Translations under genes and position numbers: made by a program
Part shown: positions 1 to 64,000 of the stretch, in pieces
How positions within the stretch are numbered: position 1 is the first letter of the stretch
Layout: the number at the start of each line of letters is the position of its first letter
Notes under the pieces: generated by a model
The model's database searches: none
The model's input: the letters and a program-made list of their open reading frames with translations, nothing else
Told to the model about the DNA's origin: nothing
Origin: Flavobacteriaceae bacterium
GTDB lineage: Bacteria; Bacteroidota; Bacteroidia; Flavobacteriales; Flavobacteriaceae
Reading direction: 5' to 3'
Length of the DNA: 64,000 bases
Assembly: GCA_013373635.1 (NCBI GenBank)
Contig: JABXHN010000016.1
Location: 1-64,000, forward strand

Positions 1-77
1 CGAGTGGTCGAAGGCGCACGCCTGGAAAGTGTGTATACACCAAAAGTGTATCGAGGGTTCGAATCCCTTCCTCTCTG
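1..77 (+). tRNA. tRNA-Ser (GGA), 5' end cut by window edge
   Basis: The first bases form the later part of a class II tRNA. An anticodon stem CACGC/GTGTG (17-21 and 29-33) encloses the loop CTGGAAA with anticodon GGA at 24-26. A long variable arm follows (about 34-51), then the T arm with TTCGAAT at 58-64 and the 3' acceptor strand CCTCTCT at 70-76 with discriminator G at 77. The long variable arm and GGA anticodon identify serine. The 5' acceptor strand lies outside the window. CCA is not encoded. Confidence 0.93.
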
Positions 78-153
78 CAGTGAAGTTTTACTTAATTAAT
101 TGTAAAAATTTTATATCTTTAAAACCTATTAACTAAATTTAAGTTTCATCAAA

Positions 154-885
154 ATGAAAAGATTATTCTCTACCCTTACTGTATCAGGGTTATTTGTATT
201 AAGTACAAATGTTGCAAACGCAGCTGTAATGTTGCAAGAAAACGGCGAACAAGCTAAAGGATTTACTCAAGTGTTGAAAGAGCAATTTATCCAAGGGGGT
301 GCTGCCTTCATGGGAATTGTACTTTTATGTTTGATCTTAGGATTAGCAGTAGCTATTGAAAGAATTATTTTCTTAAATCTTTCTACTACGAACACTGCTA
401 AATTAAGAGACGATGTAGAAGAAGCATTAAAATCTGGTGGTGTTGAAGCTGCTAAAGAGCTTTGTAGAAATACAAAAGGTCCTGTTGCTTCTATCTACTA
501 CCAAGGTTTAGACAGAGTAAACGAAGGAGTTGAGGCTGCTGAAAAAGCTGTTGTAGCTTATGGAGGTGTGCAAATGGGACAACTTGAGAAAAACGTTTCT
601 TGGTTATCATTATTTATCGCGATCGCTCCGATGCTTGGGTTCATGGGAACTGTAATCGGTATGATTCAAGCATTCCAAAAGATTGCTGCGGTTGGTAACT
701 TATCTGCTTCTCTAATTGCAGGTGATATCCAGGTAGCACTTTTAACAACAGTATTTGGACTTATTACAGCGATTATTCTTCAAATTTTCTACAACTACAT
801 TATCGCTAAAATCGATAGTATCATTAACGATATGGAGGATTCTTCAATCGCATTAATCGATTTACTTGTAGATACTAAAAAATAA
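154..885 (+). CDS. exbB: ExbB / TolQ / MotA-family proton channel subunit
   Basis: This 243-residue inner-membrane protein belongs to the ExbB/TolQ family. With ExbD it converts proton flow into movement of TonB for active transport across the outer membrane. The N-terminus is signal-like (hydrophobic 7-22, ending NANAA-type small residues), which is common in Bacteroidota ExbB. Membrane segments are seen near 50-72, 148-170 and 188-215. The family hallmark APMLGFMGTVIGMI lies in the second of these. It is the first gene of a tight same-strand set with a small membrane protein and two ExbD genes. A possible -7 box (TATCTTTA, 114-121) lies 32 bases upstream of the start. The matching TonB is not here; one is encoded at 53.8 kb. 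Confidence 0.93.
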   Translation: MKRLFSTLTVSGLFVLSTNVANAAVMLQENGEQAKGFTQVLKEQFIQGGAAFMGIVLLCLILGLAVAIERIIFLNLSTTNTAKLRDDVEEALKSGGVEAAKELCRNTKGPVASIYYQGLDRVNEGVEAAEKAVVAYGGVQMGQLEKNVSWLSLFIAIAPMLGFMGTVIGMIQAFQKIAAVGNLSASLIAGDIQVALLTTVFGLITAIILQIFYNYIIAKIDSIINDMEDSSIALIDLLVDTKK

Positions 886-913
886 GAGCTACTAACGTCC
901 AAAAAAAACTGTT

Positions 914-1345
914 ATGCATAAATATTTAAAAATAGCATTGATTGTAATCGGTCTATTGGGAGCCATATTGTGGACTCAGTTACCTGATTCAGATATGCCA
1001 GCTTCACAGGCTGTAAATAGTGGTGCACTCAACGCGATGTTAGTGATCACTTATATCTTAATTGCAATAGCAGCTGCTGTCAGCTTGTTATTCACATTAA
1101 AAAAAGTATTTTCAAAATCTTCTAATACAAAGAGAACTTTAATGTCTCTTGGAGCTATCTTATTAGTAGTAATCATTTCTTACGCTACAGCGTCTGATTC
1201 TGATGTTACTGTAGTTTCTGGAATTGAGGCAGATCCTTCTACTGTTAAAAACATAGGAATGGGTCTCAATGTATTTTACATTTTAACAACCATTGCGGTG
1301 GTGTTAATGGTAGTACCTAGTATTAAGAAACTCTTTAAAAAATAA
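914..1345 (+). CDS. Small four-helix membrane protein inside the exb operon, unknown function
   Basis: This 143-residue protein has no family I can name. It has four hydrophobic segments (about 7-21, 41-64, 76-92, 118-136) separated by short loops, with basic residues between helices 2 and 3 (KKVFSKSSNTKR) and at the C-terminus (KKLFKK). It sits 28 bases after exbB and 6 bases before the first exbD, so it is almost certainly co-transcribed and co-translated with the motor subunits. From this position I infer an accessory or assembly subunit of the ExbB/ExbD complex. The sequence alone cannot show this. Confidence 0.85.
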   Translation: MHKYLKIALIVIGLLGAILWTQLPDSDMPASQAVNSGALNAMLVITYILIAIAAAVSLLFTLKKVFSKSSNTKRTLMSLGAILLVVIISYATASDSDVTVVSGIEADPSTVKNIGMGLNVFYILTTIAVVLMVVPSIKKLFKK

Positions 1346-1351
1346 TTTACT

Positions 1352-1957
1352 ATGGCTAGAAGAGGTGGAGCACCAGAAGTTAACGCCGGTTCTATGGCGG
1401 ATATAGCATTCTTGCTCTTGATCTTTTTCTTGGTAACAACTACCATTGAAACAGATGCAGGACTCGATAGAATGTTACCTCCAATTGAACCGCCCGATAG
1501 CGACGTGGTGATTAAAGAGAAAAACATATTCATGGTTAACGTGAATAAAGAAGGTAAAATATTTGCCGACGATCAGATTGTTTCAATTGAGGATCTAAGA
1601 GAACGCGCAATAGCATTTTTGGATAATGGTGGAGATGGTACTTGTAACTACTGTAAAGGAGCTAAAAACACAGCATCTTCTGACAATCCAACTAAGGCGA
1701 TTATTTCTCTAAAGAACGATAGAGAAACTAAATACGGTGTCTATATCACTGTTCAGAATGAAATTGTAGGAGCCTATAATGAACTTCGTAATAGAGAAGC
1801 TCAGCGCTTGTACAAACAAGACTTTACAGATTTAGAAGCCGCTTATTTAAATCCAGAAACGGATGAAAGTCTTAAAGATGAACTAAAGGAGAAAGTAAAG
1901 ACTATTCAGGATTTATTCCCTCAAAAGTTCTCTGAAGCAGAAACATCTAAAAACTAA
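1352..1957 (+). CDS. exbD: ExbD / TolR-family protein, first copy, with CxxC insertion
   Basis: This 201-residue ExbD-type protein has one N-terminal membrane helix (about 16-33) and a periplasmic domain. The helix contains the proton-carrying aspartate (D17 in GSMADIAFLLLIFF), the key residue of the family. It is longer than the usual ExbD of about 140 residues: the periplasmic part carries an extra segment around 92-115 with cysteines C98 and C101 (GTCNYCKG), and a charged C-terminal tail rich in Glu and Lys. It lies 6 bases after the small membrane protein and 13 bases before a second ExbD. Two different ExbDs beside one ExbB is a known Bacteroidota arrangement. Confidence 0.92.
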   Translation: MARRGGAPEVNAGSMADIAFLLLIFFLVTTTIETDAGLDRMLPPIEPPDSDVVIKEKNIFMVNVNKEGKIFADDQIVSIEDLRERAIAFLDNGGDGTCNYCKGAKNTASSDNPTKAIISLKNDRETKYGVYITVQNEIVGAYNELRNREAQRLYKQDFTDLEAAYLNPETDESLKDELKEKVKTIQDLFPQKFSEAETSKN

Positions 1958-1970
1958 ACAACGAACAATT

Positions 1971-2453
1971 ATGTCTAAGTTTAATAAGAAAAAAAGTGGT
2001 GAGTTACCACCAGTATCTACAGCATCTTTGCCAGATATTGTATTCATGCTTTTGTTTTTCTTTATGACAGTTACTGTTATGAAAGATAGTACACTCAACG
2101 TAGAGAACAATCTTCCTAACGCTGATCAGATTAAAAAACTCGAGAAAAAAGACCGAGTTATTTATATCTATGCTGGGAAACCTACTCGAGAGTATCAAAA
2201 GCAATTTGGTACAGAAACCAAAATACAATTGAACGATAAATTTGCTAATGCTACTGATGTCGGTGATTACATTCTTGAAGAGCGTGGTAAAAAGGCTCAA
2301 GAGTTACAAAATGTGCTAACTACATCTCTAAAAATAGATAAAAACTCTAATATGGGTATTGTTCAAGATATCAAATTAGAGCTGAGAAAAGTGAATGCAT
2401 TGAAAGTTAATTACACTACTTATGAGGGTAATGCTTTCTTGAATTTACAATAA
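1971..2453 (+). CDS. exbD: ExbD / TolR-family protein, second copy
   Basis: This is the second ExbD-like protein of the operon, 160 residues. A basic N-terminus (MSKFNKKKSG) precedes one membrane helix (about 20-38) with the conserved aspartate D22 in LPDIVFMLLFFFMT. The periplasmic part differs clearly from the first copy and has no cysteines. It ends in a segment resembling a TolR/ExbD fold. The two ExbDs probably form a heterodimer or alternate within the ExbB ring; the window cannot tell which. It is the last gene of the operon and is followed by a strong terminator. Confidence 0.92.
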   Translation: MSKFNKKKSGELPPVSTASLPDIVFMLLFFFMTVTVMKDSTLNVENNLPNADQIKKLEKKDRVIYIYAGKPTREYQKQFGTETKIQLNDKFANATDVGDYILEERGKKAQELQNVLTTSLKIDKNSNMGIVQDIKLELRKVNALKVNYTTYEGNAFLNLQ

Positions 2454-2480
2454 ATACAGCTTAAATTTATTAATAGGAAA

Positions 2481-2505
2481 GGGCTTCATATTGAAGCCCT
2501 TTTTT
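2481..2505 (+). terminator. Rho-independent terminator of the exb operon
   Basis: A perfect 8-bp stem GGGCTTCA / TGAAGCCC (2481-2488 and 2492-2499) with a three-base loop is followed by a run of six T. It lies 28 bases after the second exbD and separates it from the convergent rpoN. Confidence 0.9.
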
Positions 2506-2529
2506 AGTTTTATATAGTTCCTAAGTAGT

Positions 2530-3984
2530 TTATATTTCTTTACGAAGTCTTGCCACCGGTATATTGAGTTGTTCTCTGTATTTGGCAACAGTTCTTCTTG
2601 CTACAGGGTACCCCTTTTGCTTAAGTGCGGCTGCAAGTTTTTCATCGGTAATTGGTTTTTTCTTGTCTTCTTTACCGATAATGGTTTCAAGGATTGTTTT
2701 GATTTCAGAGGTTGAGACCTCTTCACCTTTTTCATTGGTCATTCCTTCTGAAAAGTAGTTCTTGATGAGCTTTGTTCCATAAGGAGTGTCGATATATTTA
2801 GAATTAGCGACTCTTGATACAGTTGAGATATCCATTCCAATTAGATCAGCGATATCCTTTAAAATCATGGGCTTTAATTTTCGCTCACTACCCGTTAAAA
2901 AGTATTCTTTTTGGTAATCTACAATAGCGCTCATGGTGACAAACAAAGTCTCTTGACGCTGCTTTATAGCGTCGATAAACCATTTGGCTCCATCGAGTTT
3001 TTGTTTGATAAACTGTAGGGTTTTCTTTTGTTCTTGAGTCTTAATCTTAGCTTCCTTATAACCAGCGAGCATTTCCCCATATGATTTTGAAATATGAAGC
3101 TCTGGTGCATTTCTAGCATTGAGTTTTAAATCTAATTCACCGTCGATAACTCTGAGAATAAAATCAGGAACGATATTAGAAATAATCTTAGTACTATCTG
3201 CAAAGGAAGATCCTGGTTTAGGATTTAATCGCTCAATCTCACTAAGAGCGTCTTTGAGCTGTTCTTCTTCAATTGAGTATTTAGCGAGTAATTTCTTATA
3301 GTGTTTCTTGCTAAAGTGATCAAATGAATCAATAATGATCTTTTTGGCTAGAACAATTGCAGTGCTCTCTTCTTTTCGTTCGAGTTGTAAGATTAAGCAC
3401 TCTTGAAGACTGGTAGCTCCAACTCCAGGAGGATCTAACTTGTGAATGTGTTTTTTTAAAATCTTTTTGAGTTCTTCCTCTGAGGTATAGATGTTTTCAG
3501 TGAAGGCTAAATCATCGACAATATCCAAAAGAGGTCTTCTGATATAACCACTTTCATCGATACATCCAACTAAAAATGAAGCGATGATATAGTTTTGGTC
3601 CTCTAAGAATTGATTTTGTAATTGGGCATGAAGATGTTCGTAAAAGGAAGTACCAGCAGCATAAGGTATATTGGTGTCCTCGTCGTCTGATGCATAATTG
3701 TTTGCCTGAAGTCGATAGTCTGGAATATCATCATCACTGAGATACTCATCGATATTAATATCTTCAGTATCGATATGTTCCGTTTCCTCTTCGTAGAGAT
3801 CTTCATAAGGATCTTGAAATTCTTCAACTTCTTCCTTGCCACTTTCTAAAGCAGGATTTTCTTCAAGTTCTTCTTGTATGCGCTGTTCAAAACCTAAAGT
3901 AGATAACTGAATAAGTTTCATGAGCTGAATCTGTTGAGGAGACAGCTTTTGAGAAAGCTTATACTGAAGATACTGTTTTAACAT
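2530..3984 (-). CDS. rpoN: RNA polymerase sigma-54 factor
   Basis: RpoN directs RNA polymerase to -24/-12 promoters and needs an AAA+ activator to open DNA. The 484-residue protein has the expected order: a Gln/Leu-rich region I at the N-terminus (KLSPQQIQLMKLIQL), a very acidic region II (about 48-85), the core-binding domain, and the C-terminal RpoN box ARRTVAKYRE at 462-471, which contacts the -24 element. Length matches the family. It lies 38 bases after asnS and is the last gene of the pyrH-frr-transporter-asnS-rpoN set. No sigma-54 activator is encoded in this window, so its target genes are elsewhere. Confidence 0.97.
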   Translation of the reverse strand: MLKQYLQYKLSQKLSPQQIQLMKLIQLSTLGFEQRIQEELEENPALESGKEEVEEFQDPYEDLYEEETEHIDTEDINIDEYLSDDDIPDYRLQANNYASDDEDTNIPYAAGTSFYEHLHAQLQNQFLEDQNYIIASFLVGCIDESGYIRRPLLDIVDDLAFTENIYTSEEELKKILKKHIHKLDPPGVGATSLQECLILQLERKEESTAIVLAKKIIIDSFDHFSKKHYKKLLAKYSIEEEQLKDALSEIERLNPKPGSSFADSTKIISNIVPDFILRVIDGELDLKLNARNAPELHISKSYGEMLAGYKEAKIKTQEQKKTLQFIKQKLDGAKWFIDAIKQRQETLFVTMSAIVDYQKEYFLTGSERKLKPMILKDIADLIGMDISTVSRVANSKYIDTPYGTKLIKNYFSEGMTNEKGEEVSTSEIKTILETIIGKEDKKKPITDEKLAAALKQKGYPVARRTVAKYREQLNIPVARLRKEI

Positions 3985-4022
3985 AGGGTCAAGGATTCAA
4001 TACCTTAAGTTACAAAATTTGC

Positions 4023-5456
4023 TTAAAATTCTGCGTTTTGTGGTGTTCTTGGAAAAGGAATTACATCTCTGATGTTCCCCATCCCTGTCGCAAATTGAAC
4101 TAAACGCTCAAATCCAAGCCCAAATCCTGAGTGTACTGCAGATCCGTAACGTCTGAGGTCTATGTACCACCAAAGTTCTTTTTCGTCGATGTCAAGTGCC
4201 TTAATACGCTCTTGGAGCACCTCTAAGCGCTCTTCACGTTGAGAACCTCCAACGATTTCACCAATACCAGGGAAGAGGATGTCCATAGCTCTAACCGTCT
4301 TGCCGTCTTCGTTCATACGCATATAGAAGGCCTTGATGTTGGCAGGGTAATCATAAAGAATTACCGGACAATTAAAGTGCTTTTCAACTAAGTAGCGTTC
4401 GTGTTCACTTTGTAAATCTGCTCCCCACTCTTCAATGATATAATCGAATTTCTTCTTTTTGTTAGGTTTAGAATTTCTAAGGATATCAATAGCCTCTGTA
4501 TAAGAAACACGCTTAAAGTTGTTTTCAGTAACAAATTTTAACTTCTCAAGCAGTGTCATTTCTGAACGCTGAGCTTGTGGTTTTTGTTTCTCTTCATCAT
4601 TAAAACGCTGGTCTAAAAATGCGAGATCCTCTTTGCAGTTTTCTAAAACATAACTGATGACACTTTTAATAAAGTCTTCGGCGAGATCCATATTGTCATT
4701 GAGATCAAAGAATGCCATTTCAGGTTCAATCATCCAGAACTCAGCAAGGTGTCTTGATGTATTCGAGTTTTCAGCTCTAAAAGTAGGCCCAAAAGTATAA
4801 ACCTTACCAAGAGCCATAGCAAAAGTTTCAGCTTCTAATTGCCCCGATACTGTAAGGTTCGTTTCTTTGCCAAAGAAATCTTCTTTGTAATTGATCGATC
4901 CATCTTCGTTCAAAGGAGGGTTTTTTCCGTCAAGAGTTGTTACTCTAAACATTTCTCCTGCGCCTTCTGCATCTGATCCTGTAATAATAGGCGTGTGCAC
5001 GTTGACAAAGCCATTTTGAGTAAAGTATTGGTGTACTGCAAAAGACAACGCAGCACGCACTCTCATAATGGCACTAAAAGTATTGGTACGCACTCTAAGG
5101 TGAGCCTTTTCTCTCAAAAACTCTAGAGAGTGTTTTTTAGGTTGAATCGGGTAGGTTTCAGGATCTGATTCTCCTAAGATTTCAATTGATGAAACTTGAA
5201 TTTCAATCGCCTGTCCTTTTCCTTGACTCTCTTCAAGAGTTCCTTCTACAGCGATGGCAGCTCCTACACTTATTTTTTTAATAAGGGCTTCATCAGTAGC
5301 TTCGAAGTCGATAACACATTGTAAATTTGAAAGGGTAGAACCGTCATTTAAAGCGATAAATCGATTGCTTCTAAATGATTTAACCCATCCTTTTAGGCTT
5401 ACTTTTGAGTGTACTACTCCTTCTGATAAAATGTTTTTGATGTTCGCTGTTTTCAT
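4023..5456 (-). CDS. asnS: Asparaginyl-tRNA synthetase
   Basis: AsnS charges tRNA-Asn with asparagine. The protein has an N-terminal OB-fold anticodon-binding domain (about 10-110, including KGWVKSFR) and a class II catalytic domain with motif 2 (FRAENSNTSRHLAEFW) and motif 3 (GFGLGFERLVQ). The reading frame is open 10 codons further upstream, but I place the start at the ATG for MKTANIKNIL (477 residues), which matches the usual family N-terminus. The adjacent upstream gene ends 51 bases before this start. HLAEFW and the overall length favour AsnS over AspS. Confidence 0.96.
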   Translation of the reverse strand: MKTANIKNILSEGVVHSKVSLKGWVKSFRSNRFIALNDGSTLSNLQCVIDFEATDEALIKKISVGAAIAVEGTLEESQGKGQAIEIQVSSIEILGESDPETYPIQPKKHSLEFLREKAHLRVRTNTFSAIMRVRAALSFAVHQYFTQNGFVNVHTPIITGSDAEGAGEMFRVTTLDGKNPPLNEDGSINYKEDFFGKETNLTVSGQLEAETFAMALGKVYTFGPTFRAENSNTSRHLAEFWMIEPEMAFFDLNDNMDLAEDFIKSVISYVLENCKEDLAFLDQRFNDEEKQKPQAQRSEMTLLEKLKFVTENNFKRVSYTEAIDILRNSKPNKKKKFDYIIEEWGADLQSEHERYLVEKHFNCPVILYDYPANIKAFYMRMNEDGKTVRAMDILFPGIGEIVGGSQREERLEVLQERIKALDIDEKELWWYIDLRRYGSAVHSGFGLGFERLVQFATGMGNIRDVIPFPRTPQNAEF

Positions 5457-5507
5457 ATCAAAGATATCGTTGTATTTAACGAGCACAAAGATACTATTTT
5501 TATCTAC

Positions 5508-7910
5508 TTATTCCTCGCTTGAACTGTCTTCTTCTGAATCATCCGGAAGAATATCAATTTGAGGTTCTTTAAGAGTTACCGTATTGGCAATACTTCGCTC
5601 TAGAGAGAGTAGAAGTGAAGGTAAAAGAATCAAGTTTGAGAACATTGCTAAGAGTAGTGTAATAGAGACTAAAGAACCTAGAGCAATAGTTCCACCAAAA
5701 CTTGAAATTGTAAATACTGAGAATCCAAAGAAGAGAACTATTGATGTATAAAACATACTGATTCCAGTTTCTCTTAGCGCTGCATAAACCGATGGTCTAA
5801 TCACCCAATTGTTTTCAATGAGTTCTTGTCGGTATTTGGCCAAAAAGTGAATGGTGTCATCCACAGAGATCCCAAATGCAATACTGAACACTAAAATTGT
5901 TGAGGGCTTGATGGGAACTCCCACAAAACCCATGATACCAGCAGTAATAAGTAAGGGTAGTAAATTAGGAACCAATGATATGGCAATCATTCTAAAAGAT
6001 CGAAACTGATAGGCCATAAATAGAGATATCAACAAGATAGCTAGAGAGAGTGAGATCACCAGATTGTTGACTAGGTATTTAGTTCCCTTTAAAAATAGCA
6101 ATGCTTTTCCGGTGACATAGGTGGAATAACGTTCTTCTGGAAATAACTTTTCGATCCGTTTTAAAAGGTCCGATTCAATTTCTTCCATTCGATCCGTTTT
6201 GATATCTCTTATCGCTGTTGAAATTCTAAATTTTTGAGATAGACTATCCGTAAAACTACCCAATAAAGCTGCATCTCCTCCTGAATTATTGATGGTGCTC
6301 AGCAGGAAGTTGCGTTCCTGAGAAGTCGGTAATTGATAATATCTTCTAAGTCCTTTGTAATAGGCTTGTTTTGTGTATTTAATTAGATTGACAACAGATA
6401 TTGGTTGTGCTAATTCAGGAGTTTCTTTAATAAAGTTCTGAAGCTCTTCTGCACGTTTGAGATTTCCAGCATTAAAGGCGCCATTTCTGCGCTTGGTATC
6501 AATGACGATTTCAATTGGCATAATGGCGTTGAATTCCTCTTCAAAGAATCGAATTTCATTTACAAAATCAGCATTCTTAGGCATATCTTCAATTGGAGAA
6601 CCAGAGGTTTCAATATTGTAGATGCCAATAATACTCACCACCAAAGCGATGATTGCAGTAATATAAACTGCAATTCGTTTTTCTCTTACGATTTTTTCCA
6701 TCCAAAGAACTAAGCTATCAATCCATTTGTTTTCCAAATGTTTGAGGTGCTTTTCCTTTGGTTTTCCCATAAAACTATAGATGATAGGAATCACCAACAA
6801 GGAAAGGATAAAGATTCCTATAATGTTGATGGATGCGACGATACCAAACTCTTTTAAAAGTTTTGAATTAGTAAAGATAAAGGTTGCAAAACCTGAAGCG
6901 GTTGTCAGGTTGGTCATAAGTGTTGCATTACCAATTTTGGTAATGACACGTTGAAGTGATTTTGCTTGATTACCGTGATTCCTCACCTCATTTTGATATT
7001 TGTTGATCAAAAAGATACAGTTCGGAATACCAATAACAATAATCAGAGGAGGAATCAAAGCAGTTAATACCGTAATTTCGTATTCTAGAAGTCCCAAAAT
7101 ACCAAAGGCCCACATTACTCCGACACCGACAATACTCATCGAAATGATCGTAGCTCTATAACTTCTAAAAAAGAGGAAAAAGATAAGAGAGGTTACTAAT
7201 AGAGCAGCTCCGATAAAAAGACCGATCTCACTGATAATACTCTCTGCATTCATGGTTCTGATATAGGGCATACCAGAAATGTGTAAATCGATATTTGTGT
7301 CTTCTTCAAACTGAGTTGTGATTCGATTTAAATCTTCCAGAATAAAAGCCTTGCGAACGGATGTGTTTAAGATATCTTCGTCGATATAGATAAGCGATCG
7401 AACAGTTCTTGTTTCTCTGTTATAGAGCAGTTTTTCATAGAAAGGCTGATAGTCAATCAGCGTTCTTAAATCCCGATCTAATTGTTCTTGAGAGCTGTAT
7501 TCATCTTTGAAAATGATTTCTAATTCAAAGCGATTTTCAGTTCTATTGCGAACAAGTTCTTCGACATTTTCAGTAGAAATGACATTTTTAACCTCAGGCA
7601 TGGCTCTCAACTGTTTGCTGAGTCGTTGCCAACGATTAAACTTTTCGAGTTCAAATAAAGCAGAGTCCTTAACGGCAATAGCGATGATATTCTCTTGTCC
7701 TCCAAATTCCTCAACAAATTCATTGAAGATGATGTTCTCAATATGATCGTCAGGCAGAAGATTCGCTTCCGTATTAGAAAAGCGCATATACTTCCACTGA
7801 GTCGACAAAAACAATGTGAAACCGACAATTAGAATTAAAATTCCAATTCTATTTCTGAGAATGATACGGGCTAAATGATCCCAGAACCCCTTATAGCTTT
7901 TTGAGCTCAT
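5508..7910 (-). CDS. RND / MMPL-family membrane transporter
   Basis: This 800-residue protein has two tandem repeats, each with one helix, a large periplasmic loop, and a bundle of five helices; it belongs to the RND/MMPL/Patched-like superfamily often annotated as a predicted exporter. Helix 1 lies near 22-37. The second repeat carries the family proton-relay motif with adjacent aspartates (FGISVDDTIHFLAKYR). The matching place in the first repeat reads GIPNCIFLINKY, without acidic residues. The C-terminus is acidic and serine-rich. The start overlaps the frr stop by one base (TAATG), so the two are translationally coupled. The substrate is unknown; lipids or hydrophobic molecules are typical for the family. 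Confidence 0.9.
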   Translation of the reverse strand: MSSKSYKGFWDHLARIILRNRIGILILIVGFTLFLSTQWKYMRFSNTEANLLPDDHIENIIFNEFVEEFGGQENIIAIAVKDSALFELEKFNRWQRLSKQLRAMPEVKNVISTENVEELVRNRTENRFELEIIFKDEYSSQEQLDRDLRTLIDYQPFYEKLLYNRETRTVRSLIYIDEDILNTSVRKAFILEDLNRITTQFEEDTNIDLHISGMPYIRTMNAESIISEIGLFIGAALLVTSLIFFLFFRSYRATIISMSIVGVGVMWAFGILGLLEYEITVLTALIPPLIIVIGIPNCIFLINKYQNEVRNHGNQAKSLQRVITKIGNATLMTNLTTASGFATFIFTNSKLLKEFGIVASINIIGIFILSLLVIPIIYSFMGKPKEKHLKHLENKWIDSLVLWMEKIVREKRIAVYITAIIALVVSIIGIYNIETSGSPIEDMPKNADFVNEIRFFEEEFNAIMPIEIVIDTKRRNGAFNAGNLKRAEELQNFIKETPELAQPISVVNLIKYTKQAYYKGLRRYYQLPTSQERNFLLSTINNSGGDAALLGSFTDSLSQKFRISTAIRDIKTDRMEEIESDLLKRIEKLFPEERYSTYVTGKALLFLKGTKYLVNNLVISLSLAILLISLFMAYQFRSFRMIAISLVPNLLPLLITAGIMGFVGVPIKPSTILVFSIAFGISVDDTIHFLAKYRQELIENNWVIRPSVYAALRETGISMFYTSIVLFFGFSVFTISSFGGTIALGSLVSITLLLAMFSNLILLPSLLLSLERSIANTVTLKEPQIDILPDDSEEDSSSEE

Positions 7911-8464
7911 TAAACTTTCATTATCTCTGCTTCTTTGTGCTGATAGGTTTCATCAATTTTAGCGATGAATTTGTTTGTGAGTTCCTGTACGGAAGCCTCA
8001 GCATCTTTTAAGAAATCTTCGGTTAGGTCTAAAGCTTTGAGTTCTTTCATGGCATCGTGACGAACGGAACGAATTCCTACTTTAGCGTCTTCTGCTTCAG
8101 ATTTAGCAAGTTTTGAAAGATCTCTTCTTCGTTCCTCTGTCAATGGAGGAACGTTTATGATAATAAGATCACCATTATTCATAGGATTAAAACCTAAGTT
8201 CGCTTGAAGAATTGCTTTTTCGATTTCACCTAATAATCCTTTTTCCCATGGTTGAACAGAGATGGTTCTGGCATCTGGAGTGTTGATATTAGATACCTGT
8301 GAAAGAGGAGTTTGAGAACCGTAGTAATCTACCATAACGCTAGATAACATTGATGGATTTGCTTTTCCGGCTCTAATTTTAATAAATGCTTTTTCTAGAT
8401 GAGTGATGGCCTTATTCATGCTTTCTCTACTACTATCTAAAACAAATTGAATTTCTTCTTCCAT
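7910..8464 (-). CDS. frr: Ribosome recycling factor
   Basis: RRF, together with EF-G, splits the post-termination ribosome so that it can start a new round. The 184-residue length is the family standard. Recognisable parts are IRAGKANPSML near the N-terminus (with the tRNA-mimic three-helix bundle) and PPLTEERRRDLSKLAK. It lies 15 bases after pyrH, the widespread bacterial order pyrH-frr, and is coupled to the downstream transporter gene. Confidence 0.98.
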   Translation of the reverse strand: MEEEIQFVLDSSRESMNKAITHLEKAFIKIRAGKANPSMLSSVMVDYYGSQTPLSQVSNINTPDARTISVQPWEKGLLGEIEKAILQANLGFNPMNNGDLIIINVPPLTEERRRDLSKLAKSEAEDAKVGIRSVRHDAMKELKALDLTEDFLKDAEASVQELTNKFIAKIDETYQHKEAEIMKV

Positions 8465-8479
8465 GAGTTGATGTTTAGT

Positions 8480-9187
8480 TTATAAATTAACAACGGTTCC
8501 AATATTCTCTCCAGAGAGGAGTTTGATTAAATTTCCTTTGGTATTCATATCGAAAACGACAATTGGTAGTTCGTTTTCTTGACTGAGTGTAAATGCTGTA
8601 GTATCCATCACCTTAAGCCCTTTAGTTAAGACATCATTAAAACTGATGGTGTCAAATTTAGTGGCATTCTTATCTTTTTCTGGATCAGAAGTGTAAATAC
8701 CATCCACGCGAGTTCCCTTGAGAATGACATCGGCCTCGATTTCAATAGCTCTAAGTACTGCTGCTGAGTCTGTTGTAAAGTAGGGATTACCAGTACCACC
8801 TCCAAAAATAACGACTCTACCTTTTTCTAAATGACGAATCGCTCTTCTTCGAATAAAAGGCTCCGCAACTTCATTGATTTTGATGGCTGTTTGTAATCTT
8901 GTTTGTACTTCAATATTCTCTAAGGCCGATTGTAATGCTAATCCATTGATGATGGTTGCGAGCATTCCCATATGATCTCCTTGAACGCGATCCATTCCAT
9001 TATTTGCTCCAGTAAGTCCTCTAAAGATATTACCTCCTCCAATAACAATGGCAACTTCAACACCTTTTTCAACTACTTCCTTGATCTCCTGAGCATATTC
9101 TGCCAGTCGGTTTGCATCGATTCCGTATTGTTGTTCACCCATTAGGGCTTCTCCAGATAATTTGAGTAAGATTCTTTTGTAAGACAT
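8480..9187 (-). CDS. pyrH: UMP kinase
   Basis: PyrH phosphorylates UMP to UDP with ATP in pyrimidine nucleotide synthesis and belongs to the amino-acid-kinase family, usually a hexamer regulated by GTP and UTP. The 235-residue protein has the start motif [10 protein letters not shown], the phosphate-binding glycine loop IGGGNIFRG, and [19 protein letters not shown] for UMP binding. A possible -7 box (TAATTTTG on the minus strand, 9214-9207) lies just upstream of the start and after the tsf terminator. pyrH therefore probably heads the operon running through rpoN. Confidence 0.98.
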
Positions 9188-9206
9188 GCCTTGAGAATTG
9201 TTTTGA

Positions 9207-9214
9207 CAAAATTA
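9207..9214 (-). promoter_or_regulatory. Possible -7 box for pyrH
   Basis: On the minus strand these bases read TAATTTTG, matching the Bacteroidota -7 consensus TAnnTTTG, 19 bases before the pyrH start. No good TTG is found at the expected upstream distance, where the tsf terminator lies, so this is tentative. Confidence 0.4.
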
Positions 9215-9220
9215 ATTAAA

Positions 9221-9252
9221 AAAAGCCGTTTTTACGAAGAAAAACGGCTTTT
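9221..9252 (-). terminator. Terminator after tsf
   Basis: A perfect 13-base inverted repeat, AAAAGCCGTTTTT (9221-9233) against AAAAACGGCTTTT (9240-9252), with a six-base loop. On the minus strand it ends in a long T run. It lies 22 bases after the tsf stop and separates rpsB-tsf from pyrH. Confidence 0.88.
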
Positions 9253-9274
9253 AGATATGATTGTAATTTTAAGC

Positions 9275-10099
9275 TTAACCTAAAGCAATTCTTACAAAAG
9301 AAGTTACTTTTAAGTCTTTGTCAAATGATTGAACATATTGAGCTACGCTTAACTTGCTATCTTTGATGAAATCTTGGTTCACTAAAGTGTTGTCTTTGAA
9401 GAAACGACCTAATTTACCTTGAGCAATTTTATCTAACATTGCTTCTGGTTTTCCTTCTTGACGTAATTGATCTTTAGCGATTTCAATTTCTTTGTCGATT
9501 ACTGATTGATCAACACCATCTTGATCAAGAGCAACTGGATTCATTGCAGCAGCTTGCATTGCAACATCTTTAGCAGCAACTTCAGCTCCTTCAACGCTAG
9601 CAGAAAGACCTACTAATGTAGCGATCTTGTTTCCTGCATGGATATATCCACCTACAAATGCAGCATCTAATCTATCAAATCCACCGATTTCGATTTTTTC
9701 ACCGATAACACCAGTTTGTTCGATTAATTTTTCAGCTACAGTAATACCACCTAAGTCACTAGCTAATAATTCTTCTTTAGTAGCACATGAAAGTGCTAAT
9801 TCAGCAATTGTATTAGCGAGTTGAACAAATGAATCGTTCTTTGCTACGAAATCTGTTTCACAGTTTAAAGAAATGATGACACCTGAGGTTTTGTCATTGT
9901 TGATTTTAGCAATAGCAGCACCTTCAGATGATTCTCTATCAGCTCTATTATCAGCAACTTTTTGTCCTTTTTTTCTTAGTGCTTCAATTGCTTTGTCAAA
10001 ATCACCATCAGTTTCAACTAAGGCTTTTTTGCAATCCATCATACCAGCACCAGTGGCTTGTCTTAATTTATTTACTTCTGCAGCAGTTATTTTTCCCAT
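9275..10099 (-). CDS. tsf: Elongation factor Ts
   Basis: EF-Ts is the nucleotide exchange factor that releases GDP from EF-Tu. The 274-residue protein starts with the UBA-like domain and family motif TGAGMMDCKKAL, followed by the second signature NCETDFVAKND. One coiled-coil and two core subdomains fit the length. It lies 25 bases after rpsB in the standard rpsB-tsf order and is followed by a strong terminator. Confidence 0.98.
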   Translation of the reverse strand: MGKITAAEVNKLRQATGAGMMDCKKALVETDGDFDKAIEALRKKGQKVADNRADRESSEGAAIAKINNDKTSGVIISLNCETDFVAKNDSFVQLANTIAELALSCATKEELLASDLGGITVAEKLIEQTGVIGEKIEIGGFDRLDAAFVGGYIHAGNKIATLVGLSASVEGAEVAAKDVAMQAAAMNPVALDQDGVDQSVIDKEIEIAKDQLRQEGKPEAMLDKIAQGKLGRFFKDNTLVNQDFIKDSKLSVAQYVQSFDKDLKVTSFVRIALG

Positions 10100-10124
10100 T
10101 TTATGGAGTATTATAGGTTTATGA

Positions 10125-11027
10125 TTAACTTAAGGCTTCGATTAAATCTGACTTCTTCATTGTAGAAATCCCACTAACTCCTTTTTCTTTAGCAAGCTCT
10201 TTTAATTCAGCAACAGTTTTGTCGTTTAAATCATCAGATGCTTCTTCTTTAGCAGGAGTAGCTTCTTTAACTGGAGCAACAGTTTCTTCTGCTACTGTAG
10301 TTTCTTCATCATCTTGAGCACCAGATTCTTTGTCAGCTTTTCTTTCACTTAATCCTTCTTGGATCGCTTCAGCAACAAATCCTAAGATAGAATTGATTGA
10401 TTTAGAAGCATCGTCATTTGAAGGAATGATATAATCGATAGGTTTTGGATCAGAGTTGGTATCTACCATCGCAAAAATAGGGATGTTCAATTTTTGAGCC
10501 TCTTTTACAGCGATGTGTTCTCTCATGGTATCCACGATAAAGATCGCACCTGGAAGACGAGTCATATCAGAGATAGATCCTAAGTTCTTTTCTAATTTCG
10601 CTCTTAAACGATCTACTTGTAAACGCTCTTTCTTAGAAAGGGTGTTGAAAGTACCGTCTTTTTTCATACGATCGATAGCAGCCATTTTCTTAACAGCTTT
10701 ACGAATCGTAACAAAGTTAGTCAACATACCACCTGGCCATCTTTCAGTGATGTAAGGCATGTTTACGGATCCTGCTTTTTCAGCAACGATATCCTTAGCT
10801 TGTTTTTTAGTTGCAACAAAAAGTACTTTTCTTCCAGAAGCAGCAATTTTCTTTAATGCTTCTTGAGCCTCTTCTAACTTTGCAGCAGTTTTGTAAAGGT
10901 TGATTACGTGAATCCCATTACGCTCCATGTAGATGTAAGGAGCCATGTTTGGATTCCATTTTCTGGTAAGGTGACCGAAGTGTACTCCAGCCTCTAATAA
11001 ATCTTTTACTTCAATTTTCTTTGCCAT
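10125..11027 (-). CDS. rpsB: 30S ribosomal protein S2 with C-terminal Rho-N-like extension
   Basis: S2 sits at the head/body junction of the small subunit and is needed for late 30S assembly and S1 binding. Residues 1-230 are a normal S2 (LLEAGVHFGHLTRKWNP, TERWPGGMLTNF, PIFAMVDTNSDP). The usual S2 ends near there, but this protein continues for 70 residues: an acidic, Ala/Glu/Thr-rich linker (about 231-264) and then a compact helical motif at 265-300 (KTVAELKELAKEKGV, then MKKSDLIEAL) that resembles the Rho N-terminal or SAP/LEM-type nucleic-acid-binding motif. That extension's role is inferred only. It is preceded by a structured 195-base gap from rpsI and is co-directional with tsf. Confidence 0.96.
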   Translation of the reverse strand: MAKKIEVKDLLEAGVHFGHLTRKWNPNMAPYIYMERNGIHVINLYKTAAKLEEAQEALKKIAASGRKVLFVATKKQAKDIVAEKAGSVNMPYITERWPGGMLTNFVTIRKAVKKMAAIDRMKKDGTFNTLSKKERLQVDRLRAKLEKNLGSISDMTRLPGAIFIVDTMREHIAVKEAQKLNIPIFAMVDTNSDPKPIDYIIPSNDDASKSINSILGFVAEAIQEGLSERKADKESGAQDDEETTVAEETVAPVKEATPAKEEASDDLNDKTVAELKELAKEKGVSGISTMKKSDLIEALS

Positions 11028-11059
11028 TTTTTACTTAGTTTACGTTCTTTTTACATTTT

Positions 11060-11170
11060 TTAATTAGCAATACCTTTTTTGAGCGGCACTCGTATAAGGT
11101 ATTTAGATGCTAAACTAGTTTCTGGAACTATTCCAGATAACAACTTATTCAGGTTGTCCTAATAGGACGT
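11060..11170 (-). ncRNA. Candidate structured leader of rpsB
   Basis: The stretch before rpsB on the minus strand contains several inverted repeats: AATACCTT/AAGGTATT (11069-11076 with 11096-11103), TCTGGAA/TTCCAGA (11121-11127 with 11131-11137), ACAAC/GTTGT (11140-11144 with 11153-11157), and GTCCT/AGGAC (11156-11160 with 11164-11168). The last two share bases, so they may be alternatives. S2 operons are autoregulated in other bacteria, so an S2-binding leader is a reasonable inference. I do not recognise a named RNA family. Confidence 0.45.
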
Positions 11171-11186
11171 GTTAATGAACAACAAA

Positions 11187-11202
11187 GGGGGTAAAAACCC
11201 CC
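11187..11202 (-). terminator. Hairpin after rpsI, weak terminator or attenuator
   Basis: A stem of GGGGGT/ACCCCC with a four-base A/T loop lies 20 bases after the rpsI stop. On the minus strand the following bases (TTTGTTGTTC) are only partly T-rich, so it may terminate only some transcripts, letting the rest read into rpsB-tsf. Confidence 0.5.
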
Positions 11203-11221
11203 TACCAATCTTAAAACGATA

Positions 11222-11608
11222 TTAACGTTTAGAGAACTGGAATTTCTTACGAGCTTTCTTCTGACCGAATTTCTTACGTTCCACCATTCTTGGGTCTCTT
11301 GTAAGTAATCCTTCAGGCTTTAAAGCAGCTCTATTTTCTTCGTTGATTTCACATAAAGCTCTAGAGATCGCTAAGCGAACTGCCTCAGCTTGTCCTGTGA
11401 TACCACCACCAAATACATTTACTTTTACATCGTAAGACCCTTCAGTCTCAGTAAGTGCAAACGGTTGGTTAATTTTGTATTGTAAGGTTGCAGTAGTGAA
11501 GTAATCTGCTACGTCTTTTTTGTTGATAGTGATGTTTCCTTTTCCTTCTGAAAGGTATACACGAGCAACAGCTGTTTTTCTTCTACCGATTTTGTGAACT
11601 ACTCCCAT
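11222..11608 (-). CDS. rpsI: 30S ribosomal protein S9
   Basis: S9 is a small-subunit head protein whose basic C-terminal tail reaches the P-site tRNA. The 128-residue protein has the family start [12 protein letters not shown], the central [15 protein letters not shown], and the tail [12 protein letters not shown]. Its start overlaps the rplM stop by one base (TAATG), the conserved rplM-rpsI pair. Confidence 0.99.
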
Positions 11609-12063
11609 TACCTAAAATCTTTTAAATTAATTACTGTAGGTTTTTGTGCTTCTTGACCGTGCTCAGCTCCAGCGTAAACTTTTAAGTTTCTGTAAATAGC
11701 AGAACCTAATTTGTTTTTTGGTAACATTCCTTTTACCGCTTTTTCAACTAAACCAATTGGATTCTTCTCCATTAATTCAGTAGCAGTTAACGAACGTTGA
11801 CCACCTGGATATCCAGTGTGACGGATATAGGTCTTATTTTGCATTTTGGTTCCTGTAAGTTGAACCTTCTCTGCATTTATAACAATAACGTTATCACCAC
11901 AATCTACATGAGGTGTAAAGTTTGGCTTGTTTTTTCCTCTAAGGATGATTGCAACTTTAGATGCTAATCTTCCTAATGTTTCTCCTTCGGCATCAACTAA
12001 CACCCACTGCTTTTCAACGGTGTTTTTATTGGCAGAAACTGTCTTGTAACTTAATGTGTCCAC
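11608..12063 (-). CDS. rplM: 50S ribosomal protein L13
   Basis: L13 is an early-assembly protein of the large subunit. The 151-residue protein contains [13 protein letters not shown], the [17 protein letters not shown] strand region and HTGYPGG, all family marks. It is the first gene of rplM-rpsI(-rpsB-tsf), and a near-consensus promoter lies 47 bases upstream. Confidence 0.99.
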
Positions 12064-12109
12064 ACTGATTAATTTATATATTAAACACGATTTCCCTATA
12101 AACGGGGTG

Positions 12110-12140
12110 CAAATGTAAGTATATTTGTTTGAATACCAAA
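12110..12140 (-). promoter_or_regulatory. Promoter of rplM-rpsI
   Basis: On the minus strand TTTG (12140-12137) is followed after exactly 19 bases by TACATTTG (12117-12110). This matches the Bacteroidota primary-sigma promoter TTTG-N19-TAnnTTTG. The predicted start of transcription gives a leader of roughly 40 bases before rplM. Confidence 0.85.
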
Positions 12141-12200
12141 TGTGTTTTTAGGAAAAAATAAAAAAAATTGCTCAAAAAGTTTTCTCTTTAACTATTCCTC

Positions 12201-15041
12201 TTAGTGAGCTTGAAGCCAATTGTCTCCATAACCCATATCGACAATCAGTGGAACAGAAAGTTTAAAGGCATTTTCCATTTCCTTTTTAATCAGTGGAGCA
12301 AGGGTATCTCGCTCTTCTTTATGCATATCAAAAACCAATTCATCGTGAACTTGAAGAAGCATCTTCGTTTTGTAGTTTCCTTCCTCTAATAATTTGTGAA
12401 TCTGAATCATTGCAATTTTAATAATATCAGCAGCTGAACCCTGGATAGGGGCATTGATAGCATTACGCTCTGCTGCACCTCTTACAATTGCATTGTTGTT
12501 ATTGATGTCTTTTAAATAACGTCTTCTTCCTAGTACGGTACTAACATATCCGTGATCTCTTGCGAAATTGACCTGATTGTTCATATAGGCTCTGAGTTTT
12601 GGATAGGTCTGGTAATAAGTGTCGATCAGTTCTTTTGCTTCACTTCTGCTCAGCTCAGTTTGATTGGAGAGCCCAAATGCAGAAACTCCATAGATGATAC
12701 CAAAATTAACCGTCTTAGCGTTGGAACGCTGCTCTCTGGTTACCTCCTCAATTGGAATCCCAAATACCTGTGCAGCAGTTGATGCGTGAATATCTTCTCC
12801 CCTTTGAAAGGATTCAATCATAGTCGTCTCTTCAGAAAGGGCAGCGATGATTCTAAGTTCTATTTGAGAGTAATCGGCAGCCATAAGGATGAAGTCCTCA
12901 TTTCTAGGAATGAAGGCCTTGCGAATCTGTCTACCTCGTTCGGTTCGAATAGGAATATTTTGGAGGTTTGGATTAATAGAACTCAATCGACCAGTAGCTG
13001 CTACAGTTTGAGAGTACTCTGTGTGAACTCTATTGGTTTTAGGATTGATTTGCTCTGGCAGTGCATCTACATAGGTGCTCTTTAGTTTAGATAATCCTCT
13101 ATATTCTATAACATTAGAGACGATCTCGTGATCTTTTGCGAGAAAGGAGAGGACATCTTCTGCGGTAGAATACTGACCCGTTTTGGTCTTTTTGGGTTTG
13201 TCGACTAAATTGAGTTTTTCGAATAGGATATCACCTAATTGTTTAGGAGAACTGATATTAAATTCTTCACCTGCTAACTCGTATATTTTTTTCTCTAGAT
13301 TTAAAATATCTTGATTGAGGTCTTGCTTTAAGTTGTTTAAAAAGTCAACATCCAAATTGATGCCCTCAATTTCCATTGAAGACAACACCATAAGTAGTGG
13401 TAATTCAATATCATTGTAGAGCTTAAGAGTATCGGCTTCCTTTAATTCTGTTTGAAAATGTTCAGAAAGTTGTAAGCTTAAATCTGCCAATTCGCAACAA
13501 TAGGTGGTCTGCTTTTCAATAGGAGATTCGCTTATAGTGATTTTCGAACGCCCCTTTCCTATAAGATCTTCTAAACTCATAGGGCTGTAATTTAAATAGG
13601 TTTCACTCAAGACTGTTAGGTCGTGTCTCATATCGGGGTTGACCAAATAATGAGCAAGTGAACTGTCGAATATCGGAGCAGCTAATTTGAGTTGATAATT
13701 GTGTAAATGTTTTGCATCCGCTTTGAGTTGGTGACCTAACTTTACTATGGAAGTATCTAAAAAGAAGTTCTTCAGATAACTGAGTTTTTTTTCAGCTTGA
13801 ACTCGATCTTTATCAATAGGGATGTAGTAGCCTTTGTGAGCTTCCCAAGAAAAGGATATTCCGATGAGATTTGCTTGAAGGGGGTCAGGATGATCACTCA
13901 AACAAGCAAAAGCTACCTTTTGTTGTTTTGACAATTTATCTACGAATAATTCTAATGCAAACTCACTGTCGATCAATTGATATAGATGTGCGCTGTCAAC
14001 TGCACTTTTGCGACTGCTGAATACTTCTGTTTCAGCAGTAGCATTTCCCGCAGAATCAAAAAGCGAAAATTGTCCGGCTCCAGCTGAAGTAGCTTTTGTT
14101 TCGATTGGCTTTGATTCAATTGACGATTCCGAGACAGAAGATTCTGATTCTGAAGATTTATAGAAGAGTTTTAAGAACTGTTCTGTGAGTCTTCTAAATT
14201 CTAACTCTTCAAAGATTTCTTGAACCTTTTGACTGTCAGGCTCTGATAGTTCGAATGATTTCTCATCAAAAGTCACATCGCAATTCAGATTGATGGTCGC
14301 CAATTCTTTAGAGAGGAGACCTAATTCTTTGTTTTCCTCAATGCGTTCTTTCATTTTTCCTTTGAGCTCATGAGTGTTAGCTAAAAGGCCTTCCATAGAA
14401 CCGTAGGTTTCAATGAATTTCTTTGCGGTCTTATCTCCAACTCCAGGAAGTCCAGGGATGTTATCACTAGCATCTCCCATCATCCCTAAATAATCGATCA
14501 CCTGCTCAGGTGTTTGAACCCCAAAACGGTTTTGTACCTCAGGGATTCCCCAAATTTCAATTCCATTTCCCATTCGAGCTGGGCGATACATAAATATGTT
14601 TTCAGAAACCAATTGACCAAAGTCTTTATCTGGTGTCACCATAAAGACTTCGTAGTTTTCTTTTTCAGCCTGTTTTGCTAATGTTCCTATAAGGTCATCA
14701 GCTTCCATCCCTTCTTGTTCAATAATTGGAATATTCATTCCCTCGAGTATTTGATGAATATAGGGAACGGCAATTTTTATTGCATCAGGAGTTGCAGCTC
14801 TATTAGCCTTGTATTCAGGAAAAATGGCAATACGTTCACTACTTCCTCCTTTGTCAAAACAAACTGCTAAATGATCAGGTTTTTCCCTTTTAATGACATC
14901 AAATAGCGAATTCATAAACCCCAATATAGCTGAGGTATCCATTCCTTTTGAATTGATTCTTGGGTTTTTTATAAGTGCGTAGTATCCTCTAAAAATAAGT
15001 GCGTAGGCATCTACGAGAAAAAGTCTTTTTTTGTCTGACAT
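12201..15041 (-). CDS. polA: DNA polymerase I with apparently inactive proofreading domain
   Basis: PolA fills gaps in repair and replaces Okazaki primers. The 946-residue protein has a 5' nuclease domain (1-290) with its acidic residues intact (VDAYALIFRGYYA, EADD, TPDKD, GDASDNIPG), then a serine-rich linker (about 296-345), an exonuclease-like domain (about 350-530) and a polymerase domain with motif A (DYSQIELR, D723), motif B (RSNAKTVNFGIIYG) and motif C (VHDEL, D900). In the proofreading domain, the expected DTE reads ACL (379-381) and the D of YAxED reads L518; only the acid at D442 remains. Proofreading should be absent. It starts after a 67-base gap from the upstream glycosylasparaginase gene. 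Confidence 0.97.
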   Translation of the reverse strand: MSDKKRLFLVDAYALIFRGYYALIKNPRINSKGMDTSAILGFMNSLFDVIKREKPDHLAVCFDKGGSSERIAIFPEYKANRAATPDAIKIAVPYIHQILEGMNIPIIEQEGMEADDLIGTLAKQAEKENYEVFMVTPDKDFGQLVSENIFMYRPARMGNGIEIWGIPEVQNRFGVQTPEQVIDYLGMMGDASDNIPGLPGVGDKTAKKFIETYGSMEGLLANTHELKGKMKERIEENKELGLLSKELATINLNCDVTFDEKSFELSEPDSQKVQEIFEELEFRRLTEQFLKLFYKSSESESSVSESSIESKPIETKATSAGAGQFSLFDSAGNATAETEVFSSRKSAVDSAHLYQLIDSEFALELFVDKLSKQQKVAFACLSDHPDPLQANLIGISFSWEAHKGYYIPIDKDRVQAEKKLSYLKNFFLDTSIVKLGHQLKADAKHLHNYQLKLAAPIFDSSLAHYLVNPDMRHDLTVLSETYLNYSPMSLEDLIGKGRSKITISESPIEKQTTYCCELADLSLQLSEHFQTELKEADTLKLYNDIELPLLMVLSSMEIEGINLDVDFLNNLKQDLNQDILNLEKKIYELAGEEFNISSPKQLGDILFEKLNLVDKPKKTKTGQYSTAEDVLSFLAKDHEIVSNVIEYRGLSKLKSTYVDALPEQINPKTNRVHTEYSQTVAATGRLSSINPNLQNIPIRTERGRQIRKAFIPRNEDFILMAADYSQIELRIIAALSEETTMIESFQRGEDIHASTAAQVFGIPIEEVTREQRSNAKTVNFGIIYGVSAFGLSNQTELSRSEAKELIDTYYQTYPKLRAYMNNQVNFARDHGYVSTVLGRRRYLKDINNNNAIVRGAAERNAINAPIQGSAADIIKIAMIQIHKLLEEGNYKTKMLLQVHDELVFDMHKEERDTLAPLIKKEMENAFKLSVPLIVDMGYGDNWLQAH

Positions 15042-15108
15042 ATCGATAAGCTATTGGGGTAAAACTACAAAGAATTGAGTTTTATACGAAAGATATGGAG
15101 ACTTAAAT

Positions 15109-16095
15109 TTAACTGTTTAAATAGGAATCTGATTTAATCTCTACTTGGCCTTCTTTGGTGTATTTACTATAACTAAATCCTTGATGGAGGCAGTAACAAC
15201 CAACTTCACCTGCTTTGTTAATGGCTAAATAGCCAATTTGAAAGTCTTTGTAGTTGGTGTTTTTTGCAACAATTCTACGAATGGCTTCTTCACATGCTTC
15301 TTGTGGGCTATATCCTTGTCGCATCAATTCTACAATTAAAAAGCTTCCAACTGTTTTTAAAACGAGTTCGCCCATACCCGTAGCAGTGGCACCTCCGACT
15401 TCATCATCTATAAATAGACCTGATCCAATGATTGGAGAGTCTCCAACTCTACCAGCCATTTTGTAAGCCATACCAGAGGTGGTGCAAGCTCCTGAAATTC
15501 TACCTTGTTTGTCGATGGCGAGCATTCCAATGGTATCGTGATTTTCAATATTGATGATGGGTTTATATTTGGACTCTTTTTTCCATTCAATCCACTCGTT
15601 TTTTGACTTTTCAGTCAGTAAATCAACCTTTTTAAAACCCTTCTCATATGCAAATTGTTCAGCACCTTTACCAGCTAAAATAACATGTGGAGTGTCTTCC
15701 ATTACCTTTCTAGCTACCGATACAGGGTGTTCAATGTTTTGAAGATAAACTACAGATCCAGCATTTCCTGTATGATCCATAATACAGGCATCTAAGGTGA
15801 CATTCCCTTCTCGATCAGGACGACCACCCTTACCTACAGATTGGTTTTTAATATCAGATTCTTCCATCATGACACCTTGTTCAACGGCATCTAGAGCTAA
15901 TCCATCTGCTTCTAAAACCTCCCATGCTTTAGCAGTTGCATTAGGACAATTCCAAGTACAAATAACAATAGGTATGTTTTTGGTAGAAAAAGTCTTTTGT
16001 GACTTTTTTTCAACGCGATCATTAGCTAAAAGGGGAGTGGCTGCTAAACTAGCAGCACTTAATCCCGCTTTTTGTATAAAATTTCTTCTTTTCAT
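15109..16095 (-). CDS. Glycosylasparaginase (N4-(beta-N-acetylglucosaminyl)-L-asparaginase)
   Basis: This Ntn hydrolase cleaves the bond between Asn and N-acetylglucosamine during glycoprotein breakdown. The precursor cuts itself before a threonine that becomes the catalytic N-terminal nucleophile; here this is T188 in NHDTIGMLAID. Further active-site regions are GRVGDSPIIGSGL and ATGMGE. I start at the ATG for MKRRNFIQKAG (328 residues); seven in-frame codons precede it. This start gives a twin-arginine signal (RRNFIQ, hydrophobic to about 24), so the enzyme is probably exported folded to the periplasm. The same enzyme is known from Elizabethkingia (Flavobacterium) meningoseptica. A related isoaspartyl peptidase function is less likely. 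Confidence 0.92.
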   Translation of the reverse strand: MKRRNFIQKAGLSAASLAATPLLANDRVEKKSQKTFSTKNIPIVICTWNCPNATAKAWEVLEADGLALDAVEQGVMMEESDIKNQSVGKGGRPDREGNVTLDACIMDHTGNAGSVVYLQNIEHPVSVARKVMEDTPHVILAGKGAEQFAYEKGFKKVDLLTEKSKNEWIEWKKESKYKPIINIENHDTIGMLAIDKQGRISGACTTSGMAYKMAGRVGDSPIIGSGLFIDDEVGGATATGMGELVLKTVGSFLIVELMRQGYSPQEACEEAIRRIVAKNTNYKDFQIGYLAINKAGEVGCYCLHQGFSYSKYTKEGQVEIKSDSYLNS

Positions 16096-16167
16096 TTGAG
16101 GATTATTTAATTGCAAGATAGTGTTTCTGCATTAAAAATACTTAACCCTCTCGACAAAGAATAGATC

Positions 16168-16347
16168 CTATTTAGGTCCTTTGTTGGACAATGTGTTACT
16201 AATCAATTTAATTATTGCAATTAATTCAATTACAAGACCAAGCCATACTAAATAATCTGAGTTATCAATTTTCAGTATTTTTAATAAAGCCCCAATGGTA
16301 ACGATGGCAAAACCTAAAATAAGTAAAGTAAATTTGTTTGTTTTCAT
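16168..16347 (-). CDS. 59-residue membrane protein resembling the GldL N-terminus
   Basis: A short gene with ATG start encodes 59 residues with two hydrophobic helices (about 5-24 and 32-51). The pattern IVTIGALLKILKID between the helices resembles the N-terminal part of the gliding/type IX secretion motor protein GldL (consensus GAxxKIxHWPG), but the Trp-Pro-Gly is missing and there is no cytoplasmic domain. It lies 17 bases after a lipoprotein gene on the same strand, so the two probably form an operon. Similar stand-alone mini-proteins are known in Flavobacteria, but their role is not established. The GldL link is inference from pattern only. Confidence 0.7.
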   Translation of the reverse strand: MKTNKFTLLILGFAIVTIGALLKILKIDNSDYLVWLGLVIELIAIIKLISNTLSNKGPK

Positions 16348-16364
16348 ATTATAAAAGTTAGGGG

Positions 16365-16958
16365 TTATTCGGTTATTTCACAACTACATAGAATGATTAT
16401 AAGTACGTGTATGCTAGGATTAGTATAGTATGCTAAAGTTGAAACAAGATCGGAACAAAATTCATCGGTCTCTCGTTCTACACATTCTGAAATTGTCTCA
16501 TTAGCGTTAGCTTGACAAATATTTAAACGATTACTCATTGAATATTTATCGGTTATAGGACGTCCATCCAAATAGTTTATCTCAATTTCTGTCATTGTTA
16601 AAAGGTTTTTTATTTGTAAACTTCCATTGAGATCTTTGTCCAGAATTGAGTTGATACGCAATAGTTTTTTTGTTTGATTATTAATCTCTTTTTTAACGAT
16701 GTACTCATTTAAATTCAAATAGTTTCTGTAGATCGTATAAATTTCTTTTGAACCCCTATCAATGTATTTGTCAAATTCGATAAAATTCGAGTCAACATCA
16801 GATTTGTTATTATTTTGATTTATGGAGCTTAATCCAAGCTTGTTCTCAATTAATAATTGGTCATCTGATAGTGCAAATGAATTATTCGTGTCTGTTTTGT
16901 TACAAGATGTTAATAGGATAATATATACAAAGAGTACTGATTTAATTAGCGTTTTCAT
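16365..16958 (-). CDS. Lipoprotein of unknown function with Cys-rich hydrophobic tail
   Basis: This 197-residue protein has a lipoprotein signal (lipobox LTSC, C19), placing it in a membrane facing the periplasm or beyond. The middle part is polar, Asn- and Lys-rich with a segment YRNYLNLNEYIVKKE, and I recognise no domain. The last 50 residues hold five cysteines (CQAN, SECVERE, EFCSD, and CSC near the end) and a hydrophobic stretch (VLIIILCSC). It is divergent from cutC across 174 bases and precedes the GldL-like mini-protein. Function unknown. Confidence 0.75.
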   Translation of the reverse strand: MKTLIKSVLFVYIILLTSCNKTDTNNSFALSDDQLLIENKLGLSSINQNNNKSDVDSNFIEFDKYIDRGSKEIYTIYRNYLNLNEYIVKKEINNQTKKLLRINSILDKDLNGSLQIKNLLTMTEIEINYLDGRPITDKYSMSNRLNICQANANETISECVERETDEFCSDLVSTLAYYTNPSIHVLIIILCSCEITE

Positions 16959-17120
16959 TTTATTGATATTAATTCACCATTACTTTGATCTCGAGAATGG
17001 TTTAGTCGAGTTCTCAAGATTTGGGGGTTAATGATCATTGAGGCAAAGCTTTGAAATAATGATGGAAGAATAAAATGAATTCGATGAACGACCTAATTTT
17101 ATCTTTAAACTGCATTTCAT

Positions 17121-17128
17121 TACATTTG
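17121..17128 (+). promoter_or_regulatory. -7 box directly before cutC
   Basis: TACATTTG matches the Bacteroidota -7 consensus and ends four bases before the cutC ATG. If used, transcription would begin at or next to the start codon. No TTTG is seen at the standard distance upstream. Confidence 0.5.
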
Positions 17129-17132
17129 AATT

Positions 17133-17861
17133 ATGATAGTAGAAGTTTGTGCAAGTAGTTTAAAATCAGCTTTGATAGCTCAAAGTGCTGGTGTGGATCG
17201 TTTAGAATTGTGTACTGCCTTGGGAGTAGGTGGATTGACTCCTTCATATGGTTTGTTGAAAAGTGTAAAAGAGCAAATTCATATTCCAGTACATGTGTTG
17301 ATTCGTCCAAGAATGGGTGATTTTACCTATAATGATCACGAGTTTCAAATGATGCTTGATGATATTGAGATAGTTAAATCAATGGGATTTGAAGGTGTGG
17401 TTTCAGGAGTCTTAAATCAAGATTTTACTATAGATATAAATCGAACAAAAGAGTTGATGAATGCTGCATCAGGAATGACTTTTACCTTTCACAGAGCATT
17501 TGATTGGGTTCCAAATCCAGAACAATCATTAAAAGAATTAGAAGTTTTAGGAGTAGATATTCTTTTAAGTTCAGGACAAAAGTCTAAGGCTATAGACGGA
17601 ATATCATTATTAGAACGTTTGCAATTACAAACCAACTCAATAGTTATTATGCCTGGATCTGGTGTTAATGATTCTACAGTCACTCAATTTGAGCAAACAG
17701 GTTTTAAGGCTGTTCATCTTTCAGGAGTGGTGGCAGAACACAAAATAGGTCTAACTGATAAAATTGCGATGAACTCTTCAAGTATGCTCTTGGAAGAGAA
17801 TTCTTACGAGACTTCAGCAATTGTTTTAAAAAGACTTCAAAAAGCTTTAGGGAAATCTTAA
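17133..17861 (+). CDS. cutC: CutC-family protein
   Basis: This 242-residue TIM-barrel protein belongs to the CutC family, named for copper tolerance in Escherichia coli; a direct role in copper handling is debated. Family marks are the opening EVCASSLKSALIAQ, RLELCTALGVGGLTPS, RPRMGDFTY, TFHRAFDW and PGSGVN. The length is normal. It lies alone between a divergent lipoprotein gene and a co-directional metallophosphoesterase 46 bases downstream. A -7 promoter box sits almost on the start codon. Confidence 0.95.
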   Translation: MIVEVCASSLKSALIAQSAGVDRLELCTALGVGGLTPSYGLLKSVKEQIHIPVHVLIRPRMGDFTYNDHEFQMMLDDIEIVKSMGFEGVVSGVLNQDFTIDINRTKELMNAASGMTFTFHRAFDWVPNPEQSLKELEVLGVDILLSSGQKSKAIDGISLLERLQLQTNSIVIMPGSGVNDSTVTQFEQTGFKAVHLSGVVAEHKIGLTDKIAMNSSSMLLEENSYETSAIVLKRLQKALGKS

Positions 17862-17884
17862 GACTATAATTTTTTTAAAGCAAT

Positions 17885-17892
17885 TACCTTTG
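17885..17892 (+). promoter_or_regulatory. Possible -7 box for the metallophosphoesterase gene
   Basis: TACCTTTG, a match to TAnnTTTG, ends 15 bases before the ATG at 17908. No clear upstream TTG element is present. Confidence 0.4.
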
Positions 17893-17907
17893 CAAAAAAA
17901 ATAATCA

Positions 17908-19128
17908 ATGCGTTGGATTCTCTTTCTAGTCTTTTATCTTTTACTGGGTTGGTATGCCTTTCAGGCATTTAGGACAGTATATTCAAAATTACCATTACTA
18001 ATTGGTATCGGAATTGTCTGGGGCTTAGTAATTTTAAATCTCTTTTATCAATTTGTTTGGAGAGCTGATCTAAACAATGTGCTTACACCTCCAAAGATGT
18101 ACGCCATGGGCTTTGTTATGGCAATGATTGTTTTTAAACTTTTAGTTGTTGCATTTTTGTTTTCTGAAGATATTTACAGATCTATTCATTGGACAGTTGT
18201 AAAGCTGTTTTCATCTAATACAGCCTCGGTGCCTTCGAGAAGAAAGTTTATTTCACTTATTGCACTTGGTATTGCTTCGCTTCCATTTGGTGCATTGCTC
18301 TACGGTATGTACAAAGGAAAATATAACTATAAGGTATTGGAATACGAATTGGAGTTTGATGATCTTCCAGAAGCATTTGAAGGTTATCAGATCACTCATA
18401 TTTCTGATGTTCATTCGGGTTCTTTTGACGATTACGATAAAGTAGCTTATGGAGTAGAATTGATTAACAAACAAAAATCTGATGTGATTTTCTTTACAGG
18501 TGACCTTGTAAATAACGAGGCTTCAGAGATGCATGACTGGAAAGAGTTGTTTTCAAAGTTAACTGCCAAAGATGGAGTGTATTCGATCTTAGGTAATCAC
18601 GATTATGGAGATTATAAGCAGTGGGAATCTGAAGCTGAAAAACAACAGAACTTTAAGGATCTTATTGAATTGCAAAAATCCATGGGATTTGATTTACTTT
18701 TAAATGAAAACCGCTATATCCATAAAGGAGATCAAAAAATAGCGATTGTTGGAGTTGAGAATTGGGGACAGGGATTTAAGCAAAAAGGAGATTTGGAAAA
18801 AGCCTCTGTTGGAATCTCAAAAGAAGATTTTAAAATTCTGCTTTCACATGATCCCACCCATTGGGAATCACAGGTTATAAAACACGATGATCACTATCAC
18901 TTAACATTAAGTGGTCATACCCATGGAATGCAATTTGGTATCGAAATACCAGGTTGGATTAAATGGAGTCCAGTGAAATGGCGTTATAAATACTGGGCTG
19001 GAATCTACAGTGAAATGGGTAGATTTATCAATGTTAATAGAGGATTTGGATTCTTAGCATATCCGGGAAGATTTGGAATTTATCCTGAAGTCACAGTCAT
19101 CAGACTCAAGAAATCAACCCCAGCCTAA
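17908..19128 (+). CDS. Membrane-anchored metallophosphoesterase
   Basis: This 406-residue protein has three N-terminal membrane helices (about 1-20, 29-50, 66-86) and a fourth at 115-134, followed by a calcineurin-type phosphoesterase domain. Metal-binding motifs are in order: SDVHSG (D167, H169), GDL (D199), GNHD (N230, H231), and GHTHG near 335. The enzyme therefore acts on one side of the inner membrane, by charge distribution most likely the periplasmic side (RRK before helix 4). The substrate is unknown; membrane-bound relatives of the YaeI/LpxH-like type act on lipid-linked phosphates. Confidence 0.9.
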   Translation: MRWILFLVFYLLLGWYAFQAFRTVYSKLPLLIGIGIVWGLVILNLFYQFVWRADLNNVLTPPKMYAMGFVMAMIVFKLLVVAFLFSEDIYRSIHWTVVKLFSSNTASVPSRRKFISLIALGIASLPFGALLYGMYKGKYNYKVLEYELEFDDLPEAFEGYQITHISDVHSGSFDDYDKVAYGVELINKQKSDVIFFTGDLVNNEASEMHDWKELFSKLTAKDGVYSILGNHDYGDYKQWESEAEKQQNFKDLIELQKSMGFDLLLNENRYIHKGDQKIAIVGVENWGQGFKQKGDLEKASVGISKEDFKILLSHDPTHWESQVIKHDDHYHLTLSGHTHGMQFGIEIPGWIKWSPVKWRYKYWAGIYSEMGRFINVNRGFGFLAYPGRFGIYPEVTVIRLKKSTPA

Positions 19129-19152
19129 AATACCGTTTTTGAGGTAGTTGAG

Positions 19153-19181
19153 TTGTAAGTAATTCTTTTTTATTACATTTG
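19153..19181 (+). promoter_or_regulatory. Promoter of the thioredoxin-like gene
   Basis: TTG (19153-19155) and TACATTTG (19174-19181) are separated by 18 bases, a good match to the Bacteroidota promoter. The -7 box ends 22 bases before the ATG. Confidence 0.65.
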
Positions 19182-19203
19182 ATTGTAAATAAAGTCTATT
19201 GAT

Positions 19204-19500
19204 ATGTCAAAATTTGGAGAATTAATCGATTTAGATGTACCTGTTTTAATCGACTTCTACGCTGAGTGGAGTGAACCTTCTATCGCTATGCACCCTGTTC
19301 TTAAGGATGTGGCTGCAGCTCTAGGAGACAAAGGTAAAGTCATCAAAATAGACGCGGATAAAAACAAAGAATTATCGGAAGCACTTCGCGTTAAAGGATT
19401 GCCGACTCTTATGATTTATAAAAGAGGAGAAATGCTTTGGCGTCAATCAGGTGAACAAGATGCCAATACACTTATTGGAATCATTAACGAATACGTTTAA
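19204..19500 (+). CDS. Thioredoxin-fold protein lacking both active-site cysteines
   Basis: This 98-residue protein has the thioredoxin pattern: VLIDFYAEWSEPS, the helix after it, IDADKNKELSEALRVKGLPT with the cis-proline P67, and a final strand with LMIYKRGE. The place of the redox motif WCGPC reads WSEPS (S23, S26), so it cannot make a disulfide and must have lost thiol-disulfide activity. The protein contains no cysteine at all. No signal peptide is seen, so it should be cytoplasmic. It could act as a chaperone or binding module, as known for other cysteine-less thioredoxin-fold proteins. Its stop codon shares the palindrome TTAA with the convergent gene. Confidence 0.88.
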   Translation: MSKFGELIDLDVPVLIDFYAEWSEPSIAMHPVLKDVAAALGDKGKVIKIDADKNKELSEALRVKGLPTLMIYKRGEMLWRQSGEQDANTLIGIINEYV

Positions 19501-22500
19501 TTACTAAGGTCCAAAGTGTCTGGAGCTCCTAATGGCACTTCCTCTTTTTCATCACTCATAAAATGACCAAATCTGTCAATATAACTATTGAACAGTTCTC
19601 TTTCTTTGGTGGTTTTTTCTTCATCTTCAAAAGAGATGAGATAAATATCTACAATTCTTCGATACCCTTCTAGATCGGAAACGATTTGATCGATATAAGC
19701 GTACTGAAAATCGTAATCAGTAAGAGCGTAATAATTTAATCGCTCTTGGTAAATCTTTTTGAGTTGATTGAATACGATTTCACCTTTCTGAGTTTCACCA
19801 ATTTGAAAATATCCCGATAAGAATGGTTCCACAAAGGAGTAAAACCCAAATTTTTCAACAGGCATCTTTTCAATAGAAAGATCGATGATGTTTTTCGCCT
19901 TGTCGTATTTATTTTCTTGAATTAAAGTTTCTACGAGTCGAGCTAAGTTTCCTCTAAAGGTCAATCCTTGAATTCTAGTCTGTGTATCTAAATACACATC
20001 AGGATCTTCACTATTTCCCCATTCCCAATTCATAACGATGTCATACATAAGGTCAGAGTCAATACGACCTAGGTCATAAGCGTTTCTATTTTCGGTTTTA
20101 ATTGGAATCAGTTTGAATGCCAAGCCATCGAGTTGTAAGTATTCTTTCATCCATAGATATTCACCCGGATCAAAACTTCCTCCTGAAAAATATATTGGAC
20201 GTTCCCAATTGTTATTCGCAAGTATGTCTAACATTAATATTCTGTTCTTGCCAATAGCGCTTTTTGGAAGATCGATATCGATATAATCGAGAATGAGATC
20301 AGCATCTTCTGCTTTGACGATACCACTTTTTAAGACGTTCTCTTTATTGACAGGAACTCTAATTTTATTTGTAGGATAGTAAACAATATCGAGATTGTTC
20401 TCAGGATATTGAGATAAATCAGCGCCTTGTTGCTCTAATAGGTACTTGAGTTTGGTTCTAGGCTCACCAGAAGACACCCAGTTCATAAAATCTTTGATGT
20501 CCCAACGCTTGTCTGTTAGTTCTTGGAAATAGATAGCATCTAGAGAGCCATATCGGTAATCCTTATGAGTTAATTGACTCGGAACCGGTTTAGAAGAGTA
20601 GGCTTGACGCTTCATTTGATCGGCGTACCAATCGGTTGCAATCAAACTTGAATTGACAATACGAACATCGGTGCGATAGCCCTCAATTTCTTGAATATAC
20701 CAAAGAGGGAAGGTGTCGTTATCACCAATGGTAAATAAGATAGCTCCATTGTCTTTTGAAGTAGACTCTAAATAGGCTTTAGCTGTCGATCGAGCTGTAT
20801 ATCGATTGGATCTATCGTGATCATCCCAGTTTTGAAAAGCCATTAAAAGAGGAACTGCTACAATACATAATCCGACAGTTACAGGTGCTAACCAATTGGC
20901 AATTATTTTAGATTTTAATTCATCGAATAAACCATAAACTCCTAATCCGATCCATATAGCAAACACATAGAAAGATCCTACAAGTGAGTAATCGCGCTCT
21001 CTTGGCTGAAAGATAGGAGGGTTGGTGTAAAATTGAATGGCGATTCCTGTAAATAGAAAGAATATTAATAGTGTCCAAAATTGTTTCTTATCTCTTTTGA
21101 ATTGGAAAGCAATACCGAGGAGCCCAAGGATTAAAGGAAGGAAATAATACGTGTTTCTTCCTTTGTTTTCCAATACTTCTGACGGTAAATTATCTTGAGG
21201 CCCTAAGCGCATTTCATCGATAAAATTTATTCCTGACAACCAATTGCCGTGTTGATCGTATTTACCTTGTACATCATCTTGTTTGCCGACATAGTTCCAC
21301 ATCAGATACCTCCAATACATATAGCCAAACTGATAGCTGAACATATATTCTAGATTTTCCAATAAGGTAGGTGGAAGTACTGTGATATAATCGCTAAAAT
21401 CTCTCAGAAATTGAACGTATTGTTCTTCTGTGATTTCACGGGTCATATAACCTCTTCTGAAATTTTCTACTGTTTCTTTGAGCTCTTTGCTGTAGGCGTA
21501 TTCAGATTTGATTCTAAAATCCAAGGGAGCAAAGTACTTCATGTAATTTTCAGCGTTTTGCTCGCTCCACATACGCGGTAATAAACCTACGTGATCAGGG
21601 TCGGCACCCTGCATGGCTCCTTCGTAATTGTTGACAATCTCGTAAGTTCCTGTTTGTTCGTTCTTTTCATATTTTGGTTTGTCGTCTTTTGGAACACTGA
21701 CCATTGAAAAAGCATTGGAATAATAAGCGCCGTAAACTGGACTATCGACACTTGGGTACTGCTCACGGTTGTAATATGCGAGTAAGGACCTAGCATCTGA
21801 AGGGTCATTTTCGTTAATGATGACACCTGAGTTAGCTCTTATTGGAAGCATCAGCCATGTTGAAAACCCTAACATCAAAAACAAGGCAGATAGTATAAAG
21901 GTATTGGCTCTGTAATTCTTTGAGGCTCTAGTTTTCTTTAAGGTGTAATAAAAAACGGCAATAAAGGCGATGACGGTGATAATGGTTCCTGAATTAAAAG
22001 GAAGACCTATTTCATTTACGAAGAATACTTCAGCCCAACCAAAGAGTTTGAGAACATAGGTGAGTGAAAACTTATAAACGAGCATCAGAACTGCAACTGA
22101 AACGATATTAGCTATCAGAAAATTCTTTACGGTTGTGGTCTTATAACGTTTAAAGAAATAGAGTAATCCGATTGAAGGAATCGCTAAAAAGCCCATAAAT
22201 TGAACTCCAAAAGTGAGACCTATGATAAACCAAATAAGAATTAACCAACGATCTCCTCTAGGTTTGTCTAAATCATCTGTCCATTTGAGCCCTAACCAGA
22301 GTAGAAGTGCCATTACAAAACTAGCAGAAGCATAAACCTCTGTTTCAACAGCGTTAAACCAAAAACTATCAGAGAAGGTGAATGCTAGAGATCCCACAAG
22401 CGCTGAACCTAGTAGCGCAATTGCTTTTTGTTCGCTCAGTTCTTTGTGTTCTCCAATGAGTTTTCTACCTAAGTTGGTAATCGTCCAAAATAAAAATAGG

Positions 22501-22775
22501 ATGGTAAAGGCTGAAGATACTCCAGATACATAATTGACCATTCGTGCAATTTCTGTAGCATCAAAAGCAAACATTGCAAAAAAAGCTCCTATCATTTGAA
22601 GAAGTGGTGCTCCAGGTGGGTGTCCTACTTGTAATCTAGCAGAAGTCGCTATATATTCACCTGCATCCCAATAACTTGCAGTGGGTTCAACAGTGATTCC
22701 ATAAGTGATTAATGCTATTGCAAAGACGAACCATCCCAGTCGACGATTCCACAATTCAAATTGGCTTGAAAACAT
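19497..22775 (-). CDS. DUF2723 family large membrane protein (putative protein O-glycosyltransferase type)
   Basis: This 1092-residue protein is a typical Bacteroidota DUF2723 member. The N-terminal half holds about a dozen membrane helices. An early loop carries the conserved acidic motif WDAGEYIATSA followed by GHPPGAPL, resembling the catalytic loop of GT-C glycosyltransferases that use lipid-phosphate sugars. A second helical block (about 560-690) leads into a long soluble C-terminal part with the motif FTIGDNDTFPLWY, ending acidic. The family has been grouped with oligosaccharyltransferase-like enzymes; activity on protein O-glycans is inference. It converges with the thioredoxin-like gene, sharing a TTAA stop. 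Confidence 0.88.
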   Translation of the reverse strand: MFSSQFELWNRRLGWFVFAIALITYGITVEPTASYWDAGEYIATSARLQVGHPPGAPLLQMIGAFFAMFAFDATEIARMVNYVSGVSSAFTILFLFWTITNLGRKLIGEHKELSEQKAIALLGSALVGSLAFTFSDSFWFNAVETEVYASASFVMALLLWLGLKWTDDLDKPRGDRWLILIWFIIGLTFGVQFMGFLAIPSIGLLYFFKRYKTTTVKNFLIANIVSVAVLMLVYKFSLTYVLKLFGWAEVFFVNEIGLPFNSGTIITVIAFIAVFYYTLKKTRASKNYRANTFILSALFLMLGFSTWLMLPIRANSGVIINENDPSDARSLLAYYNREQYPSVDSPVYGAYYSNAFSMVSVPKDDKPKYEKNEQTGTYEIVNNYEGAMQGADPDHVGLLPRMWSEQNAENYMKYFAPLDFRIKSEYAYSKELKETVENFRRGYMTREITEEQYVQFLRDFSDYITVLPPTLLENLEYMFSYQFGYMYWRYLMWNYVGKQDDVQGKYDQHGNWLSGINFIDEMRLGPQDNLPSEVLENKGRNTYYFLPLILGLLGIAFQFKRDKKQFWTLLIFFLFTGIAIQFYTNPPIFQPRERDYSLVGSFYVFAIWIGLGVYGLFDELKSKIIANWLAPVTVGLCIVAVPLLMAFQNWDDHDRSNRYTARSTAKAYLESTSKDNGAILFTIGDNDTFPLWYIQEIEGYRTDVRIVNSSLIATDWYADQMKRQAYSSKPVPSQLTHKDYRYGSLDAIYFQELTDKRWDIKDFMNWVSSGEPRTKLKYLLEQQGADLSQYPENNLDIVYYPTNKIRVPVNKENVLKSGIVKAEDADLILDYIDIDLPKSAIGKNRILMLDILANNNWERPIYFSGGSFDPGEYLWMKEYLQLDGLAFKLIPIKTENRNAYDLGRIDSDLMYDIVMNWEWGNSEDPDVYLDTQTRIQGLTFRGNLARLVETLIQENKYDKAKNIIDLSIEKMPVEKFGFYSFVEPFLSGYFQIGETQKGEIVFNQLKKIYQERLNYYALTDYDFQYAYIDQIVSDLEGYRRIVDIYLISFEDEEKTTKERELFNSYIDRFGHFMSDEKEEVPLGAPDTLDLSN

Positions 22776-22911
22776 AGTATTGTATTGATAAGCAAAGGCG
22801 AAAATACGAAAATCGTTTTAGCAAAACATCAAAAGTTTGTTAAACTCATTGGAATCAAAATGCACCTTTTTAAGAATAGCTATAAAAAAAATTAAAATGA
22901 AGTCATTTTTA

Positions 22912-22942
22912 TTTGTGCAAATAAAACTTTGTATTAAATTTG
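22912..22942 (+). promoter_or_regulatory. Promoter of tRNA-Gln
   Basis: TTTG (22912-22915), exactly 19 bases, then TAAATTTG (22935-22942). The -7 box ends nine bases before the mature tRNA 5' end. Confidence 0.85.
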
Positions 22943-22951
22943 CAGCCGCAA

Positions 22952-23023
22952 TGGCCTATGGTGTAATTGGCAACACAGCTGGTTTTGGTCCAGTCGTTCT
23001 AGGTTCGAGTCCTAGTAGGCCAA
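22952..23023 (+). tRNA. tRNA-Gln (TTG)
   Basis: A complete 72-base cloverleaf: acceptor strands TGGCCTA and TAGGCCA (22952-22958, 23016-23022) with discriminator A at 23023, D arm GTG/CAC, anticodon stem GCTGG/CCAGT with loop TTTTGGT (anticodon TTG at 22985-22987), and T arm CTAGG/CCTAG with TTCGAGT. CCA is not encoded. An autonomous promoter precedes it and a terminator follows. Confidence 0.97.
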
Positions 23024-23030
23024 CTGCTTA

Positions 23031-23060
23031 ACCCTCAACTTTTAGTTGAGGGTTTTTTTT
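23031..23060 (+). terminator. Terminator of tRNA-Gln
   Basis: A 10-bp stem ACCCTCAACT/AGTTGAGGGT (23031-23040, 23044-23053) with a three-base loop is followed by eight T. The stop of the minus-strand HicB-like remnant lies inside the hairpin. Confidence 0.92.
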
Positions 23061-23302
23061 GCTTTCTCTGGTTCCTTCCCCAATTCTTTACAAGTCTCCA
23101 AATAATTTTCTAGTGACTCTATAAAACTAATTTTAAGCTCATCAACAGATTTTGCTTCGTAGCTCACTAAATCATTAATTCCGATTATTTTACCGTAAAG
23201 ACAATTGTCTTTGGTGCTAATCTCAATTGAACCTATATATCTTCTGTGTTTTAGAAATCTTTTCACGGTTTTAGTTTTGATTACAACATAACCTTTAATC
23301 AA
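23042..23302 (-). pseudogene. HicB-like antitoxin remnant, without partner or DNA-binding domain
   Basis: About 60 residues (YIGSIEISTKDNCLYGKIIG, then INDLVSYEAKSVDELK and LETCKELGKEPEK) match the RNase-H-like fold of the HicB antitoxin family. Normal HicB proteins continue with a ribbon-helix-helix DNA-binding domain; here the frame ends right after GKEPEK with KAKKTLN, whose last codons are made by the tRNA-Gln terminator. There is no in-frame ATG. The frame can be read from TTG at 23302 or GTG (valine 13). No HicA toxin is found on either side. I judge it a truncated relic, though a short expressed protein cannot be excluded. Confidence 0.6.
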
Positions 23303-23371
23303 TTTTTAAGTTAGAATATTCGATAAACGGCATTGTATTTTAACTAGTAAATTAATTTCTTAATCCTTTAT

Positions 23372-23402
23372 TTTGAAAATCATATATATATAGGTATATT
23401 TG
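23372..23402 (+). promoter_or_regulatory. Promoter of rimP-nusA-infB
   Basis: TTTG (23372-23375), exactly 19 bases, then TATATTTG (23395-23402). This is a full match to the Bacteroidota promoter and predicts a leader of about 60 bases before rimP. Confidence 0.85.
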
Positions 23403-23431
23403 CATCGTTGTTTTTTAGAAGATCAAATGAC

Positions 23432-23457
23432 GAGGGGACAGAAGTCCCCTCTTTTAT
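23432..23457 (+). promoter_or_regulatory. Hairpin with T run between promoter and rimP (possible attenuator)
   Basis: A perfect 8-bp GC-rich stem GAGGGGAC/GTCCCCTC (23432-23439, 23444-23451) with loop AGAA is followed by TTTTATT. It resembles a short intrinsic terminator but lies downstream of the promoter and 18 bases before the rimP start, so it could act as an attenuator or a leader fold. Confidence 0.6.
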
Positions 23458-23469
23458 TACCCATAGGTT

Positions 23470-23934
23470 ATGAATTTTAACGAGACCGTTGAAAAATTAT
23501 TGGAAGAAGGATTGTCATCTCGTGAGGATTTGTTTTTAATTGATTTAAAAATTACTCCTGACAAAAAGATAATGATAACTTTAGATGGTGATCGAGGAGT
23601 AACCTTGAAAGACTGTATGGATATCAGTAGAGCAGTGGAACACAATTTAGATCGTGAAGAAACTGATTTTGCATTGGAGGTGAGTTCTGTTGGAGCATCA
23701 GCTCCTCTTAAATTAGCTAGACAGTACAAAAAAAATGTAGGAAGAACGTTGTCGGTTAGAACAGCTCAGGGAACCGAGGAAGGAACCCTAACTGAATTAA
23801 ACGATGACACATTTACCATAAAGTGGAAGGCTCGTGAGCCTAAACCAATAGGAAAAGGAAAACACACAGTTGAAAAGGAGCGTTCATACGCTTATTCAGA
23901 GGTGGAAGAAGCAAAAGTTATTTTAAAATTTTAA
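23470..23934 (+). CDS. rimP: Ribosome maturation factor RimP
   Basis: RimP helps mature the 30S subunit. The 154-residue protein shows the family pattern with ITLDGDRGVTLKDCMDISRA and an N-terminal alpha-beta domain followed by an SH3-like domain (LEVSSVGASAPLKLARQYKK). It is the first gene of rimP-nusA-infB, the conserved bacterial order, with nusA starting 12 bases after its stop. Confidence 0.95.
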   Translation: MNFNETVEKLLEEGLSSREDLFLIDLKITPDKKIMITLDGDRGVTLKDCMDISRAVEHNLDREETDFALEVSSVGASAPLKLARQYKKNVGRTLSVRTAQGTEEGTLTELNDDTFTIKWKAREPKPIGKGKHTVEKERSYAYSEVEEAKVILKF

Positions 23935-23946
23935 TAGTAGAGCGAG

Positions 23947-25179
23947 ATGGAAAATATTGCGCTAATTGAATCGTTTTCAGAATTTAAAGATGATAAATTC
24001 ATCGACAGAGTTACCTTAATGGCAATTCTCGAGGAAGTTTTTAGAGCAGCTTTAAAGAAAAAGTACGGATCTGATGATAATTTCGATATCATTATTAACC
24101 CAGATAAGGGAGATTTAGAGATTTGGAGAAACAGAATCGTAGTTGAAGATGGAGAAGTTGAAGATCCAAATGAGGAGATTTCACTTACAGATGCACGTAA
24201 GATTGAGCCTGACTTTGAAGTAGGAGAAGACGTATCTGAGGAAGTAAAATTAATCGATCTTGGTAGACGTGCTATTTTAGCACTTCGTCAAAACTTAGTG
24301 GCTAAGATTCACGAGCACGACAACACAACCATTTACAAACAATTTAAAGATTTGGAAGGGGAGTTGTACACTGCTGAAGTGCACCATATCAGACATCAAG
24401 CAATTATTTTATTAGACGATGAAGGAAATGAAATTATCCTTCCAAAAGATCGTCAAATTCCTTCTGATTTCTTTAGAAAAGGTGATAATGTAAGAGGTAT
24501 TATTGAAACAGTTGAATTGCGTGGAAATAAACCTGCAATTATCATGTCTAGAACTTCACCTAAGTTCTTAGAGCAATTATTCTTCCAAGAAATACCAGAA
24601 GTATTTGACGGATTAATCACTGTTAAAAAAGTAGTTCGTATCCCAGGAGAAAAAGCAAAAGTTGCTGTTGATTCTTACGATGATCGTATCGATCCAGTTG
24701 GAGCATGTGTGGGTATGAAAGGTTCTAGAATTCACGGAATCGTTCGTGAACTAGGAAATGAAAATATCGATGTTATCAATTTTACTAACAATACACAACT
24801 CTTAATCACAAGAGCTTTGAGTCCTGCAAGAGTTACTTCTGTTAAGATCGATGAAGAAGCAAAGACTGCAGAAGTTTACTTAAAACCAGAAGAGGTTTCT
24901 AAGGCGATTGGACGCGGAGGACACAATATTCGTTTAGCTGGTCAATTAACTGGTTATGAAATAGATGTGTATAGAGAAGGAGTAGAGGAAGATGTTGAAC
25001 TTACAGAATTCTCTGATGAAATTGAAGGATGGATCATCGAAGCTTTTAAGGCTATTGGTCTCGATACAGCTAGATCTGTATTGGAGCAAGATGTTAAAGA
25101 TTTAGAGAAACGAACCGATTTAGAAGAGGAGACAATTTTAGATGTTGTTCGTATCTTAAAAGAAGAATTAGAAGATTAA
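23947..25179 (+). CDS. nusA: Transcription termination/antitermination protein NusA
   Basis: NusA binds RNA polymerase and modulates pausing, termination and antitermination. The 410-residue protein has the N-terminal polymerase-binding domain (about 1-125), an S1 RNA-binding domain (about 130-200), and two KH domains (KGSRIHGIVRELG; GRGGHNIRLAGQLTGYEI). It is shorter than the E. coli protein because the C-terminal acidic repeats are reduced to a short helical tail. It may regulate its own operon through the leader hairpin before rimP (inference). Confidence 0.97.
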   Translation: MENIALIESFSEFKDDKFIDRVTLMAILEEVFRAALKKKYGSDDNFDIIINPDKGDLEIWRNRIVVEDGEVEDPNEEISLTDARKIEPDFEVGEDVSEEVKLIDLGRRAILALRQNLVAKIHEHDNTTIYKQFKDLEGELYTAEVHHIRHQAIILLDDEGNEIILPKDRQIPSDFFRKGDNVRGIIETVELRGNKPAIIMSRTSPKFLEQLFFQEIPEVFDGLITVKKVVRIPGEKAKVAVDSYDDRIDPVGACVGMKGSRIHGIVRELGNENIDVINFTNNTQLLITRALSPARVTSVKIDEEAKTAEVYLKPEEVSKAIGRGGHNIRLAGQLTGYEIDVYREGVEEDVELTEFSDEIEGWIIEAFKAIGLDTARSVLEQDVKDLEKRTDLEEETILDVVRILKEELED

Positions 25180-25221
25180 GCTATATATTAGCAAAAATAA
25201 AATTAGAAGCAAGAACGTTTT

Positions 25222-27912
25222 ATGGCAGATAATGCGACAATAAGGCTCAATAAAGTTTTAAGAGAACTCAATATTTCACTCGATAGAGCAGTGGATTACC
25301 TCAAATCTAAAGATATAGATATTGAGGCTCGTCCTACTACTAAAATCTCAGAGGAGGTTCATCAAGTGTTATTGGATGAGTTTCAAACCGATATGACCAA
25401 AAAAGTTGCTTCTAAGGAAGTGAGTGAAGAGAAGCGCAAGGAAAAGGAAGCTTTATTAGCGAAGCTAGAGCAGGAGCAAGAAGAAAAGCGCGTAGCTCAA
25501 GAGAAAAAAGAAACTGAAGTTATCAAGGCTAAAAGTGGATTGCACAAACCAAAAATGGTTGGTAAAATCGATTTGGATGCTGATAAGAAAAAGGTAGAAC
25601 CTGAGGTTGAAGCACCTAAAGAAGAACCAAAGGAAGTTGAAGCTGCTCCAGTAGTAGAAGAATCAACCCCTGAAGTTGTAGTAAAGGTTGAAGAGCCTGT
25701 GGTTGTTGAGAAGGTCAAAGAATCTGAACCTGAAGTCAAAAATGAAGAAGAGGTTGTCGAAGAGAAGAAAGACGACAATCATAAAACTCAGTACACAAAA
25801 CTTTCAGGACCTAAGATTACAGGTGATAAGATTGATTTAAGTCAGTTTAATAAGCCTAAAAAGAAAAAGGTTGCTCCAGCTACTGATGATAGCAAGGATG
25901 ATAAGAAACGCAAGCGTAAAAGAATTAGTTCTACGAATGCTTCAAGAGATAATACTAAAGCTAAAAGAGGAGCAGCTGGTAAGCGTCCAGCTATAATCAA
26001 GGAAGGTCCTTCTGACGAAGAAGTGCAAAGACAAGTACGTGAAACACTTGAAAAACTTCAAGGAAAGTCTAAAGGTAAAGGAGCTAAGTATCGTAGAGAT
26101 AAGAGGGAGCAACACAAACAACAGTTTGAACAAGAAAAAGAGCAGCAAGAATTAGAAAGCAAAATCTTAAAAGTAACTGAATTTGTTACTGCTAATGAGA
26201 TTGCAACTATGATGGATGTGTCTCCGACTCAAATTATTTCAGCTTGTATGTCATTGGGTATGATGGTGACTATGAATCAACGATTGGATGCTGAAACACT
26301 TACTATTGTTGCTGAAGAATTTGGATACAAAGTAGAATTTGTAACTGCTGATGTTGAGGAAGATACTGAAGTTGTAGTAGATGATCCAGAATCCTTAAAA
26401 CCCAGAGCTCCAATTGTAACTGTAATGGGACATGTGGACCACGGTAAAACATCCCTTTTAGATTATATCCGTAAGGAAAATGTGATCGCAGGTGAAAGTG
26501 GAGGAATCACTCAGCACATCGGTGCTTATGGAGTGAAACTCGAAAGTGGAGAACGCATTACATTCTTAGATACTCCTGGTCACGAGGCCTTTACGGCAAT
26601 GCGTGCACGTGGTGCTCAAATTACTGATATTGCAATTATTGTAATTGCAGCGGATGATGATATCATGCCTCAGACAAAAGAAGCGATTGCTCACGCACAA
26701 GCTGCAGGAGTTCCAATCGTTTTTGCAATCAACAAGGTTGACCGACCTACAGCAAATCCTGATAAAATTAAAGAAGGATTGGCAAATATGAATTTATTGG
26801 TAGAAGACTGGGGAGGAAAAGTTCAGTCTCACGATATTTCTGCAAAAACAGGTCAAGGAGTTAGTGAGCTATTAGAAAAAGTACTCTTAGAAGCTGAATT
26901 ATTAGAGCTTAAAGCGAATCCAGATAAATTGGCAGTAGGATCTGTAGTGGAAGCTTTCTTAGATAAAGGTAGGGGTTATGTTTCTACTATCATCGTACAA
27001 GCAGGAACCTTAAAAATTGGGGATTATGTATTAGCTGGTACTTGTAGTGGTAAGGTGAAGGCCATGCACGATGAGAGAGGAAAATCAGTTAAAATTGCTG
27101 GTCCTTCAACTCCAATCTCAATCTTAGGATTGGATGGGGCACCTCAAGCAGGTGATAAGTTCTCCGTTCTTGAAGATGAACGTGAAGCAAAACAAATAGC
27201 CACGAAACGTTCTCAATTACTTAGAGAGCAATCAGTTAGAACACAACGTCACATCACACTTGATGAGATTGGAAGACGAATCGCTCTAGGTGACTTTAAA
27301 GAACTTAATGTGATCCTTAAGGGAGATGTTGATGGTTCAGTTGAAGCACTTACAGATTCATTCCAGAAATTATCTACTGATGAAATTCAAGTGAATATCA
27401 TTCACAAAGGAGTTGGTCCTATTACGGAATCTGATGTCTTATTAGCTTCTGCATCTGATGCAGTTGTGATTGGATTTAACGTTAGGCCGATGGGTAATGC
27501 TCGCGATATAGCTGAAAAAGAAGAAATCGATATCAGAATGTATTCGATCATTTACGATGCGATTAACGATCTTAAAGATGCGATGGAGGGAATGTTGTCT
27601 CCAGAACTCAAAGAGGAAATTACTGGTACCGCTGAAATTAGAGAAACCTTTAAAATCTCTAAGATTGGTACTATTGCTGGATGTATGGTCTTGACTGGTA
27701 AGATTTTTAGAAACTCTCAAATTCGTCTCATTAGAGATGGTGTGGTGATCTTCACAGGTGAATTAGCTTCATTAAAACGTTTTAAAGACGATGTTAAAGA
27801 GGTTGCTAAAGGTTACGATTGTGGATTGCAAGTTAAAAACTACAATGATATTCGTGAATTAGATATCGTGGAGGCCTTCCAAGAAGTTGAGGTTAAGAAA
27901 AAGCTCAAGTAA
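25222..27912 (+). CDS. infB: Translation initiation factor IF-2
   Basis: IF-2 is the GTPase that places initiator tRNA on the ribosome. The 896-residue protein starts with an IF2-N motif ([20 protein letters not shown]), followed by a long, charged, low-complexity stretch (about 60-300, Glu/Val/Lys-rich then Lys/Arg-rich). The G domain has G1 [10 protein letters not shown]3 DTPGHEAF and G4 NKVDRP, then domains II, III and C. The long N-terminal region is typical for Bacteroidota. It is the last gene of its operon; a strong terminator follows. Confidence 0.98.
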
Positions 27913-27931
27913 AATAAACTTTATATCAAAT

Positions 27932-27963
27932 AAAAAATCCAGTATGTCTACTGGATTTTTTTT
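27932..27963 (+). terminator. Bidirectional terminator between infB and the SPOR gene
   Basis: A 13-bp stem AAAAAATCCAGTA/TACTGGATTTTTT (27932-27944, 27949-27961) with a four-base loop and a T run on both strands. It serves infB on the plus strand and, overlapping its stop, the convergent SPOR gene. Confidence 0.92.
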
Positions 27964-28328
27964 GGTTTTAAAAGTACGGAAGCGGGATATTTCTTCCTCA
28001 GTGCAATGAGGTTTTTTTCAGCCTCTAAACGAGTTTTGAATGCTCCAACTCGAACTCTGTAACTAGGAGAAATAAAATCGAGACTTACAGGCCAATCTAC
28101 AAAGGCTTCAATTGCTTCTTTTTCGATTTCTTGTGCCTGATTCAATCCTCCTGAGAATATTTGTATTCTATAGTCACTAACTTTGAACTGATAATCCTTA
28201 TAAGCATCTAATAAAAGGCTAATTTTTTGCTTTTCATCCATTTCAGCCAAAGCCAAACTATCTATTTGGGAATAAGTAATGGAGCTGTAAAACCCTATTA
28301 AAATGAGTATTAATCCTTTCTTTTTCAT
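27948..28328 (-). CDS. Secreted SPOR-domain protein
   Basis: This 126-residue protein has a signal peptide (hydrophobic 5-20, ending SITYSQ) and a C-terminal SPOR domain (about 55-126: YRIQIFSGG, VRVGAFKTRLEAEKNLIALR), which in other proteins binds denuded peptidoglycan strands at division sites. It should be periplasmic. It is transcribed alone, divergently from actA. Its stop lies in the shared terminator with infB. Confidence 0.88.
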   Translation of the reverse strand: MKKKGLILILIGFYSSITYSQIDSLALAEMDEKQKISLLLDAYKDYQFKVSDYRIQIFSGGLNQAQEIEKEAIEAFVDWPVSLDFISPSYRVRVGAFKTRLEAEKNLIALRKKYPASVLLKPKKIQ

Positions 28329-28453
28329 TGTTTTAAATTCTTATTCAAAGATATTACAAAGCTTGTGCCAAATGGTAAAAACAACACTATTTAGACTGAT
28401 TATAAATTAAAAATTTACAAACCCTTAACAATTCATAAATAAAGTTGTTTGTT

Positions 28454-28461
28454 TATTTTTG
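28454..28461 (+). promoter_or_regulatory. Possible -7 box for the alternative complex III operon
   Basis: TATTTTTG matches TAnnTTTG, 69 bases before the actA start. No clear TTTG is found at the usual upstream distance, so an activator may be needed or the call may be wrong. Confidence 0.4.
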
Positions 28462-28530
28462 TTGCGGTGTTTTTTTAAAATATTTGAAAAAGAAAATCAA
28501 TTAAATTATATACAGCAATAACTATATAAT

Positions 28531-29838
28531 ATGAAACAGGTACTCTACCGCAATCCAATTACTTTCTTCTTTGGAGCACTTATGGCTCTTTTAATGCTAG
28601 CTCCAGCATCTGTTCAAGCGCAAGAACTTGGTGATGCCGCTAAAGGGAAGCAATTATTTAATCAGAACTGTGCTGCTTGTCACGCTTTAAATAGAAAGAT
28701 GACAGGACCTGCTCTAGCCGGAGTGTACGACAAGTACGAAGGTGATCTCGAGTGGCTAAGCAAATGGATCAGAAACAACCAATCGTTGATAAAAGCTGGT
28801 GATGATCGTGCATTAGCAATTTACAATGAGTACAATCAGGCTCAAATGAATGCGTTTCCAACATTGAGTGATCAAGATATCAAAGATATTCTTGCTTACA
28901 CTCAAGCACCTCCTCCTGCGCCAGTTCAGGCAACTGCTGTTGCAACTTCAGGAGCTGTAGCTTCTTCAAATCAAACAGGAGTGAGCTCTGATGTGCTTTT
29001 GGGAGCTTTAGCGCTCGTGCTTGGTCTACTGTTGTTAATGTTGTACCTAGTTACCAAAACACTGAAGCGCTTTGCAAATGCGAATGGCATTGAAGTGGAA
29101 GTCACTAAGCGTAAACCACTTTGGAAGGCATATGCAGAAAATCAGTTCTTGATTTTGGTAACGGTTATTGTGTTGTTACTTGCATCAGCTTATCATATGT
29201 ATGGTTATTTTATGCAAGTTGGTGTAGATCAAGGATATGCTCCAATTCAATCGATTCATTTTTCTCATAAAATTCACGCTGGAGATAACAAAATTGACTG
29301 TAAGTTTTGTCACTCATCAGCAAGATCATCGAAACACTCAGGAATTCCTTCATTGGAAAACTGTATGAATTGCCACAAGTCAATTTACGAGTACAAAGGA
29401 AATCCAGAGGGTCCTTCTGCTGAAGATTTAGCGAATGGCTATACCAACGAATTCTATACTGGTGAGATTAAAAAACTATACGCTGCTGTTGGGTGGGACG
29501 AAGAATCAATGCAATATACAGGAGAATCACAGCCAGTAGAATGGGTTCGTGTACACAAGCTTCCTGATTTAGCTTATTTCAATCACTCACAACACGTAAC
29601 AGTTGCAGGTGTAGAATGTCAAACTTGTCACGGTCCTGTAGAGACGATGGAGATTTTGCAACAACACGCTCCGCTTACTATGGGATGGTGTATCAACTGT
29701 CACAGACAGACCAACGTCAATGTTAAAGATAATAAGTACTACGAGAGTATACACAAGGCTCTATCTGAGAAATATGGAGTTGAAGAGCTGACCGCAGCTC
29801 AAATGGGTGGACTCGAATGTGGTAAATGTCACTATTAA
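28531..29838 (+). CDS. actA: Alternative complex III subunit A, multiheme cytochrome c fused to a monoheme domain
   Basis: ActA carries electrons in the menaquinol:cytochrome c oxidoreductase called alternative complex III. The 435-residue precursor has a signal peptide (1-30, ending VQAQ), a class I cytochrome c domain (CAACH at 47-51, with Met candidate in QMNAFPTLSDQ), two helices (about 158-178 and 205-225) and a pentaheme part with CKFCH, CMNCH, CQTCH, CINCH and CGKCH. Six heme motifs are thus present. The N-terminal monoheme fusion is usual in Bacteroidota. It opens the operon actABCDEF-coxBA. Confidence 0.94.
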   Translation: MKQVLYRNPITFFFGALMALLMLAPASVQAQELGDAAKGKQLFNQNCAACHALNRKMTGPALAGVYDKYEGDLEWLSKWIRNNQSLIKAGDDRALAIYNEYNQAQMNAFPTLSDQDIKDILAYTQAPPPAPVQATAVATSGAVASSNQTGVSSDVLLGALALVLGLLLLMLYLVTKTLKRFANANGIEVEVTKRKPLWKAYAENQFLILVTVIVLLLASAYHMYGYFMQVGVDQGYAPIQSIHFSHKIHAGDNKIDCKFCHSSARSSKHSGIPSLENCMNCHKSIYEYKGNPEGPSAEDLANGYTNEFYTGEIKKLYAAVGWDEESMQYTGESQPVEWVRVHKLPDLAYFNHSQHVTVAGVECQTCHGPVETMEILQQHAPLTMGWCINCHRQTNVNVKDNKYYESIHKALSEKYGVEELTAAQMGGLECGKCHY

Positions 29839-29867
29839 TCAATTAGAAACAGAAGAACATTATATAT

Positions 29868-32800
29868 ATGGCATCAAACAAAGTATACTGGAAAAACGAA
29901 GCGGAATTAAATCCGAACGATTCCATTGTTGAGACGCTAAGGCACAATGAATTTGTTGAGAAGTTACCTGTAGATCGATTTATGGGTGATAAGGAAACAC
30001 TTTCTGAAACATCAACCAATAGACGAGATTTCTTGAAATTTGTTGGCTTTAGTACGGCTGCAGCTTCCTTAGCTGCTTGTGAGGGACCTGTTGTTAAGTC
30101 CATTCCTTATGTAGTGCAGCCAGAAGAGATTATTCCAGGAATCGCAAATTATTACGCAACAACAATTGCTAATGGTTTTGATTTTGCTAGTATCTTAGTA
30201 AAAACTAGAGAAGGAAGACCCATCAAGGTTGAAAATAACAAAGAAGCTTCCGTAAAGGGGGTAGCGAATGCTCGTGTTCAAGCTTCTGTTTTATCACTTT
30301 ATGATTCAACACGTCTTCAGGGACCACGTAAAGGTTCTGAATCCATTTCATGGGATGACTTAGACGTTGCAGTAATATCACATCTAGAAGCGACTAAGTC
30401 TGATTCTAAATCGGTTGTTTTATTGACACCGACCTATGCGAGTCCATCGACTGCAAAATTGATCGCTGAACTCCAAGATAAATATCCTCAAGTGAAACAC
30501 ATCGCTTATGATGCCGTTTCTTCTGATGCTGCTCTTAATGCTTATGAGGAAGTATATGGAGAACGCGCTTTAGCTGATTATAATTTTGCAAAAGCTGAAG
30601 TAATCGTTTCTATCGGTGCAGATTTCTTAGGAGATTGGCAAGGTGGAGGTTATGATTCTGGTTATGCGCAAGGTCGTGTGCCAAAGCATGGTAAAATGTC
30701 AAAACATTACCAAGTAGAAGCCAATATGACACTTTCTGGTGCCAATGCTGATAAACGTGTTATGGCATCTTCAGCTGCACAAAAACAAATGTTAGCTGCC
30801 TTGTATGCGAATTTAACAGATACTTCAGTTTCTGTAAGTTTATCTGATGCACAACAAGCTTCAGTGGAAGCGATGGCAAATGCCGTTAAAAAGGCAGGTT
30901 CTAAAGCAGTTGTAGTAACTGGTTTGGATTGTCAGCATTCTCAAAAAGTTGTTTTAGCTATTAATAATTTCATCAAGAGTGAAGCTTTTGATGCTTCGGC
31001 TCCTAGATACATTCGATCTTCATCAAATGCTGAACTTTCAGCCTTGGTTGCAGATATGAACGCTGGTAAGGTTAGTGCTTTGATCACTGATGGAGTGAAT
31101 CCATCTTACAGTCTACCTAATGCTGCAGATTTCAACGCTGCTTTGTCCAATGTTTCGCTGACGGTTGCGTTTTCACAACTTGCAAATGAAACTGTAGAAG
31201 CGTTTCAATACGCTGCTGCAGCATCTCATTACTTAGAGTCATGGGGTGATGTGGAAATCAAGAAAGGACATTTTGCATTACAGCAACCTACGATTAAAGA
31301 ATTATTTGATACAAGACAAATCCAGACTTCCATCCTAACATGGATAGGACAATCTGATGTTTCTTATTTTGATTACATCAAAACGAACTGGAGCAAGTCA
31401 ATTTTATCAGGAGTGTCGTTTAATGAGGCGCTGCACGATGGTGTCTATTCAAAATCGACATCTGTTGCTAAATATAAATCAATAGATGCTTCCAATGCTG
31501 TAGCTCAAATTGCTTCAGCTACTGCTTCCGATTTTGAACTCCATCTATACACAAAAACAGCGATGGGAGATGGACAAGAGTTCAACAACCCATGGTTGCA
31601 AGAATTGCCAGATCCTATCACCCGTGTGAGTTGGGATAATTATGCTACGGTATCAAAAGTTGATGCATTAGACTTAGGTGTAGTAAATGAAAATGATGCT
31701 AATGGTGGGTTGGACGGATCTTATATCAATCTTACTGTTGGAGGGGTTTCACTTTCTGTTCCTGCGATCATTCAACCAGGTCAAGCACCTGGAACAATTG
31801 GATTAGCCTTAGGATACGGTAAAACGGCTGGATTAAAATCTGAAATGCAAGTTGGAGCAAATGCTTATCCATTGTACCAAAACTTTGCTTCTTCTCAAGA
31901 AGTGTCGGTTTCATTAGGGTCTGGGATGCATGAGTTTGCTTGTGTACAACTCCAAAACACCCTCATGGGTAGAGGAGATATCATTAAGGAAACTACCTTA
32001 GAAGTTTTTAATACCAAAGAAGCGGCACATTGGAACCAAGTTCCAATGGTCTCTCTAGATCATCAAGAGGTAGAAGCTACTTCTGTTAGTCTATGGGATG
32101 ATTTTGATCGTTCGATTGGTCATCACTTCAATCTATCGATTGATTTAAATGCATGTACTGGATGTGGAGCTTGTGTTATCGCATGTCACGCTGAAAACAA
32201 TGTACCGGTAGTTGGTAAATCTGAAATTAGAAAATCAAGAGATATGCACTGGTTGCGTATCGACCGTTACTATTCATCAGAAGAAAATTTTGAAGCGGAT
32301 AACCAGAAGAAAGAAAACTTTAGTGGACTTTTTGGTGATGAAGGTTCCCTTGGAGGGTTCCGTTCGATGGAAGATCCAACTGAAAATCCACAAGTTGCTT
32401 TCCAACCAGTAATGTGTCAGCACTGTAATCACGCACCCTGTGAGACTGTTTGTCCAGTAGCTGCTACTTCGCATTCAAGACAAGGTCAAAATCACATGGC
32501 TTATAACCGTTGTGTTGGAACTCGATACTGCGCGAACAACTGTCCTTACAAGGTTAGACGTTTCAACTGGTTCTTGTATAACAATAATGACGAGTTTGAC
32601 TTCCATATGAACAATGATCTCGGTAAAATGGTGATCAATCCTGACGTAACTGTACGTTCTCGTGGAGTTATGGAGAAGTGTTCGATGTGTATTCAAATGA
32701 CACAGAAAACCATCCTCGATGCCAAACGAGAAGGAAGAGTGATCAAAGATGGAGAATTCCAAACAGCTTGTTCTTCTGCCTGCGGTAATGGAGCTATGGT

Positions 32801-32939
32801 ATTTGGAGATATCAATGATGCTGAAAGTAAAATTACAGCACTTAAAGAAGATGATCGAATGTATCACTTATTAGAGCATGTTGGAACGAAACCAAATGTG
32901 ATGTATCAAGTGAAAGTTAGAAATACATCAGAAGCATAA
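29868..32939 (+). CDS. actB: Alternative complex III subunit B, molybdopterin-like plus iron-sulfur fusion
   Basis: ActB is the large periplasmic subunit carrying the iron-sulfur clusters. The 1023-residue protein has a late Tat/lipoprotein signal (RR at 52-53, lipobox LAAC with C71), a domain related to molybdopterin oxidoreductases (about 90-730), which in this complex holds no molybdenum cofactor, and a ferredoxin-like C-terminal part with four clusters' worth of cysteines: CTGCGACVIAC, CQHCNHAPCETVCP, CVGTRYCANNCP and CSMC...CSSACG. Length and motif order match the family. It lies 29 bases after actA. Confidence 0.95.
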   Translation: MASNKVYWKNEAELNPNDSIVETLRHNEFVEKLPVDRFMGDKETLSETSTNRRDFLKFVGFSTAAASLAACEGPVVKSIPYVVQPEEIIPGIANYYATTIANGFDFASILVKTREGRPIKVENNKEASVKGVANARVQASVLSLYDSTRLQGPRKGSESISWDDLDVAVISHLEATKSDSKSVVLLTPTYASPSTAKLIAELQDKYPQVKHIAYDAVSSDAALNAYEEVYGERALADYNFAKAEVIVSIGADFLGDWQGGGYDSGYAQGRVPKHGKMSKHYQVEANMTLSGANADKRVMASSAAQKQMLAALYANLTDTSVSVSLSDAQQASVEAMANAVKKAGSKAVVVTGLDCQHSQKVVLAINNFIKSEAFDASAPRYIRSSSNAELSALVADMNAGKVSALITDGVNPSYSLPNAADFNAALSNVSLTVAFSQLANETVEAFQYAAAASHYLESWGDVEIKKGHFALQQPTIKELFDTRQIQTSILTWIGQSDVSYFDYIKTNWSKSILSGVSFNEALHDGVYSKSTSVAKYKSIDASNAVAQIASATASDFELHLYTKTAMGDGQEFNNPWLQELPDPITRVSWDNYATVSKVDALDLGVVNENDANGGLDGSYINLTVGGVSLSVPAIIQPGQAPGTIGLALGYGKTAGLKSEMQVGANAYPLYQNFASSQEVSVSLGSGMHEFACVQLQNTLMGRGDIIKETTLEVFNTKEAAHWNQVPMVSLDHQEVEATSVSLWDDFDRSIGHHFNLSIDLNACTGCGACVIACHAENNVPVVGKSEIRKSRDMHWLRIDRYYSSEENFEADNQKKENFSGLFGDEGSLGGFRSMEDPTENPQVAFQPVMCQHCNHAPCETVCPVAATSHSRQGQNHMAYNRCVGTRYCANNCPYKVRRFNWFLYNNNDEFDFHMNNDLGKMVINPDVTVRSRGVMEKCSMCIQMTQKTILDAKREGRVIKDGEFQTACSSACGNGAMVFGDINDAESKITALKEDDRMYHLLEHVGTKPNVMYQVKVRNTSEA

Positions 32940-32971
32940 TCATAAATAACGAACGTAACTAGAAATATATT

Positions 32972-34420
32972 ATGGCGTCGCATTACGAAGCACCTATACG
33001 TAAACCACTTGTTTTAGGAGACAAAGGTTACCACGATGTAACTGAGGACATCGCTGCTCCTGTTGAAGGAAAGGCCAATAAACATTGGTGGATCGTTTTT
33101 TCAATTGCACTTACTGCCTTTCTTTGGGGATTGGGTAGTATTATTTACACTATCTCAACAGGTATTGGTACTTGGGGATTAAACAAGACCGTAGGATGGG
33201 CTTGGGATATTACCAACTTTGTTTGGTGGGTAGGAATTGGTCACGCAGGAACGTTAATTTCTGCAGTACTCTTACTTTTCAGACAAAAATGGAGAATGGC
33301 TGTCAACAGATCAGCAGAAGCAATGACAATTTTCTCAGTAGTTCAAGCGGGATTATTTCCAATCATTCACATGGGTCGTCCTTGGTTGGCATATTGGGTT
33401 GTTCCTATTCCTAACCAGTTTGGATCGTTGTGGGTTAACTTTAATTCACCACTTCTTTGGGATGTATTTGCGATTTCAACGTATTTATCGGTTTCATTAG
33501 TATTCTGGTGGACTGGTTTACTTCCTGATTTTGCGATGATTCGTGACCGAGCTGTCAAACCATTTCAAAAGAAGATTTATTCTTTAGTAAGTTTTGGTTG
33601 GACAGGACGTGCAAAAGATTGGCAACGTTTTGAAGAAGTTTCACTGGTTTTAGCTGGTTTAGCTACCCCATTAGTACTTTCAGTGCACACCATTGTATCA
33701 TTTGACTTCGCAACATCTGTAATTCCTGGATGGCATACGACTATCTTTCCACCATACTTCGTAGCTGGTGCTATTTTCTCAGGATTTGCGATGGTAAATA
33801 CACTTTTGATCATTATGAGAAAAGTGTCTAATCTGGAAGCTTATATCACAATTCAACACATTGAACTCATGAACATTGTCATCATGATTACTGGTTCTAT
33901 TGTAGGTTGTGCTTATATTACTGAATTATTCGTTGCGTGGTATTCTGGAGTCGAGTACGAACAGTACGCTTTCTTGAACAGAGCAACTGGTCCTTACGCT
34001 TGGGCCTACTGGTCGATGATGACTTGTAACGTATTTTCTCCACAATTTATGTGGTTTAAAAAACTGAGAACTTCAATTATGTTCTCGTTCTTTATCTCTA
34101 TTGTCGTAAACATCGGAATGTGGTTTGAGCGTTTCGTAATTATTGTGACTTCACTTCACAGAGATTACTTACCTTCTTCATGGACCATGTTCTCTCCAAC
34201 TTTCGTCGACATTGGGATTTTTGTCGGAACCATAGGATTCTTCTTTGTGCTCTTCTTATTATATGCGCGTACGTTCCCTGTGATCGCTCAAGCTGAGGTA
34301 AAGACCATTTTAAAATCTTCTGGAGAGAAATACAAGAAATTAAGAGAAGCTGGAAAACCTTTGTATGAAATGCCAAAGGCGGCTGCTAAAATAGTTCAAT
34401 CAACTAAAAAGGATCAATAG
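32972..34420 (+). CDS. actC: Alternative complex III subunit C (NrfD/PsrC-type quinol-binding membrane subunit)
   Basis: ActC is the NrfD-like membrane subunit where menaquinol is oxidised. The 482-residue protein has a hydrophilic N-terminus and about ten membrane helices. Recognisable features are WWVGIGHAGTLISAVL, IHMGRPWLAYW and the conserved HTIVSFDFA, WHTTIFPPYFVAGAIFSGFA sections. A soluble basic tail ends the protein. It lies 32 bases after actB, and actD starts two bases after its stop. Confidence 0.95.
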   Translation: MASHYEAPIRKPLVLGDKGYHDVTEDIAAPVEGKANKHWWIVFSIALTAFLWGLGSIIYTISTGIGTWGLNKTVGWAWDITNFVWWVGIGHAGTLISAVLLLFRQKWRMAVNRSAEAMTIFSVVQAGLFPIIHMGRPWLAYWVVPIPNQFGSLWVNFNSPLLWDVFAISTYLSVSLVFWWTGLLPDFAMIRDRAVKPFQKKIYSLVSFGWTGRAKDWQRFEEVSLVLAGLATPLVLSVHTIVSFDFATSVIPGWHTTIFPPYFVAGAIFSGFAMVNTLLIIMRKVSNLEAYITIQHIELMNIVIMITGSIVGCAYITELFVAWYSGVEYEQYAFLNRATGPYAWAYWSMMTCNVFSPQFMWFKKLRTSIMFSFFISIVVNIGMWFERFVIIVTSLHRDYLPSSWTMFSPTFVDIGIFVGTIGFFFVLFLLYARTFPVIAQAEVKTILKSSGEKYKKLREAGKPLYEMPKAAAKIVQSTKKDQ

Positions 34421-34422
34421 TT

Positions 34423-34944
34423 ATGGCATCTAAAGTAGTTCAAGCATTTTATAACGACGACGATATCCTATTGTTAGCTGTTAAGAAAGTAAAAGAAGCT
34501 AAATATCACATAGAAGAGGTATACACTCCTTTTCCTGTTCATGGATTGGATAAGGCGATGGGTCTTGCTCCAACTAGAATTGCAATTGCAGCCTTCATCT
34601 ATGGTCTGATTGGACTTAGTGTTGCGATTGTGATGATGAACTTTATCATGATTCAAGACTGGCCTCAAGATATTGGAGGAAAACCAAGTTTTTCTTATTT
34701 AGAAAATATGCCTGCATTCGTTCCAATTATGTTCGAGTTAACTGTATTTTTCGCAGCTCACTTAATGGTGATCACTTTTTATATGCGCTCTAAATTGTGG
34801 CCTTTCAAAAAGGCTGAAAATCCTGATGTTCGATCAACAGATGATCATTTTGTTATGGAAATTTTAGCAGGTGATCACGAGTCGGACATCATCGAGCTTT
34901 TATCTGAAACTGGAGCCGTAGAAATTAAATCTGAAGAAAAGTAG
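34423..34944 (+). CDS. actD: Alternative complex III subunit D (DUF3341)
   Basis: ActD is a small membrane subunit of the complex, family DUF3341. The 173-residue protein has an N-terminal soluble ferredoxin-like fold, the typical HGLDKAMGL segment, two helices (about 56-78 and 99-122) and an acidic C-terminal tail. It is coupled to actC (2 bases) and to actE (10 bases). Confidence 0.93.
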   Translation: MASKVVQAFYNDDDILLLAVKKVKEAKYHIEEVYTPFPVHGLDKAMGLAPTRIAIAAFIYGLIGLSVAIVMMNFIMIQDWPQDIGGKPSFSYLENMPAFVPIMFELTVFFAAHLMVITFYMRSKLWPFKKAENPDVRSTDDHFVMEILAGDHESDIIELLSETGAVEIKSEEK

Positions 34945-34954
34945 TAAGTAGATC

Positions 34955-35515
34955 ATGAAATATAGTATAAAAACCATAGTATTCGTTGCATTGATAGCCC
35001 TTTTAGGTTCTTGCAATAATGATAAGAATAGTAGAAATTACGTTTTCTTTCCAAATATGTATGAGGATGTAGGTTACGATACCTACGCTCCTGTGGCATT
35101 TATGAATGCTTCTGCTGCTTTAACTCCTCCTGCGCACACGATTGCAAGAGGTCACCTGCCTTACGATTATGCAAACACTCCTAATGGGAAGGATGCAGCT
35201 CGTTTTCAACCAGTGCCATTTTCAGATTTAAATTCTGAAGCGAATCTGAAAGCTGGTAAGGAACTTTACAACATCTATTGTGCCGTATGTCATGGCACCA
35301 AAGGTAATGGTCAAGGGAATCTAGTAATGCGAGAAAAGATTTTAGGGGTTCCTTCTTATGCAGATGCAGCTAGAAATATTACCATAGGGACAGCTTACCA
35401 TACAATCTTTTACGGATTAAATTCAATGGGTTCTTACAAGAATCAATTAAACTTTAAAGAGCGCTGGTTAGTTTCAAATTACGTGATGAAGCTAAAGAAA
35501 GACTTAACAAAATAA
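34955..35515 (+). CDS. actE: Alternative complex III subunit E, monoheme cytochrome c lipoprotein
   Basis: ActE is a membrane-anchored cytochrome c of the complex. The 186-residue precursor has a lipobox LGSC (C20), a linker with PPAHTIARGHLPYDY, and one heme site CAVCH in the sequence IYCAVCHGTKGNGQG, with a Met candidate in GLNSMGSYK. It probably passes electrons from the multiheme ActA toward the oxidase. Position and length match the family. Confidence 0.94.
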   Translation: MKYSIKTIVFVALIALLGSCNNDKNSRNYVFFPNMYEDVGYDTYAPVAFMNASAALTPPAHTIARGHLPYDYANTPNGKDAARFQPVPFSDLNSEANLKAGKELYNIYCAVCHGTKGNGQGNLVMREKILGVPSYADAARNITIGTAYHTIFYGLNSMGSYKNQLNFKERWLVSNYVMKLKKDLTK

Positions 35516-35535
35516 TTACCGATAAGTAAAGTAAT

Positions 35536-36891
35536 ATGTATACATTTTCAAATAGACTTAGAATAGCATCCTTCATCCTTATGGCAGTAGGTGTTGTTGG
35601 TATTGCAATAGGATTTATGTCTGCTCCTTCAACTGTTGAAGAAGCTAAGGCAATCGTAGCGAAGCACGATGCAGGTCACGGTGAGGCTCATGCTGCACCA
35701 GCTTCTGAACACCACCAAGCTACTGACACTCATATGGAGTCTAATGAACATCAGGTTGCAGCAAATCACGAAGCAGGACACGAAGCAGGACACGATGCAC
35801 ATTTGTTACAACAACTTCAAAATAAACCATGGGCTGCAGTTTATGTGGCTGCTTTATTTTTCTTGTTCATTGCTCTTGGAGTATTAGCCTTTTACGGAAT
35901 CAATCGCGCTGCTCAAGCAGGATGGTCACCATTGCTTTTTAGAGTGATGGAGGGGATCACCGCTTACCTCGTTCCAGGTGGAATAATTGTTTTCGTACTT
36001 TTAGCGATGTCAGTTGCTCATATGAATCACTTATTCGTTTGGTTAGATCCAGAAGTAGTTGCTCATGATAAATTAATTCAAGGTAAATCAGGATACCTCA
36101 ACGGTGCTGGTTTATTAATTAGAGCAGCTATTTTTATAGGAGGATGGGTTGCTTACAGAACACTTTCTAGAAAGTGGTCACTCGCTCAAGATAAGGCTTC
36201 AGACAACGCTAACTTCGTAAAGAACTTTAGACTTTCTGCAGGATTCTTAGTATTCTTTTTAATTTCAGAATCGATGATGTCTTGGGATTGGGTAATGAGT
36301 GTTGATCCACACTGGTTCTCTACCTTATTTGGATGGTATGTATTTGCAACGATGTTTGTCTCTGCAGTTACTGTTCTAGCATTAATTACAATCTATTTAA
36401 AATCGAAAGGTTACCTACAACAGGTAAACAACAGTCATATTCACGATTTGGCTAAGTTTATGTTTGCGTTCTCTATTTTCTGGACGTATTTATGGTTCTC
36501 ACAATTCATGTTGATCTGGTATTCTAACATTCCAGAAGAGGTGACTTATTTTGTGACAAGAATCCAAGATTTTAAACTTTCTTACTTTTTGATGATTGCC
36601 ATCAATTTTGTACTTCCAGTTTTATTACTGATCAACTCTGATTTCAAACGTATCAATTGGCTAGTGATTATGACTGGTTTAATCATTTTATTTGGACATT
36701 ACTTAGATGTGTACCACATGATCGTACCTGCTACAGTTGGAGATCAAGCATCGATTGGTCTAACTGAGATTAGTGCTTTATTGTTTTTTGCAGGACTATT
36801 TATTTTTGTAGTATTCACAGAATTGACAAAAGCACCTCTTACTCCAGAAAACAATCCATTAATTGAAGAGAGTAAACATTTTCATTATTAA
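35536..36891 (+). CDS. actF: Alternative complex III subunit F with His-rich insertion
   Basis: ActF is the second large membrane subunit, related to ActC (NrfD-like) but without a proven quinol site. The 451-residue protein has a helix at about 10-29, a His-rich segment at 44-89 with 11 histidines, then about nine helices with conserved SMMSWDWVMS and LWFSQFMLIWYSNIPEE. Part of the His-rich segment is coded by a 12-base tandem duplication. It lies 20 bases after actE and 27 bases before coxB. Confidence 0.92.
   Translation: MYTFSNRLRIASFILMAVGVVGIAIGFMSAPSTVEEAKAIVAKHDAGHGEAHAAPASEHHQATDTHMESNEHQVAANHEAGHEAGHDAHLLQQLQNKPWAAVYVAALFFLFIALGVLAFYGINRAAQAGWSPLLFRVMEGITAYLVPGGIIVFVLLAMSVAHMNHLFVWLDPEVVAHDKLIQGKSGYLNGAGLLIRAAIFIGGWVAYRTLSRKWSLAQDKASDNANFVKNFRLSAGFLVFFLISESMMSWDWVMSVDPHWFSTLFGWYVFATMFVSAVTVLALITIYLKSKGYLQQVNNSHIHDLAKFMFAFSIFWTYLWFSQFMLIWYSNIPEEVTYFVTRIQDFKLSYFLMIAINFVLPVLLLINSDFKRINWLVIMTGLIILFGHYLDVYHMIVPATVGDQASIGLTEISALLFFAGLFIFVVFTELTKAPLTPENNPLIEESKHFHY
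35767..35790 (+). repeat. Two 12-base tandem repeats inside actF
   Basis: The unit CACGAAGCAGGA occurs twice head to tail and begins a third, imperfect time. It encodes the repeated HEAG in the His-rich loop of ActF, so the loop probably grew by slippage or duplication. Confidence 0.85.
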
Positions 36892-36918
36892 TAAACAACG
36901 TAAACAATTATATATACG

Positions 36919-37974
36919 ATGACTGCATTTTTAACCATAGCTGTTTTAGTTTTTCTTGGAGCTGCAATTTACCAGATGACCAAGATCTTTGAATTGTCTC
37001 AAGCAGGCAAACAACAGGATCAAATTGCAAATGATAAGGACAACAGAGTCAATGGCTATTTGATGTTTGGATTTTTAATTTTCATCTATGGTCTTGCTAT
37101 TTTTAGTTTTGTAAAATATTCTAAAGTTCTTTTACCGGTAGCAGCCTCTGAACACGGTAGTGAGTACGATCTTTTGATGCTTGTTTCTTTTGTCATTATT
37201 CTAATCGCAATGGTAGTGGTTCAAGCCTTGTTGCATTACTATGCTTTTAAATATCGCGGTCAGGCTGGTGTAAAAGCGCTTTACTATGCTGACAATAGTA
37301 AATTAGAGTTATTGTGGACTGGAATCCCAGTAATTGTATTAGCAGTTTTAATTCTTTGGGGTCTATATACTTGGTCTGAAATTATGGATGTTAATAACGA
37401 TGATGATCCTATTGTTGTAGAGTTGTATGCACAACAGTTCAATTGGACGGCTCGTTATGCAGGAGAAGACAATGTTCTCGGAGATGCAAATGTTCGTTTA
37501 ATTGATATTGACAGAGCGAACATTCTCGGAGTTGATGAATCCGATAGCTATGCAGCAGATGATATCGTAGTAAAAGAATTACACTTACCTGTAGGTAGAA
37601 AAGTTAATTTTAAAATGCGTTCTCAAGATGTATTGCACTCAGCATATATGCCTCACTTTAGAGCACAAATGAACTGTGTACCTGGAATGATTACAGAGTT
37701 TTCTTTTACACCTACTTTAACGACTGCTGAAATGCGTGCTCAGAAGGATGTTCAAGCTAAAGTTGCTCGAACAAATAAAATTAGAGGAGAGCGTGCTGCT
37801 CGTGGGGAAGAAAATTCAGATCCATGGGAGTTTGATTACATTTTGCTTTGTAACAAGATTTGTGGAAAATCTCACTACAATATGCAAATGAAAATTATTG
37901 TAGAGGATGAGGCTTCCTACAACAAGTGGCTAGCTTCGCAAAAAACTTTTGGTCAGCAAATGGCCGCCAACTAA
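36919..37974 (+). CDS. coxB: Cytochrome c oxidase subunit II
   Basis: Subunit II takes electrons from cytochrome c through its binuclear copper A centre. The copper ligands are all present: H240, C311, C315, H319 and M322 in CNKICGKSHYNM, with acidic E/D partners. Besides the usual two helices (about 84-108 and 132-150) it has two extra hydrophobic segments at the N-terminus (about 3-20 and 47-67). There is no fused cytochrome c domain, unlike caa3 enzymes. It follows actF in the same operon and precedes coxA. Confidence 0.95.
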   Translation: MTAFLTIAVLVFLGAAIYQMTKIFELSQAGKQQDQIANDKDNRVNGYLMFGFLIFIYGLAIFSFVKYSKVLLPVAASEHGSEYDLLMLVSFVIILIAMVVVQALLHYYAFKYRGQAGVKALYYADNSKLELLWTGIPVIVLAVLILWGLYTWSEIMDVNNDDDPIVVELYAQQFNWTARYAGEDNVLGDANVRLIDIDRANILGVDESDSYAADDIVVKELHLPVGRKVNFKMRSQDVLHSAYMPHFRAQMNCVPGMITEFSFTPTLTTAEMRAQKDVQAKVARTNKIRGERAARGEENSDPWEFDYILLCNKICGKSHYNMQMKIIVEDEASYNKWLASQKTFGQQMAAN

Positions 37975-38011
37975 TTAATTCATTAACCACACAAATTAAT
38001 ATATTCTAAAT

Positions 38012-39820
38012 ATGTCTGCACACGCAAACGAACATTCAGAAGATCACGGGCATCACCACAAGGAGACCTTTGTAACAAAGTACATCTTTAGCCAAGATCA
38101 CAAGATGATTGCTAAACAGTACTTAATTACTGGTTTAATCATGGGAGCTATTGGAATCGCTATGTCTATTCTTTTTAGAATGCAATTAGCATGGCCAGGT
38201 AAGTCCTTTCCAATTTTTGAGGCTCTTTTAGGTAAATGGGCACCAGGTGGTGTAATGGATGCAGAAATGTATCTTTCATTGGTAACCATTCACGGAACTA
38301 TTATGGTATTCTTTGTACTAACAGCTGGTTTGAGTGGTACCTTCAGTAACTTATTAATACCCTTGCAGATTGGAGCAAGAGATATGGCATCTGGTTTTCT
38401 AAACATGTTGTCATATTGGTTGTTCTTTACCTCTGCGGCAATCATGTTACTTTCGCTATTTGTTGAAACAGGAGCTGCATCTGCTGGATGGACGATCTAC
38501 CCACCACTATCTGCGCTTCCTATGGCACAGTCAGGTTCAGGTTTAGGAATGACTTTATGGTTGGTTTCTATGGCGATTTTTATCGCTTCTTCTCTATTAG
38601 GTTCCTTGAACTATATCGTGACGGTTTTAAACCTCAGAACAAAGGGAATGTCAATGACACGCTTGCCTTTGACTATTTGGGCCTTTTTTGTGACGGCTAT
38701 CATTGGAGTGGTCTCTTTCCCTGTGTTATTATCTGCAGCATTATTGTTGATTATGGATCGTGGATTTGGAACATCGTTTTATCTTTCTGATATCTTTATC
38801 CAAGGAGAGGTGTTGCACTATCAAGGTGGTTCACCTGTATTATTTGAACATTTATTTTGGTTCTTAGGGCACCCTGAGGTATACATTGTATTACTTCCTG
38901 CTCTTGGAATTACTTCAGAAGTCATGTCAACCAATGCTCGTAAGCCTATTTTTGGATACAGAGCCATGGTTACTTCTATAATTGCAATTGCCTTTTTATC
39001 AACCATCGTTTGGGGGCACCATATGTTTGTTTCAGGTATGAATCCCTTCTTAGGTTCGGTCTTTACTTTTACAACGTTATTGATTGCTATCCCTTCTGCG
39101 GTAAAAGCCTTCAACTACATAACAACCTTGTGGAAAGGTAATTTACAGTTCAACCCTGGAATGTTATTTTCAATTGGATTGGTATCTACCTTCGTTACTG
39201 GAGGTTTAACAGGAATCATACTAGGAGATTCTACTTTGGACATCAACGTACATGACACTTATTTTGTGGTGGCTCACTTCCATTTAGTAATGGGAATTTC
39301 TGCACTTTACGGTTTATTTGCTGGGGTATACCATTGGTTCCCAAAAATGTTCGGTCGAATGATGAACAAAAACTTAGGGTATGCACACTTTTGGATTACA
39401 GCGGTTTGTGCCTATGGTGTATTCTTTCCAATGCACTTCGTAGGAATGGCTGGTGTTCCAAGACGTTATTACCAAAACACAGCGTTCCCTATGTTTGATG
39501 AATTGACGAATGTTCAAATTTTAATTACGGTATTCGCGATCATTGCAGCATTTGCACAATTGATCTTTGTTTACAATTTTGTCCATAGTATCTTCTACGG
39601 AAAGAAAGCAGAACAAAACCCATGGAAATCAAATACGTTAGAATGGACTACGCCAGTAGAACACATTCATGGAAACTGGCCTGGCGCAATACCAGAAGTA
39701 CACCGTTGGGCATATGATTACTCAAAAACAGATAAATCAGGTGAATATATCATCCCTGGACAAGATTTCGTTCCTCAGAATGTTCCTATGGGAGATGATG
39801 AAGAAGAATTACATCACTAA
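38012..39820 (+). CDS. coxA: Cytochrome c oxidase subunit I (aa3, A-type heme-copper oxidase)
   Basis: Subunit I holds heme a and the heme a3/copper B centre where oxygen is reduced and protons are pumped. Ligands seen: H94 and H424 for heme a, H287, H336 and H337 for copper B, and H422 for heme a3; Y291 is the cross-linked tyrosine of GHPEVY. The glutamate E289 of HPEVY is the mark of the A1 type with a D-channel. The 602-residue protein has about twelve helices and a His-rich start (HGHHH). It ends the act-cox operon and is followed by a terminator. Subunits III and IV are coded 15 kb away. Confidence 0.97.
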   Translation: MSAHANEHSEDHGHHHKETFVTKYIFSQDHKMIAKQYLITGLIMGAIGIAMSILFRMQLAWPGKSFPIFEALLGKWAPGGVMDAEMYLSLVTIHGTIMVFFVLTAGLSGTFSNLLIPLQIGARDMASGFLNMLSYWLFFTSAAIMLLSLFVETGAASAGWTIYPPLSALPMAQSGSGLGMTLWLVSMAIFIASSLLGSLNYIVTVLNLRTKGMSMTRLPLTIWAFFVTAIIGVVSFPVLLSAALLLIMDRGFGTSFYLSDIFIQGEVLHYQGGSPVLFEHLFWFLGHPEVYIVLLPALGITSEVMSTNARKPIFGYRAMVTSIIAIAFLSTIVWGHHMFVSGMNPFLGSVFTFTTLLIAIPSAVKAFNYITTLWKGNLQFNPGMLFSIGLVSTFVTGGLTGIILGDSTLDINVHDTYFVVAHFHLVMGISALYGLFAGVYHWFPKMFGRMMNKNLGYAHFWITAVCAYGVFFPMHFVGMAGVPRRYYQNTAFPMFDELTNVQILITVFAIIAAFAQLIFVYNFVHSIFYGKKAEQNPWKSNTLEWTTPVEHIHGNWPGAIPEVHRWAYDYSKTDKSGEYIIPGQDFVPQNVPMGDDEEELHH

Positions 39821-39846
39821 GATGTTTATAACCTTTGAATAAAATA

Positions 39847-39872
39847 AGCCTTCTTGAACGGAAGGCTTTTTT
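39847..39872 (+). terminator. Terminator of the act-coxBA operon
   Basis: The stem AGCCTTC/GAAGGCT (39847-39853, 39861-39867) with a seven-base loop is followed by six T, 26 bases after the coxA stop. Confidence 0.88.
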
Positions 39873-39914
39873 ATGCGTTTGTATTTTTTGTAATTTAATC
39901 AAAAATATACCCCT

Positions 39915-40772
39915 ATGCTCATGACTCGCTATTATACATTAGTTGTTTGTGGAATTTTTTTTCTTAGTTGTAATTGGTCTTTTGCTCAAAAGAAACCCGA
40001 TATCAGAGGAAATAGAACTGTAACAGTAGTTGATAAAGTTTTAGATGCTTTTAATTCAATTGTCGTAGAAGAAGACTTAGATATTAGTTTTAAAAAAGCA
40101 GTGACCCCTTCAGTTCATTTTGTAGCAGATGACAATCTTCCTCCTGTCTTTAATTTTAGTGTCAAAGATTCTGTTTTACACATCAGTTCTTATTATAGAA
40201 TCAAATCTAAAAAAGAACTTCAGATTACAGTTTCCTATGTCAATCTAAAATCGATTCAATTAAAAGAGGGAAGGGTAAAACTCGATATTAATTCCAATAC
40301 TATTCCTTTAGATATCAATGCTAAAGGTAGAGCGTCAATTGAAGTTCACGGAATTGCAGATCGTTTGTTTGTAAATCTTTCGGAAAATTCTAAAATGAAA
40401 TTAACAGCAACGCTCAATCAATTAGAAATTGATACAAAGGACAAGTCCAGTATCGATTTTTCTGGAGTCATTACTAATTCTAAACTCAATTTAGAAGATC
40501 GATCAGTATTTAATGCTCTTGGAAGTTGTACGAATTTATTTTTAACGCAGACACAAGACAGTTATTTTAACGGAAAGGGTTTGAAAGTTGAAACGGCTGA
40601 GCTTCATTTGAATAATAATGCTACTTCTGATTTATACGCTATAAAAGAAGTAGATCTCTATTCAAATCATCAATCAATTCTTAACTTTTACGGGATAGCC
40701 TCATTAGAAGTAAAGGAGTTTTTAGGTAATGCACAAATTCTAAAGAAAGCTTTTAACACAACTCAAGAATAA
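39915..40772 (+). CDS. Secreted DUF2807 (GIN domain) protein
   Basis: This 285-residue protein has a signal peptide (hydrophobic about 8-19, end near SFAQ) and a repetitive beta-strand domain of the head-GIN type (DUF2807), seen as FNSIVVEEDLDISF near the start and repeated short strands such as INAKGRASIEVHG. A second ATG six bases downstream could be the start. The family is abundant in Bacteroidota, and its function is unknown; adhesin-like or surface roles have been proposed. It is separated from ruvB by 25 bases. Confidence 0.85.
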   Translation: MLMTRYYTLVVCGIFFLSCNWSFAQKKPDIRGNRTVTVVDKVLDAFNSIVVEEDLDISFKKAVTPSVHFVADDNLPPVFNFSVKDSVLHISSYYRIKSKKELQITVSYVNLKSIQLKEGRVKLDINSNTIPLDINAKGRASIEVHGIADRLFVNLSENSKMKLTATLNQLEIDTKDKSSIDFSGVITNSKLNLEDRSVFNALGSCTNLFLTQTQDSYFNGKGLKVETAELHLNNNATSDLYAIKEVDLYSNHQSILNFYGIASLEVKEFLGNAQILKKAFNTTQE

Positions 40773-40784
40773 GCATAAATGAAT

Positions 40785-40792
40785 TACCTTTA
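40785..40792 (+). promoter_or_regulatory. Possible -7 box for ruvB
   Basis: TACCTTTA, one base off TAnnTTTG, ends five bases before the ruvB ATG. If real it would give a leaderless or nearly leaderless mRNA. Confidence 0.35.
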
Positions 40793-40797
40793 CTTAC

Positions 40798-41820
40798 ATG
40801 AATGAGCATTTAGATCCTACATCTGAAAACTTCTCAAAAGAAGAAGTCGATATCGAAAGAGCTTTAAGACCCCTCAGTTTTAATGATTTTGCAGGTCAGG
40901 AGAAGGTGCTTGAGAATTTATCGGTTTTTGTTCAGGCTGCAAATATGAGAAATGATGCCTTGGATCACACCCTTTTTCATGGGCCTCCAGGTCTGGGTAA
41001 AACCACCTTGGCTCACATTCTTGCAAATGAACTTGGAGTCGGTATTAAAGTCACTTCCGGTCCAGTACTTGATAAACCTGGTGATTTAGCTGGTTTATTG
41101 ACAAATTTAGAGGAACGCGATGTGCTTTTTATCGATGAAATACACCGTTTAAGTCCTGTTATAGAGGAATATCTCTATGCAGCCATGGAAGATTATAAAA
41201 TTGATATTATGATTGAAAGTGGACCTAATGCTCGTTCGGTTCAAATTAATCTCAATCCATTTACCCTTGTTGGTGCAACAACTCGATCTGGTCTCCTTAC
41301 AGCTCCTATGAGAGCGCGTTTTGGAATTCAATCAAGATTAGAATACTACAATACAGAATTGCTCTCAAGTATAGTGATGCGTTCTGCAGCTATTCTAAAA
41401 ACACCTATTGATGAAGAAGCTGCGATTGAAATTGCAGGAAGGAGTAGAGGAACACCAAGAATTTCGAATGCATTGCTTCGAAGAGTACGCGATTTTGCTC
41501 AGATCAAAGGTACAGGAGCAATCGACATGAAAATTGCTAAATACGGCTTAAAAGCGCTTAATGTCGATACTCATGGCTTAGATGAGATGGATAATAAAAT
41601 CCTCTCAACATTGATTGATAAATTCAAAGGAGGTCCTGTAGGTATTACAACTTTGGCTACTGCTGTTTCTGAAAGCGCTGAAACCATCGAGGAAGTGTAC
41701 GAGCCCTTTTTAATACAACAGGGTTTTATAGTTCGTACTCCAAGAGGTAGAGAGGCTACAGAGATGGCTTACAAACACTTAGGTAGAAATTTTTCTAAAG
41801 GACAACCAGGATTGTTTTAA
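40798..41820 (+). CDS. ruvB: Holliday junction branch migration ATPase RuvB
   Basis: RuvB is the hexameric AAA+ motor that drives branch migration of Holliday junctions on RuvA. The 340-residue protein has Walker [13 protein letters not shown], Walker B DEIHRLSP, the arginine-finger region ([18 protein letters not shown]) and a C-terminal winged helix ([16 protein letters not shown]). It is complete. It is separated from queG by one base, a known Flavobacteria pair, while ruvA is 3.3 kb downstream. Confidence 0.98.
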
Positions 41821-41821
41821 A

Positions 41822-42748
41822 ATGACTTCTAATAAAATGACCTACAGTGAAATGATTAAAGCTGAGGCTCAAAGGCTTGGTTTTACTTCCTGTGGAATCT
41901 CAAAAGCCGAGTTCTTAGAAGAGGAAGCGCCTCGATTAGAAAACTGGCTAAACGCCAATCATCAGGCGGGGATGTCTTATATGGAAAATCATTTTGACAA
42001 ACGTCTAGACCCTCGTTTATTGGTAGACGGAGCTCAATCAGTCATTAGTCTTCTCTTTAATTATTATCCAGAACCTATTGTTGCTAAAGATTCCTACAAA
42101 GTATCTAAGTACGCCTATGGAGAAGATTATCACTTTGTAGTAAAAGATAAATTGACAGCTCTATTAGATTTTATTAATCAAGAAATAGGAGAGGTCAGTG
42201 GTAGAGCTTTTGTAGATTCTGCACCTGTTTTAGAGCGGGCTTGGGCCAAGCGTTCAGGATTAGGTTGGATTGGAAAAAACGCCAATTTAATAACAAAAAA
42301 ACAAGGTTCTTTTTATTTTATATCAGAGTTAATCGTTGATCTGCCCTTGGAATACGATACAAGTATTGCTACAGATCATTGTGGTTCTTGTACAGCCTGT
42401 TTAGACGCCTGTCCCACGAATGCAATTAAGGCTCCGTATTTGATCGATTCCAATTCGTGTATTTCATATCTAACCATTGAATTAAAGGGAGAACTGCCTT
42501 CTGATTTAAATCAATCATTTGATGATTGGATCTTTGGCTGTGATATCTGTCAGGATGTGTGTCCTTGGAATCGCTTTTCGATCACTACAAAAGAAGAGCG
42601 ATTTGCTCCCAATCCCTATGTCAATTATTCTAAGGCTCAATGGCAGGAGCTGACCGCTGAAGTTTTTTCTGAAATAGCACGTAAATCTCCATTAAAGCGA
42701 ACTAAATTTTCAGGGATTACAAGAAATTTACAGTATGTGAATAAATAA
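41822..42748 (+). CDS. queG: Epoxyqueuosine reductase
   Basis: QueG makes the last step of queuosine formation in tRNA, reducing epoxyqueuosine using cobalamin and two 4Fe-4S clusters. The 308-residue protein has the family core [12 protein letters not shown] for cofactor binding and the clusters [16 protein letters not shown] and [11 protein letters not shown]. It lacks the longer C-terminal HEAT-like repeats of some homologues. It begins one base after ruvB. Note the second ATG five codons on (MTYSEM) could also be used. Confidence 0.96.
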
Positions 42749-42794
42749 CTTCCTTCTTTGTGTACAAAGTATGGGTCGTTCAGTGAATTAAACT

Positions 42795-42802
42795 TAAATT
42801 TG
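42795..42802 (+). promoter_or_regulatory. Possible -7 box for maeB
   Basis: TAAATTTG matches TAnnTTTG and ends 17 bases before the maeB ATG. No TTTG is found at the standard distance. Confidence 0.45.
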
Positions 42803-42819
42803 AGGTATAATTTAACTAT

Positions 42820-45096
42820 ATGAGTAGTAAATCGAGATTAAGAGCAGAGGCTTTGATATATCACGCAAAGCCAACCCCTGGAAAAATAAAAATTGTCCCA
42901 ACAAAACCCTATGCCACTCAAAGAGATTTAGCATTGGCTTATTCTCCAGGGGTAGCAGAACCTTGTTTGGAGATTGAAAAGGATGTAGATCAAGCTTATC
43001 GCTATACCAATAAGGGAAATTTAGTAGCTGTTATTACCAATGGTACGGCTGTTCTTGGTCTTGGTGATATTGGACCAGAGGCTTCTAAACCAGTAATGGA
43101 GGGGAAGAGTTTGCTTTTTAAAATATTTGCTGATTTAGACAGTATCGATATTGAATTAGATACCAAAGATGTCGATCAATTTGTTGAAACTGTTAAGACG
43201 ATTGCTCCTAGTTTTGGAGGCATTAATTTAGAAGATATCAAAGCTCCTGAAGCATTTGAAATTGAACGTCGTTTAAAAGAGGAATTGGATATTCCAGTGA
43301 TGCACGACGATCAACACGGGACTGCAATTATCTCTGCTGCTGCACTTTTAAATGCACTAGAGTTAGCTGAAAAGAAAATTGAAGACGTTCAGATTGTAAT
43401 CAATGGAGCAGGAGCTGCAGCGGTTTCTTGTACAAAGTTATACAAAGCTTTTGGAGCCAAAGCTGAGAATATAGTAATGTGTGATTCCAAAGGAGTGATT
43501 CGCAAAGACAGAGAAAATTTAGCAGAATCTAAGGCTGAATTCGCAACGGCAAGAGATCTCAATACACTCGAAGATGCGATGGTAGGGGCAGATGTATTTG
43601 TAGGACTTTCGATAGCTGATGTAGTTGATAATCAGATGCTTTTGTCTATGGCTGATTCTCCAATTGTTTTTGCACTTGCAAATCCAACTCCTGAAATAGA
43701 CTATAATTTAGCGATTGCGACTCGTAAAGACATCATTATGGCTACGGGACGATCAGATCACCCTAATCAGGTGAACAACGTACTGGGATTCCCTTATATA
43801 TTTAGAGGTGCCCTAGATGTTCGTTCAACAAAGATCAATGAGGAAATGAAAATGGCTGCTGTAAAAGCCATAGCTGATTTAGCAAAAGAATCAGTTCCAG
43901 AGGAAGTTAATATTACGTATCAAGAAAAACGCTTGACCTTTGGTCGTGATTATATCATTCCTAAACCTTTTGATCCACGTCTTATTGAATGTATACCTCC
44001 TGCAGTTGCTAAGGCAGCTATTGATTCTGGTGTCGCAAAGACTACGATTGAGGACTGGGATAAGTATAAACAAGAACTCTTTGTAAGATCAGGATCTGAA
44101 AATAAATTAGTGCGTCAAATTCACAATAGAGCTAAGTCAGATCCAAAACGAATTGTTTTTGCAGAAGGTGAGCAACTCGACATCATCAAAGCAGCGCAAA
44201 TTGTTTATGAAGAGGGAATAGCTATTCCAATTATACTCGGAAGAAAGCATATCATTAAAGAATTAATGAAGGAATTAGAATTTGAGGCAGATATTCAAAT
44301 TATCGATCCAAAGGCTGATGATTCTGAAGAAAAGAGAACAGATTACGGTATGCGTTATTGGGAGGGGAGAAAACGTACAGGAATTACAAAATACTTGGCA
44401 TTGAGCAGAATGCGCGAACGTACCTATTACGGTGCTATGATGGTTAAAACGGGTGATGCAGATGGAATGCTTTCTGGTTATTCAAGAGCTTTCGCATCTG
44501 TCGTAAAACCCTATTTAGAAATCATAGGTGTAAGTGAAGGCTACAATAGAGTGGCTTCAGCCAATATTATGATTACCGATCAAGGACCCATATTTTTAGC
44601 AGATACTACGATGAATATCGATCCAAGTACTGAGTGTTTGGCTGACATAGCACTGATGACAAAATCAATGGTTGAAGCATTTGGTTTTGAGCCGGTTATG
44701 GCGATGTTGTCCTATTCAAACTTTGGATCTTCATTGCATCCTAATGCAGATAAGGTTAAGAAGGCTGTTCGATATTTACACAATTACGATCCAAATATGG
44801 TAGTCGATGGAGAATTGCAATTGGATTTCGCTCTCAATAAAGAATTGCATCAGAAAATTTTTCCTTTTTCTAAATTATCTGGAAAACGCGTTAATACTTT
44901 AATATTTCCTAATTTGGAATCTGCGAACATTACCTATAAATTGCTGAAGGAAGTAAATAAGTCAGATTCTATTGGACCGTTTTTAATGGGAATAAACAAT
45001 CCTGTTCACGTATTACAATTGGGATCAAGTGTATCTGAAATAGTCAATATGACTGCGATCACTGTCTTAGATGCACAAGAACGATTAAAAAAATAA
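42820..45096 (+). CDS. maeB: NADP-dependent malic enzyme fused to a phosphotransacetylase-like domain
   Basis: MaeB oxidatively decarboxylates malate to pyruvate, giving NADPH. The 758-residue protein has the malic domain (LAYSPGVAEPCLEI, GDIGPEASKPVMEGK, DDQHGTA), the nucleotide-binding domain (INGAGAAAVSC) to about 430, and a C-terminal domain related to phosphate acetyltransferase (about 430-758), which in E. coli is regulatory and mostly inactive. This is the usual MaeB architecture. It lies six bases before ruvA. Confidence 0.96.
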   Translation: MSSKSRLRAEALIYHAKPTPGKIKIVPTKPYATQRDLALAYSPGVAEPCLEIEKDVDQAYRYTNKGNLVAVITNGTAVLGLGDIGPEASKPVMEGKSLLFKIFADLDSIDIELDTKDVDQFVETVKTIAPSFGGINLEDIKAPEAFEIERRLKEELDIPVMHDDQHGTAIISAAALLNALELAEKKIEDVQIVINGAGAAAVSCTKLYKAFGAKAENIVMCDSKGVIRKDRENLAESKAEFATARDLNTLEDAMVGADVFVGLSIADVVDNQMLLSMADSPIVFALANPTPEIDYNLAIATRKDIIMATGRSDHPNQVNNVLGFPYIFRGALDVRSTKINEEMKMAAVKAIADLAKESVPEEVNITYQEKRLTFGRDYIIPKPFDPRLIECIPPAVAKAAIDSGVAKTTIEDWDKYKQELFVRSGSENKLVRQIHNRAKSDPKRIVFAEGEQLDIIKAAQIVYEEGIAIPIILGRKHIIKELMKELEFEADIQIIDPKADDSEEKRTDYGMRYWEGRKRTGITKYLALSRMRERTYYGAMMVKTGDADGMLSGYSRAFASVVKPYLEIIGVSEGYNRVASANIMITDQGPIFLADTTMNIDPSTECLADIALMTKSMVEAFGFEPVMAMLSYSNFGSSLHPNADKVKKAVRYLHNYDPNMVVDGELQLDFALNKELHQKIFPFSKLSGKRVNTLIFPNLESANITYKLLKEVNKSDSIGPFLMGINNPVHVLQLGSSVSEIVNMTAITVLDAQERLKK

Positions 45097-45102
45097 TCAC
45101 CT

Positions 45103-45684
45103 ATGATAACTCATATTCGCGGAAGATTAGTAGAGAAAAATCCAACTTCGGTTATCATCGATTGTTCTGGGGTAGGTTATGAGTTGCATATTTCACTGAA
45201 TACCTATTCGTTGATTGGATCAGAAGAAACGATTGAACTCTATACCCATCTTCAGGTAAAAGAAGATTCACATACGCTTTACGGTTTTGTTCAAAAAATT
45301 GAACGAGAAGTTTTTAGACTATTGATTACTGTTTCAGGTATAGGAGCCAATACCGCAAGAACTATTTTGTCCTCTTTGACTTCTGAGGAATTAAGAGGAG
45401 CGATAGCTGCTGAAAATGTTTCTAAGATACAGTCTGTCAAAGGAATAGGAGCTAAAACAGCACAACGTCTTATCATTGAGCTCAAGGATAAAATTTTAAA
45501 AATTTACGAATTTGATGAAGTTTTTCCACAACAGGACAATACAGTTAAAGAAGAAGCGTTATCTGCATTAGAAGTATTGGGCTTTTCTAGAAAACAAGCT
45601 GAAAAGGTGGTCGATGCGATTCTTAGTGAAGAGCGAGAATTAGGTGTTGAATCTGTTATTAAAATAGCCCTAAAAAAACTTTAA
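45103..45684 (+). CDS. ruvA: Holliday junction DNA-binding protein RuvA
   Basis: RuvA binds Holliday junctions and loads RuvB. The 193-residue protein has the N-terminal OB fold (MITHIRGRLVEK), two helix-hairpin-helix motifs (ITVSGIGANTARTIL; IQSVKGIGAKTAQRLI) and the mobile C-terminal RuvB-binding domain. It lies between maeB and sprA, nine bases before sprA. Confidence 0.97.
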   Translation: MITHIRGRLVEKNPTSVIIDCSGVGYELHISLNTYSLIGSEETIELYTHLQVKEDSHTLYGFVQKIEREVFRLLITVSGIGANTARTILSSLTSEELRGAIAAENVSKIQSVKGIGAKTAQRLIIELKDKILKIYEFDEVFPQQDNTVKEEALSALEVLGFSRKQAEKVVDAILSEERELGVESVIKIALKKL

Positions 45685-45693
45685 CAATAGAGT

Positions 45694-48600
45694 TTGAAAC
45701 GAATTAATTTTAAATATATAAAACCCTTGTGTTTTATACTTGTCTTCTTTGCTGTAAAGAATAAGTTATCGGCTCAGGAGCAAGAAACTGTTCAAGATAG
45801 TACAGCAGCAGTTCTTCGTTCAATCAAGATGAAACTCCCCAGCGGGATTACTTCTAAATACGTCTATAATGCTGAGGAAAATTACTATGAGTTCACTCAA
45901 CCTATAGCAGGTTATGAGTTGGGCTATCCTCTTATTTTAAGTCCAGAAGAGTATTGGGAACTGGTGAGAAAGGAATCGACTCAATCCTACTTTAGAGAAA
46001 AACAACAGCTCTATGAAAATCAATCGAATAAAAATCAATCTGCTCTAAAGAATATCCTCCCTAATTTTAGATTAAACAGCGATGTGTTGGAGACCATTTT
46101 CGGTGGAGATGAAATCAGCTTGATTCCTCAGGGATCTATTGCAGTGGATATGGGAGTGCTTTGGCAAAAGAATGACAATCCATCCCTATCTCCTAGAAAC
46201 AGATCCAATCTTTCTTTTGATTTTGATCAGCAAATACGTTTGGGAATGGTCGGTAAAATTGGAGAACGGCTCTCTATTAACGCCAATTACGACACTCAGG
46301 CAACTTTTGATTTTCAGAATCTCATAAAAATCTCCTACAATCCACCAACGGTTCAAGATGTAACAGGTATTGATATGTCTGGAATCAATACCCAAGATCC
46401 ACTTTCTAATGTGGGTAATATGTTTAAGTCAAACGAGGATAATATCTTACAGAACATCGAAGTGGGAAATATATCGATGCCACTGACGAGTTCACTAATT
46501 CAAGGAGCTCAAAGTCTTTTTGGTTTAAAGACGGAGATGAAATTTGGAAGAACTCGAGTGACAACGGTATTATCGGAGCAAAGATCTCAAAACAACTCAG
46601 TGGTTGCTCAAGGAGGTGGAACCATCAGTGATTTTAATTTAACTGCATTGGATTACGAGGAAGATCGACACTTTTTCTTATCTCACTTTTTTAGAGATCA
46701 ATACGATGAGGCTTTAGAAAATTACCCTTATGTCAACTCACAGGTTCAGATTACACGTATTGAAGTTTGGATGACCAATCGAGTACAGAGAACTAACAAT
46801 GTTAGAAACATAGTAGCCTTACAAGATTTAGGAGAATCCAATCCTAATAATAGTGTAATCGGAAGACATCCCAATACTCCTTCGGGATTCTTTAACACGC
46901 CTACGGCTCCTTATTTGCCATCAAACAATGCCAATGATTACGATCCGGAGCAAATTGGAATTGGTGGAGCGCTATTGGATCAAATTCGAGATATTGCAAC
47001 TGCACCACAAGCGTTTAATACTCCTGGATATAAAATTAATCCTGGTTTTGATTATGCGGTTATTGAAAATGCTCATAAATTGGAAGAGGGAAGGGATTAT
47101 TTTATCGATACACAATTGGGGTATATTTCTCTAACCCAACGATTGAGTGCTGACGAAATACTAGCCGTTGCCTTTCAGTATACCTATAATGGAAAGGTGT
47201 ATCAAGTAGGTGAGTTTGCCAATGGAGGAGTAGAGTCAACCTCTGTAACCAATGCCAATGAGCAAACTGCATTGCAGAACAATGCACTTATATTAAAACT
47301 TTTAAAGAGTAATATCACCTCTGTTAAAGATCCTATTTGGGATTTGATGATGAAGAATATTTATCCAACTGGGGCTTATTCACTATCAGAAGAAGATTTT
47401 AAATTTAACATCATCTATGCGAATCCTAGTCCGAGAAACTATATCACTCCCATAGATTCTAGTTTTGGTCAGGGATGGCCAACTAGCCCAAAGCCATTAG
47501 AAGAAAGAACACTGCTGAACGTCTTTAATTTTGACCGTCTCAATGGTTACAACGATGTTCAAGAAGAAGGAGATGGATTCTTTGATTTTATCCCAAATAG
47601 AACTATCAACCTAAGAACAGGATCGATCATCTTTACCAAGGTTGAGCCTTTTGGAGAATACCTATTTGAGTTACTCGGAGGTGGAACTTATGATGTTGAG
47701 AACGATCAGGGTTATACAGCCAACCAAAAGCAATACGTTTATCGAGAACTCTATTCTCAAACCAAGGCCTCTGCTTTTGAAAAGGCAGAAAAGAATAAAT
47801 TCTTACTAAAAGGACAGTATAAATCAGCGAGTTCCAATGGAATTCCAATAGGCGCTTTTAATGTACCAAGAGGTTCTGTTAGAGTGACAGTAGGTAGAAG
47901 AATATTAGTAGAAGGTGTTGACTATACCGTCAATTATCAATTGGGAACGGTTCAACTCTTAGACCCTTCGCTCGAGGCTTCTAATGCACCTATTAAAATA
48001 TCAGTTGAGGACAATGCTGTTTTTGGACAACAGAACAAACGCTTTTCTGGAATTAATATCACCCATGAATTTAGTGATAAATTCATTATCGGAGGAACCT
48101 ATCTGAACCTCAATGAGCGTCCTTTAACACAAAAGTCAAGTTATGGAATCGAACCTGTTAACAACTCTATTTACGGATTTAATCTGATTTATTCATCAGA
48201 GGTTCCATTTTTAACAAGATTAGCTAATAAGCTTCCCAATGTAGAAACTCAGGCCCCCTCTAATATTTCACTTAGAGCTGAGATGGCTACTTTAAAACCA
48301 GGAACACCGAAATTTGCAGATTTTGAAGGGGAGTCGACGACCTATATCGATGATTTTGAAGGAGCGCAAACACTGATTGATATCAGAGGTTCTTTAGGTT
48401 GGTCTTTAGCTAGTACTCCTTTGGAGTTTGGTGATGGTTCTGATACCCTCTTTGGAAATTCGCCAACAGATGAGGATAACCTTAAAAACGGCTATGGAAG
48501 AGCTAAAATGGCTTGGTATTCTATCGATCCAATTTTTTATTCTTTTCAAAGACCAGACGGTATTACGAATAACGATTTATCTACCAATCCAACCAGAAGA

Positions 48601-51600
48601 ATTTATATTGATGAGGTCTTCCCTCAAGTCGATATCGCTCAAGGACAGACGACTGTTCAAACAACCCTTGATTTAAATTATTATCCACAGGAAAAAGGCC
48701 CTTATAACAACAATGGTTCTTTTAGCAGTTTAAATGAAGACGATCGTTGGGCTGGTATCATGAGACCGATGAGTACGACTAACTTTGAAAATGCTAATGT
48801 TGAATTTATTCAATTCTGGCTACTGGATCCATATGTAGATGGAATAGCTACCGATCCAGGAACGCTCGTTTTCAATTTAGGAAATATATCAGAGGACATT
48901 TTAAAAGACGGTAAAAAACAATATGAAAACGGATTGCCAGATACTTCTGGGACAGCGATTACTTCAAATACCTCCTGGGGTAAGGTTCCCGCAAGTCAAT
49001 CACTGTTGTACGCCTTTGATGCAGATGAAGCTAATCGTGCCATTCAGGATGTAGGATTTGATGGTTTAAGCGATAGTGAAGAGGCCGCTATCTATACTAA
49101 TAACCCTTCTTCTGATCCTGCATTGGATAATTACGACTATTACCTCAATAGGTCTGGTTCCATTCTAGAACGCTATAAAGACTTTAACAACCCTGATGGA
49201 AATGCTCCAGTTGCTGTTAGTAATTCCAATAGAGGATCGACAACGCTACCTGATGTTGAGGACATCGATAGAGATTTAACCATGAATACTGTCGATAGTT
49301 ATTTTGAGTATAAGATTGATATCAAGCCCGGCACCAATATCAATGATCCATTTGTAACTGATATCAAAGAACAACTCAGCCCAAAACTACCAAATGGAAA
49401 TCAAGTCAACACCAGATGGATTCAGTATAAAATTCCTCTTTCAGCTTTTACTGATGCTCTTGGGGGAATATCGGATTTTAGATCGATCAGTTTCTTGAGA
49501 ATGTATCTTACAGGTTTTTCTAAGCCTGTAGTATTGCGTTTTGCGACTTTAGATTTAGTTAGAGGAGATTGGAGAAACTACACAAGATCCTTAACTCCAG
49601 ATACAGATGCTGACCCATCCGATGACAATACTCAAATAGACGTCAGTACTGTCAATATTGAAGAAAACAACACTAGACAACCCATTCCTTATGTGTTGCC
49701 TCCTGGAGTAGTACGTGAACAACTCAATAATAACAATACCATCATACGTCAAAATGAGCAATCCTTGTCTTTGGTTGTTAAAAATTTAGAGCCAAAAGAT
49801 TCTAGAGGTGTCTTTAAAAATACTCAGTACGATGTTCGTCAATACAAGCGAATTAAAATGTTTATACACGCTGAAAAGATCGCAAATTCTGATTATGCCT
49901 CAGCTGATAAACCTCTTGTTGGATTCATGAGAATAGGTACGGATTATTCTGAAAACTTCTATCAAGTAGAGGTTCCTTTGAAATTTACAGAGTTCGGCGC
50001 TTCAACTACTCAAGAAATTTGGCCAGCAGAAAATCAAATTGAAATTTCGACAGATATATTAGCAAAGCTCAAATCCAAAGGAATTCAAAATCAAAATTTA
50101 AGCGAGCTGACTTATTACGATCTCATCGGCGATGAGCTTGTAGAGGTTCAGGAGTTTGATCCAAGACCAGAAGGTTCTACCCGTGTTGGGATTCGTGGTA
50201 ATCCTTCGCTTGCGAATATAAGAGGTATTATGGTTGGTGTTAAAAATACTTCCAATGAAATTGCGCGTGGTGAGTTATGGTTTAACGAACTCAGACTCTC
50301 TGGAATGAATAGAGAAGGAGGGTGGGCTGCAATAGCTTCTATGGATCTCAATATGGCCGATGTGATGTCAGTATCTGTTAACGGTTCTAAATCAACTGCT
50401 GGATTTGGTGGAATTGATCAAATGCCAAATGAGCGTTCAAGAGAAGATTTGCAATCGTATGACGTAGTAACTAATCTAAACTTAGGGACCATGCTCCCTT
50501 CCAAATGGGGATTAAAATTACCTATTAATTATTCGATCGCAGAAGAGATGGTAACTCCTAAGTATGATCCCTTGTATGAAGACTTAGAGTTAAGTGATCG
50601 AATTTCAGCAGCTAATAATCAATCAGAAGCTGATCAAATTCTAGAACAATCAGAATCTTATACGAAGAGAAATAGTATCAATTTAATAGGGATTAGAAAA
50701 GAGAAGAATCCTGAAAAAGAAGAGGTTAAAAACCACTTCTTTGATCCAGAAAACCTTACGCTTAATTATTCATACAATCAAACCCAACACAGAGATTTTG
50801 AGGTAGAACACCTCAACGATGAAAATATCAAGGCTGGAGTGATCTATGGATATCAATTTAAACCATTAGCTATAGAGCCTTTTGCTAAGAATGATTCTAT
50901 TTTGAAAAGCGATTATTGGAAATGGTTAAAAGAAGTTAACTTTAACCTACTTCCTTCATCTGTAGCCTTTAACGCTACCTTTGATCGTTCTTTTAACGAG
51001 CAACAATTTAGAGATGTTCAAACCCCTGGAGTTGATGCCTTAGATATGCCGCTCTTGCAACAACGCAATTATTTGTTTAATTGGCAGTATGCAATTCAGC
51101 ATGAGCTTACCAAGTCAATACGACTGAATTTAAACGCTAATTCTAAAAATGTCATTAGAAATTACTTCAATTTAGATGAGGATAAAGATTCAGGAATCAA
51201 TCAAGATTTGACAATTTGGGATGACTTCTTTAACTACGGTAAAGCAGATCGTTTCAATCAACAATTTCAACTGAATTACAAATTGCCATTTGATAAATTC
51301 CCATTCTTGAACTTTATTGATGCTCAATACACCTATACCTCCAATTTTGAATGGAAGAGGGGAGATGAGTCAGTTCGTGAAGTGGCAGGAGGTGAACTCA
51401 ACAATGTTCAAAATTCGAACACTCACAATTTAAATGCTTCGATGACATTTAATAAGTTCTATCGTTATTTAGGTTTAGAAAAGCAATCCAGCGCAGTTAA
51501 TTTCTTGCCAGGTCGTTCAAATGCAAACGGTGGAGCTGGTCAAAATAAAACCCCACTTTGGAAATCCTTAATAACTTCCATTAAGAGAGTTAATGTGAGT

Positions 51601-52899
51601 TACAGTGAAAACAACGGTAAGTTTTTACCTGGATTTACTAGACAAATTGGTTCCTTTGGAACTCGTGAGCCCAGCCTTGGATTTGTTTTTGGGTCTCAAT
51701 CCGACGTTCGTTTTCAGCTCGCTAAACAAGGGTATTTGACAACCTTTGAGAACTTTAATGAGGCTTATGTGTCGAATACCAACAAAAAATTTAAGATAGA
51801 TGCCAATGCGCAACCTATTAAAGATCTGACTATAGATCTGAGTATGGATATGCAGCACTCTTCTAATTACAAGGAGAACTTTAGAGTTGAGGATTTAGGA
51901 AATGGAGATTATCAATATGTGAATATGTTGGGTAATGAGGTTGGAAATTACAATAGGTCTGTCATGATGATTTCAACCTTCTTTAATCAAAGTGATGAGC
52001 TGACTTCTGAATCTTTTGATCAATTTAAAAGCAATCGAATTACTGTTGCCAATCGTTTAGCATCAGGATTATCTCCTGAAGAAGCAGCGTTAATCGATCA
52101 GGATGGATTCCCAGAGCGATACGGTAAAACAGCTCAAGATGTGTTATTACCTGCTTTTATAGCTGCTTACACAGGAAAAGATGCAGCTGCTATTGAATTA
52201 GACCCCTTCAAGGGAATACCACTTCCGAATTGGAACATGAAATACACAGGATTTATGAACCTCAAATGGTTTGAGGATCGATTTAATCGCTTCTCCATTT
52301 CACATGGGTATAGAGCTGCGATGAGTATTAACTCCTATCGTACCAATTTAGAGAAAACCAATACATTGATTGATCCTCGTACAGGAGATTTTAGACCTGA
52401 TAAACTCTATGGTAACTTAGTGTTAACGGATCAATTTAATCCATTGATTCGCGTTGATTTTGAAACCAAGAATGCAATGAGAGTCCTCTTGGAGGTAAAA
52501 ATGGATCGTGCATTATCCATGAGTTTTGACAACAACTTACTCACTGAAATGAATGGAAAGGAAATTACAGCTGGAATAGGATATCGTATTAAAGATGTTC
52601 GATTTAATACCAATTTTGGAGGCTCTCGTACGCAACTAAAAGGTGATTTAAATATCAAAGCTGATTTTAGTCTGCGTGACAATTTAACAGTGATTCGAAA
52701 TCTCGAATTAGACAATACTCAAATCAATGCGGGTCAATACCTGCTATCGACAAAATTATCGGCTGATTACGCTGTCAATAAGAACTTAAACGCGGTCTTC
52801 TTTTACGATTTCAATTCATCTCGTTATGCAGTTTCAACAGCATTTCCACAGCAGACTATTGATACAGGATTTAGACTTAAGTACAATTTTGGAAATTGA
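45694..52899 (+). CDS. sprA: SprA / SOV, the type IX secretion translocon
   Basis: SprA is the giant outer-membrane beta-barrel through which type IX secretion substrates and gliding adhesins leave the cell. The 2401-residue length fits the family (about 2300-2500). I accept the TTG start at 45694 because it directly gives a signal peptide (LKRINFKYIKP, then hydrophobic, end SAQEQ) and no ATG is nearby. The body is rich in beta-strand patterns with repeated SprA motifs, such as FEGAQTLIDIRGSLGW, and ends with an aromatic-containing strand (TGFRLKYNFGN) typical of outer-membrane barrels. It follows maeB-ruvA, the known neighbourhood in Flavobacteria. Confidence 0.97.
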   Translation: MKRINFKYIKPLCFILVFFAVKNKLSAQEQETVQDSTAAVLRSIKMKLPSGITSKYVYNAEENYYEFTQPIAGYELGYPLILSPEEYWELVRKESTQSYFREKQQLYENQSNKNQSALKNILPNFRLNSDVLETIFGGDEISLIPQGSIAVDMGVLWQKNDNPSLSPRNRSNLSFDFDQQIRLGMVGKIGERLSINANYDTQATFDFQNLIKISYNPPTVQDVTGIDMSGINTQDPLSNVGNMFKSNEDNILQNIEVGNISMPLTSSLIQGAQSLFGLKTEMKFGRTRVTTVLSEQRSQNNSVVAQGGGTISDFNLTALDYEEDRHFFLSHFFRDQYDEALENYPYVNSQVQITRIEVWMTNRVQRTNNVRNIVALQDLGESNPNNSVIGRHPNTPSGFFNTPTAPYLPSNNANDYDPEQIGIGGALLDQIRDIATAPQAFNTPGYKINPGFDYAVIENAHKLEEGRDYFIDTQLGYISLTQRLSADEILAVAFQYTYNGKVYQVGEFANGGVESTSVTNANEQTALQNNALILKLLKSNITSVKDPIWDLMMKNIYPTGAYSLSEEDFKFNIIYANPSPRNYITPIDSSFGQGWPTSPKPLEERTLLNVFNFDRLNGYNDVQEEGDGFFDFIPNRTINLRTGSIIFTKVEPFGEYLFELLGGGTYDVENDQGYTANQKQYVYRELYSQTKASAFEKAEKNKFLLKGQYKSASSNGIPIGAFNVPRGSVRVTVGRRILVEGVDYTVNYQLGTVQLLDPSLEASNAPIKISVEDNAVFGQQNKRFSGINITHEFSDKFIIGGTYLNLNERPLTQKSSYGIEPVNNSIYGFNLIYSSEVPFLTRLANKLPNVETQAPSNISLRAEMATLKPGTPKFADFEGESTTYIDDFEGAQTLIDIRGSLGWSLASTPLEFGDGSDTLFGNSPTDEDNLKNGYGRAKMAWYSIDPIFYSFQRPDGITNNDLSTNPTRRIYIDEVFPQVDIAQGQTTVQTTLDLNYYPQEKGPYNNNGSFSSLNEDDRWAGIMRPMSTTNFENANVEFIQFWLLDPYVDGIATDPGTLVFNLGNISEDILKDGKKQYENGLPDTSGTAITSNTSWGKVPASQSLLYAFDADEANRAIQDVGFDGLSDSEEAAIYTNNPSSDPALDNYDYYLNRSGSILERYKDFNNPDGNAPVAVSNSNRGSTTLPDVEDIDRDLTMNTVDSYFEYKIDIKPGTNINDPFVTDIKEQLSPKLPNGNQVNTRWIQYKIPLSAFTDALGGISDFRSISFLRMYLTGFSKPVVLRFATLDLVRGDWRNYTRSLTPDTDADPSDDNTQIDVSTVNIEENNTRQPIPYVLPPGVVREQLNNNNTIIRQNEQSLSLVVKNLEPKDSRGVFKNTQYDVRQYKRIKMFIHAEKIANSDYASADKPLVGFMRIGTDYSENFYQVEVPLKFTEFGASTTQEIWPAENQIEISTDILAKLKSKGIQNQNLSELTYYDLIGDELVEVQEFDPRPEGSTRVGIRGNPSLANIRGIMVGVKNTSNEIARGELWFNELRLSGMNREGGWAAIASMDLNMADVMSVSVNGSKSTAGFGGIDQMPNERSREDLQSYDVVTNLNLGTMLPSKWGLKLPINYSIAEEMVTPKYDPLYEDLELSDRISAANNQSEADQILEQSESYTKRNSINLIGIRKEKNPEKEEVKNHFFDPENLTLNYSYNQTQHRDFEVEHLNDENIKAGVIYGYQFKPLAIEPFAKNDSILKSDYWKWLKEVNFNLLPSSVAFNATFDRSFNEQQFRDVQTPGVDALDMPLLQQRNYLFNWQYAIQHELTKSIRLNLNANSKNVIRNYFNLDEDKDSGINQDLTIWDDFFNYGKADRFNQQFQLNYKLPFDKFPFLNFIDAQYTYTSNFEWKRGDESVREVAGGELNNVQNSNTHNLNASMTFNKFYRYLGLEKQSSAVNFLPGRSNANGGAGQNKTPLWKSLITSIKRVNVSYSENNGKFLPGFTRQIGSFGTREPSLGFVFGSQSDVRFQLAKQGYLTTFENFNEAYVSNTNKKFKIDANAQPIKDLTIDLSMDMQHSSNYKENFRVEDLGNGDYQYVNMLGNEVGNYNRSVMMISTFFNQSDELTSESFDQFKSNRITVANRLASGLSPEEAALIDQDGFPERYGKTAQDVLLPAFIAAYTGKDAAAIELDPFKGIPLPNWNMKYTGFMNLKWFEDRFNRFSISHGYRAAMSINSYRTNLEKTNTLIDPRTGDFRPDKLYGNLVLTDQFNPLIRVDFETKNAMRVLLEVKMDRALSMSFDNNLLTEMNGKEITAGIGYRIKDVRFNTNFGGSRTQLKGDLNIKADFSLRDNLTVIRNLELDNTQINAGQYLLSTKLSADYAVNKNLNAVFFYDFNSSRYAVSTAFPQQTIDTGFRLKYNFGN

Positions 52900-52976
52900 T
52901 AGAATTTTTTTTGTGAAATCTCTTACGACTTGATTAATTCTATTAAATTTGTTTATTAAAACTATTTCAAACAACT

Positions 52977-53357
52977 ATGAATATACCAAGCGAATTAAAG
53001 TACACAAAGGACCACGAGTGGGTTAAAATTGAAGGAGATACTGCGATTATCGGAATTACAGATTTTGCTCAAGGAGAATTAGGAGACATCGTTTATGTTG
53101 AAGTTGACAGCTTAGATGAATCTGTTGAAAAAGAAGAAGTATTTGGAACTGTCGAAGCTGTGAAAACTGTTTCTGATCTATTTTCTCCTCTTAGTGGAGA
53201 AGTTACTGAATTTAACGAAGCTTTAGAAGACACTCCTGAACTTGTCAATTCTGATCCTTATGGAGAAGGATGGATGATTAAAATGACAGTTGCTGATGCC
53301 GGTCAGATTGATGATCTTTTAAGTGCAGAAGAATACAAAGAGCTTATCGGTGCTTAA
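52977..53357 (+). CDS. gcvH: Glycine cleavage system H protein
   Basis: GcvH carries the aminomethyl group on lipoic acid between the P, T and L proteins of glycine cleavage. The 126-residue protein has the lipoylated lysine K63 in [11 protein letters not shown]. It is complete. A TAAATTTG -7 box (52944-52951) lies 25 bases before the start. The next gene overlaps its 3' end. Confidence 0.98.
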
Positions 53358-53736
53358 ATCACTTTTATACAGCAGTAGTTACTTTCTGTGGCTCTTTCTG
53401 TTGATATACTTGAGTTTACTACCGGATTTAAACGGGCCCTCTATTGAAATCCCCTATTTTGATAAGATAGTTCATTTGGGATTTTATTTTGTGGCATCGT
53501 TTTTGTTTTTACTATTTATAGAAAAGACATCACTGAATAAGCAAACTAAAAACATTAAGATCTTTTCAGCAATTGTTATACACCTTACAATAGGTGTTTT
53601 GATAGAATACCTGCAAGAAAATTATGTGTCGGGTAGATCTGGAGAATTAGAAGATGTATTTGCCAATTTTTTAGGCATTCTTTTTGCAATAATTATCTAC
53701 CACAGTAAGTGGAATTATTTTTCCATACCAAATTGA
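53350..53736 (+). CDS. VanZ-like small membrane protein
   Basis: This VanZ-family protein has about four helices. I place the start at the GTG at 53350 ([14 protein letters not shown]), which overlaps gcvH by eight bases; an ATG nine codons upstream would overlap by 35 bases. The family pattern [16 protein letters not shown] (Asp, Lys and His at the helix edge) and [16 protein letters not shown] are clear. The name comes from a teicoplanin resistance protein, but most members have no known function. Linkage to gcvH is seen in other Flavobacteria. Confidence 0.83.
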
Positions 53737-53797
53737 AGAAATTAATTGTTTTTTTTATAAATAATGTTTTAAATTAGCCAACACTAAACAAATATCT

Positions 53798-54514
53798 ATG
53801 GAACTAAAGAAAAATCCTAAAGCTGACATTAGAAGAAACAGCAGTTTGTACTTTGCTATTGGACTAGCAATTGTAACACTTGTGTCTTGGAGAGCTTTAG
53901 AATGGAAAAAATACGACAAGACTGAAACATACGATTTCGAAATGAATGTTGATGACACTTTGGATGAAGAGGTGCCAATGACAGAACAAATCAAAACTCC
54001 ACCACCACCACCACCGCCAGCTGCTCCTGAAGTGATCGAAGTCGTTGAAGATGAGGTGGAAGTTGAAGAAACTGTAATTGAATCTTCAGAGTCATCAGAG
54101 GAAGACATAGTCGAAATCGAAGATCTTGAAGTAGAAGATTTTGAAGAAGACGTAACCGTTCCTTTTGCAGTAATTGAAGATGTTCCAATTTTCCCAGGTT
54201 GTGAATCTGAAAAAGGAAATGGAGCTGCAGCTATTAGAGCTTGTTTTAACGAAATGATGCAAAAGCACATCCGTAAAAACTTCCGTTACCCAGAGATGGC
54301 TCAAGAAATGGGAATTCAAGGACGTGTATTTGTTCAGTTTACCATTATGAAAGATGGTAGTATCGGCAATATTAGATACCGTGGTCCAGACAAGAGTTTA
54401 GAGGCTGAAGCATTGAGAATTATTCAAAAGCTGCCAAATATGATTCCTGGAAAACAAAGAGGTCGTCCAGTAAAAGTACCTTTCAGTATTCCAATTACTT
54501 TTAAATTACAATAA
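53798..54514 (+). CDS. tonB: TonB energy transducer
   Basis: TonB transmits energy from ExbB/ExbD to outer-membrane receptors. The 238-residue protein has an N-terminal helix (about 18-34), a proline run (seven Pro near 69-75), an acidic Glu/Val/Asp-rich spacer (about 80-130) and the C-terminal TonB domain (about 160-238: YPEMAQEMGIQGRVFVQFTI, DGSIGNIRYRG). It is a single gene with a terminator after it. The matching exb operon is at the left end of the window, but Flavobacteria have several TonB proteins, so pairing is not proven. Confidence 0.94.
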   Translation: MELKKNPKADIRRNSSLYFAIGLAIVTLVSWRALEWKKYDKTETYDFEMNVDDTLDEEVPMTEQIKTPPPPPPPAAPEVIEVVEDEVEVEETVIESSESSEEDIVEIEDLEVEDFEEDVTVPFAVIEDVPIFPGCESEKGNGAAAIRACFNEMMQKHIRKNFRYPEMAQEMGIQGRVFVQFTIMKDGSIGNIRYRGPDKSLEAEALRIIQKLPNMIPGKQRGRPVKVPFSIPITFKLQ

Positions 54515-54533
54515 ATCAAAACACTTATATAAA

Positions 54534-54561
54534 GGCCCAGTCGAATGATTGGGCTTTTTTT
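54534..54561 (+). terminator. Terminator of tonB
   Basis: A nine-base stem GGCCCAGTC/GATTGGGCT (54534-54542, 54547-54555, with G-T pairs) and loop GAAT is followed by seven T, 20 bases after the tonB stop. Confidence 0.88.
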
Positions 54562-54562
54562 A

Positions 54563-54593
54563 TTGCACAGCGGTTGTTTGGGTAGTATATTTG
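54563..54593 (+). promoter_or_regulatory. Promoter of the ctaB-cox assembly operon
   Basis: TTG (54563-54565), 20 bases, then TATATTTG (54586-54593). Transcription should begin around 54600, which rules out the upstream frame as part of ctaB. Confidence 0.75.
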
Positions 54594-54614
54594 CACAGTT
54601 TTAAAGACGTAGCA

Positions 54615-55508
54615 TTGGGAAATCAATCCATATCATTTTTTGAAGAGTTTAAGGCAATCACGAAGTTTCGATTGGCTATAAGCGTTGTATTTTCATCTAT
54701 TGCAGCATATTTTATTGCTGCGGCAACGATTGATATCATTGAACTGACCTTACTTATAACTGGGGGTTATGCTCTTGTTGGTGCCTCTAATGCTTTTAAT
54801 CAAATTATTGAAAGGAACCTCGACGCAAAGATGCATCGTACCAAAAATAGACCGATTCCAAGTGGAAGGATGAGGGTTGAAATGGGGCTTTTAATTGCAG
54901 TCTCTTTAACTTTATCAGGGATTGTTCTCTTGTATTTCCTAAATCCCAAAACGGCTTTTTTTGGAAGTCTTTCAGTTCTTCTTTATACTCTAGCCTACAC
55001 TCCTTTAAAAACCAAAACGCCTCTTTCGGTCTTTGTTGGAGCAATACCGGGAGCAATACCATTTATGTTAGGTTGGGTTGCTGCGACCAATGATTTTGGA
55101 ATTGAACCGGGTACCTTATTTATGATTCAATTCTTTTGGCAATTTCCGCATTTTTGGGCTTTAGCTTGGATGCTTGATGAAGATTATAAAAGGGGAGGAT
55201 TTAAGTTGTTACCAACTGGAAAAAAAGATCATTCGACGGCACTTCAAATCATTTTGTATACGCTGTGGATGATGATTGTTTCAATCGTTCCAGTTTTTGG
55301 AATTACAGGAGCATTGGTCTTGTCAATTCCTGCAGCAGTCATTTTGTTTAGTTGTGGATTGCTTATGTTGTTTTTTGCTTTGAAACTCTACATGGACAAA
55401 GAGACAAAAACAGCTAGAACATTGATGCTTATTAGTGTTAGTTATATAACTGCATTACAAATTATATACGTTGTCGATCACTTTATTAGAGTTGGAATTA
55501 ATTTTTAA
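54615..55508 (+). CDS. ctaB: Heme O synthase (protoheme IX farnesyltransferase)
   Basis: CtaB/CyoE adds a farnesyl group to protoheme to make heme O, the precursor of heme A for the oxidase. The protein has about eight helices and the two acidic substrate motifs of the UbiA family: NQIIERNLDAKMHRT (N...D...D type) and DEDYKRGG. The frame is open from 54549, but that part overlaps the tonB terminator and the promoter; I choose the TTG at 54615 (LGNQSISFFEEFK, 297 residues). The small subunit-III gene starts two bases after its stop. Confidence 0.93.
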   Translation: MGNQSISFFEEFKAITKFRLAISVVFSSIAAYFIAAATIDIIELTLLITGGYALVGASNAFNQIIERNLDAKMHRTKNRPIPSGRMRVEMGLLIAVSLTLSGIVLLYFLNPKTAFFGSLSVLLYTLAYTPLKTKTPLSVFVGAIPGAIPFMLGWVAATNDFGIEPGTLFMIQFFWQFPHFWALAWMLDEDYKRGGFKLLPTGKKDHSTALQIILYTLWMMIVSIVPVFGITGALVLSIPAAVILFSCGLLMLFFALKLYMDKETKTARTLMLISVSYITALQIIYVVDHFIRVGINF

Positions 55509-55510
55509 TT

Positions 55511-56086
55511 ATGGAAGAATTTACTGAAAGAGAAAAGATTGCCAGATCCAAAAAAATGATGCTTTGGTTCGGTATTGTGAGTTTAATAATGGGTTTTGCA
55601 GGGTGGACTTCAGCCTATATAGTGAGTTCCTCAAGAGAAGATTGGCTGAGTGATCTCTCATTGCCAAAAGAATTTTATTACAGTGCTCTTGTGCTCCTAA
55701 TAAGTAGTTTGAGTTATATCATGGCTAAAAAGGCAGTAAAAGAAGATAGGCCTCAACAAGCTACTTTGTATTTAGTTGCTACATTTTTACTTGGAGTTTT
55801 GTTTGTAAGCCTTCAAATCAGTGGGTTTTACACTTTTATTGACATGGGATATTACTTCACAGGACCCACATCCAATGTTACGGTTTCCTTTATCTATATT
55901 ATAGCAATAATGCATATTGTGCATTTAATTGCAGGTTTTATATCTTTAAGTGTTGTTATTTTCAATCAAATTAAAGGTAAATACGATTCTCAAAACCTTT
56001 TAGGTTTAGAATTAGGAGCTACATTTTGGCATTTTTTAGACCTACTTTGGATCTATTTGGTATTATTTTTTCATTTTTTTAATTAA
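55511..56086 (+). CDS. Cytochrome c oxidase subunit III-like protein, short form
   Basis: This 191-residue protein has five helices and belongs to the heme-copper oxidase subunit III family (REKIARSKKMMLWFGIVSL at the start, ELGATFWHFLDLLWIYL at the end). The longer subunit III follows 136 bases downstream. Two subunit-III-like proteins in tandem are the normal Bacteroidota arrangement. It is coupled to ctaB. Confidence 0.92.
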   Translation: MEEFTEREKIARSKKMMLWFGIVSLIMGFAGWTSAYIVSSSREDWLSDLSLPKEFYYSALVLLISSLSYIMAKKAVKEDRPQQATLYLVATFLLGVLFVSLQISGFYTFIDMGYYFTGPTSNVTVSFIYIIAIMHIVHLIAGFISLSVVIFNQIKGKYDSQNLLGLELGATFWHFLDLLWIYLVLFFHFFN

Positions 56087-56182
56087 AAAACGAGATTTTA
56101 ACACTCAAATTATAGCTTTATTTAGAAACAAAAAAAAATCCTTTTTTTCGCTAGCATCGCACTAATCCTATCGAAAAAAATG

Positions 56183-56190
56183 TATTTTTG
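56183..56190 (+). promoter_or_regulatory. Possible -7 box before the long subunit III gene
   Basis: TATTTTTG matches TAnnTTTG, 32 bases before the ATG at 56223. The 136-base gap after the short subunit III gene leaves room for an internal promoter. No upstream TTG at the usual distance. Confidence 0.4.
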
Positions 56191-56222
56191 TGAAAATTTT
56201 AATGAAAATTTAACTCTACAAT

Positions 56223-57197
56223 ATGGACACTACAGTGACAAATGCAACTACTGGAAAAGTTTGGGGAGGTGGAAACCAACCTATGGGAGCTAGCTATGGA
56301 AAATTGATGATGTGGTTTTTCATCTTATCAGATGCATTGACCTTTTCTGGATTTCTAGTTTCTTACGGTTTTTCTAGATTCAAATTCTTAGACATATGGC
56401 CAATTGCCGACGAAGTATTTACTCACGTTCCTTTCTTCCACGGTAACTATCCAATGTACTATGTTGCTTTTATGACTTTTATACTGATTATGTCTTCAGT
56501 AACTATGGTATTAGCTGTGGATGCTGGTCATCATATGAAACAATCAAAAGTTGCGATCTATATGTTCCTTACCATTATTGGAGGTGGAATCTTTGTTGGA
56601 TCACAAGCTTGGGAATGGGGAACCTTTATCAAAGGTTCGTATGGAGCTGTTGAAACTAGAGGAGGACGTATTTTGCAATTTGTAGATGCTGAGACTGGAC
56701 ATCAAGTAGCTTTAGCGGATTTTGCTACCACTATCGAAACCGATAGAGTACAGCATGAGGCTAAAAATGGAATTTGGTTTGAAAGTGAATCAGCAGGAAC
56801 TACTTACAGATTAGAAGAGGTTGTAGCGGGTGTTCAATCACATGAAAATATTTTAGTAAGAACAGAAACGATCAATGCAGAAGGTAAAAAAACAGTTTTA
56901 GACCGATCGGAATCTCTTGAGATTCTAAATCAAGCTGTTGGAGTGGTAGAAGGAGCTAACCTAATTCACAATGAATACGGTCACCGTTTATTTGCAGATT
57001 TTTTCTTCTTCATAACAGGTTTTCACGGATTCCACGTATTTTCTGGTGTAATGATCAATTTAATTATCTTCTTCAACGTGCTTTTAGGTACTTACGAAAA
57101 GAGAGGTCATTATGAAATGGTTGAAAAAGTAGGACTGTACTGGCACTTTGTAGATTTAGTATGGGTATTTGTATTCACATTCTTCTACTTAGTTTAA
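56223..57197 (+). CDS. coxC: Cytochrome c oxidase subunit III with soluble insertion
   Basis: Subunit III stabilises the oxidase and its proton uptake. The 324-residue protein has the family helices (WFFILSDALTFSGFLVSYG; HRLFADFFFFITGFHGFHVF; GLYWHFVDLVWVFVF). Between the helix ending near 136 and the one starting near 252 there is an insertion of about 113 polar residues (138-250) predicted to be a soluble, mixed alpha/beta region rich in Glu and Thr. Standard subunit III has no such part. Subunit IV follows after 22 bases. Confidence 0.93.
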   Translation: MDTTVTNATTGKVWGGGNQPMGASYGKLMMWFFILSDALTFSGFLVSYGFSRFKFLDIWPIADEVFTHVPFFHGNYPMYYVAFMTFILIMSSVTMVLAVDAGHHMKQSKVAIYMFLTIIGGGIFVGSQAWEWGTFIKGSYGAVETRGGRILQFVDAETGHQVALADFATTIETDRVQHEAKNGIWFESESAGTTYRLEEVVAGVQSHENILVRTETINAEGKKTVLDRSESLEILNQAVGVVEGANLIHNEYGHRLFADFFFFITGFHGFHVFSGVMINLIIFFNVLLGTYEKRGHYEMVEKVGLYWHFVDLVWVFVFTFFYLV

Positions 57198-57219
57198 TTA
57201 AAAGATAAAGCGATTTAAG

Positions 57220-57603
57220 ATGGCACAAGAACACAATTTAGCGATATTTAGAGGAACTGTTAAGTTCAAAAACAATGTTCAAAAGATATGGGGAGTTTTG
57301 ATCTTCTTATCGATTGTTACAACTATAGAAGTAATCCTAGGGATTTTTAAACCTGACTTTTTAGTACATACCAACTTCTTGCACATGAAGTTGCTAAACT
57401 GGATCTTTATCATCCTTACTCTTGTAAAGGCCTATTATATTACTTGGGACTTCATGCATATGAGAGATGAGAAGGGGAGTCTTAAGAAAGCTGTTGTTTG
57501 GACTTCTGTTTTCTTGATTCTATATTTAACAGCATTAATCCTTATCGAAGGTAATTACATCTATGATGTGTATCAAGATGGTTTTATCAAATGGGATTTT
57601 TAA
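57220..57603 (+). CDS. coxD: Cytochrome c oxidase subunit IV
   Basis: This 127-residue protein with three helices is of the prokaryotic subunit IV (caa3-type COX IV) family: IWGVLIFLSIVTTIEVILG, LNWIFIILTLVKAYYITWDF with MHMRDEKGSLKK, and a third helix. It is an accessory subunit of the aa3 oxidase. A strong terminator follows 22 bases after its stop. Confidence 0.92.
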   Translation: MAQEHNLAIFRGTVKFKNNVQKIWGVLIFLSIVTTIEVILGIFKPDFLVHTNFLHMKLLNWIFIILTLVKAYYITWDFMHMRDEKGSLKKAVVWTSVFLILYLTALILIEGNYIYDVYQDGFIKWDF

Positions 57604-57625
57604 TAAAAAAAAGTTAATACTTATT

Positions 57626-57656
57626 GAAGGCGATTTTTTAATCGCCTTCTTTTTTA
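57626..57656 (+). terminator. Terminator after coxD
   Basis: A perfect nine-base stem GAAGGCGAT/ATCGCCTTC (57626-57634, 57641-57649) with a six-base loop is followed by a T run. The downstream -7 box (57655-57662) overlaps its end. Confidence 0.92.
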
Positions 57657-57662
57657 TCTTTG
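57655..57662 (+). promoter_or_regulatory. -7 box directly before the SCO-like gene
   Basis: TATCTTTG matches TAnnTTTG and ends four bases before the ATG at 57667, so the mRNA would start at or near the start codon. Confidence 0.5.
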
Positions 57663-57666
57663 CTTG

Positions 57667-58293
57667 ATGAAAAAAACGAGCATCCTTATTATCCTCTTTG
57701 TATTTCCGCTAGTTGCTTATTTGTTTTTTGCTTCTGGAATCAACAATTTTGGGGTTCTGCCAACTCTCGATGATCATGTAAATGAGTTACCCTCAAATGA
57801 TGAAGGGATTCAATTGAAAGACCACATTAGTGTTCTCGGCTTCTTAGGTTCTGATCTCCAATACAAAAAGGCTAATGCCTTTAATCTCAATCAAAAAATT
57901 TACAAACGATTTTACGAGTTTAAGGATTTTCAATTCGTAGTCTTAGTTACTGAATCGGCTCGTGAAGCAGTTGATCAAATCGTCTCAGAATTAGAAACTC
58001 TTGGAGATACTTCTAATTGGAAGTTTGTCTTTTTAGAAGCTTCTCAAATTGAAGCTATTTATAATTCTCTAGAAACCTATGAAACACTTGATTCGAACTC
58101 TGCTACAAATCACGTTTTTATCATCGATAAAGAGTTGAGACAACGAGGACGTCAAAAGGACGATGATAAGCATCCCTATCCTTCCTATGATGCTACTTCT
58201 GTAGCAACACTTACCAACATAATGATCGATGATGTTAAAATATTACTAGCAGAATATCGCTTAGCTTTAAAACGCAATAACGCAAATCGATAA
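57667..58293 (+). CDS. Cysteine-free SCO/thioredoxin-fold membrane-anchored protein
   Basis: This 208-residue protein has one N-terminal helix (about 5-24) and a periplasmic domain. The strand HISVLGFLGSD, the helix KIYKRFYEF, the strand FQFVVLVTES, and VFIIDKELRQRGRQ with a C-terminal helix follow the thioredoxin/SCO pattern; the last part parallels LVDKEGYIRSRRDQ of the true SCO encoded next door. It contains no cysteine, so it cannot bind copper or do redox chemistry in the SCO manner. It is coupled to the SCO gene (one-base overlap) and lies behind the terminator of coxD. I start at the ATG, not the TTG one codon upstream. Role in oxidase assembly is inferred from context. Confidence 0.8.
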   Translation: MKKTSILIILFVFPLVAYLFFASGINNFGVLPTLDDHVNELPSNDEGIQLKDHISVLGFLGSDLQYKKANAFNLNQKIYKRFYEFKDFQFVVLVTESAREAVDQIVSELETLGDTSNWKFVFLEASQIEAIYNSLETYETLDSNSATNHVFIIDKELRQRGRQKDDDKHPYPSYDATSVATLTNIMIDDVKILLAEYRLALKRNNANR

Positions 58294-59012
58294 TGAAGAA
58301 AAACTTATTAAAATACTTAGGTCTCATTGCTGTTGTCGTTTTATTTGCAGTCATTTTTATTCCTGAAATTGTCAAGAGACTAAATTCTGGAACTCATATT
58401 CAGAAAGAAGATTTGCAAAAACGTGTTCCCTTAGCTTATATCCATATCAATGAGCAGAAGAAGCGTATTCCTGAATTTGCTTTTTACAATCAAGATTCGC
58501 TACTCATCAGTGAACAAGACTTTATAGGGAAAGTTTACGTAGTGGAGTTTTTCTTTGCTTCTTGTCCAACAATTTGTCCGATCATGAATAAAAACCTCGT
58601 TGAGGTTCAAAATGAATTTTTAGATGAAGACAATTTTGGAATCGCATCTTTTACCATCGACCCAGAGCATGATACTCCTGAGGTTCTCAGGGCTTATGCA
58701 GATCGCTACGGAATCGTGGATATGGATTGGCATCTTTTAAATGGTTCCGTTGATCAGGTATACGAATTAGCCAATGCTGGATTTAATATTTACGCGCAGC
58801 AGATGCAAAATGTTCCTGGTGGTTTTGAGCACTCTGGACTATTTGCACTAGTTGATAAAGAAGGTTATATCCGATCAAGAAGGGATCAGTTTGGGAATCC
58901 AATTGTATACTACAGGGGAGCAATTGATCTTACAGACGGAATTAATGATTTTGGAGAAACGGAACAGATTACAATTTTAATAGAAGACATCAAAAAATTA
59001 TTAAATGAATAA
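58293..59012 (+). CDS. SCO1/SenC-family copper chaperone for cytochrome oxidase
   Basis: SCO proteins deliver copper to, or reduce, the copper A site of subunit II. The 239-residue protein has an N-terminal helix (about 8-26) and a thioredoxin fold with the copper-binding pair in CPTIC (C91, C95) and the distal histidine H180 in GGFEHSGLFALVD. The family strand ASFTIDPEHDTPEVL is clear. It lies between the cysteine-free relative and the DUF420 gene, overlapping the latter by eight bases. Confidence 0.95.
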   Translation: MKKNLLKYLGLIAVVVLFAVIFIPEIVKRLNSGTHIQKEDLQKRVPLAYIHINEQKKRIPEFAFYNQDSLLISEQDFIGKVYVVEFFFASCPTICPIMNKNLVEVQNEFLDEDNFGIASFTIDPEHDTPEVLRAYADRYGIVDMDWHLLNGSVDQVYELANAGFNIYAQQMQNVPGGFEHSGLFALVDKEGYIRSRRDQFGNPIVYYRGAIDLTDGINDFGETEQITILIEDIKKLLNE

Positions 59013-59526
59013 ATCGATCGATCAAAATAAGGCAAAACTTATCATAACAGTCACTTCAATTGTTATTCCACTTGTTGTAGCACTTTTATTTAGCGTTAAA
59101 CTAGATGTGGAATTGCCAATCTTTTTACCTCCTATTTATGCGACAATCAATGCAGTGACAGCATTGGTGTTAATTCTTGCGGTGAGGTCTGTAATTAAAG
59201 GTAATCGTGATTTGCATCAAAAGCTCATGACTTTTGCGATGATATTGTCGTTGTTGTTTTTAGTGATGTATGTGTTGCATCATATGACCTCTGATTCTGT
59301 GAAATACGAAGGTGACTTTCGCATCCTTTACTTGTTTATTTTAGTTTCACACATCATACTTTCCGTAGCTGTAATTCCACTAGTGCTAACAACTTATCTC
59401 AGAGGTTATTTGGGAGAATTTGATCGCCATAGAAAAATTGCTAAAATTACTTTTCCAATTTGGTTATACGTTGCAATTACTGGAGTTGTCGTATATTTGA
59501 TGATAGCACCCTACTATCCTGTATAA
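59005..59526 (+). CDS. DUF420 membrane protein
   Basis: This 173-residue protein has five helices and belongs to DUF420, a family found with cytochrome oxidase genes (homologue of B. subtilis CtaM, needed for a functional caa3 oxidase). The pattern LHQKLMTFAMILSLLFLVMY and LHHMTSDSVKYEGD with several histidines on helices is characteristic. It overlaps SCO by eight bases and the next gene by one base. Confidence 0.9.
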   Translation: MNKSIDQNKAKLIITVTSIVIPLVVALLFSVKLDVELPIFLPPIYATINAVTALVLILAVRSVIKGNRDLHQKLMTFAMILSLLFLVMYVLHHMTSDSVKYEGDFRILYLFILVSHIILSVAVIPLVLTTYLRGYLGEFDRHRKIAKITFPIWLYVAITGVVVYLMIAPYYPV

Positions 59527-59747
59527 TGAAAAAAGTTGTTCTCTTATTGGTCTTTCTATTAGTTGAATTCTCAGCTTCTGCACAATGTGCTATGTGTAGA
59601 GCTGTATTGCAATCTGGAGATGATCAAGGAATCGCTGAGGGAATTAACGATGGAATCGTTTATTTAATGGCTATTCCTTATATCTTGGTAGGTGGTGTGT
59701 TTTTCCTTGTCTATAAAAAGATGAAGGAGACCAGAATTTCAAAATAA
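59526..59747 (+). CDS. 73-residue exported membrane protein with CAMC motif
   Basis: The frame opens at 59460, but I choose the ATG at 59526 that overlaps the DUF420 stop (TAATG): it gives a clean signal peptide (MKKVVLLLVFLLVEFSASAQ). The mature part begins right at CAMCRAVL, has an acidic stretch (SGDDQGIAEG) and one helix (about 45-65) ending KKMKETRISK. A CxxC at the outer face together with SCO and DUF420 suggests a metal or redox role in oxidase assembly, which is inference. I know no named family. Confidence 0.78.
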   Translation: MKKVVLLLVFLLVEFSASAQCAMCRAVLQSGDDQGIAEGINDGIVYLMAIPYILVGGVFFLVYKKMKETRISK

Positions 59748-59835
59748 CCCTTTTTAACAAAGTTTTAAGAAAGATTGGTGTAACTTTATTAGATTACATT
59801 CGTCTATGTATTATAGACCGACTAATAATTGAATT

Positions 59836-60540
59836 ATGATTCATATCAAAGACCTTCATAAGTCTTATAAAATGGGGAAAAACAGTCTCCATGTACTCAA
59901 GGGAATAAATTTTAATGTTGAAGCTGGAGAACTGGTTGCCATTATGGGATCTTCTGGTTCTGGAAAATCAACGCTATTAAATATTTTAGGGATGCTCGAT
60001 GTTGCTGACGAAGGTTCTTACCAGCTTGATGGGGTTCCAATTGTCAACCTCAACGAAACTAAAGCTGCTCAATACCGCAATAAATTCTTAGGCTTCATTT
60101 TCCAATCCTTTAATTTAATCAATTACAAATCTGCTTTAGAGAACGTAGCATTACCCCTTTATTATCAAGGGGTCGGAAGAAAGGAACGAGCTGAAAAGGC
60201 TTTAATGTACTTAGAGCAGGTTGGTTTAAAAGAATGGGCAACGCACTTGCCTTCTGAGCTTTCAGGAGGGCAAAAGCAACGTGTTGCAATTGCTAGAGCC
60301 ATGGCTGCAGAGCCTAAGGTGCTTTTGGCAGATGAACCAACTGGAGCATTAGATTCTAAAACTTCATATGAGGTTATGGATCTCATTCAAAAAATTAACG
60401 ATCAGGGAAATACGATTCTAGTAGTTACTCACGAACCGGATATTGCTGAAATGTGCAAACGTGTCGTAGTGCTCAAAGACGGAATTATTCTAGAAGATAA
60501 AAAAGTAAATCAAGTAAGGGCAGAATCCTATGTTCAGTAG
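59836..60540 (+). CDS. ABC transporter ATPase, MacB/LolD type
   Basis: This 234-residue ATPase has Walker [10 protein letters not shown] (38-46), the signature [15 protein letters not shown] and Walker [13 protein letters not shown], with the MacB/LolD/FtsE group pattern IFQSFNLI. It powers the two permeases that follow, with the first overlapping its stop by 11 bases. Together with a membrane-fusion protein downstream it forms a MacAB-like tripartite system; substrates of relatives include macrolides, toxins, peptides or lipoproteins, and this one is unknown. A TAACTTTA sequence about 50 bases upstream may be a promoter -7 box. Confidence 0.94.
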
Positions 60541-61759
60541 AGATACATGGAATGAAATATTTGAAACGATTCGCAAAAACAAGTTGCGAACCTTTCTCTC
60601 TGGATTTACGGTTGCCCTAGGGATACTCATTTTTATTATCCTTTTTGGTTTTGGAAATGGTCTTAAAAATCAATTTGACGAATTCTTTTCTGACGATTCA
60701 ACCAATATTATATTTCTCTATCCAGGTAAAACTTCAAAACCATATAAGGGATATAAGTCAGACCGATTTATCGAGTTTAAAAATGACGATTTAGCTGATA
60801 TTGAAGAAAACTTTTCAGAGTTCTTAGACTATGTAACTCCTCGAATCTCTAGAGGTGGGAATGTTAAGTATAAAAATGAATCCAATAATTACTCTACTAG
60901 AGGTGTAGCTCCCTCTCATATGTTTGCAGAGCGTACCATCATCATGAAGGGACGTTATATCAACGAATCTGACATCCAAGAGCGAGCAAAGGTAGTTGTT
61001 ATTGGACGTCTTGTAGAAAAGGATTTGTTTAAAGGTGCGGATCCTCTTGGAGCTTATGTTGATATTGCTGGATCTGCTTTTAAAGTAGTAGGTGTTTTCC
61101 AAGATGAGGGCGGTGACAATGAAGAGCGTTCCATTTATATGCCCTATACGACAAGACAACTCATCGAACGCAATAACGATCGCGTCGATATGATGGTTGT
61201 AGCTTTTAAGCCTGAAATTGGATATGCTGGAGCAATGGCTTTTCAAAAGAGTTTAGTAGATTTTTTAAAGGATAAAAAGAACATTCACCCAAGGGATACC
61301 AATGGTATGTTTGTTCGAAATGTCGCTGATCAATACAAGCAAAACCAGCAGTTTGCAACCATGCTTCAAATCATTATTGCTTTTATCAGTATAGGAACGC
61401 TTATTGCAGGAATTATCGGTATTAGTAATATCATGGTTTTTGTAGTTAAAGAGCGAACCAAGGAATTGGGAATTCGAAAAGCACTTGGGGCTACTCCAAA
61501 ACAAGTAATCAGTACCATCTTATTCGAATCGATTTTTATTACGACGATTTCTGGATTTGTGGGATTGATTTTAGGAATAGCGGTGCTTAATTTTACTGGA
61601 GAAGCACTTGAAGAATACTTCATTAAAAACCCCTATGTAGATTTAGGAGTGTCAATTTCAGCAACTATTGTGTTAATTATATTTGGTGGAATTGCCGGAT
61701 ATGTTCCAGCCAAAAGAGCTGCTAATATTAAACCTATCGTAGCCTTAAGAGATGAATAA
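60530..61759 (+). CDS. ABC transporter permease, MacB/FtsX type (first)
   Basis: This 409-residue permease has one N-terminal helix (about 20-45: RKNKLRTFLSGFTVALG), a large periplasmic MacB core domain (about 50-275), and three C-terminal helices (about 285-400) with the FtsX mark KERTKELGIRKALGATPKQV. It overlaps the ATPase gene by 11 bases and the next permease by eight, so expression is tightly coupled. Confidence 0.93.
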   Translation: MFSRDTWNEIFETIRKNKLRTFLSGFTVALGILIFIILFGFGNGLKNQFDEFFSDDSTNIIFLYPGKTSKPYKGYKSDRFIEFKNDDLADIEENFSEFLDYVTPRISRGGNVKYKNESNNYSTRGVAPSHMFAERTIIMKGRYINESDIQERAKVVVIGRLVEKDLFKGADPLGAYVDIAGSAFKVVGVFQDEGGDNEERSIYMPYTTRQLIERNNDRVDMMVVAFKPEIGYAGAMAFQKSLVDFLKDKKNIHPRDTNGMFVRNVADQYKQNQQFATMLQIIIAFISIGTLIAGIIGISNIMVFVVKERTKELGIRKALGATPKQVISTILFESIFITTISGFVGLILGIAVLNFTGEALEEYFIKNPYVDLGVSISATIVLIIFGGIAGYVPAKRAANIKPIVALRDE

Positions 61760-63023
61760 TTTAAAATTAATATTTGACAGTAATACTTGGCAGGAGATCT
61801 TTGGCTCTATTCAAAAAAATAGAACAAGGACCATCATCACCATTATTGGAGTCCTTTGGGGTATTTTTGTGTACATAGCGATGTCTGGAGCTGCTAAAGG
61901 TTTGGACAATGGTTTTAAAATTACCTTTCAATCACTATCGATCAACTCGATGATTGTTTGGGCTCAATCGACTTCTATTCCCTATGAAGGATATAAAACC
62001 GGTAGACGTCTTAGTTTAGATTTAGCAGATGTGGAAGCATTAAAAAAGGCTATTCCAGAAATTAAAGACATCGCTCCTAGAAATGCTCAAGGTAATTTTG
62101 GTACTTCTTCCTCAAGAGTTGTCCATGGTCCAAAGAACGGTCAGTATACCATTTATGCAGACTATCCTGATTTTGCTAATATTATGGCAATGGAAATCTA
62201 TGATGGTGGTCGATTCATCAATCATGAGGATATTGAGCAAAGCAGAAAAGTATGTGTGCTTGGAGAGCGATCAAAAGCTGAATTATTTGATGAAGATGAA
62301 GATCCGATTGGAGCCTATGTTAAAATTGACGATGTGTATTTTCAGGTGATAGGTGTCAATAAATACAACAATTCAATAAACTTTAATAACGATAGTGATA
62401 TCTATATTCCATTTAGCACCTTTAAAAAACTCTATAATACAGGTGAAAAAGTAGGGTATTTTATCGTAGCAGCTTATGATGATGCTGATGTAGTGCAAGT
62501 AGAAAAAGATGTTAAAGCTACGTTGAAACGAAGACACCGAGTGTCTCCTGATGATGAACGTGCTTTTGGAGGTTTTAATCTTGGAGAAATTTTTAATCGT
62601 TTTATGGGATTTGCAGAAGGGATGACCTTTTTGTCATTGATTGTTGGAATTGCAACTATTTTGGCGGGAGTGATCGGAATTGGAAATATCTTATTGATTT
62701 CAGTTAAAGAACGAACCAAGGAAATAGGTGTTCGCAGAGCCTTAGGAGCGACTCCAGGTGAGGTGAAGACCTTGATTATACTAGAATCAATATTTTTAAC
62801 AGTTGTAGCTGGAATCTTTGGAATTGTACTTGGAGCAATGGTCCTCAATGCTGTAGGTGCCATGACTGAAGGTGGAGATTTCCCCTATGCCAACCCTACA
62901 GTCCCCATACCCTATGTATTAGGAGCTATGGCAATAATGATATTACTGGGAACTTTAATTGGAATGATACCCGCTCAAAGAGCAGTTAGTATCAAACCTA
63001 TTGATGCCTTAAGAGAAGAATAA
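61752..63023 (+). CDS. ABC transporter permease, MacB/FtsX type (second)
   Basis: This 423-residue permease has the same layout as its upstream neighbour (helix near 20-45, MacB core domain, three C-terminal helices with VKERTKEIGVRRALGATPGE), but the periplasmic domain has diverged strongly. Two different permeases with one ATPase suggest a heterodimeric transporter. A 43-base gap leads to the membrane-fusion protein gene. Confidence 0.93.
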   Translation: MNNLKLIFDSNTWQEIFGSIQKNRTRTIITIIGVLWGIFVYIAMSGAAKGLDNGFKITFQSLSINSMIVWAQSTSIPYEGYKTGRRLSLDLADVEALKKAIPEIKDIAPRNAQGNFGTSSSRVVHGPKNGQYTIYADYPDFANIMAMEIYDGGRFINHEDIEQSRKVCVLGERSKAELFDEDEDPIGAYVKIDDVYFQVIGVNKYNNSINFNNDSDIYIPFSTFKKLYNTGEKVGYFIVAAYDDADVVQVEKDVKATLKRRHRVSPDDERAFGGFNLGEIFNRFMGFAEGMTFLSLIVGIATILAGVIGIGNILLISVKERTKEIGVRRALGATPGEVKTLIILESIFLTVVAGIFGIVLGAMVLNAVGAMTEGGDFPYANPTVPIPYVLGAMAIMILLGTLIGMIPAQRAVSIKPIDALREE

Positions 63024-63066
63024 AAATAAACAAGAACAAAAGTACCTTTATAAATAATAAATAAAA

Positions 63067-64000
63067 ATGAAAAAAGTTTTAAAATACGCAGGGATTACGA
63101 TTGGATCAATTGCCATCTTATGGGCAGCTGCCTTTTTTATCAAATCCAATTCAAAATCAGCCATTGTTTATGAAACGACACAGGCTTTTATTTCTGATGT
63201 TGAAAGAAAAACAGTAGCTACTGGAAAAGTTATTCCTGAGGACGAAGTAGAAATCAAACCTCAAATCTCTGGAATTATCGATGAAATATTTCTTGATGAA
63301 GGGGTTCAAGTTAAAGCAGGAGATCTGATTGCTAGAGTTAAGGTTGTTCCAAATGAACAAACCTTAAACCAAGCATTGATGCGTGTAAAATCTAGTGAGG
63401 TTAACTTAGCTAATGCTGAAATCGAATTTGATCGCAACAAAAAACTATACGAAAAAAAGGTAATTTCTACTCAGGAATACCTTTCACAAAAGCTCAGCTA
63501 TGATCAAGCAGTCTTAACCTTAGAGGATGCTAAATCAAATTATGAAATCATCAAATTAGGTTCTACTGGAGGTTCTTCAACAGCTAATACCAATATTAGA
63601 GCGACTATTGCAGGAACCATTCTTGAAATTCCAGTAAAAGAGGGAGATCAGGTAATTCTTTCCAATACTTTTAATGCAGGTACTACTATTGCAACAATTG
63701 CAGATATGAACCATATGATATTTGAAGGTAAAGTCGATGAAGGTGAAGTTGGTAAACTCAAAGAGGGAATGCCTCTTGATATCAGTCTAGGAGCCTTAGA
63801 AGATGTCAACTTAAAAGCAACATTGCGTTTTATTGCTCCAAAAGGAGTTGAAGAACAAGGTGCTGTAAAGTTTAAAATTGAAGGTGATGTAGAAATAGAT
63901 GGCGATAATTTTATCAGAGCTGGTTATTCTGCTAACGCATCATTGGTTTTAGAACGTAAGGAAGGAATTTTAGTAATTCCAGAAGCGGTATTGCAATTTG
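63067..64000 (+). CDS. Membrane-fusion (HlyD/MacA-type) periplasmic adaptor, cut by window end
   Basis: The ATG at 63067 opens a frame that stays open to the window edge (311 codons visible). It has an N-terminal helix (about 7-24), a lipoyl-like half (VIPEDEVEIKPQISGIIDEI, EGVQVKAGDLIARV), a coiled-coil hairpin (about 95-165: NQALMRVKSSEVNLANAE ... LSYDQAVLTLEDAKSNYE), the second lipoyl half (ATIAGTILEIPVKEGDQV), and a beta-barrel part. It is the MacA-like adaptor that would link the ABC permeases to an outer-membrane channel, not seen here. Confidence 0.93.
   Translation, partial: MKKVLKYAGITIGSIAILWAAAFFIKSNSKSAIVYETTQAFISDVERKTVATGKVIPEDEVEIKPQISGIIDEIFLDEGVQVKAGDLIARVKVVPNEQTLNQALMRVKSSEVNLANAEIEFDRNKKLYEKKVISTQEYLSQKLSYDQAVLTLEDAKSNYEIIKLGSTGGSSTANTNIRATIAGTILEIPVKEGDQVILSNTFNAGTTIATIADMNHMIFEGKVDEGEVGKLKEGMPLDISLGALEDVNLKATLRFIAPKGVEEQGAVKFKIEGDVEIDGDNFIRAGYSANASLVLERKEGILVIPEAVLQF

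Follow-up and report, generated by a model that had tools for sequence, protein, structure and literature searches.

A DNA polymerase I with a degenerate proofreading site, and the apparent repeated loss of that site within the Flavobacteriaceae

We analysed a stretch of 64,000 nucleotides from a Flavobacteriaceae bacterium (assembly GCA_013373635.1, contig JABXHN010000016.1, positions 1 to 64,000; hereafter the window) and found that its DNA polymerase I (Pol I) has replaced most of the catalytic acids of the 3′-5′ exonuclease (exo) site and has retained the catalytic residues of its other two activities. Comparable replacements recur in relatives across the family. We consider it highly likely that the protein is a vertically inherited Pol I of the ordinary kind with a decayed proofreading site, in which the exo domain is kept for its fold, and that the site has been lost repeatedly under relaxed constraint. 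Under this explanation, the replacements at A379, L381 and L518 would abolish the two-metal exonuclease chemistry, so that the enzyme would remain capable of gap filling, primer extension and flap cleavage but would leave a mismatched 3′ end in place. The exo domain would be retained in a non-catalytic role as part of the folded large fragment, and relaxed constraint on the exo site would have led to its loss many times in Flavobacteriaceae, with genomes of the same genus holding intermediate states.

Results

The window encodes a canonical Pol I with a degenerate exonuclease site

The polA gene lies at 12201..15041 on the minus strand, where the original prediction had placed it without giving a strand, and encodes 946 amino acids from an ATG start with no internal stop. 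The protein (P0001) scores 1129 bits against NCBIfam PRK05755 (cut-off 720) and 998 bits against TIGR00593 (cut-off 600), and contains the Pfam domains 5_3_exonuc_N, 5_3_exonuc, DNA_pol_A_exo1 and DNA_pol_A; with a FEN-like 5′ nuclease, an exo-like domain and a family A polymerase, and scores above the equivalog cut-off, it is a PolA1. From the N-terminus, and on the same strand, it comprises a 5′-nuclease (flap endonuclease) domain with intact catalytic acids (residues 1-290, 14172..15041; Pfam and conserved residues), a linker predicted to be mostly disordered (residues 291-349, 13995..14171), an exo-like domain with a degenerate catalytic site (residues 350-535, 13437..13994; Pfam, Klenow alignment and model confidence) and a polymerase domain with intact catalytic residues (residues 546-946, 12204..13406; Pfam, Klenow alignment and conserved residues).

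In the window, polA is flanked by an asparaginase-like gene on one side and by rplM/rpsI on the other (names assigned from sequence). Of 28 named loci that were fetched, 8 likewise have the asparaginase-like gene next to polA. They include that of isolate LSUCC0859, whose exo site is intact, and this shared synteny indicates that the window polA is a vertical orthologue.

We aligned the protein to the Klenow chain 1d8y with phmmer, which gave a gapless alignment at both Exo I and Exo III. A379, C380 and L381 (13899..13907) fall under Klenow residues 355, 356 and 357, and L518 (13488..13490) falls under D501, in agreement with the original reading of the Exo I DTE as A-C-L and of the Exo III aspartate as leucine; D442 of Exo II (13716..13718) and Y514 of Exo III (13500..13502) are retained and correspond to D424 and Y497. 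The assignments draw on the relatives as well as on 1d8y, which itself reads A-T-A at 355-357 and which we take to be the D355A/E357A Klenow mutant. The equivalents of D355, E357 and D501, that is three of the four metal-ligand acids, are thus all replaced. A DEDDy proofreading site has D355, E357, D424, D501 and Y497 all present, and P0001 lacks this full set; it keeps the exo fold with metal-ligand acids replaced, as an exonuclease-deficient Pol I does. D442 and the aspartate of the FDS motif (D459) had been named as the acids that remain, and both are there; D459, however, is presumably not one of the four DEDD metal ligands, which leaves D442 as the sole ligand acid. A catalytic acid displaced by a few residues, the finding that had been named as counting against the loss, did not turn up: at the sequence level, the gapless alignment has no replacement acid near Exo I or Exo III.

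An AlphaFold2 model built from 26 sequences has a mean pLDDT of 84.9, with ten-residue means above 80 across residues 351-540 and below 50 across residues 296-342 of the linker. In the structural comparison that had been proposed for this protein, the model superposes on Klenow 1kfs_A with a Z score of 41.0 and an rmsd of 2.1 Å over 585 residues at 46% identity. Fourteen polymerase and 5′-nuclease residues, whose catalytic roles we assume, are constant in all aligned PolA rows that have a letter at the position, those with a lost exo site included, which bears out the claim that these two active sites are intact. The 5′-nuclease acids D11, D63, E113, D115, D116, D138, D140, D190 and D193 are kept in rows with lost and with intact exo sites.

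With three of four metal-ligand acids lost and the fold intact, proofreading by the window PolA is very probably absent, as had been expected. The precedent is Helicobacter pylori Pol I, which lacks D355, D424 and D501 and which, as purified protein, performs no mismatch editing and does carry out lesion bypass, according to the accessible text of that study (PMC3121766). The retention of D442 and Y514 makes a weak residual activity conceivable.

The exonuclease site appears to have been lost repeatedly

We ran an exo-domain profile made from 13 intact exo domains (A1) over 397 Flavobacteriaceae genomes, 387 of which matched at 1e-10, with best E-values mostly of about 1e-95 to 1e-107 and a tail of weak matches. 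Counting a site as lost when any of D355, E357, D424 and D501 is replaced, we scored 123 of the 397 genomes (the other 274 were not read or not readable): 48 have lost it and 75 keep all four acids. The expectation that Flavobacteriaceae PolA usually keeps the DTE is therefore right for most genomes read. The loss is real, as the original prediction suggested, but instead of being specific to one lineage it is recurrent, with the 48 genomes spread over at least 27 of the 237 sampled genera.

Most losses came from 67 genomes picked as weak, unmatched or intermediate, of which 57 were readable (46 lost, 11 not); six had no match at 1e-50 and four were too partial to count (G302, G384, G090 and G212). 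All four acids were present in 33 of 33 high-scoring genomes read and in 29 of 30 weaker scorers, one having lost the site; these 30 were picked by eye and are not strictly the weakest. The remaining genomes of the 123 are the window genome and two of the same genus without loss (G005 and G008). The figure of 48 is a lower bound, because a single substitution would hardly shift the profile score. The states of the lost sites range from one acid replaced (NEDYD, in G063) to all four. Erosion of the exo domain in two genomes, G160 and G342, is so heavy that these had no match to the profile at 1e-10; judged from these sequences, the scaffold is not equally preserved in all genomes that lost the site.

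Next, we built a PolA tree without residues 291-545 from 116 rows, 51 of them lost, after omitting 19 of 135 aligned rows as duplicates, fragments or foreign. Losses INDEPENDENTLY on this tree required at fewest 18 changes and formed 19 maximal all-loss clades, one of which is a single row titled Flavobacteriales (L018) that groups with outgroup rows. As 37 of the 113 inner branches are weak and left open, the count is only approximate, and the site appears to have been lost repeatedly within the family, in some 19 clades. A parsimony tree gives no direction; we read the changes as losses because scrambled states are unlikely to give rise again to a site with all four acids.

A search of 12 genomes of the same genus recovered a graded series, apart from one genome with no match (G001) and one with divergent fragments only (G004). 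Four genomes have all four acids intact (G005, which is LSUCC0859, and G006, G008 and G002; rows L031, L036, L037 and L038), and a fifth reads DAE with the four acids kept (G009, row L034). Three read NTE, together with D501 replaced by E (G003 and G007) or by S (G011; rows L032, L033 and L035), and the window genome and G010 (row L030) read ACL together with the leucine of the L518 type. A topology test that joined the window and the NTE lineages as one eroding clade gave p-AU values of 0.17 (seven rows) and 0.40 (ten genus rows). The series shows stages and not the path of the window lineage, and we do not claim a passage through the NTE state. For mild states, such as D to E, D to N or single changes, the loss of activity is less sure.

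The exonuclease domain evolves faster where the site is lost

We compared non-overlapping close pairs and found that the ratio of exo to polymerase dN has a median of 2.20 in 10 pairs with loss (range 1.15-3.75) versus 1.11 in 26 loss-free pairs (range 0-1.76; one-sided Mann-Whitney, p = 3e-5); for the window PolA paired with its sister, the value is 2.10. The exo-domain dN/dS lies at 0.046-0.21 in the 7 of 10 pairs with loss for which it was computable (0.046 between the window PolA and row L002, where dS is 1.12), and such low values indicate that some constraint on the domain persists.

The gap between polymerase and exo identity to rows with intact acids has a median of 0.255 in 50 rows with loss (0.111-0.400) and of 0.049 in 61 other rows (0.018-0.153), with overlapping ranges, and is 0.279 for the window PolA; for these gaps and for the conservation counts below, rows from outside the family were also excluded. 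Same-genus rows with intact acids already show raised gaps of 0.088-0.153, so the acids explain only part of the pattern.

Among the 50 rows with loss, an aspartate is found at position 379 in 12% and at position 518 in 10%, and D442 is kept in 44%. K440, K444, D459 and Y465 are unchanged in 50 of 50, and L483 and L525 are kept in 98%; D459 thus looks structural. The Pfam family PF01612 still matches the PolA of all 35 genomes with loss that were searched. The pattern is as if the pocket had been released and the fold core mostly not, with the exo domain kept as a scaffold.

A clamp-type motif is conserved in the linker

The linker carries the sequence Q324-F-S-L-F328 (14058..14072), a predicted sliding-clamp-binding motif of the form QxxLF. 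This form is present in the linker of 107 of 118 PolA rows (the strict form being missing from 11), compared with a mean of 0.78 and a maximum of 3 of 118 in 300 shuffles of the linkers. Columns 324, 327 and 328 are conserved at 93, 97 and 96%, where most other linker columns are below 60%. A QxxLF elsewhere in the protein is seen in 45 of 118 rows, and at 43 of these places it is an N-terminal QKRLF; the motif alone therefore proves nothing, and it is its fixed place in a variable linker that carries weight. Outside the family, eight of nine order- or class-level samples have the strict form and the ninth has QLSMF; outside the class Bacteroidia, the linker motif was found in 10 of 46 phylum samples, and it is absent from the linker of Escherichia coli Pol I. 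In the window genome, DnaE contains QVSLF and the UmuC-like protein QLNLF, and no clamp-type motif was found in MutS. The linker motif thus has the form of a clamp-binding motif placed in a segment predicted to be disordered and accessible, which makes this Pol I a candidate clamp client.

The idea that a clamp motif would be wholly new in Pol I was dropped, as one has been named in Bacillus subtilis Pol I, a QLxLF described as highly conserved in the available part of a 2025 paper on this different phylum (PMC12309361). For Bacteroidia Pol I, we found no report of such a motif in the open-licence literature, supplements aside.

One could imagine that this motif keeps the Pol I of Bacteroidia constitutively attached to the clamp, and that the tether lowers the cost of losing the exonuclease and so permits its repeated loss. 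Available passages of two E. coli papers touch on such a role: a template-loaded clamp makes 3′-exo-minus Pol I nick-translate broadly like the wild type (PMC6010275), and Pol I is tabled as a clamp partner by native PAGE (PMC11139829). The linker motif is present in 59 of 61 rows with intact acids and in 44 of 50 rows with loss, and its looser form is missing from 6 of 50 and 2 of 61, respectively (p = 0.14). Being about equally common with intact and lost sites, the motif does not predict loss, and the frequent occurrence of exo-dead Pol I in other phyla also counts against the idea. We regard it as rather unlikely; the tether could hold without the repeated loss and the reverse, and a built-in tether that makes proofreading easier to lose is speculation.

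Alternative explanations for the loss

The loss might be adaptive, with a proofreading-free Pol I that extends mismatches, bypasses lesions and replaces a translesion polymerase. In the window genome, the only Y-family match resembles UmuC in score and length, and a DinB-like match is absent, the split between the two types being our own. A DinB-like gene is absent from 18 of 35 genomes with loss versus 3 of 38 without (Fisher p = 6e-5; a partial Y-family match in G027 was scored as no DinB, and G365 and G063 have no match). It is, however, present in the other 17 of the 35, the comparison genomes were drawn mostly from high scorers, and genome size is a confounder, with 19 of 35 genomes with loss below 2.75 Mb versus 7 of 38 others. 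Furthermore, supported branches provide only 6 independent pairs, with a median sign-test p of 1, so that the strong raw association is not borne out once relatedness is considered, and we dropped DinB loss as the driver. Adaptive loss has been proposed for H. pylori Pol I, which, lacking proofreading, copies past thymine glycol and an abasic analogue according to the accessible text (PMC3121766), and the available text of a 2026 survey leaves open a possible link between PolY and exo-dead Pol I (PMC12926913). Overall we judge adaptive loss unlikely, and infer relaxed constraint.

Slightly less probable still is that another DEDD exonuclease supplies proofreading in trans and makes the PolA site redundant. 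Three RNase_T (DnaQ-like) matches were found in the window genome. One of them is fused to the N-terminus of DnaE and has its acids intact by eye, with residues that read DTE, D and HxxxxD, which we take to be the DnaQ-type exonuclease motif; replicative proofreading thus appears intact while that of Pol I does not. More than one PF01612 match was found in 9 of 35 genomes with loss and 5 of 38 others, but both groups contain such extra matches, which are weak or partial, and that of the window genome is an RNase_T gene on contig C34. These counts, in a comparison that covers PF01612 matches, give no clear sign of a stand-alone DEDDy exonuclease gained alongside the loss. A second, proofreading PolA in the window genome was ruled out, as P0001 is the only PolA match in the whole 2.53 Mb assembly. 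There is likewise no accompanying loss of mismatch repair as judged by MutS, which is above the cut-off in 42 of 42 genomes, 35 of them with a lost exo site, and is present in the window genome.

It is very unlikely that the exo site has stayed active by binding metal in a new arrangement through D442, Y514 and neighbouring acids, for example D383 or E517. These residues and D520 do remain, in a fold that is confidently predicted, but neither of the two neighbouring acids is a novelty, as D383, the acid nearest to Exo I, sits under the ordinary D359 of E. coli and E517 aligns with the E of YAAED; D442 is lost from more than half of the rows with loss, and neighbours in the pocket are altered as well (N438 to Q, Y441 to A and A515 to C, besides T382 to S).

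Both the window gene and its nearest relative come from draft assemblies. An assembly or annotation artefact has a negligible chance: the window assembly has 97 contigs and an estimated contamination of 3%, but the frame is open, dN/dS is well below 1, the synteny is conserved, and a second, 94% identical assembly carries these substitutions too (rows L002 and L030), which makes an assembly error unlikely.

Discussion

The preferred reading, decay of the proofreading site in an otherwise functional Pol I, has counterparts elsewhere. Thermus PolA also has a non-catalytic exo-like domain beside an active polymerase; in Taq this domain is shortened, whereas in the window PolA it is near full length. 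H. pylori Pol I, as described in the accessible text (PMC3121766), resembles it in the missing metal acids, beside an active 5′ nuclease and polymerase and an exo fold thought to be kept. It differs in lacking D424 and keeping E357, where the window PolA keeps the former and has lost the latter, and in a host without translesion polymerases, where the window genome retains one Y-family gene.

In the available part of the 2026 survey (PMC12926913), exo-inactive forms make up about half of bacterial PolA1, and those of Firmicutes, Tenericutes and Actinobacteria likewise carry DEDDy substitutions in a canonical three-domain Pol I. The losses described there are largely phylum-specific, whereas here they are shallow and repeated within one family, in which the site is kept by most of the genomes read beyond the weak-scoring tail. 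The PolA2 of Actinobacteria (APEX), in the same source, also joins a dead exonuclease to a QxxLF clamp motif in a disordered stretch, and is called the first A-family polymerase with an identified clamp-binding motif. It has no 5′ nuclease domain, which P0001 has, and its motif lies in a loop of the vestigial exo domain instead of an inter-domain linker (PMC12926913); as PolA2 is confined to Actinobacteria and the named relatives of P0001 are mostly Flavobacteriaceae, P0001 is not a PolA2.

Exo-dead Pol I is therefore already well known elsewhere, in H. pylori, Firmicutes and Actinobacteria, and what the present case adds is the shallow, repeated and graded loss inside one family together with a conserved linker motif. 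In the open-licence literature, supplements aside, we found no report of repeated PolA exonuclease loss in Flavobacteriaceae. The conserved motif bears on the use of the clamp by Pol I in Okazaki fragment maturation, which a 2024 review leaves open in its accessible text (PMC11253446). The 2026 survey concludes, in its available part, that proofreading by Pol I is often dispensable, and leaves the reason unsettled (PMC12926913). The intact, half-eroded and fully eroded sites among relatives of the window genome, which include the named isolate LSUCC0859 with an intact site and across which the other catalytic residues are constant, constitute a natural experiment on what this proofreading contributes to fidelity, mutation spectrum and lesion bypass.

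Linker motif and exonuclease-site states in PolA

We found a conserved, predicted clamp-type motif, QFSLF, in the disordered linker of the window's PolA (residues 324-328; window 14058-14072, reverse strand). The strict form of this motif is present in 107 of the 118 aligned PolA rows and, among order- and class-level samples, in 8 of 9, the remaining one reading QLSMF.

The PolA alignment also revealed a same-genus protein (L034) that retains all four acids, with DAE at Exo I, and that falls inside the NTE relatives in the PolA tree with moderate support; it may be an early or reverted stage of the exonuclease site. Separately, a PolA from a different family of the same class (L187) was found to be exonuclease-degenerate too (E-A-T-R-H at the five positions), and its linker retains QLSMF alongside the degenerate site.

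Furthermore, the same-genus assembly G010 carries two divergent family-A polymerase frames (L042 on contig C78 and L044 on C25; 26-27% identity), each with an exonuclease match on the same contig. Contamination of this assembly is 7%, and both frames are perhaps phage or foreign DNA.

Genomic context and other polymerases

In the window, rplM follows polA (region 11608-12201). Comparison of the fetched loci gave a polA-to-rplM distance of ~140 bp in the window and in the 94%-identical second assembly (L002), and of ~2.9 kb in relatives L003, L004, L006 and L029. Elsewhere, the window holds an open frame of 2401 aa that begins with TTG (45694-52899, forward strand).

Searching the organism's own genome, we found a UmuC-like sequence (contig C4, 18724-19158) as the sole Y-family polymerase match and no DinB-like match, in contrast to same-genus LSUCC0859. 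Contig C4 also encodes DnaE with an N-terminally fused DnaQ-type domain (L143 and L204), whose acids, judged by eye, are intact. Its PHP region reads NNTYY and, because this stands in place of the expected N-D-x-H-Y, the PHP site may be inactive.
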